Positions 1 to 21,986 of a stretch of DNA of 21,986 nt are shown piece by piece. A program made the position numbers and the translations under genes. The notes below the pieces were generated by a model. That model was not told the DNA's origin and did not search any database. It was given only the letters and a program-made list of their open reading frames with translations. This DNA is from a virus. The stretch is from positions 1-21,986 of IMG/VR virus record IMGVR_UViG_3300033148_000307; one strand, given 5' to 3'. Within the stretch, counting starts at the first letter, position 1; each line of letters begins with the position of its first letter.

Positions 1-89
1 TATTTATTAAGAATAGAACTTTTAGAGTAAATAAAATAGATTACAAACCTCACGACTTAGCTACTGTCGAATTTATACTTATACCATAA
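1..89 (+). CDS. C-terminal end of a truncated phage protein (probably tail)
   Basis: The frame read from base 3 is open until a TAA at 87-89 and encodes 28 residues ending VEFILIP. The stop shares bases with the next start codon (TAATG), the coupling seen at many gene junctions here, which supports this being a real gene end. Its start is outside the window. Position just before a fibre-like and a tape-measure-like gene suggests a tail or tail-tip protein, but the fragment is too short to assign a family. Confidence 0.55.
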   Translation, partial: FIKNRTFRVNKIDYKPHDLATVEFILIP

Positions 90-946
90 TGTCAAAAATA
101 CCTACAATACCATTCGCTCCAGGATTTGATATAAAGCCAAAAGCTATCACTAATATTGGTACAGTTACTTTTACAGATGGTATTAACGAAAATATAGTAC
201 CTAATCAAAGACAATGTGAGAAGTATGGTTATACTTATGACCCTGCTACTAGGACTTGCTATGCTTTTAAATATACTCCAGGGCTAACTTCTAGCTTTAA
301 TAAGACTGATAGTATAATAAAAGGAGACCAAAATATTTTAGGTAGTTCTACATCTTCAGTAGTTTTAGGTCAAGCAAACTCAATAAGAAACAGTACAAGA
401 AATAATATAGTAACAGGAGAAGCTAATGTTATCGATAATGATATTATAAACTCGATAACTGTAGGAACTAGAGCTAATACAACAACTTCAGGTTCTATAA
501 CTTTAGGAGGCAATCAACTTTCAGATAATTTAGGAGAAAGACAAACTATTATATTGAGTTATGCAGGTACAACTACAAACTCATCTTGGCAAGCGTGTTC
601 TATAAATAATGAATCAGGAGTAAAATTTGTACTACCTAATAATGCTATTATATACTACCACGCTGATACAATAGGGGTAAGAACTGGAGGAAGTTCAGGG
701 AGTGGAAATCCTGGCGATTTTTTCTCGGCAGTAGAAAGGGGTGTTATGATTAATAAGAGTGGTACATCAAGCAATTCAAGAGAAAAAGATACTATAAAGA
801 CTTCAGGAACTGTAACAGGTTGGAGTGTAAGGTCTAGTAATGTAGATAATAGTTTGAGGTTTGAAGTAAAAGGAGCAACAAATATGACTCTACAATGGAA
901 TTTAAGTGTAACAATAACAATGATACAAACTAGCGTATCGTTATAA
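89..946 (+). CDS. Fibre-like virion protein with YadA-head-like repeats
   Basis: This 285-residue protein is probably a trimeric fibre or tip component. Residues about 77-141 contain short repeating strands with an aliphatic-x-x-G-x-x-N/A pattern (SVVLGQANSIRN, NIVTGEANVIDN, SITVGTRANTT, SITLGGNQ). This resembles the left-handed beta-roll repeats of YadA/Hia head domains and of some phage fibres. A Cys pair (Cys43, Cys57) lies just before the repeats. The rest is rich in Ser, Thr, Asn and Gly, as in extracellular beta proteins, and there is no signal peptide. The start overlaps the preceding stop as TAATG. The next gene, tape-measure-like, begins 10 bases downstream, consistent with a virion protein operon. 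The repeat pattern is visible; receptor binding is inference, and it could instead be a capsid decoration fibre. Confidence 0.55.
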   Translation: MSKIPTIPFAPGFDIKPKAITNIGTVTFTDGINENIVPNQRQCEKYGYTYDPATRTCYAFKYTPGLTSSFNKTDSIIKGDQNILGSSTSSVVLGQANSIRNSTRNNIVTGEANVIDNDIINSITVGTRANTTTSGSITLGGNQLSDNLGERQTIILSYAGTTTNSSWQACSINNESGVKFVLPNNAIIYYHADTIGVRTGGSSGSGNPGDFFSAVERGVMINKSGTSSNSREKDTIKTSGTVTGWSVRSSNVDNSLRFEVKGATNMTLQWNLSVTITMIQTSVSL

Positions 947-956
947 ATAATAAATT

Positions 957-2558
957 ATGGCAGGAAAAACGGAAACGGTAACGGTTAATGTAAAATCAAA
1001 TATAGGAGAAACTACAAAAGATGCGAGTGAGTTAGCAGGAGAATTTAAAATAATGGGGGTTTCTTTGAATGGGGTTTCAGCAGGTTTTAAAGCAGTAGGA
1101 ACATCAGCAAAAGCTTCATTTGCTACTATAAAAGCAGGTTTGATGAGTACAGGGATAGGAGCATTTATTATAGCGATAGGTTCTTTATTATCTTATTTTA
1201 CGAATACAAAAAGAGGAGCAGATAAACTGAGTCAAGGAATGGCAGGATTATCAGCAGGTTTTGATGTGTTAATAGATAGAGTGTCAATGTTTGGAGAAGG
1301 ATTGTCTATGATGTTTAATCCTATGACTATGAAGAAGGGAGCAAAGATGATGAAGGATGCTTTTAAAGATATTGGAACAGAAATTTCTGAAGATGTCAAA
1401 GCGATGACTGCTTTAGAAAAAAGGACTCAATCATTAAGAGATGCAGATATGGAGTTTATGGTTCAAAAAGCTGAAACTCGAAAAGAGATAGAGAAAGCTA
1501 GATTAATTGCCGAAGATGAAACAAAGTCAGCAGAAGAAAGACTTGATAATATCAAAAAAGCACTAGAACTAGAAGCACAAACTACCGAGAGAGAGTTAGA
1601 GTTAGCTAGAGAAAGAATGCAAATTCAATTAGAAGAAATGGCTGTAAGTGAAAATTCTGCTGCTGATGAAGAAAAGTTAGCTCAATTAAAAACAGAAATC
1701 ATTGAGAAAGAAACAGCTTCTATTAAAATGAGAAGAAGAGTAGTTACTGAGGTTAATGCTTTAGAGAATGAAATCCGAGCAGAAGAAAAAGCTAGAGCAA
1801 AAGAGAAAGAAGACGAAGAAAAAGAAGAAGCTGATAGATTAGCGAAAAAGAAAGAAGAGGAACAATTAGCAAAAGAAGAAAGAGAGGAACAATTAGCAGG
1901 AGAAGCTGAAAAACTTAAAGAATTAAGAGACGAGAATTTCTTAGCTGAAATAGATGATATACAAAAAAGGGCAGAAGAACGATTAAGGCTTGAATATGAA
2001 GCTCAGTTAAAAGAAATAGAAGATTACGAAAACTTCTTAGACATTAAAAAAGAACTAGATGAAAAGTATGCTAGAGATAAGAAAGCTTTAAGTAAAAAAG
2101 AAGACTCTTGGTCTGAGATGTCAAGTAAACAAAGACTAAAAACTGCTTCGAGTACGGCAGGAAATTTAGCGACTATATTTGGTGAAGAATCAAAAGCAGG
2201 TAAAGCTTTTGCAATTACACAGGCTACAATCGATACTTTTGCTTCAGCAAACTCTGCTTATAAGTCTATGGCCGGAATACCTGTTGTAGGACCTACTTTG
2301 GGTGGAATAGCGGCGGCTGCGGCAGTTGCTGCAGGACTTAAAAATGTACAAGCTATCAAAAGTGGAGGTGGTGGAGGAGGAGGAGGAGGAAGTCCTCGAG
2401 GTTCAGCAGCACAAATGCCTGCACCTCAAATGATGTCAGGAGAATTTGACTTAACAGGAGGTATTGAGCCAGAACCTGTAAAAGCGTTTGTAGTAACTGA
2501 CGAAATGAGTAATAGTCAGAATCAATTAGCTAACATTAGAAGAAGAGCTACAATTTAA
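957..2558 (+). CDS. Tape-measure-like tail protein (short)
   Basis: At 533 residues this is the longest tail candidate. The order of regions is: an N-terminal stretch; a hydrophobic segment near residues 61-82 (GLMSTGIGAFIIAIGSLLSY); a very long Glu/Lys/Ala-rich coiled coil from about 140 to 375; a C-terminal hydrophobic Ala/Gly segment (SMAGIPVVGPTLGGIAAAAA) that is common at the end of Bacteroidetes phage tape measures; and a nine-glycine run encoded at about 2365-2391. Tape measures set tail length and are ejected with the DNA. At roughly 0.15 nm per residue it would span about 80 nm, a modest siphovirus tail (inference). The family normally has far longer members, so an internal virion protein of a short-tailed phage is the alternative. 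The TAA stop abuts a repeated control element. Confidence 0.6.
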   Translation: MAGKTETVTVNVKSNIGETTKDASELAGEFKIMGVSLNGVSAGFKAVGTSAKASFATIKAGLMSTGIGAFIIAIGSLLSYFTNTKRGADKLSQGMAGLSAGFDVLIDRVSMFGEGLSMMFNPMTMKKGAKMMKDAFKDIGTEISEDVKAMTALEKRTQSLRDADMEFMVQKAETRKEIEKARLIAEDETKSAEERLDNIKKALELEAQTTERELELARERMQIQLEEMAVSENSAADEEKLAQLKTEIIEKETASIKMRRRVVTEVNALENEIRAEEKARAKEKEDEEKEEADRLAKKKEEEQLAKEEREEQLAGEAEKLKELRDENFLAEIDDIQKRAEERLRLEYEAQLKEIEDYENFLDIKKELDEKYARDKKALSKKEDSWSEMSSKQRLKTASSTAGNLATIFGEESKAGKAFAITQATIDTFASANSAYKSMAGIPVVGPTLGGIAAAAAVAAGLKNVQAIKSGGGGGGGGGSPRGSAAQMPAPQMMSGEFDLTGGIEPEPVKAFVVTDEMSNSQNQLANIRRRATI

Positions 2559-2593
2559 AAATCAAATAAAAATTAATTAAATACATTATATAA
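2558..2593 (+). repeat. Control-element repeat, copy 1 (36 nt)
   Basis: This stretch matches 3298-3333 at 34 of 36 positions. Its 3' part is ATACATTATATAA and touches the ATG at 2595 with one base between. The same core recurs upstream of genes at 3345, 5805, 18033 and 21251. It probably acts in transcription or translation start of the protease gene. Confidence 0.6.
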
Positions 2594-2594
2594 T

Positions 2595-3320
2595 ATGCCT
2601 TGCGAAGAATGTAAAAACGGAAATGTAAAATGGGGAAAAACAGGAAGCTGTGAGTATGACTCAATTGCTGAATGTGAAGCAGCCAACAAAGACTATTACG
2701 AAGAAATCAAGCCAACAAAAATTGTTGAGCTTGTAATAGCAGATGATAATGAAGAACTTGCAATTGATGCAATTAGTTTAGTTGCTAGTCCTGCAATAGA
2801 ACAAGATATGGTTTACTTTGGTAAAGAAAAGAATAATCTAACTTTAGCAAAAGTAGATGAAGATAAAAAAATGCTTGTTTCTCCCGCATTAATTCCTAAT
2901 AAGCAAATTTTCAGATATGACCCAAATACTGATTCAGAATATTATGTCTATTTTAGTCCTGAAACGGTGCGTAAAGCGTCAGAACTTTATTTGAAACACA
3001 ACAACCATCATAAAGCAACTTATGAGCATCAGGATAGAGTAAGCGGAGTTTTAACTGTTGAGTCTTGGATAAAAGAAGGAGACCAAGATAAATCTAAATT
3101 ATATGGCTATGATTTACCAAATGGAACTTGGTTTGTAAAAATGAAAATTAACAATGAAGAATTATGGTCTAAGATTAAAGATGGAGAACTTCGTGGTTTA
3201 AGTATAGAAGGTTATTTTACTGATAAGATGGAAAAAATGTCAGAAAGAACTCCTACAAATGAAGAAATATTAAAAGCTCTTAACGAAATAATAAAGGAAA
3301 ATCAAACAAAAATTAATTAA
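2595..3320 (+). CDS. Prohead maturation protease, XkdF-like (Peptidase_S78_2 type)
   Basis: The 241-residue protein matches the XkdF-like serine protease family, which cleaves scaffold and capsid during head maturation. The core starts with the characteristic SLVASPAIEQDM (61-72). The probable catalytic residues are His145 in TYEHQDRVSG and Ser203 in RGLSIEGYF, in the order and spacing expected. The first 30 residues form a separate Cys-rich piece with CEEC, GSCEYDSIAEC and a WGKTG turn, which could bind zinc or form a small fold; similar N-termini occur in Bacteroidetes phage proteases. It lies between tape-measure and scaffold genes, the usual neighbourhood for a head protease. The start is the only sensible ATG and lies directly after the repeated control element. 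The last codons and stop lie inside the second copy of that element. Confidence 0.75.
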   Translation: MPCEECKNGNVKWGKTGSCEYDSIAECEAANKDYYEEIKPTKIVELVIADDNEELAIDAISLVASPAIEQDMVYFGKEKNNLTLAKVDEDKKMLVSPALIPNKQIFRYDPNTDSEYYVYFSPETVRKASELYLKHNNHHKATYEHQDRVSGVLTVESWIKEGDQDKSKLYGYDLPNGTWFVKMKINNEELWSKIKDGELRGLSIEGYFTDKMEKMSERTPTNEEILKALNEIIKENQTKIN

Positions 3321-3333
3321 TTACATTATATAA
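3298..3333 (+). repeat. Control-element repeat, copy 2 (36 nt)
   Basis: This copy differs from 2558-2593 at two positions. It overlaps the last codons of the protease gene, including its stop at 3318-3320, and ends TTACATTATATAA eleven bases before the scaffold ATG at 3345. Its conservation inside coding sequence, where the other copy is non-coding, argues that the DNA or RNA itself is selected or was recently duplicated. Confidence 0.6.
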
Positions 3334-3344
3334 AAAAAGAACTT

Positions 3345-4064
3345 ATGGATATCAAAGAACAAATATTAGTAGCTCTTGGCTTAAATAAAGCTGAGGAAGA
3401 AATTGCTTTAGCTTGGCAGTCAAAAGGCGAAGATGGTACAATTTATGTATCTACAGCCGAAGAATTAGAAGCAGGAGTCGATATTTCCGTTTTAACGGAA
3501 GATGGTACAACAATACTTTTACCAGTTGGCACTTATAAAACTGATACTGGAATTAGTTTCCGTGTGGAAGAAGAAGGGATAGTTTCTGAAGTTATAGAAT
3601 CCGAAACGGAAGAAGAAATTGAAGCATCAGAAGAATTATCTGAAGAAGTTAAAGAAACTGAATTAGCTGAAGAAGATGAAGAAGATTATGATAAAGAAGA
3701 TTATGATGAAGAAGCAGATGTAGCAGATTGGCGTGGAATGGAAAAGAGAATTGAAAATCTAGAAATTGCAGTAGCTAAATTAAAAGAATCTAAAATTGGT
3801 GGAGATGATGAAGTAGAAGAAATGTCAGAAGAAACTGAAGAAGCTTCTACAAATCCGAAATCAATAAAAACAACAGAAACAATTGAATTTTCAGTAGAAG
3901 AATTAAAAGCTGAAAACGAAAAACTAAAGGCAGAGTTATCAGCACAACCTGCTGAAGCTCCATTGAACACTAACAAATTTAGTGAAGATAGAAAACCTTT
4001 AAGCAAAAGAGAAATATCTAAATTTACAAAACAAGAAAGGTATTTATACGAATTATATAAATAA
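3345..4064 (+). CDS. Acidic capsid scaffold/assembly protein
   Basis: The 239-residue protein lies between the protease and the major capsid gene, the standard scaffold position. It begins with a small domain (1-75) and continues into an extremely Glu/Asp-rich stretch (75-125) and a short coiled coil (RIENLEIAVAKLKES, about 135-149). A second charged helix follows (SVEELKAENEKLKAELSA), and the tail is basic (KREISKFTKQERYLYELYK). An acidic helical middle and a basic C-terminal helix fit scaffolds that bind the capsid protein through the C-terminus and are then cut away. Sequence similarity among scaffolds is poor, so the call rests on composition and position. The acidic middle also causes a long spurious open frame on the other strand. 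Confidence 0.65.
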   Translation: MDIKEQILVALGLNKAEEEIALAWQSKGEDGTIYVSTAEELEAGVDISVLTEDGTTILLPVGTYKTDTGISFRVEEEGIVSEVIESETEEEIEASEELSEEVKETELAEEDEEDYDKEDYDEEADVADWRGMEKRIENLEIAVAKLKESKIGGDDEVEEMSEETEEASTNPKSIKTTETIEFSVEELKAENEKLKAELSAQPAEAPLNTNKFSEDRKPLSKREISKFTKQERYLYELYK

Positions 4065-4093
4065 AAATATTAACAAATAAAAATAATTAAAAA

Positions 4094-4999
4094 ATGGCAT
4101 TATCAACAACAAGTAATTATGCAGGGAAAGCAGCAGGATTCTACATCTCGGCTGCACTTCGTCAAGCTAACTCTATAGAGTTTTTGACAATGATAGAAAA
4201 TATCAAGTATAAGAGTAACATTCAAAAAATGGCAGGAGCAAGTATGGTTAAAGACGCTTCGTGTGACTTTTCTGAAGCAGGAACATTAACAATGACTGAA
4301 GCAGTTCTTACTCCAAAAAATTTACAAATCAATACAGACCTTTGTAAGTCTACATTACTAGACTCTTGGGAAGCAGCACAAATGAGAGCAGGAGCAGGCG
4401 CTCCACCTCCAGCATCTTTTGATGACTATGTAATTTCTTACTTAGGTGAGATTATTGCAAACGCAACAGAACAATCTATATGGACAGGTAACGACGCAAC
4501 AGCAGGAGAGTTCACTGGTTTTGTAGGTGGTGGTGTTGGACATTTAGTATTAGACGGAACAGTTATTGATGTAGCTAAAACAGGTGCAACTTTTGACGCA
4601 GGTAATATTATAACAAACTTAACAGATACTGTTGCAGCAGTACCAACAGCAGTATATACTAAAGAAGACTTACATATATATATGTCTCCTAAGTCTTACA
4701 GATTATACATCGCGGCGATATCTACTTTAGGGTATGTAAACGCTTACTCTATGAATGGCGACTACGACGCAGTATTTGAAGGAATAAAATTAGCTGTTTG
4801 TAACGGAATGAAAGATAATGTATTAGTTGCAGCAGAAAGGTCAAATCTTTTCTTTGGAACTGATTTACTTTCAGACCAAACAAGAATCCAAATGTTAGAT
4901 ATGGCTAACTTAGATGGTTCAGATAATATGAGAGTTGTAGCAAGATATTCAGGAGGTACGCAAGTAGGTATTGGAGCTGATGTTGTCTTAACTTCGTAA
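4094..4999 (+). CDS. Major capsid protein (HK97-fold type)
   Basis: The 301-residue protein follows protease and scaffold genes and has the length and feel of a small HK97-type capsid protein. It starts with an N-terminal helix region (YISAALRQANSIEFLTMIEN), then a long extended region with CDFSEAGTLTMTEAVLTPK that could form the E-loop, and a Gly/Ala-rich centre with GGGVG. The C-terminal domain contains YMSPKSYRLYIAAI and a final VARYSGGTQVGIGADVV strand. Codon choice is less AT-biased than in neighbouring genes (many GCA, GCG and GAC codons), consistent with high expression. A strong hairpin follows the stop at 5015-5040 and may stabilise or partly terminate its message. The fold is inferred from context and sequence character. 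Confidence 0.75.
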   Translation: MALSTTSNYAGKAAGFYISAALRQANSIEFLTMIENIKYKSNIQKMAGASMVKDASCDFSEAGTLTMTEAVLTPKNLQINTDLCKSTLLDSWEAAQMRAGAGAPPPASFDDYVISYLGEIIANATEQSIWTGNDATAGEFTGFVGGGVGHLVLDGTVIDVAKTGATFDAGNIITNLTDTVAAVPTAVYTKEDLHIYMSPKSYRLYIAAISTLGYVNAYSMNGDYDAVFEGIKLAVCNGMKDNVLVAAERSNLFFGTDLLSDQTRIQMLDMANLDGSDNMRVVARYSGGTQVGIGADVVLTS

Positions 5000-5014
5000 T
5001 AAATAATTAAATGA

Positions 5015-5040
5015 AAGCAGGGGTGTAAAAACCTCTGCTT
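5015..5040 (+). terminator. Hairpin after the capsid gene (possible weak terminator)
   Basis: AAGCAGGGGT (5015-5024) pairs with ACCTCTGCTT (5031-5040), ten base pairs with one G-T wobble and a six-base loop (GTAAAA). It lies 15 bases after the capsid stop and 25 before the next ATG. There is no real T-tract, only TTCCTTAACCTT, so it may protect the 3' end of a capsid message or allow read-through rather than terminate fully. Confidence 0.5.
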
Positions 5041-5065
5041 CCTTAACCTTAAAAAAAATAAAATT

Positions 5066-5653
5066 ATGGCGTGTACAGCACTTAGCAAGGGAAGGGGTCT
5101 TGATTGTAATAGAATATCAGGAGGTATTAAATTTGTTTATTTTTCAGTATTTGATGATTTCGCAAGAGCCGATTGGGCTTATGATTCAGCTAATCCTTTA
5201 GAAATTGATACAATAAACTTTCAAACATCTACGATATATAGATATACAATGCCTCTTGGTGTTGCAAGTCTTACAGATACAATTACAGGTTCCCGAGAAA
5301 ATGGAACGATTTTTTATACTCCAACAGTAAATATTATATTAAACCGATTGACCAAAGAAGACCAAAATCAGATTAAGCTTTTAGCTGCGACAAAACTAAG
5401 AATTTTTGTTCAGCTTAATGCTACTCATACTGCTACAGGTAATGATGTAATAGTATGTATGGGAATGATAAACGGAATGGAATTAAATGCAGGAACTATG
5501 GACTCTGGCGCAGGATTCGGGGATAGGAACGGATATACTTTGACCTTTGACGGTTTAGAGCCTGAGCCTTTCGCTATGTTAGAAGATGTAGCAGCAGGAA
5601 ATGCTCCTTTTTCTAATGCAGGAATTTCAGGACTTACAATAGATAGTAACTAA
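5066..5653 (+). CDS. Structural protein, probable tail tube
   Basis: This 195-residue protein belongs to a group I recognise from Bacteroidetes phages by its start (MACTALSKGRGLDCNRISGG) and by the block TGSRENGTIFYTPTVNIIL followed by LTKEDQNQIKLLA. Late in the protein GMINGMELNAGTMDSGAG and YTLTFDGLEPEPF give strand-rich segments. Alternating beta strands, a helix in the middle and a length near 200 residues fit a tail tube (major tail) protein. The position straight after the capsid gene fits an abundant virion protein. A strong terminator lies about 90 bases downstream. Head decoration or minor structural protein is the alternative. The tube assignment is inference. Confidence 0.5.
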   Translation: MACTALSKGRGLDCNRISGGIKFVYFSVFDDFARADWAYDSANPLEIDTINFQTSTIYRYTMPLGVASLTDTITGSRENGTIFYTPTVNIILNRLTKEDQNQIKLLAATKLRIFVQLNATHTATGNDVIVCMGMINGMELNAGTMDSGAGFGDRNGYTLTFDGLEPEPFAMLEDVAAGNAPFSNAGISGLTIDSN

Positions 5654-5680
5654 ACAATACAATTTGTAGTCTTTATATAG

Positions 5681-5737
5681 CTTGATGAAGGTGGTATGGT
5701 TAGACCATATATAGATTCGTCTAGCGTTCATCATAAG
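5681..5737 (+). ncRNA. Compact three-way-junction RNA element (candidate)
   Basis: Between two genes the sequence folds by eye into three helices. The closing stem is GATGAA (5684-5689) with TTCATC (5727-5732), extendable by CTT/AAG (5681-5683 with 5735-5737) across a two-base bulge. Hairpin two is TATGGT-TAG-ACCATA (5695-5709). Hairpin three is TAGA-TTCG-TCTA (5712-5723), with a UUCG tetraloop. The junction strands are GGTGG, TA and GCG. A UUCG-capped terminator follows within three bases. It may be a structured 3' end, a small RNA or a regulatory element. It is not a tRNA, and the hammerhead core is incomplete. Confidence 0.4.
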
Positions 5738-5739
5738 AA

Positions 5740-5765
5740 AGGGTAGCTTCGGCTACTCTTTTTTT
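5740..5765 (+). terminator. Rho-independent terminator with UUCG loop
   Basis: AGGGTAGC (5740-5747), loop TTCG (5748-5751) and GCTACTCT (5752-5759) form an eight-pair stem with one G-U wobble, followed by a run of seven T (5759-5765). It ends the capsid/tail-tube transcript, and the next gene has its own upstream element at 5791. Confidence 0.85.
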
Positions 5766-5790
5766 ATATAAGCAAATAAATATAGAGTTT

Positions 5791-5803
5791 TTACATTATA
5801 TAA
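5791..5803 (+). promoter_or_regulatory. TTACATTATATAA control element, third copy
   Basis: TTACATTATATAA is identical to the core at 3321-3333 and lies one base before the ATG at 5805, directly after a strong terminator. A new start signal is needed here, which supports a promoter or leaderless-start role. Confidence 0.5.
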
Positions 5804-5804
5804 T

Positions 5805-6350
5805 ATGATACAAGCTAAAACCAAGTCTCCAATACTTTCAAGTACAGATGGATATGTTGTAACCGAAGATAATAGAATTTATAACTATTATGCTTCTCCT
5901 GCTTCAGCTAGCTTAATAGGAAAACTTGTACCAACATCACAAATTAGACATTTGTTTAAGTTTACAAATGAAATGGATAAGTCAATTCAATATGCTTATA
6001 ATAGAGACGGCTCAGCAGGAATTACTGATAGATATACAAGTATTAGCTTTTTATATGAAGCTACTTTAGATGCTAATAGTGTTTATCTTGGAGAAACAAG
6101 CTTTAAAATGGCAGGGAGTTATACTTATGAAGTCTATGAAGTAGCCTGGAATGGTACTGTAAGTGTTGCTGTAAATAAAGCTCCTATAACTGAAACTCAA
6201 GTCCTAGAACCTGCTGATGATGTCGGTGTAGTTATGGGGCTTTGTACTAAAGGAACAATGTATGTATCAGACAAAGATGGTACTGCACAAGTTCAATATA
6301 CGCAACATCCTGAACCAAGTGGTACTAACTACATATATTACGGACAATAA
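5805..6350 (+). CDS. Unknown structural protein before the portal
   Basis: I do not recognise a named family in this 181-residue protein. It is strand-rich with many Tyr, Ser and Thr residues, contains a probable beta domain in the middle (SISFLYEATLDANSVYLGET), and ends with EPSGTNYIYYGQ. It has no signal peptide or membrane segment. It lies between the tail-tube-like gene and the portal, eight bases before the portal start, and is the first gene after a terminator with its own control element. A head decoration, fibre-anchor or tail protein is plausible. Position supports a virion role; function is unknown. Confidence 0.6.
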   Translation: MIQAKTKSPILSSTDGYVVTEDNRIYNYYASPASASLIGKLVPTSQIRHLFKFTNEMDKSIQYAYNRDGSAGITDRYTSISFLYEATLDANSVYLGETSFKMAGSYTYEVYEVAWNGTVSVAVNKAPITETQVLEPADDVGVVMGLCTKGTMYVSDKDGTAQVQYTQHPEPSGTNYIYYGQ

Positions 6351-6358
6351 AATAAATT

Positions 6359-8404
6359 ATGAAAGACAATATTTTAAATATCAACTTAGAAACTGAAACA
6401 GCTCCAAATGTAAGAGAAGTAAGGGGAAGAGATTATGTTGAATACGGTACCGAAAACTGGTCTAATCTATATCCTCAGTTTTTGATTGACTTATACTACA
6501 ATTCATCTACTCAAGCGGCTATTATTAATGCTACTGCAGAAATGGTAGCCGCTGAAAACTTAATAATAGAAGACCAAGAAGATAGAAATTTAGAAGCTAG
6601 AGTTAAACTGCAAAACTTTATGGATAGAGCTAATTCTAAAGAAAGTTTGCATGAAGTAATAAAAAAAGTTGCTTTTGACTTTAAACTACAAGGGGCTTTT
6701 GCTTTGAATATAGTGTGGTCTAAGGATAGGACTCAAATTAGCGAAATTTATCACATTGGCGTGGAAAAAATAAGAGCAGAAAAGCCTAATGAAATGGGAA
6801 GAGTTGAAGCATATTTTATATCTGCTGATTGGGCAAATACAAGAACAAATAAACCATATAGAGTACCTGCTTTTAATCCTAATGATAGAACATCTGCAAA
6901 TCAGATTTTATATTCAGGTCTTTATTCCCCGAATATGAACTGTTACCATACTCCAGATTATACTGCTGCAAATAACTGGGCTCTCGTAGACCAAAAAGTT
7001 GCGGAATATCATCTTTCGAATATATCTAACGGATTTGCGGGAAGTTACTTCATTAGTTTCGCAAACGGGGTTCCAACAGCAGAAGAGAGAAGACAAATAG
7101 AGCAAAGTATTGCTGACAAATTCACGGGGGAAAAATCTGCGGGTCGGTTCGTACTCACATTTTCTGACGATAGAAATAGAACTCCTGAAATCGTTCCTAT
7201 TAGTATGTCCGATGCCGATAAACAGTATTTGGCACTCCAAGAACTCCTTACGCAAAATATTTTGACTGGACATCGTGTTACTAGTCCTATGCTTATGGGG
7301 ATAAAAAATGACACTGGTTTGGGGTCAAATGTAGATGAACTTAACGCTGCCGCAAATTTTTATCTCAATACCGTTGTTAAGCCTTATCAAGACCATATTA
7401 TTAAAGAATTGAGAAAAATATTCAAAATAAATAATATGGATATGCCTGTGAACTTTGTTCAACTTAAACCTATTACTTTAGAATTTACAAGCGAAGATTT
7501 AAAAGCAGTTATGACACAAGCTGAAATAAGAGCAGAACTTGGACTTGAGCCTTTAGATATAGAAGTAAGAGAAGATTTTGCTAAAGTAGGAACAATGATT
7601 ACAGATGGAGTAGAATTACCTTTATTTGAAACAAAAGAAGAAGCTGAAGCTGAAGCTGAAAAAATTGGTTGTAAAGGGCATCACGAACACAAACAAGATG
7701 GCAAGACTTACTACATGCCTTGCGAGAATCACGAGCAAATAACTAATCTTAATAAAGATTGTAATTGTAACCTTAGTGATGATAATTTTACAGAATTAAA
7801 TAGCTTCATTAATGAATTTGGAGAAGACATTCCTGAAGATTGGGAATTATTAGATGAGGAGAATGTAAACGATGAACACGAAGATTTTAATTTTGAAGCA
7901 GAATTAAATAAATTAGTAGAGGGCAAATTAGAGTTAGCATCAACAGGAACAGCTAGACCTAATGCAAGAAGTACTCAGGATGGAGTGAATGATTCTTATA
8001 ATGACTATTACAAAGTAAGATATGTTTATACTAAAGATACTGCTTTAAGTCAAAAAGGAGAAACTAGAGATTTTTGTAGATTAATGATGAATGCAAAAAA
8101 AGTTTATCGAAAAGAAGACCTCTTACAACTAACAAATAAGCCTGTCAATAAGGGTTGGGGTCCTAAAGGTAATAGCGCTACATACTCAATTTGGCTCTAC
8201 AAAGGAGGTGGTAATTGCCATCACTATTTTAAAAGACAAGTTTACAAAACTTCTCTAAGGAATGCAAAAAATGATATTAATAATAATCAAATAATATCAG
8301 ATGCTAAAGCAATAAGTGAAGGATTTACACTAAAGAGAAATAGTGCTTTAGTAGCAAAAGCACCTAAGACAATGAAAAATAACGGATTTTTAGAACCAAG
8401 ATAA
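6359..8404 (+). CDS. Portal protein fused to Cys/His-rich linker and minor-head-like domain
   Basis: Residues 1 to about 430 look like a portal. They include WSNLYPQFLIDLYYNSS, AAIINATAEMVAAENL, a long alpha/beta wing and the segment HRVTSPMLMGIKNDTGLGSN. An acidic helical stem (AEIRAELGLEPLDIEV) follows. The portal forms the ring through which DNA enters and leaves. Residues about 436-462 carry a Cys/His-rich piece (GCKGHHEHKQDG, YMPCENHE), a possible metal site. Residues about 528-681 form a third domain with RDFCRLMM and IWLYKGGGNCHHYF. Its RxFC and YKGG-x-NCxH motifs resemble the MuF/minor head protein signature. The 681-residue length exceeds a usual 450-500-residue portal, consistent with fusion. 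The reading frame is intact across all parts. The connector gene starts two bases after the stop. Confidence 0.75.
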   Translation: MKDNILNINLETETAPNVREVRGRDYVEYGTENWSNLYPQFLIDLYYNSSTQAAIINATAEMVAAENLIIEDQEDRNLEARVKLQNFMDRANSKESLHEVIKKVAFDFKLQGAFALNIVWSKDRTQISEIYHIGVEKIRAEKPNEMGRVEAYFISADWANTRTNKPYRVPAFNPNDRTSANQILYSGLYSPNMNCYHTPDYTAANNWALVDQKVAEYHLSNISNGFAGSYFISFANGVPTAEERRQIEQSIADKFTGEKSAGRFVLTFSDDRNRTPEIVPISMSDADKQYLALQELLTQNILTGHRVTSPMLMGIKNDTGLGSNVDELNAAANFYLNTVVKPYQDHIIKELRKIFKINNMDMPVNFVQLKPITLEFTSEDLKAVMTQAEIRAELGLEPLDIEVREDFAKVGTMITDGVELPLFETKEEAEAEAEKIGCKGHHEHKQDGKTYYMPCENHEQITNLNKDCNCNLSDDNFTELNSFINEFGEDIPEDWELLDEENVNDEHEDFNFEAELNKLVEGKLELASTGTARPNARSTQDGVNDSYNDYYKVRYVYTKDTALSQKGETRDFCRLMMNAKKVYRKEDLLQLTNKPVNKGWGPKGNSATYSIWLYKGGGNCHHYFKRQVYKTSLRNAKNDINNNQIISDAKAISEGFTLKRNSALVAKAPKTMKNNGFLEPR

Positions 8405-8406
8405 TT

Positions 8407-8982
8407 ATGGCATATGTATTATTTATATCAGAAGCAAAGCTAAAAGATTCTACAGCAATCAATCTCAATGTTGATATTGATTTGTTATTACCGTATGTAA
8501 GACAATCTCAAAAGCTTTATGTAGAAACTAAATTAGGAACAGATTTAACACAAAAATTGAAAGACCTTATTGTAGCAGGTACTTTAGGAAATGTAGGAAA
8601 CGAAGCATATAAGTCTTTAGTAGATGATTATATTGGAGACATGTTGCCAAACTGGGCATTTTTTCACGCTATTCCATTCCTTCGTTTTAAAATTGAAAAT
8701 GGCAATATCTATAGCAAAACATCAGAAACAGGAACATCTCTTACTACTGAAGAAGCACAACACCTTAGAGAAGAAGTTAGAAATACTGCTGAATATTATA
8801 CCGAAAGAATGATAGAATATGTAAGAAATAATACTGCTAGCTTTCCTGAATTTTCAACCAATTCGGGAGCTGATGTACAGCCAGACCCTAATGCGTATTA
8901 TAATGGCATGAATCTTGAAAGACCAAGACAGGGAACTGAATTAACTTTGCGTAATTTTTTAAATGCCTCTGATTATTCATAA
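8407..8982 (+). CDS. Head-tail connector/head completion protein (probable)
   Basis: The 191-residue protein starts two bases after the portal stop. It is mostly helical, with YVRQSQKLYVETKLGTDLTQKLKDLI near the N-terminus. This is like the helical adaptor proteins (gp6/gp15 type) that bind below the portal and are often compared by their x-Q-x-Y-I-x-P-x-LG-like first helices. A second helical part (EEAQHLREEVRNTAEYYTER) and a flexible tail follow. Bacteroidetes phages commonly carry a protein of this size directly after the portal. The family name is not certain. The stop overlaps a downstream small start as TAATG, so translation is probably coupled into the lysis region. Confidence 0.6.
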   Translation: MAYVLFISEAKLKDSTAINLNVDIDLLLPYVRQSQKLYVETKLGTDLTQKLKDLIVAGTLGNVGNEAYKSLVDDYIGDMLPNWAFFHAIPFLRFKIENGNIYSKTSETGTSLTTEEAQHLREEVRNTAEYYTERMIEYVRNNTASFPEFSTNSGADVQPDPNAYYNGMNLERPRQGTELTLRNFLNASDYS

Positions 8983-9125
8983 TGAAGAAATACTACAAAC
9001 CGAAAACAATTAATATAACTAAACTAAAGACATACTTAAAAGATGCCATTCAAACAGATAACAAAAGAAGTGGGCGAAGTGTTAGGAGTGAACGGAGCAA
9101 TCCTAAGCATAACAACCTTCACTAA
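8982..9125 (+). CDS. Small basic protein, unknown
   Basis: A 47-codon frame starts with ATG overlapping the connector stop (TAATG at 8980-8984) and ends at TAA 9123-9125. The product begins MKKYYKPKTINITKLKTYL, is strongly basic, and has no membrane segment. Its second half overlaps the next, more convincing membrane protein gene in another frame. The coupling favours translation, but the late part may be a shadow. It may serve mainly to carry ribosomes to the start at 9043. Confidence 0.35.
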   Translation: MKKYYKPKTINITKLKTYLKDAIQTDNKRSGRSVRSERSNPKHNNLH

Positions 9126-9213
9126 CTTAGAGATTTTTCTCAAGATAATTTTATTATTAGTATCAATAGTTTATACTGTAGATAAATGGTGGCATCATAA
9201 AAAAAATAGATAA
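9043..9213 (+). CDS. Small membrane protein, holin-like
   Basis: The frame encodes 56 residues. After a polar amphipathic start (MPFKQITKEVGEVLGVNGA) comes a hydrophobic helix (IFLKIILLLVSIVYTVDKWW), then a basic end HHKKNR. One membrane segment, small size, charged C-terminus and position two genes before the endolysin fit a holin or a related lysis protein. The stop shares bases with the next ATG (TAATG at 9211-9215). A second small membrane protein follows the endolysin at 9745, so one of the two may be an antiholin or spanin component. Which one makes the lethal hole cannot be told from sequence. Confidence 0.6.
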   Translation: MPFKQITKEVGEVLGVNGAILSITTFTNLEIFLKIILLLVSIVYTVDKWWHHKKNR

Positions 9214-9347
9214 TGCCTAAAAAAAGAAAACTCAACTCAACCAATCCTAAATACTTAAAGGCTAATGAAAAAGCTCCTAAAATTCGTAGAGAGTTGGCTT
9301 GCGAAACTGCTAATGGAGTTAAAGTCTACAAAGTCTATTACATCTAA
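9213..9347 (+). CDS. Very small basic protein overlapping the endolysin start (uncertain)
   Basis: A 44-codon frame starts in a TAATG overlap with the membrane protein and begins MPKKRKLNSTNPKYLKANEK, a highly basic and lysine-rich peptide. It runs 83 bases into the endolysin frame before its stop. The coupling is in its favour. The overlap and lack of a recognisable family are against it. It may act as a translational relay to the endolysin start at 9265. Confidence 0.3.
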   Translation: MPKKRKLNSTNPKYLKANEKAPKIRRELACETANGVKVYKVYYI

Positions 9348-9708
9348 TTTGGACTTAACTTATTTTAAACTTAGCGAATTTGATAGCCCTGACGAAGTTG
9401 GTTCAGGATATAGAATGGATACAGACTTTCTAAGAAGATTAGATACTGCTAGAGGTATTGCAGGCATTCCTTTTAAAATCAATTCAGGATATAGAACAGC
9501 AGCTCATAATACCTTAGTAGGAGGTAGAGTAGGTTCAAGTCATAAAAAAGGACTTGCAGTAGATATAGGTTATACAGGCAGTAGAGAAAGATATATAATA
9601 CTAAAAGCATTAATGGAGGTAGGAGTTACTAGATTTGGAATCGCAAAGACTTTTATACATTGCGATGTTGATAATAATAAAGATGAAGATGTAATATGGC
9701 TATATTAA
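9265..9708 (+). CDS. Endolysin, zinc peptidase of the M15 family
   Basis: The 147-residue protein carries the full M15_3 (D-Ala-D-Ala carboxypeptidase-like / L-Ala-D-Glu peptidase) signature. It has INSGYR with Arg77, then SSHKKGLAVD supplying His93 and Asp100, and FIHCDVD supplying His132 with Asp134. These are the expected zinc ligands and catalytic residues. It would cut peptide links in host peptidoglycan at the end of infection. No signal peptide is present, so a holin should release it. Candidates flank it at 9043 and 9745. The catalytic part begins around residue 30 (DLTYFKLSEFDSPDEVGSG). The first 25 residues are less certain, and an in-frame ATG at 9313 is a possible shorter start. 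Confidence 0.85.
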   Translation: MKKLLKFVESWLAKLLMELKSTKSITSNLDLTYFKLSEFDSPDEVGSGYRMDTDFLRRLDTARGIAGIPFKINSGYRTAAHNTLVGGRVGSSHKKGLAVDIGYTGSRERYIILKALMEVGVTRFGIAKTFIHCDVDNNKDEDVIWLY

Positions 9709-9744
9709 GCCACTAAATTTGAATATTAATTAAAAACAAAAACG

Positions 9745-9933
9745 ATGAAACAATTTATTTTATTGAAACTTTTAAAGTCTAAAAAAGTATGGTTAGGTAT
9801 ATCATCTATTGTCATTCCTTTAATTGCAGGAGCAATTGGAGCTGATGAAGATGCAGTATCTAAAATATGGTATTCTTGCCTAGCGATGTTGTTAGGACAA
9901 TCTGCTGCTGACTTTGGAAAAGAGTCAAAGTAA
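9745..9933 (+). CDS. Small membrane protein, second holin-like candidate
   Basis: The protein has 62 residues, with a basic start (MKQFILLKLLKSKKVW) and two hydrophobic stretches (LGISSIVIPLIAGAIGA and IWYSCLAMLLGQSAAD) separated by an acidic turn (DEDAVSK). Two short membrane helices with a basic N-terminus fit a class II holin shape. It follows the endolysin by 36 bases, and its leader AATTAAAAACAAAAAC is nearly identical to that of the gene at 10894. Its end overlaps the phosphoesterase start. A holin or antiholin role is inferred from context and topology. Confidence 0.6.
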   Translation: MKQFILLKLLKSKKVWLGISSIVIPLIAGAIGADEDAVSKIWYSCLAMLLGQSAADFGKESK

Positions 9934-10642
9934 TAGATTTAGATTAAAGCCTTATGAAATTGAGGTATTAAAAAAAATGAGGGAATCCGAGACCAGAAAT
10001 GTTCTGGTTATCGGTGACCTTCATGAACCCTTTTGTCTTGATTCTTATTTGCAATTTTGCATAGACCAATATTACGAATATAAATGTACAGAAGTCGTCT
10101 TTATTGGCGATATAATCGATAACCATTATTCTAGTTACCACGAATCATCGGCAGATGGTATGGGTGGTTTAGCCGAATTGGAATTAGCAATTAAAAGAAT
10201 ATCAAGATGGAGAAACGCTTTTCCAATGGCTACTGTTATAATCGGAAACCATGACAGAATTATAATGCGTAAGGCACAAACATCATCAATCCCTTCTAAG
10301 TGGATAAAGTCATATAAAGAAGTCCTAGAAGTTCCTGATTGGAATTTTGTAGAAAGATATGAAATAGACGGAGTACAATACATTCATGGAGAAGGAGGTA
10401 CTGCGAGAACAAAATGTCGTGCTGATATGATGAATACTGTTCAAGGCCATCTCCATACTCAATGCTATACAGAACACTATGTTGGTAAAACTTTTAGAGT
10501 ATATGGTACTCAAGTCGGTTGCGGTATAAACCACAAATCATATGCTATGGCGTATGCTAAATATGGAAAACGACCAGCAGTTGGTTGTGCAGTTATCTTA
10601 AATAATGGTAAAACTCCATTAAATATATTGATGCCTTTATGA
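9914..10642 (+). CDS. Calcineurin-like metallophosphoesterase
   Basis: All motifs of the two-metal phosphoesterase fold are present in order: GDLHEP (Asp35, His37), GDIID (Asp66), GNHD (111-114), IHGEGG (His158) and GHLHT (His179, His181). It should therefore be an active phosphodiesterase or phosphatase; the substrate (nucleic acid, nucleotide or protein phosphate) is not evident. The start is a TTG at 9914 inside the previous gene. The first ATG, at 9977, would begin just before the core and lose a helix (LKPYEIEVLKKM) that looks like part of the protein, so I prefer TTG. It lies between lysis and early genes, an unusual place for an enzyme of DNA metabolism. The stop overlaps a micro-ORF start (ATGA). 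Confidence 0.8.
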   Translation: MEKSQSNRFRLKPYEIEVLKKMRESETRNVLVIGDLHEPFCLDSYLQFCIDQYYEYKCTEVVFIGDIIDNHYSSYHESSADGMGGLAELELAIKRISRWRNAFPMATVIIGNHDRIIMRKAQTSSIPSKWIKSYKEVLEVPDWNFVERYEIDGVQYIHGEGGTARTKCRADMMNTVQGHLHTQCYTEHYVGKTFRVYGTQVGCGINHKSYAMAYAKYGKRPAVGCAVILNNGKTPLNILMPL

Positions 10643-10716
10643 AGAAAGATACAACTTGGCACTTATTCGTAATGTATTTATTGATAATTATATTGATATT
10701 AGCCTTTAATATTTGA
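10639..10716 (+). CDS. Micro-ORF, single membrane helix (25 aa)
   Basis: ATG at 10639 overlaps the phosphoesterase stop as ATGA. The 25-residue product MKKDTTWHLF... continues as an unbroken hydrophobic helix (VMYLLIIILILAFNI) to the TGA at 10714. The coupling and clean amphipathic design suggest a translated membrane peptide. Similar coupled membrane micro-ORFs occur at 14980 and 17375. Function is unknown. Confidence 0.45.
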   Translation: MKKDTTWHLFVMYLLIIILILAFNI

Positions 10717-10757
10717 TACTTTAGACTTGTTTTAAGCCACTTTCTCAATCTTTTAAT

Positions 10758-10790
10758 ACTATACCCCTAGATACGAACTATAGTCTTTTT
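10758..10790 (+). terminator. Weak terminator-like hairpin
   Basis: ACTATA (10758-10763) pairs with TATAGT (10779-10784) over a 15-base loop, followed by C and five T. The stem is short and AT-rich, so termination would be weak. It lies where the late transcript should end, before the early genes. Confidence 0.3.
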
Positions 10791-10793
10791 GTC

Positions 10794-10822
10794 AACATTA
10801 AATATGTTAATAACTTTATTAA
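10794..10822 (+). promoter_or_regulatory. Overlapping inverted repeats, possible operator or origin
   Basis: Two adjacent palindromes lie in the only sizeable gene-poor stretch (10717-10893). The first is AACAT-taaat-ATGTT (10794-10808). The second is TTAATAA-ct-TTATTAA (10807-10822), which includes the perfect palindrome GTTAATAAC. They precede the first early gene and its promoter candidate, a typical place for an operator. The AT richness would also suit DNA unwinding. In such AT-rich sequence chance palindromes are common. Confidence 0.3.
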
Positions 10823-10856
10823 TAATATTGTTAAAAAGTATGTGTATTGGTTCTTT

Positions 10857-10869
10857 TTTTGTAATTTTA
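10857..10869 (+). promoter_or_regulatory. Early promoter candidate (TTTTGTAATTTTA)
   Basis: TTTTGTAATTTTA lies 24 bases before the ATG at 10894 and matches 12 of 13 bases of 12255-12267, which precedes another early gene. A TTG at 10847-10849 lies a plausible -33 distance upstream of the following TATACC. Bacteroidetes promoters use a -33 TTTG and -7 TAnnTTTG; the match here is imperfect. Confidence 0.35.
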
Positions 10870-10893
10870 TACCATAATTAAAAACAAAAAGAA

Positions 10894-11073
10894 ATGAAAA
10901 CTAAAGTAACACACATAACAAGAGAAATAATATTTAAAAGTGCTAATAAAAAAAGACAAGCAAAAGTATTAGATTTTTGTATAGATAAATTTGTAAAAGA
11001 AACTAATTGTAAATTTGTAGATTTTTATTTAGTAGGGTTAAATAAAGTTCAATTACACGGAATAAAAAAATAA
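10894..11073 (+). CDS. Small early protein, unknown (59 aa)
   Basis: The frame encodes 59 residues starting MKTKVTHITREIIFKSANKK and ending at the TAA 11071-11073. It is basic, with an alpha/beta-like pattern (AKVLDFCIDKFVKE then CKFVDFYLVGLNKVQLHGIKK). Its A-rich leader AATTAAAAACAAAAAG is shared with the gene at 9745, and a promoter-like box lies upstream. A perfect terminator follows eight bases after the stop, so it is probably a single-gene early transcript. A small host-directed protein is possible, but nothing in the sequence shows a function. Confidence 0.6.
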   Translation: MKTKVTHITREIIFKSANKKRQAKVLDFCIDKFVKETNCKFVDFYLVGLNKVQLHGIKK

Positions 11074-11080
11074 TAATTAC

Positions 11081-11112
11081 AAAGGTAGATATTAAGTTAT
11101 CTACCTTTTTTT
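11081..11112 (+). terminator. Strong rho-independent terminator
   Basis: AAAGGTAGAT (11081-11090) pairs perfectly with ATCTACCTTT (11099-11108) around an eight-base loop. A run of seven T (11106-11112) overlaps the end of the stem. It ends the small early gene at 10894-11073. Confidence 0.85.
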
Positions 11113-11122
11113 ATAGCATAAA

Positions 11123-11130
11123 TTCCTTTG
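11123..11130 (+). promoter_or_regulatory. Bacteroidetes-type -7 box candidate (TTCCTTTG)
   Basis: TTCCTTTG matches the Bacteroidetes -7 consensus TAnnTTTG at all but the second base. It lies 16 bases before the ATG at 11147, just after a strong terminator, where a new promoter is needed. No clear -33 TTTG is visible. Confidence 0.35.
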
Positions 11131-11146
11131 CGATTAATATAGGTAT

Positions 11147-11407
11147 ATGAAAATGAAAACAACTTTTAAAATGAAAGAAGCAACAAACAAAGAAGAAGCT
11201 ATTATATCTATATTAGATGTAATAGATGAAAACCCTTTATGGACAAACAAAATAACAGATTCACTATTTATTTTGGTAAAAACTATAGAGGAGGAACACA
11301 GAAGATTCCTTTTAGAAAAGTCAGTAGATGAACAAGTAATAGATTTATTTGTTGCAATTAAAAAAGAATACTATCACTATAAAGATTTTACACAATGGAA
11401 TTACTAA
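11147..11407 (+). CDS. Early protein, unknown (86 aa)
   Basis: The protein is helical and acidic. It starts MKMKTTFKMKEATNKEEA, has a middle segment ILDVIDENPLWTNKITDSLF and ends in the aromatic KKEYYHYKDFTQWNY. No metal site, membrane segment or catalytic motif is visible. An in-frame ATG at 11153 is a possible alternative start. It opens a compact run of small early genes that continues to 12253, and its end overlaps the next start by 13 bases. Early phage genes of this size often modulate host proteins, but this is only context. Confidence 0.6.
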   Translation: MKMKTTFKMKEATNKEEAIISILDVIDENPLWTNKITDSLFILVKTIEEEHRRFLLEKSVDEQVIDLFVAIKKEYYHYKDFTQWNY

Positions 11408-11667
11408 GCGAATATTGGGTATTGAAACCCTCTTATCAATCAGTATCTGTATATGACCACGACTCTAACAGTAACTATGTAGATTATAAAAGGTCAGGAA
11501 GTACAGTTGTTGTTGTAGGAACTAAAGAGCAAATACTAGATAAATTTAGATATATGCTAATAAATCACGGTTGGCAATGTAGAGATAGTTATACTATTGA
11601 TACTAGGTCTGAATGGGTTGATTTATATAACAAGAAAAAAGAATGTTTAATTTTAAATGCAAGATAA
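11395..11667 (+). CDS. Early protein, unknown (90 aa)
   Basis: The product begins MELLSEYWVLKPSYQSVSVY and contains a beta-rich half (SGSTVVVVGTKEQILDKFRYML) followed by HGWQCRDSYTID, as in a small alpha/beta domain. It starts inside the previous gene and its stop is shared with the next ATG (TAATG at 11665-11669). No family is recognised. Confidence 0.55.
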   Translation: MELLSEYWVLKPSYQSVSVYDHDSNSNYVDYKRSGSTVVVVGTKEQILDKFRYMLINHGWQCRDSYTIDTRSEWVDLYNKKKECLILNAR

Positions 11668-11873
11668 TGAAAAAAGAAAAAGAAATAATAAAAAGAATGA
11701 ATAATATAAATACATTCCAAGCTTACGAAAACGAAGTATGTCTAAGAGGAACAGATGAATATGGCAAAGACTTTACAGTTTGGTTTGACAGCTATGACTT
11801 TTTAAATTGGATAGACAAAGACCAATTAGATTATATTAAAGAACAATTAACTAAATACATACAAAAGAAATGA
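11667..11873 (+). CDS. Early protein, unknown (68 aa)
   Basis: I place the start at 11667, where ATG overlaps the previous stop (TAATG), rather than at the in-frame ATG at 11643 that lies inside the upstream gene. The product starts MKKEKEIIKRMNNINT and contains a short strand-rich part (EVCLRGTDEYGKDFTVWFDSYDF) followed by a helix (DKDQLDYIKEQLTKYI). Its end overlaps the next gene by four bases (ATGA). No function can be assigned. Confidence 0.6.
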   Translation: MKKEKEIIKRMNNINTFQAYENEVCLRGTDEYGKDFTVWFDSYDFLNWIDKDQLDYIKEQLTKYIQKK

Positions 11874-12253
11874 AATATTTAAGCGATTATATGGAAGCAA
11901 AACAAACTGCACTTTTTAATGAAACAGGAACATTCTTTGCTTTTTCAGATAAACAATTTAAGGAGCAATATACAGAAGGAATTAAATATGTAAGTTTAGG
12001 CTCAGGAATGATAACACCTAAAGAAAATGCAAATAAAGTAATTGAAACATTACATAAAATACATAAAAAAGCAATGAAAGAAGATTTAAAAGATAATGGA
12101 ATACAAGGGGTAATACAAAGAGAGTTAGAAAATTATGAAGTTTATTACACTAATGATTTAGACCCTGTTACAGAAGCTTTAAAGGACTATCCTGAAATAA
12201 CACAAAAAGATATTATAAAGGTTTATCAAAGAAAATGGAATGAAATAAAATAA
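11870..12253 (+). CDS. DUF7659-like early protein
   Basis: The 127-residue protein matches a family widespread in Bacteroidetes phages, recognised from MKYLSDYMEAKQTALFNETG, FFAFSDKQFKEQ and the conserved YVSLGSGMITPKENANKVIE. The second half is helical, with LENYEVYYTNDLDPVTEALKDY. The repeated appearance of this protein in unrelated phages suggests a general infection role, but I know of no demonstrated function. Translation is coupled to the gene before by an ATGA overlap. A promoter-like box starts immediately after its stop, so it ends this early transcript group. Confidence 0.6.
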   Translation: MKYLSDYMEAKQTALFNETGTFFAFSDKQFKEQYTEGIKYVSLGSGMITPKENANKVIETLHKIHKKAMKEDLKDNGIQGVIQRELENYEVYYTNDLDPVTEALKDYPEITQKDIIKVYQRKWNEIK

Positions 12254-12254
12254 A

Positions 12255-12267
12255 TTTTGTATTTTTA
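12255..12267 (+). promoter_or_regulatory. Promoter candidate (TTTTGTATTTTTA)
   Basis: This box matches 10857-10869 at 12 of 13 positions, and the following bases (ACC-TAATTA) also resemble each other. It overlies TAAATTTTG, which approximates the Bacteroidetes -7 box, and is 30 bases before the ATG at 12298. It would drive the recombination and replication genes. Confidence 0.35.
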
Positions 12268-12297
12268 ACCTAATTATAAACTAAAAAATTAACAGAA

Positions 12298-12702
12298 ATG
12301 AAAACAGAAATTTTAAAAGAAAAGTACATAAAGTACGAACTAACAAAAGACGATTTATTTAAGCATCAGCATTACATTATTATCACAAGAAGTGGTATAG
12401 AAAAAATTCAAGCAATAGAAAACATTACTATTGATTATGAAGTTATCAAATGCGAAAAAGATTTTTGTGTAGTTAAAGCAAATGCTACTATAATGGCTCA
12501 AGGTTCAACACAACCTACAATACAAACTTTTGGTTCAGCAATTAAAGGAGATTTTAAAAATGGTACAACCAATAGTTGGTATGTAATGGAGATGGCAGAG
12601 AAAAGAGCAATGTCTAGAGCAGTATTAAAGCTAACAGGCTTCTATGAATTAGGAGTATTTGGCGAAGATGAAGCAGAAGATTTTAAAAAAAATAATAACT
12701 AA
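12298..12702 (+). CDS. Candidate single-strand annealing / recombination protein
   Basis: The 134-residue protein has the ending GTTNSWYVMEMAEKRAMSRA followed by VLKLTGFYELGVFGEDE. The pattern of a small beta domain (YIIITRSGIEKIQA, YEVIKCEKDFCVVKANATI) followed by an x-AEKRAxxRA helix resembles Rad52/Sak-like annealing and related recombination mediator proteins in phages. It lies directly before the SSB gene, a typical partner. It is shorter than most annealing proteins, which are usually over 180 residues, so it may be a minimal form or another nucleic-acid-binding protein. The motif is seen; the role is inference. The gap to the SSB gene is 14 bases. Confidence 0.45.
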   Translation: MKTEILKEKYIKYELTKDDLFKHQHYIIITRSGIEKIQAIENITIDYEVIKCEKDFCVVKANATIMAQGSTQPTIQTFGSAIKGDFKNGTTNSWYVMEMAEKRAMSRAVLKLTGFYELGVFGEDEAEDFKKNNN

Positions 12703-12716
12703 AAACAATAAATAAA

Positions 12717-13052
12717 ATGAGCTTAACAATTAACGGAACAATCAAAAAGATTTTAGAACTAGAACAAGGAACTTCTAAGTCTGGAAAAGAATGGCAGAAG
12801 CAAAATGTAATAATAGAACAAAATGTAGATAGAGATTGGAATAAAGATGTCAGTATAAGTGCTTTTGGCATAGATAAAATCAACCAATTAAATAAATTTA
12901 GTGAAGGAGATACAATAGATGTTCTTTGTAATGTTTATTCTAGAGAATATAATGGAAAATATTATACAAGTTTAGATGGATATTGGTTTGCTAATAAAAA
13001 TGCAGAAGTACATACAACAACTAAAACTGAAGATGATGACCTCCCTTTCTAA
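12717..13052 (+). CDS. Single-stranded DNA-binding protein, DUF3127-like OB fold
   Basis: The 111-residue protein begins with LTINGTIKKILELEQGTSKS and then GKEWQKQNVIIEQN. This is the DUF3127 pattern, a Bacteroidetes family with an OB-like fold. Strands continue through FSEGDTIDVLCNVYSREYNG and KYYTSLDGYWF. The C-terminus is EDDDLPF, the acidic tip ending in Pro-Phe through which bacterial SSBs recruit replication and repair partners, so an SSB role is well supported. It sits between a candidate annealing gene and a DnaA-like gene. The last 17 bases overlap the next gene's start. Confidence 0.75.
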   Translation: MSLTINGTIKKILELEQGTSKSGKEWQKQNVIIEQNVDRDWNKDVSISAFGIDKINQLNKFSEGDTIDVLCNVYSREYNGKYYTSLDGYWFANKNAEVHTTTKTEDDDLPF

Positions 13053-13563
13053 AATACAACAAGAACAAGATTTTAAGAATCTATGCAAATTAACTACTAA
13101 TCTATTAGAGTTACCTGAAGGAGTATTATCTTCTAAAAGTAGAAAACAAGAGTTGCAAACACCTAGAACAGTAGTAAGCGTTGTTGCTAGAATGATTAAT
13201 GAAACACATCAAACTGTAATAGCTAAAGAATTAAATAGAGATAGAAGTTTAGTTTATCATTATGAAAAAATGCATCAATCTAACTATAGAACATTTCCTG
13301 AGTATAGAGAAATATTTAATAAAATTTATAATGCTTATATAGATATACAAGGAGCAAAAAGAACTTTTATAGATATGTATCATTTAAGAGAACATTTAAG
13401 ACAAAATGGAGTTAAACATAGTTCTACTTGTCAAACAACTATTAGAATTACTTCAGGAGAAGTAGGTGTAGATATAAAACTTTCATATAGGGATTTTTCC
13501 GACCAATTAGAATTAATTAATTTAGCCCTCAGAGATTGTAAATATAATTTAGAAATTTTATGA
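13036..13563 (+). CDS. DnaA domain IV-like DNA-binding protein
   Basis: I choose ATG 13036 (MTSLSKIQQEQ) because the longer frame from 12976 lies mostly inside the SSB gene. ATG 13033 is equally possible. The 175-residue product contains TPRTVVSVVARMINETHQTV followed by IAKELNRDRSLVYHY (43-76). This resembles the C-terminal DnaA domain, with its RDHTTV-like recognition motif and preceding helix. The ATPase part of DnaA is absent. The C-terminal half (ITSGEVGVDIKLSYRD) is a small beta segment. A role in binding the phage or host origin is inferred. The next gene, a winged-helix initiator, overlaps by four bases. Confidence 0.5.
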   Translation: MTSLSKIQQEQDFKNLCKLTTNLLELPEGVLSSKSRKQELQTPRTVVSVVARMINETHQTVIAKELNRDRSLVYHYEKMHQSNYRTFPEYREIFNKIYNAYIDIQGAKRTFIDMYHLREHLRQNGVKHSSTCQTTIRITSGEVGVDIKLSYRDFSDQLELINLALRDCKYNLEIL

Positions 13564-14165
13564 AAGAAAAACCAAACTATTATGCAGTTATTCCAGCTAA
13601 TGTAAGATATGCAAAAAATTTAACACCTAATGCAAAATTACTATATGCTGAAATAACTGCTTTATGTAATATGAATGGTAAGTGTACTGCATCAACTCAA
13701 TATTTTTGTAGTTTATATGAAGTAAGTAGAATATCAATTCAAAAATGGTTAAAAATATTAGAAGATAATAATCATATTAAGCGTGTTAATATATATAAAC
13801 AGGGTAGTAAAGAAATAGAAACAAGGGTAATTACTTTGGTTAACAGCTCTAGTAAAGAAAAGTTTACAGATAATACTAATATAAATATAACTAATACTAA
13901 TAATACTTATAGTAATAAGAAAGTTATCTTTAAAAAACCTAAATTAGAAGAAATTAAAAATTATTGTATTTTAAGAAAAAATAATATAGACGCAGAAGCT
14001 TTTTTTAGTTTTTATGAAAGTAAAGATTGGATGATAGGCAAAAATAAAATGAAAAATTGGAAACAAGCAATTGTTACTTGGGAAAAAAGAGAAAATAAAA
14101 AACCAACAATGTCAAGACTAGATGCACAATTAAGTCAATATGAACAAGCAAAAAAATTATTATGA
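13560..14165 (+). CDS. Replication initiator with N-terminal winged helix (DnaD/replisome organiser type)
   Basis: The 201-residue protein starts NYYAVIPANVRYAKNLTPNA, followed by KLLYAEITALCN and a helix-turn-helix (TASTQYFCSLYEVSRISIQK). This is the N-terminus typical of phage replisome organisers, which bind the origin. A Ser/Asn-rich linker (about 105-125) joins a C-terminal domain with FFSFYESKDWMIGKNKMKNW. This signature is frequent in such proteins and is probably the part contacting helicase or its loader. The pair with the DnaA-like gene suggests these two define replication initiation. It overlaps both neighbours by four bases (ATGA). Confidence 0.7.
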   Translation: MKEKPNYYAVIPANVRYAKNLTPNAKLLYAEITALCNMNGKCTASTQYFCSLYEVSRISIQKWLKILEDNNHIKRVNIYKQGSKEIETRVITLVNSSSKEKFTDNTNINITNTNNTYSNKKVIFKKPKLEEIKNYCILRKNNIDAEAFFSFYESKDWMIGKNKMKNWKQAIVTWEKRENKKPTMSRLDAQLSQYEQAKKLL

Positions 14166-14434
14166 ATATAAATAATGGAGAAATAGTATATTGTAATTTA
14201 GAAGTTGAATACAAAAGAAATAATAGAACTTATAATAAAAAATTTAATCAATTTGTATTTGCTAAACAATATAATGATACTGACTTTCCAAATATAGATG
14301 TTATCAAATATTCTATGTTTATAAATAAAATAGATAGAAAAAATGCACAACATATATCTAATGTAAAAATTGTAAATTTGGATATATTAGTAAGAACAGG
14401 ATATATACATAAATATGAAAACACTCAATACTGA
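14162..14434 (+). CDS. Unknown early protein (90 aa)
   Basis: This basic, Asn/Lys-rich protein starts MNINNGEIVYCNLEVEYKRN and is strand-rich, with NQFVFAKQYNDTDFPN and a final VKIVNLDILVRTGYIH. The ATGA overlap upstream and a 20-base overlap downstream place it in the replication operon. No recognised family or motif is visible; a small DNA-binding or adaptor protein is possible but not shown. Confidence 0.55.
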   Translation: MNINNGEIVYCNLEVEYKRNNRTYNKKFNQFVFAKQYNDTDFPNIDVIKYSMFINKIDRKNAQHISNVKIVNLDILVRTGYIHKYENTQY

Positions 14435-14777
14435 AAATTTAGAAGAATTAACTAAAAAAGTTTTAGATTTAATAGCACTAACTTCTATAGAAATAGGACA
14501 CAGAACTGATGCTAAGACTTTAGCTAGTTTAAGTAAAATATTTGCAACAGATTTAATACAAGAAAGAAGATTTGGAAATATGACTTTTAATCAAATAAAA
14601 GATGCTTTTAGATTAGGAGTAAGATTTGGGAAAGATGAACCATTTTTAAATATTAGAACTTTCTACAAATGGACTTATGCCCATAAAAAAACAATAGATG
14701 ATGCAACTTATCAGACAGAAACTTTAAAAATAAAAAATGTACCTTATTATCAACAACCAAAAAAATTATTAAAATGA
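14415..14777 (+). CDS. Replication-operon protein of unknown function
   Basis: The 120-residue protein is helical and contains LASLSKIFATDLIQERRFGN, then FNQIKDAFRLGVRFGKDEPF and NIRTFYKWTYAHKKTIDDA. A segment with this FRLGVRFGK...NIRTFYKW pattern recurs in Bacteroidetes phage replication operons. The end (PYYQQPKKLLK) looks like a short protein-docking tail. Its place after the winged-helix initiator invites comparison with helicase loaders, but no Walker motif is present, so it would be an ATPase-free adaptor. The role is unproven. Confidence 0.6.
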   Translation: MKTLNTENLEELTKKVLDLIALTSIEIGHRTDAKTLASLSKIFATDLIQERRFGNMTFNQIKDAFRLGVRFGKDEPFLNIRTFYKWTYAHKKTIDDATYQTETLKIKNVPYYQQPKKLLK

Positions 14778-14983
14778 AAAAAGAAGAAAGTAAAATTCCG
14801 AAAGAAATAGAAATAATGTTAGATGCTCAAAGATGGTGTCATGAAAACGATATTGAACATTATACTAAAGAATGGATAAGATTATTTATAGTTATTAGAC
14901 AAAATAATGAAATATATGAATTAGAATTATCACAAACAGAAATAGAATTAAGAGCTAAAGAATATAAAAACAAAATAAAATGA
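14774..14983 (+). CDS. Unknown small helical protein (69 aa)
   Basis: The product starts MKKEESKIPKEIEIMLDAQR and consists almost entirely of charged helices (CHENDIEHYTKEWIRLFIVI, ELELSQTEIELRAKEYKN). It overlaps the previous gene by four bases (ATGA) and the following micro-ORF by four more. Its size and coupling suggest a partner of the preceding protein. No family is recognised. Confidence 0.55.
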   Translation: MKKEESKIPKEIEIMLDAQRWCHENDIEHYTKEWIRLFIVIRQNNEIYELELSQTEIELRAKEYKNKIK

Positions 14984-15069
14984 AGATATTAATAACCATT
15001 TATTTAGTACTTATTTTATTATGTATATTAGAAGCATATTTTTGTACTAAATTTAAAGATGAACTATAA
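14980..15069 (+). CDS. Micro-ORF, single membrane helix (29 aa)
   Basis: ATG at 14980 overlaps the previous stop (ATGA), and the frame ends at TAA 15067. The product MKILITIYLVLILLCILEAY is one membrane helix followed by a short polar tail (FCTKFKDEL). It is the second of three coupled membrane micro-ORFs in the early half of the window. The coupling supports translation; the role is unknown. Confidence 0.45.
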   Translation: MKILITIYLVLILLCILEAYFCTKFKDEL

Positions 15070-15079
15070 ACTATAAGAA

Positions 15080-15364
15080 ATGAAAAAAATAACTATTCAA
15101 GAAAACCAAGTAAAAAGTCAATCAGATGCTATATTATGGCATTTAAAAACTTATGGTAGTATAACAAGTTATCAAGCTATAAAAGAATATGGAGCAACTA
15201 GATTATCAGCAATTATATTTAATCATAGAAAAGAAGGTTATGATATAGATAGTATTCCTTTAATTAAAAAAACTAGATTTGGAAAAAATACTACAATAGC
15301 TAAATATATTTATACTGCACCACCTCAAGAATTTATACAAGAAATGCTTTGGCAAAATCAATAA
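15080..15364 (+). CDS. Helix-turn-helix protein (HTH_39-like)
   Basis: The 94-residue protein contains SDAILWHLKTYGSITSYQAI followed by KEYGATRLSAIIFNHRKEGYDIDS. This is the two-helix DNA-binding pattern of the HTH_39 family, in which the second helix reads TRLSAxIxxHR. The C-terminus (KYIYTAPPQEFIQEMLWQNQ) is an amphipathic tail. It could control early transcription or act with the nuclease that follows. The end overlaps that gene by 16 bases. Similar proteins usually lie in phage early regions. Confidence 0.65.
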   Translation: MKKITIQENQVKSQSDAILWHLKTYGSITSYQAIKEYGATRLSAIIFNHRKEGYDIDSIPLIKKTRFGKNTTIAKYIYTAPPQEFIQEMLWQNQ

Positions 15365-15756
15365 GTAAACTTAAAAAAGAATTAGATAAGTGGTTTAGTC
15401 TATATATTAGACTTAGAGAATCAGAAAATGGTTTAGTACAATGTTTCACTTGTGGATGCGTTAAACCATATAATAGAGGAATGCAAAATGGCCATTTCCA
15501 ATCTCGTCGTTTTATGGCAACTCGGTATGATGAAGAAAATTGCCAGCCCCAATGTGTCGGTTGTAATATGTTTAAATCTGGGGAACAATTTAAGTTTGCT
15601 CTTGCTCTAGATGGTAAATATGGAGAAGGAACAGCAGAAGAATTACAATTTTTAGCTCAAACAATTGTTAAATTTACTAGAGTAGATTATGAAGAAAAAA
15701 TAAGTTATTACAAAAATGCTGTTAATAACTTAAAAAAAGATAAAGGAATAGAGTAA
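15349..15756 (+). CDS. NinG-like recombination endonuclease
   Basis: The 135-residue protein carries a zinc-nuclease layout: CFTCGC (Cys32, Cys35), NGHFQSRRFMATRYDEENC (His49, Cys65) and CVGCN (Cys69, Cys72). This matches the NinG/Rap family and related HNH-like fold nucleases that cut branched DNA during recombination. The start is TTG at 15349, inside the previous gene. The reading MAKSISKLKKELDKWFSLYI fits the family's basic N-terminus, and no in-frame ATG lies early enough. It may cooperate with the SSB and annealing proteins in late replication. About 25 bases of A/T-rich DNA then lead into the next promoter-like box. Confidence 0.7.
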   Translation: MAKSISKLKKELDKWFSLYIRLRESENGLVQCFTCGCVKPYNRGMQNGHFQSRRFMATRYDEENCQPQCVGCNMFKSGEQFKFALALDGKYGEGTAEELQFLAQTIVKFTRVDYEEKISYYKNAVNNLKKDKGIE

Positions 15757-15765
15757 CTTTTTTAT

Positions 15766-15773
15766 TACCTTTG
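15766..15773 (+). promoter_or_regulatory. Perfect Bacteroidetes -7 box (TACCTTTG)
   Basis: TACCTTTG agrees fully with TAnnTTTG and ends four bases before the ATG at 15778, so the transcript would start at or just after the start codon (leaderless) or the box is coincidental. No TTTG is found at the -33 position. The gene downstream is followed by the sigma-like gene. Confidence 0.35.
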
Positions 15774-15777
15774 GCGT

Positions 15778-16134
15778 ATGATAGTTCCAATATATGCTAA
15801 CGAAGAACACAGACAAGCAGTAGATAAGTATGTATTAATGTGTACAGAGTTTGCAAAAGAAGTAAGCACAAAGTCAAGATACGATAATTATTTAGAAGTA
15901 TTAGAAATAGTCTTGGAATATCATAATAATTATGGTAAAGGATTAAAAGAAAATAATTATTGGGATTGGTTAATGATTATACCTATCAATCTATCTGTTA
16001 TGACAAATGGATTTTTTGCAGGCATAGAAACAAAGAATAATGGTGCTAAAGTAAGAGCTTATAGAGTTGTTTTAGCTGATATGTTAGCAGAATTAGTAGA
16101 GAAAATTGAAACCTTAGAACCTATAAATGACTGA
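15778..16134 (+). CDS. Unknown protein before the sigma-like gene
   Basis: The 118-residue protein starts MIVPIYANEEHRQAVDKYVL and is helical, with YLEVLEIVLEYHNNYGKG and the hydrophobic stretch YWDWLMIIPINLSVMTNGFF. This is followed by the charged helix RVVLADMLAELVEKIETLEP. The hydrophobic part could be buried or membrane-touching. It overlaps the sigma-like gene by eight bases, so the two are probably co-translated; an accessory role for that factor is possible but not shown. No family is recognised. Confidence 0.55.
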   Translation: MIVPIYANEEHRQAVDKYVLMCTEFAKEVSTKSRYDNYLEVLEIVLEYHNNYGKGLKENNYWDWLMIIPINLSVMTNGFFAGIETKNNGAKVRAYRVVLADMLAELVEKIETLEPIND

Positions 16135-16708
16135 TATTTACTGTGAAATATCAAAGCTATCAGATAAGTTTAAAAAAATGACTTATGGCTTGACCACAGA
16201 TAAGAATGAAATAGACGAGGTAGTACAAGAATTAATGTTTTATTTTCTTAGCATGAATCCATCAGTATTAAAAAAAATATGGATTAAAGATGGCGAGAAA
16301 GGGATTATCAGATATGGTGCAGTATATATTAGAAGAGCTTTAACTTGTAAAAATAATGCGTACTATTATAAATATAGAAAATATTATACTCATATTGACA
16401 GCTCTATTTATAGTGGTGGCTGTACTTATAGTGATGATAATAAATACTTTGATACTAATATTAATAAGACTATACAGAATATTCCTAATGAAGAAATAGA
16501 TAATAGATGGCAAAAATTAGAACTTATAGACCATACTTTAGATAAGAATTTTAATTGGTACGACCAAAAGATTTTTGAGTTGTATTATTATGAAGGTAAT
16601 ACACTAGATTCACTCGCTGAGAAAACAAAGATAAGTAGAAATAGTTTGTTTAGTACGATAGACAAAGTAAGGGAGTTATTAAAAAAGAAGTTGAATGAAG
16701 AAAGCTAA
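16127..16708 (+). CDS. Sigma-70-like transcription factor (probable)
   Basis: The 193-residue protein has two parts separated by an acidic/Asn-rich linker (about 92-125). Residues 8-90 are helical, with a region-2-like pattern (DEVVQELMFYFLS, then GAVYIRRALTCKNNAYYYKY). Residues 145-190 contain YDQKIFELYYYEGNTLDSLA followed by EKTKISRNSLFSTIDKVREL, the helix-turn-helix of sigma region 4. This is the layout of ECF-type sigma factors of about the same length. As a phage factor it could redirect host polymerase to promoters unlike TAnnTTTG, for example the recurring TTACATTATATAA element. The match is by eye, and region 2 is weak. An HTH regulator is the alternative. It overlaps its neighbours on both sides. 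Confidence 0.55.
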   Translation: MTDIYCEISKLSDKFKKMTYGLTTDKNEIDEVVQELMFYFLSMNPSVLKKIWIKDGEKGIIRYGAVYIRRALTCKNNAYYYKYRKYYTHIDSSIYSGGCTYSDDNKYFDTNINKTIQNIPNEEIDNRWQKLELIDHTLDKNFNWYDQKIFELYYYEGNTLDSLAEKTKISRNSLFSTIDKVRELLKKKLNEES

Positions 16709-16811
16709 AAGTAAACAGAAGATATATAATCCAGATAAAAAGAATTCATTTTTTATGCAGTTTGGTTTTGAGCAACCTATGCCTATTAAATATAAAACTA
16801 AAAGATTATGA
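16695..16811 (+). CDS. Very small basic protein (38 aa), coupled
   Basis: ATG at 16695 lies within the end of the sigma-like gene, and the stop at 16809 overlaps the next start (ATGA). The product starts MKKAKSKQKIYNPDKKNSFF, then MQFGFEQPMPIKYKTKRL, rich in Lys. The tight overlaps on both sides support translation. A nucleic-acid or polymerase-binding role next to a sigma-like gene is possible but unsupported. Confidence 0.4.
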   Translation: MKKAKSKQKIYNPDKKNSFFMQFGFEQPMPIKYKTKRL

Positions 16812-17209
16812 AGTTCTTTGTCAAAGAAGAAGTATATCAAGATAGGATAAATATATGTAAAGAATGTGTTTATTATTTTAAACCTACAGGAAATTGCAAA
16901 ATTTGTAAATGTTTTATGAAAATTAAAGCAAGACTAGCACCTCTTGCTTGTCCTCAGAAGTATTGGGATAAAACAACTGAGATAGAAACTCCTGAAGATT
17001 TACCTCAAGATATAATAGATGAAATAACAAACCTTTGGCCAGACTTAAAAACAGGAAGGGCAAAAGATGTAGCAGCAAAAAAGAAAATGATAGAGATATA
17101 CAATATAATACATAATACTAATTATAATACAGGAACTAATTGTGGTTCTTGTATTGCAGCTTGTTATGATGGAATAAAAAAACTATATAAAAAATACAAT
17201 GGATACTAA
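16808..17209 (+). CDS. Zinc-finger-like protein
   Basis: The 133-residue protein has a four-or-more-Cys cluster: ICKECVYYFKPTGNC (Cys17, Cys20), KICKCFMKIKARLAPLAC. This resembles the short zinc-finger domains with CxxC...CxxCxCFM...K.C...W found in many tailed phages. The middle is helical, with PEDLPQDIIDEITNLWPDLK. A second Cys pair follows near the end (GTNCGSCIAACYDGIKKLY). The ends suggest two metal-binding modules joined by a helix. Regulation or virion assembly are both plausible. It overlaps the genes on both sides in typical ATGA style. Confidence 0.55.
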   Translation: MKFFVKEEVYQDRINICKECVYYFKPTGNCKICKCFMKIKARLAPLACPQKYWDKTTEIETPEDLPQDIIDEITNLWPDLKTGRAKDVAAKKKMIEIYNIIHNTNYNTGTNCGSCIAACYDGIKKLYKKYNGY

Positions 17210-17378
17210 AAGAACTTATAAAGGAATAAAAAATATACTAAGGTATCATATTAAAAATAATGTTAGAAGCCTTTGGACTTATGAAGATGATAATTTTACA
17301 AGCGTGTATGAAAATTATGATGGAGATGCTAGAATATATACACCTCAGCAGCTGCTTAAATTGATAGATAAGCTATGA
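17199..17378 (+). CDS. Small protein, unknown (59 aa)
   Basis: The frame starts with ATG overlapping the end of the zinc-finger gene and ends in TGA at 17376, which overlaps the next ATG. The product is MDTKRTYKGIKNILRYHIKN, then the acidic YEDDNFTSVYENYDGDARIY, then TPQQLLKLIDKL, a small two-helix protein. Coupled on both sides, it is probably real. No function is recognised. Confidence 0.5.
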   Translation: MDTKRTYKGIKNILRYHIKNNVRSLWTYEDDNFTSVYENYDGDARIYTPQQLLKLIDKL

Positions 17379-17518
17379 ATGTTGTATTTATAGCAATAGT
17401 AATTTTTGCAATAGCATTAACAATATGCTTAACAATAGTAGAAAGTAAAAGGCGTAAATACGAAAACAATAAATTAAAAAATAATATAAAAAACTTTGAC
17501 AATGCCAATAGATTATAA
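17375..17518 (+). CDS. Small membrane protein (47 aa)
   Basis: ATG at 17375 overlaps the previous stop (ATGA). The product has an N-terminal membrane helix (VVFIAIVIFAIALTICLTIV) and then a highly basic, Asn-rich cytoplasmic part (ESKRRKYENNKLKNNIKN). Its last 17 bases overlap the following gene. It is the third coupled membrane micro-ORF. The arrangement suggests a membrane anchor for a soluble partner, which is speculative. Confidence 0.5.
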   Translation: MNVVFIAIVIFAIALTICLTIVESKRRKYENNKLKNNIKNFDNANRL

Positions 17519-17759
17519 AGTAGATACAGAACCTCATTACTATAGAGGCAAAATACATAAATACTCAGCTAAGAATATAGTAGATGATTTTGACTTAACT
17601 CCTTGGACTGCTCAGGCAGTACAGTATATATTAAGAGCAGGTAAAAAAGAAGGTAATTCTATGGCTCAAGATATAAGAAAAGCTATTAATGTTTTACACT
17701 TTGAATTAGATAAGTTGCACGAAGAAGACAAAACAAAAACAGGAGGATTAGCAAAATGA
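17502..17759 (+). CDS. DUF3310-like protein
   Basis: The 85-residue product starts MPIDYKVDTEPHYYRGKIHK. I prefer this ATG over a TTG at 17496, two codons upstream. The core contains the family pattern HYYRGK...D...LTPWTAQAVQYILRAGKKEG...DIRKAINVLHFELDK, as in phage DUF3310 proteins (His/Tyr start, AxxYIxRAGKK, and a helix of D-xRKAxxxL). Family members are sometimes annotated as nucleotide kinase-like, but no catalytic motif is visible here and the role is unknown. The stop overlaps the next ATG (ATGA at 17756). Confidence 0.65.
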   Translation: MPIDYKVDTEPHYYRGKIHKYSAKNIVDDFDLTPWTAQAVQYILRAGKKEGNSMAQDIRKAINVLHFELDKLHEEDKTKTGGLAK

Positions 17760-18007
17760 CTTTATATACTTGTGAATGTGGTAAAGAACGAGAGCTACCT
17801 AAAGCTACAATCGTTTTAAGAGAAGGAAAATGGGTAGCAAAGGAAGGGCTTTGTGAGTGTGGTAAGTATATGGATAGTGAGCCTGAAGAAGGTATACCTA
17901 CTTTAAGGAGAACAGAACCATCATTAAGTAAGAATAGAGATAAATTATGGACAGGAGCAAAAGAAAAGCTAGTAGGAGAAAGAGGTATAAATGAAGACTT
18001 TAAATAA
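17756..18007 (+). CDS. Small zinc-ribbon-like protein
   Basis: The 83-residue protein has two Cys pairs, TCECGKEREL near the start and LCECGKYMDS after about 25 residues, in the CxC...CxC spacing of a zinc ribbon. A charged tail follows (EPSLSKNRDKLWTGAKEKL). Such proteins often appear next to DUF3310-like genes in phages. It could bind nucleic acid or a partner protein. The gap of 25 bases after the stop contains the fourth copy of the control element. Confidence 0.55.
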   Translation: MTLYTCECGKERELPKATIVLREGKWVAKEGLCECGKYMDSEPEEGIPTLRRTEPSLSKNRDKLWTGAKEKLVGERGINEDFK

Positions 18008-18018
18008 ATAAAACAAAT

Positions 18019-18031
18019 TTACATTATATTA
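18019..18031 (+). promoter_or_regulatory. TTACATTATATTA control element, fourth copy
   Basis: TTACATTATATTA differs by one base from the 5791 copy and again ends a base before an ATG (18033). It lies between a small zinc-ribbon gene and the ParB-like gene and probably sets start of the ParB/ABC/terminase transcript. Confidence 0.5.
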
Positions 18032-18032
18032 T

Positions 18033-18551
18033 ATGAAACAGCAAGTTAAAATTAGTCAAGTAAAAAGAAATCCAAATAATCCTAGAATTATTAAAAATGA
18101 TAAGTTTAAAAAATTAGTTAAGTCTATTCAAGAATTTCCTGAAATGTTAAAGCTTAGACCTATTGTAGTTGATGAAGATATGATAGTGCTTGGTGGAAAT
18201 ATGCGACTTAAAGCAAGTAAAGATGCTGGTCTAAAAGAAGTATGGATAGAAATAGCGGAAGGATTAACAGAAGAACAAAAAAAAGAATTTATAGTAAAAG
18301 ACAATGTAGGATTCGGAGAATGGGAATGGGATATATTAGCTAATGAATGGGATAGCGTACAATTAGCAGAATGGGGATTAGATGTCTGGCAAAATGAAGA
18401 TGATGAGCAAAATAATGATGTAAATGACATATCAGATAATATATCTGAAGAATATAGAGTTGAAATAGAATTAACATCAGAAAGAGAACAAGAGCAAGTA
18501 TTTAATGAATTAACTAAAAAAGGATACAAATGCCGAATTTTGACATTCTAA
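18033..18551 (+). CDS. ParB-like (ParB/Srx) domain protein
   Basis: The 172-residue protein begins with the ParB N-terminal fold: KISQVKRNPNNPRIIKNDKF, a helix (LVKSIQEF), RPIVVDEDMIVLGGNMRLKA (GGNMR at 54-58), and SKDAGLKEVWIEIAEGLTEE. The region ends in EWEWDILANEWDSVQLAEWG. The C-terminal piece after an acidic linker (YRVEIELTSEREQEQVFNEL) is also usual in phage members. ParB-like domains in phages often accompany DNA methylase or other DNA modification genes and can act on nucleotides or DNA, not only in plasmid partition. No methylase is present here. The next gene is an ABC-ATPase/GNAT fusion overlapping by 22 bases, so the two probably act together. Confidence 0.75.
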   Translation: MKQQVKISQVKRNPNNPRIIKNDKFKKLVKSIQEFPEMLKLRPIVVDEDMIVLGGNMRLKASKDAGLKEVWIEIAEGLTEEQKKEFIVKDNVGFGEWEWDILANEWDSVQLAEWGLDVWQNEDDEQNNDVNDISDNISEEYRVEIELTSEREQEQVFNELTKKGYKCRILTF

Positions 18552-19609
18552 GAGAAAGTAAACCAAATAAAACTTTCAGGGTTTCATCTGTTATGGGTAA
18601 ATTTGATTTACAAACTGAACATATTAAAGAACATTTTCAAGGAAGTATAGATATGCCAAATAATTGGCAAATTGGTTTGATTGTTGGCAATAGTGGAACA
18701 GGTAAAACAACAATAGCAAAAGAATTATTTAAAGATGCTTATGTTACTAATTTTGACTATAAAGCAGAAACAATTTTAGATGATATGCCTGAAACAGCTT
18801 CAGTAGATGATATAACTAAAATTTTTAATAGTGTTGGATTCAGTTCTCCACCAAGTTGGTTGAAGCCTTATTCAGTATTATCAAATGGTCAAAAAATGAG
18901 AGTTGATTTAGCAAATGCCCTTTTAAAAGAAGATGACTTAATAGTGTTTGATGAGTTTACATCAGTAGTTGATAGAAATGTAGCTAAAATAGGTTCTTAT
19001 GCAATGCAAAAAGCAATAAGAAAGTCAGACAAGCAATTTATAGCAGTAACTTGTCATCATGATGTCCAAGATTGGTTATTACCAGATTGGGTCTTTAATA
19101 CAGATAGTATGACCTTTCAAATACTTGAAGGGCAAAAAAAAAATAGACCAAAAGTTAAATTTGAAATATTCAAAACAAGAGATAAGTCAGTTTGGAGAAT
19201 ATTTGCTAAACACCACTATTTGAGTCATAGTCATAATAATGCAGCACATACTTATGTAGCTTATGTTAATGAACAGATAGCAGGATTTATAAGCATATTA
19301 CATTTACCTAATAAAAAACCTAATTTAAAAAAAGTGCATAGATTAGTAATATTACCAGACTATCAAGGAATAGGAATAGGAGGAAGATTGTTAGACTTTA
19401 TAGCAAAGAAATATACAGACGATAAATTTGTAATGGGAATAACAACATCAGCACCAAGTTTAATATTTTCACTTAAAAGACATAAAGATTGGAAATGTTA
19501 TTTTTTTGGAAGAAATACAGGCAAACAAAAAATGGTAGGATTTAATAAAACAAGTACTAAAAATAGAATAACCGCAGCATTTAGATATATACAAAATGGA
19601 ACAAAATAG
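18530..19609 (+). CDS. ABC-type ATPase fused to GNAT acyltransferase domain
   Basis: The 359-residue protein has two domains. Residues 1-205 form an ABC-type ATPase: Walker A GNSGTGKTT (53-61), signature-like LSNGQKMRVDLA (117-128), Walker B DLIVFDEFTSVVD (136-148) and an H-loop CHHDVQDW. There are no membrane segments, so it is not a transporter. Residues 210-345 resemble a GNAT acyltransferase: WRIFAKHHYLSHSHNNAAHT, then YVAYVNEQIAGFISILHLP, with HRLVILPDYQGIGIG (270-284) supplying the acyl-CoA pyrophosphate loop. The HHYLS start is shared with Mom-like GNATs that modify DNA bases in phage Mu. DNA modification is therefore an attractive inference, not shown. Start ATG 18530 lies within the ParB-like gene. 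Its end overlaps the terminase small subunit gene by 14 bases. Confidence 0.75.
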   Translation: MPNFDILRESKPNKTFRVSSVMGKFDLQTEHIKEHFQGSIDMPNNWQIGLIVGNSGTGKTTIAKELFKDAYVTNFDYKAETILDDMPETASVDDITKIFNSVGFSSPPSWLKPYSVLSNGQKMRVDLANALLKEDDLIVFDEFTSVVDRNVAKIGSYAMQKAIRKSDKQFIAVTCHHDVQDWLLPDWVFNTDSMTFQILEGQKKNRPKVKFEIFKTRDKSVWRIFAKHHYLSHSHNNAAHTYVAYVNEQIAGFISILHLPNKKPNLKKVHRLVILPDYQGIGIGGRLLDFIAKKYTDDKFVMGITTSAPSLIFSLKRHKDWKCYFFGRNTGKQKMVGFNKTSTKNRITAAFRYIQNGTK

Positions 19610-19952
19610 AACACAAATCGCAAAAGACAGAATGATAAAAGCACTAGAGTCAAGTCTAGGAGTAGTAACAACTGCATTAAAAACAACTAATCTGTCAAGA
19701 ACTAATTATTATAGATGGCTTAAAGAAGACGAAGAATTTGCGCAAAAAGTAAAAGAAGTTGAAGTAATTGCAAAAGATTTTATTAAGTCAAAATATTATG
19801 AATGTATAAAAGATAAAGTACCTTCAGTAGTTTTACATGGTGCAAAAACTCAATTAGGTTGGAATGAAACTAATAAAATAGATGTAACATCAGGAAATGA
19901 GCCTATACATACTCCACTAATAACATTCTACAAAACTGAGACTGAATCATAA
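19596..19952 (+). CDS. terS: Terminase small subunit (HTH type)
   Basis: The 118-residue protein has a helix-turn-helix in ALESSLGVVTTALKTTNLSR followed by TNYYRWLKEDEEFAQKV, the pattern of small terminase subunits with a Helix-turn-helix 'SRxxYYxWLKED' recognition helix. A coiled helix (AKDFIKSKYYECIKDK) and the typical SVVLHGAKTQLGWNE follow. It would recognise the packaging site and present DNA to the large subunit, whose frame overlaps its end. The C-terminal tail (TPLITFYKTETES) is a likely contact to the large subunit. Size and order are as expected. Confidence 0.8.
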   Translation: MEQNRTQIAKDRMIKALESSLGVVTTALKTTNLSRTNYYRWLKEDEEFAQKVKEVEVIAKDFIKSKYYECIKDKVPSVVLHGAKTQLGWNETNKIDVTSGNEPIHTPLITFYKTETES

Positions 19953-21141
19953 ATACAATCCTTTATTTGAATCTGATGCTCGTTATTTTATTATAACAGG
20001 AGGTCGTGGTTCTGGTAAGTCATTTGCTGTTACAGTATTTTTAACTTTATTGACAATGGTAAAAGGGATTAGAGTTTTGTTTACTAGATATACAATGGTA
20101 TCTGCTCATTTGTCTATTATACCTGAATTTTTACAAAAGATAGGTTTGCTTGGATATAATGATAATGTATTTTATGTAAATAAAGCAGAAGTAATAAATA
20201 CACAAAGCAAAAGTGATATTCTATTTAGAGGTATAAAAACATCAGCAGGAAATCAAACTGCGAGTTTAAAATCATTACAAGGAATAAGTTGTTGGGTATT
20301 AGATGAAGCTGAAGAACTTATAGATGAAAATACTTTTGATACTATTGACCTTAGTATTAGAGAAAAAAATATTCAAAATAGAGTTATACTCATATTAAAC
20401 CCAGTAACTAAAGAACATTGGATATATAATAGATTTTTTGAAAGCAAAGGCGTAGAAGGTGGTTTTAATGGTGTTAAAGACAATGTATGTTATATACATA
20501 GTACATATCTAGATAATATAGAAAACCTCTCACAAAGCTTCTTAGAGCGTATAAAAACTATAAAACATAACAACTTTAAAAAGTATAGCCATAAAATTCT
20601 TGGAGGGTGGTTAGATAAAGCTGAGGGGGTTGTATTTGAAAATTGGAGTATAGGAGAATTTAATCCTGATGGATTGCAGACTTCTTGTGGAATGGATTTT
20701 GGATTTTCAATAGACCCTGATTCATTAACAGAAGTAGCTATTGATAAAAAGAAAATGAAGATATATTTAAAAGAACATATCTATCAAAATGGTTTAAAAT
20801 CTCATGAATTAGCAAAGATAATATTAGATAAAATAGGAAATATGCTTATTATCGCAGATAGTGCAGAACCTAGACTAATTGCAGACTTAAAGCATTTAGG
20901 AGTTAATATAAGACCTGTAAAAAAAGGAACTATTGAAAGTGGAGTAACAAGAATGCAAGATTTCCATTTAGTTATATCTCCTGAATCAACTAATATAGCT
21001 AAAGAATTGAATAACTATATTTATGCAGATAAGGGTTCAAAATTATATGTAGATTCATTTAACCATGCAATAGATGGAGTGCGTTATAATATTATATATC
21101 ACTTAGATAATCCTAATGCAGGTAGGTATTTTGTGCAATAG
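19936..21141 (+). CDS. terL: Terminase large subunit, probable CTG start
   Basis: The reading frame contains Walker A GGRGSGKSF (near 20005-20030), the Walker B/catalytic part CWVLDEAEELIDENTFD, a motor-coupling region (ILILNPVTKEHW), and the nuclease part with CGMDFGFSIDPDSL, IIADSAEPRLIADL and NHAIDGVRYNI. This is an ATPase plus RNase-H-like nuclease that drives and cuts DNA during packaging. The first ATG at 20050 lies after Walker A and would make a non-functional motor. The frame is open only back to 19924, and no ATG, GTG or TTG exists there. CTG at 19936 (then RLNHKYNPLFESDARYF) or CTG at 19942 is the best start, giving about 401 residues and overlapping the small subunit gene. The ATP motor and nuclease are well supported; the start is inference. 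Confidence 0.85.
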   Translation: MRLNHKYNPLFESDARYFIITGGRGSGKSFAVTVFLTLLTMVKGIRVLFTRYTMVSAHLSIIPEFLQKIGLLGYNDNVFYVNKAEVINTQSKSDILFRGIKTSAGNQTASLKSLQGISCWVLDEAEELIDENTFDTIDLSIREKNIQNRVILILNPVTKEHWIYNRFFESKGVEGGFNGVKDNVCYIHSTYLDNIENLSQSFLERIKTIKHNNFKKYSHKILGGWLDKAEGVVFENWSIGEFNPDGLQTSCGMDFGFSIDPDSLTEVAIDKKKMKIYLKEHIYQNGLKSHELAKIILDKIGNMLIIADSAEPRLIADLKHLGVNIRPVKKGTIESGVTRMQDFHLVISPESTNIAKELNNYIYADKGSKLYVDSFNHAIDGVRYNIIYHLDNPNAGRYFVQ

Positions 21142-21143
21142 AA

Positions 21144-21170
21144 AAGGGGCGTCATAATGACAACCCCCTT
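21144..21170 (+). other. GC-rich hairpin after terminase
   Basis: AAGGGG (21144-21149) pairs with CCCCTT (21165-21170), and inside it GTCAT-A-ATGAC (21151-21161) forms a second stem. It starts three bases after the terminase stop. A second GAGGGGCG (21196-21203) repeats part of the left arm. There is no T-tract on the plus strand, so it is not a standard terminator. A micro-ORF of 22 codons from 21157 is too weak to claim. Confidence 0.4.
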
Positions 21171-21237
21171 AAAGAAATGGAAACTAAATAGAAATGAGGG
21201 GCGAATATACAAAACTTTAAACTAAATACTAACTTTT

Positions 21238-21250
21238 TACATTATATATT
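21238..21250 (+). promoter_or_regulatory. TTACATTATATAT control element, fifth copy
   Basis: TTACATTATATATT runs into the ATG at 21251. It shares TTACATTATAT with the other copies and lies in an otherwise gene-free gap after terminase, so it probably starts the tail transcript. Confidence 0.5.
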
Positions 21251-21892
21251 ATGAAGGTCAAAATAAACAAAGACAAAAAAACTAAAACTTACAAAGTAAT
21301 TGAGAGTTGGTCAGATGTTACTTTAGAGAGTTGGTTAAGATTGATAGATTTTAACAAAGAAGGAAAAAGCAAAGAAGCTTTAAATACAATTGCTGAATTA
21401 TCTAATATACCTAAAAAACTAATTAATGTTTTGAGTATAAAAGATATTGCGATTATTATGGGAGAAATATCAAGAATACAAAGTAAAGAAAATACAGAAT
21501 TAAAAAAGATTATAAAAGTAGAAGGAATTGAATATGGTTTCCATCCTGATTTAGATGAAATTACTTTAGGAGAATATGCAGATATAGAAACATTTGTAAA
21601 ATTAGGAATTGACAAGCATTTGCCTGAATTAATGGCAATCCTTTTTAGACCTGTTGTAGAAAAGAAAAACGATATATATGTAATAGAAGCTTACGATGGC
21701 AAAATTAAAATAAGGGCAGAGATAATGAAGAAGATGCCTGCTGAACAAGTTCAAGCTGCTCTGGTTTTTTTTTGGAGTTTCGTAAACGCATTGTTAAAGA
21801 CTTTGCCATTGTGTTTGACGGAACAGATGAAGGAAACGAAAACGCAATTGCATCAGAAAGCTTCGCAGAAAAGTGGGGTTGGTTTGGTGTAA
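21251..21892 (+). CDS. Tail assembly protein candidate, zero-frame product
   Basis: The 213-residue zero-frame product starts with MKVKINKDKKTKTYKVIESW and has a helical body (LNTIAELSNIPKKLINVLSI, IAIIMGEISRI). It then has a beta/helix part (IEYGFHPDLDEITLGEYADI) and LPELMAILFRPVVEKKNDIY. Such proteins commonly occur ahead of tape measures in Bacteroidetes phages, and I regard a tail assembly chaperone or hub-type role as plausible. At 21765-21773 a T9 run is reached. Beyond it the zero-frame tail (WSFVNALLKTLPLCLTEQ) is poorly protein-like, whereas the -1 frame continues with a convincing sequence. Either programmed frameshifting or a sequencing or assembly error in the T run explains this. 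The start is set by the control element directly upstream. Confidence 0.65.
   Translation: MKVKINKDKKTKTYKVIESWSDVTLESWLRLIDFNKEGKSKEALNTIAELSNIPKKLINVLSIKDIAIIMGEISRIQSKENTELKKIIKVEGIEYGFHPDLDEITLGEYADIETFVKLGIDKHLPELMAILFRPVVEKKNDIYVIEAYDGKIKIRAEIMKKMPAEQVQAALVFFWSFVNALLKTLPLCLTEQMKETKTQLHQKASQKSGVGLV
21765..21774 (+). other. T9 slippery run, candidate -1 frameshift site
   Basis: The zero-frame codons are GTT TTT TTT TGG. T-TTT-TTT (21766-21772) is a canonical X-XXY-YYZ -1 slippery heptamer. After slipping, translation continues TTG GAG TTT. Programmed -1 frameshifts are a known feature of tail assembly chaperone genes in front of the tape measure. A lost T in the run would mimic the same result. 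Confidence 0.5.
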
Positions 21893-21986
21893 TGCACAGG
21901 CTCTGTAATCAAGAGCTAAGTAAGTTAGAAAGTATAACAAATTTGAGTTTATTGGAGTGCCTAACTTGGTTAAGTTATGAAACAGA
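21772..21986 (+). CDS. -1 frame continuation of the tail assembly gene (runs off window)
   Basis: From the slippery run, the -1 frame reads LEFRKRIVKDFAIVFDGTDE, then SFAEKWGWFGVMHRLCNQEL and SLLECLTWLSYE, with 71 codons and no stop to the end of the window. The FAEKWGWF and ECLTWLSYE blocks look like a conserved tail-related domain, and the mix of aromatic, charged and hydrophobic residues is protein-like. The zero frame stops at 21892, over 90 bases earlier. The fused product would exceed 245 residues. Not a separate gene in my view, but the extension of the 21251 gene. Confidence 0.55.
   Translation, partial: MEFRKRIVKDFAIVFDGTDEGNENAIASESFAEKWGWFGVMHRLCNQELSKLESITNLSLLECLTWLSYET

Follow-up and report, generated by a model that had tools for sequence, protein, structure and literature searches.

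Mom of phage Mu is an adenine-modifying protein and TmcA/NAT10 is a tRNA cytidine acetyltransferase. Closer to the locus described here is a protein family that joins an ABC ATPase to a GNAT domain and is predicted to acylate DNA bases, according to the passage on this family in a 2021 jumbo-phage paper that credits Iyer et al. 2013 (PMC7824862). The passage names a homolog, QAX98348.1, which is the product of an Aeromonas phage AsFcp_2 gene and was recovered here as a relative (tblastn E-value = 1e-43). The same text links QAX98348.1 to pT24; the pT24 homolog is split in its annotation. As far as that passage describes them, the AsFcp_2 type systems have the family, the ABC plus GNAT architecture and the predicted function in common with the enzyme of the present locus, thus the core claim of DNA-base acylation is already known as a prediction. 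However AsFcp_2 is a jumbo phage and has neither a tail domain (described below) nor ParB beside the gene, whereas the present locus is a smaller-phage form with an adaptor protein and a 22-base gene overlap. A literature search, with most subscription journals outside its scope, found no experimental test of the ABC-GNAT family and no paper on COG2401. An earlier account of the tail domain as the constant partner, of the Com-slot test or of the Arthrobacter gene swap was likewise not found in this search, which did not cover the text of Iyer et al. 2013.

Three other described systems are comparable in part. Mom/Com of Mu resembles the ABC-GNAT systems in the GNAT fold, in the Com-led slot of Mu-like phages, in the use of the same slot in Arthrobacter phages and, in some cases, in the presence of ParB beside it. 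Unlike Mom, ABC-GNAT displays a classic CoA loop (absent in the Mom sequences aligned), an ABC ATPase and a constant tail partner, and it is not a Pfam Mom. TmcA/NAT10 also carries an ATPase and a GNAT in one chain that acts on a nucleobase amine, and the structural match to TmcA (2zpa) spans both domains, but the ATPase is of a different type, the substrate is RNA and the overall superposition is weak. In phage ParB-methyltransferase fusions (PMC12704722) ParB-N is tied to phage DNA-modification genes, and the ParB protein of the present locus matches PHROG 498; here however ParB-N is fused to a 45-residue tail and is paired with an acyltransferase and not a methylase. In addition, the CaiB authors describe the genes ahead of the terminase in Gordonia DR phages as nucleotide-modification genes.

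The viral record analyzed (the window) has a length of 21,986 bases, and in it genes for tail tape measure, head, portal, endolysin, replication-initiation, NinG and terminase proteins are recognised. All features given below are on the + strand. The first gene of the pair, at positions 18033..18551, is predicted to encode a 172 aa adaptor protein in which a ParB-N domain is fused to a C-terminal tail domain (Pfam ParB_N, E-value = 5.9e-6; matches to PHROG 940, 498 and 620). The ParB-N domain, of the ParB/Srx fold, encompasses aa positions 3–84 (18039..18284) and contains a GGNMR box. The tail domain, SEEYRVEIELTSEREQEQVFNELTKKGYKCRILTF, is at aa positions ~138–172 (18444..18548); it was detected by HMM and by inspection appears to be beta-alpha-beta. 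The second gene, at positions 18530..19609, encodes a 359 aa ABC-ATPase/GNAT fusion enzyme with full-length ABC-then-GNAT homology to PHROG 11143 (E-value = 9.6e-98 over residues 6–356).

The initial annotation described a ParB-like gene that overlaps an ABC-ATPase/GNAT gene by 22 bases next to the terminase, and the open reading frame coordinates bear this out, with an overlap of exactly 22 bases at positions 18530..18551. It had also proposed a neighborhood search for such pairs, and a ParB open reading frame with the same overlap was found upstream in 79 of 79 pairs of the window clade. The overlap is present in the same register in 28 genome loci, in five loci of the Jace group, in Lactococcus P335 and in Streptococcus Javan141; the loci with this register include those of Planctomycete, Endozoicomonas, Gilliamella, Lactococcus and Streptococcus. 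Because it recurs in the same register across clades, the ABC-GNAT gene and its overlapping upstream gene are consistent with a tightly coupled and old gene pair. The arrangement also appears to be far beyond chance, since 305 viral relatives were found in one scan and the window-clade pairs share the same overlap throughout.

The initial annotation also proposed that the two genes share an upstream control element. The element TACATTATATTAT, a putative phage promoter or leader element, is located at positions 18020..18032 and is the sole such element before the two-gene unit. The sequence TACATTATA occurs five times on the + strand of the window, at positions 2582, 3322, 5792, 18020 and 21238. 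Four of these precede the ATG of a gene by 13 bases (genes at 2595, 5805, 18033 and 21251), and the other is 23 bases before 3345. No element of this type precedes the ABC-GNAT gene, the single copy before the pair being the one that precedes the ParB ATG. The count of the 12-mer with two mismatches allowed is not above chance, and it is the position before gene starts that is striking. A shared control element is plausible on position and not on enrichment, and TACATTATA is a probable promoter or leader element of the phage.

The ABC ATPase domain of the enzyme spans aa positions 1–203 (18530..19138; Pfam ABC_tran, E-value = 2.5e-9) and the GNAT acyltransferase domain spans positions 204–359 (19139..19606; Pfam Acetyltransf_1, E-value = 1.1e-9). 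An AlphaFold model of the full enzyme (pLDDT 87.9) shows the ABC domain followed by the GNAT domain, and the ABC part superimposes on an ABC nucleotide-binding domain with a VIA-align Z of 15.6 (rmsd 2.9 over 184 residues). The Walker A, LSNGQ signature, Walker B/D-loop and H-loop motifs are intact, and almost none of their positions vary among 77 relatives; the invariant residues include G53, S55, G56, G58, K59, L117, S118, G120, D141, E142 and H176. In the AlphaFold model there are no long hydrophobic helices of the kind expected for membrane segments. Thus the reading of the second gene as an ABC ATPase with intact motifs and without membrane segments, fused to a GNAT domain, was correct. 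In the GNAT domain, Y230 of the HHYL motif (aa positions 228–231, 19211..19222) is invariant and H228, H229 and L231 are at least 94% conserved. The PDYQGIGIG sequence at aa positions 276–284 (19355..19381) is the acyl-CoA pyrophosphate loop. Its P276, Q279, G280 and G282 are invariant in the 77 diverse members, as is W321, and the pattern P..QG.G.G is conserved.

Other scans recovered relatives of ABC-GNAT in 79 phage records and in 464 stretches of bacterial genomes. TerL is near 37 of the 58 testable bacterial-genome loci, which therefore look like prophages. In the tree, the window clade (SH-aLRT 100) is nearest to Endozoicomonas and Burkholderiales copies. One locus (L214:6001–9258) contains two ABC-GNAT genes, together with decarboxylase and CoA-transferase genes. 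The records annotate the relatives mostly as "hypothetical" or "ABC iron siderophore transporter" and similar. An ABC transporter ATPase was considered and rejected, as no permease was recognised in the conserved neighborhood.

The upstream gene in Mu-like phages has a chain length of only ~50 residues, and these correspond to the last 45 residues of the ParB protein in the window. The profile consensus of this tail domain is similar to YGVIVxCxDExEQxxxYxxLxxxGYxCRVLTL. With the tail HMM, the domain was located ahead of ABC-GNAT in all 81 window-clade, all 80 Mu-like and all 34 Gordonia-type loci and in 70 of 72 genome loci (265/267 over the four main groups); the figures are somewhat lower under a stricter distance rule. 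These neighborhood counts are from profile searches on six frames; first-pass gene calling was crude in GC-rich loci. A query with the tail consensus matched 23 phage records, and all 23 also carry ABC-GNAT. The HMM detected no tail domain in Mom loci, and in the jumbo-phage clade both the tail domain and ParB are absent beside ABC-GNAT. The stand-alone tail of Mu-like phages is PHROG 28816, which is labelled function unknown. A tail-domain gene of Porphyromonas phages (L098:3873–4001) is annotated as an anti-CRISPR (acr) candidate, and it is more likely a partner of ABC-GNAT.

ParB-N is present in 80 of 80 window-clade loci and in none of 79 Mu-like loci, where the tail is found alone, and ParB was rejected as the constant partner. 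By these profile counts the constant partner of ABC-GNAT appears to be the ~45-residue tail domain and not ParB, and ParB-N, present throughout one clade and missing from the other, appears to be an optional fused module. The first gene is ParB-like as originally described, but the separate C-terminal domain had been missed. It does not appear to be a canonical partition ParB (ParB-N plus HTH plus dimerisation), given a chain length of 172 aa in which only ParB_N passes the Pfam cut-off and TIGR00180 is far below it. ParB genes also adjoin Mom in Microbacterium phage Antuna (L370:1969–3121) and in Sonny (L376:645–2061), therefore ParB pairs with two different GNAT types.

The gene order in Mu-like phages is Com, tail, ABC-GNAT and a formyltransferase-fold protein. 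Com, annotated as the translational activator of mom in Mu, precedes the tail and ABC-GNAT in 70 of 80 Mu-like loci (PF10122, E-value = 9e-21). In a separate test, 80 loci were collected by Com alone, many of them near copies and not independent. The next gene after Com is a DNA methyltransferase in 66 of these (N6/N4 in 47, D12 adenine in 17 and C5 in 2), with classes assigned from motifs and upheld by Pfam for representatives. ABC-GNAT is next in four, nine are unclassified and one is at a contig end. At least one of the nine (L456:2808–4094) has an ABC-GNAT behind Com and tail that is interrupted by ~650 bases. Several unrelated families fill the Com slot, and those identified all act on DNA. 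Such a Com-regulated DNA-modification slot is found in the Mu-like clade and not in the window itself.

A comparable exchange is seen in Arthrobacter phages. EastWest and Sonny have homologous flanks, with identities of 64% (EW73/SO68), 55% (ParB), 80% (DNA-binding protein) and 46% (clamp). Between ParB and the DNA-binding gene, EastWest has ABC-GNAT and Sonny has Mom (PF25680). In Antuna, ParB is followed by Mom. Aeromonas phage PX29 (GU396103) contains a homolog of Mom as well as one of ABC-GNAT, thus the two are not simple substitutes everywhere.

A formyltransferase-fold gene (Formyl_trans_N) is found in 56 of 60 Mu-like loci and 32 of 33 Gordonia-type loci. The Gordonia protein annotated as a tRNA-methyltransferase (gene 3, L082:1805–2452) is a Formyl_trans_N protein, and its record annotation was rejected. 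The Jace clade adds an aspartate decarboxylase (PF02261, E-value = 2e-33) and a CoA-transferase III-like protein (PF02515, E-value = 2e-8). By profile counts, the formyltransferase set and the decarboxylase/CoA-transferase set never occur together in one locus. Since beta-alanine is the product of aspartate decarboxylase and family III enzymes transfer CoA, a natural reading is that these genes would provide an acyl-CoA donor for ABC-GNAT in the Jace clade. The clade-specific partner genes suggest a variable acyl chemistry.

The GNAT domain had been considered Mom-like on account of its HHYLS and PDYQGIGIG sequences, and this resemblance did not hold up. Pfam Mom (PF25680, cut-off 27.1 bits) is not among the 25 Pfam matches listed for the window protein, down to an E-value of 0.12; the same profile detects Mu Mom (1e-75, 253 bits) and Sonny Mom (about 4e-61, 207 bits). 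In hhalign, the GNAT profile aligns to Mom with P = 0.0023 and to one E. coli RimI sequence, the sole control, with P = 0.00029. Only the HY[LS] motif lines up, with HY in register with HYS of Mom, and this alignment is suggestive only. A model of the GNAT domain alone (pLDDT 89.2) compares well with 1y9k (Z 15.1, rmsd 3.0, 138 aligned) and with RimI 5isv (Z 14.6, rmsd 2.8, 133 aligned). Mom structure 8bv8 is not among the fold matches listed, an absence that does not exclude a match. Thus comparison of the C-terminal half with Mom and GNAT families, the check that had been proposed, gave generic and protein N-acetyltransferases as the best of the fold matches listed. Membership in the Mom family was rejected on the lack of a Pfam Mom match, the better alignment to RimI and the classic CoA loop. 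The slot supports the view that the enzyme may work like Mom, and the sequence does not support its being a Mom. Alignment only with protein or antibiotic acetyltransferases was one half of what the initial annotation had set against its DNA-modification idea, and it is this GNAT half alone that was found.

Among the matches listed, the nearest folds of the GNAT domain are generic GNATs, RimI, Naa50 and other protein or small-molecule acetyltransferases, which favors a protein acetyltransferase for host takeover. Such an enzyme would acylate a host or phage protein, e.g. RNA polymerase or a packaging protein, and the ABC and ParB domains would be used for targeting; phage GNATs that act on RNA polymerase have been described (PMC7824862). 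This explanation is nevertheless unlikely. It does not account for the slots common to DNA methyltransferases and Mom, nor for the CoA-transferase, decarboxylase and formyltransferase partners, and an ABC domain would be an odd targeting part for a protein substrate.

Directly downstream of the pair is a terminase small subunit-like open reading frame at positions 19596..19952 (PHROG 4044, E-value = 4.6e-4), which overlaps the enzyme gene by 14 bases, followed by the terminase large subunit gene (TerL) at 19936..21141 (Terminase_3, E-value = 4.4e-28; Terminase_3C, E-value = 1.2e-12). The terminase neighborhood noted initially is therefore real, and it extends to 75 of 75 window-clade loci, where TerL is nearby and the pair is directly before the terminase. 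This position, together with ParB and ABC folds that are typical of DNA clamps, could indicate a DNA-bound packaging or segregation factor, with ParB-N and ABC acting as clamp or loader for the terminase and the GNAT being regulatory. However the module lies apart from the terminase in Mu-like, Arthrobacter and jumbo phages, where ParB-N is often missing as well, and the GNAT CoA loop is invariant, which makes a packaging role quite improbable.

The TerL frame (19924–21141) has no ATG, GTG or TTG before Walker A, the first being a TTG at position 20050. When the open frame is compared, relatives likewise lack such a start and CTG codons are conserved near 19936–19942. On this shared pattern, TerL likely starts at a CTG that overlaps the end of the small subunit-like frame.

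An RNA-acting enzyme like TmcA, which would acetylate tRNA or phage mRNA, is suggested by the full-length Foldseek match to TmcA (2zpa, rank 17, E-value = 1.1e-7). It is very improbable, as the alignment is loose (rmsd 13.7, TM 0.29), the TmcA ATPase is not ABC-type and the Com slot holds DNA enzymes. A phage-borne defence or superinfection-exclusion module is highly unlikely as well, since the weak matches to some PADLOC ATPase models (mad3, E-value = 1.2e-10) are limited to generic ABC motifs and no effector or nuclease gene is conserved beside ABC-GNAT.

The pair is probably a two-protein phage DNA-base acylation module. The argument is drawn from the sequence, i.e. the domain make-up, catalytic motifs, tail partner, gene overlap, Com slot, Mom swap and co-occurrence of CoA- and formyl-related genes. 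The proposal that the two genes form a system for marking phage DNA ahead of its packaging remains the best-supported reading, on the basis of the Com slot, the Mom swap, the terminase neighborhood and the CoA-related partners, and no longer on Mom-like motifs. The published prediction and TmcA, an architectural analogue in which an ATPase-GNAT acetylates a nucleobase, also favor DNA-base acylation. This support is stronger than motif resemblance, yet neighborhood evidence argues by association only, and clades of the family other than that of the window contribute most of it. Counted against DNA acylation are a GNAT no closer to Mom than to RimI, nearest folds that include protein N-acetyltransferases, and a jumbo-phage clade without tail and ParB.

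In the proposed DNA acylation, the ABC domain, probably as an ATP-closed dimer on DNA, would hold and distort the duplex, and the GNAT domain would transfer an acyl group from acyl-CoA to the exocyclic amine of a base. The tail domain encoded by the overlapping upstream gene may be a dedicated subunit that binds the enzyme. In the phage of the window the ParB-N nucleotide-switch domain, fused to the tail, may load the complex on phage DNA. The genes open the packaging region, so that the mark would be placed on replicated DNA ahead of its packaging and may protect this DNA from host restriction. It is quite possible, and is put forward tentatively, that the family represents a separate class of DNA-base acyltransferases that depend on ATP, have a small adaptor domain of their own and attach clade-specific, partly new adducts. 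These might be, e.g. beta-alanyl-type with the decarboxylase and CoA-transferase, formylated aminoacyl-type with the formyltransferase and, in the window clade, plain acetyl or an acyl group supplied by the host.

Phages carry this family widely, but its members are often labelled hypothetical or given as an iron-siderophore ABC transporter. The decade-old prediction is now directly testable in existing phages, i.e. Komp_PAO1_1 (PAO1), Gordonia Axumite and P335 (Lactococcus). If DNA acylation is correct, an ATP-using route of base modification would be added to the few that are known, and a role would be explained for the many small ParB-like phage proteins that adjoin ABC-GNAT.
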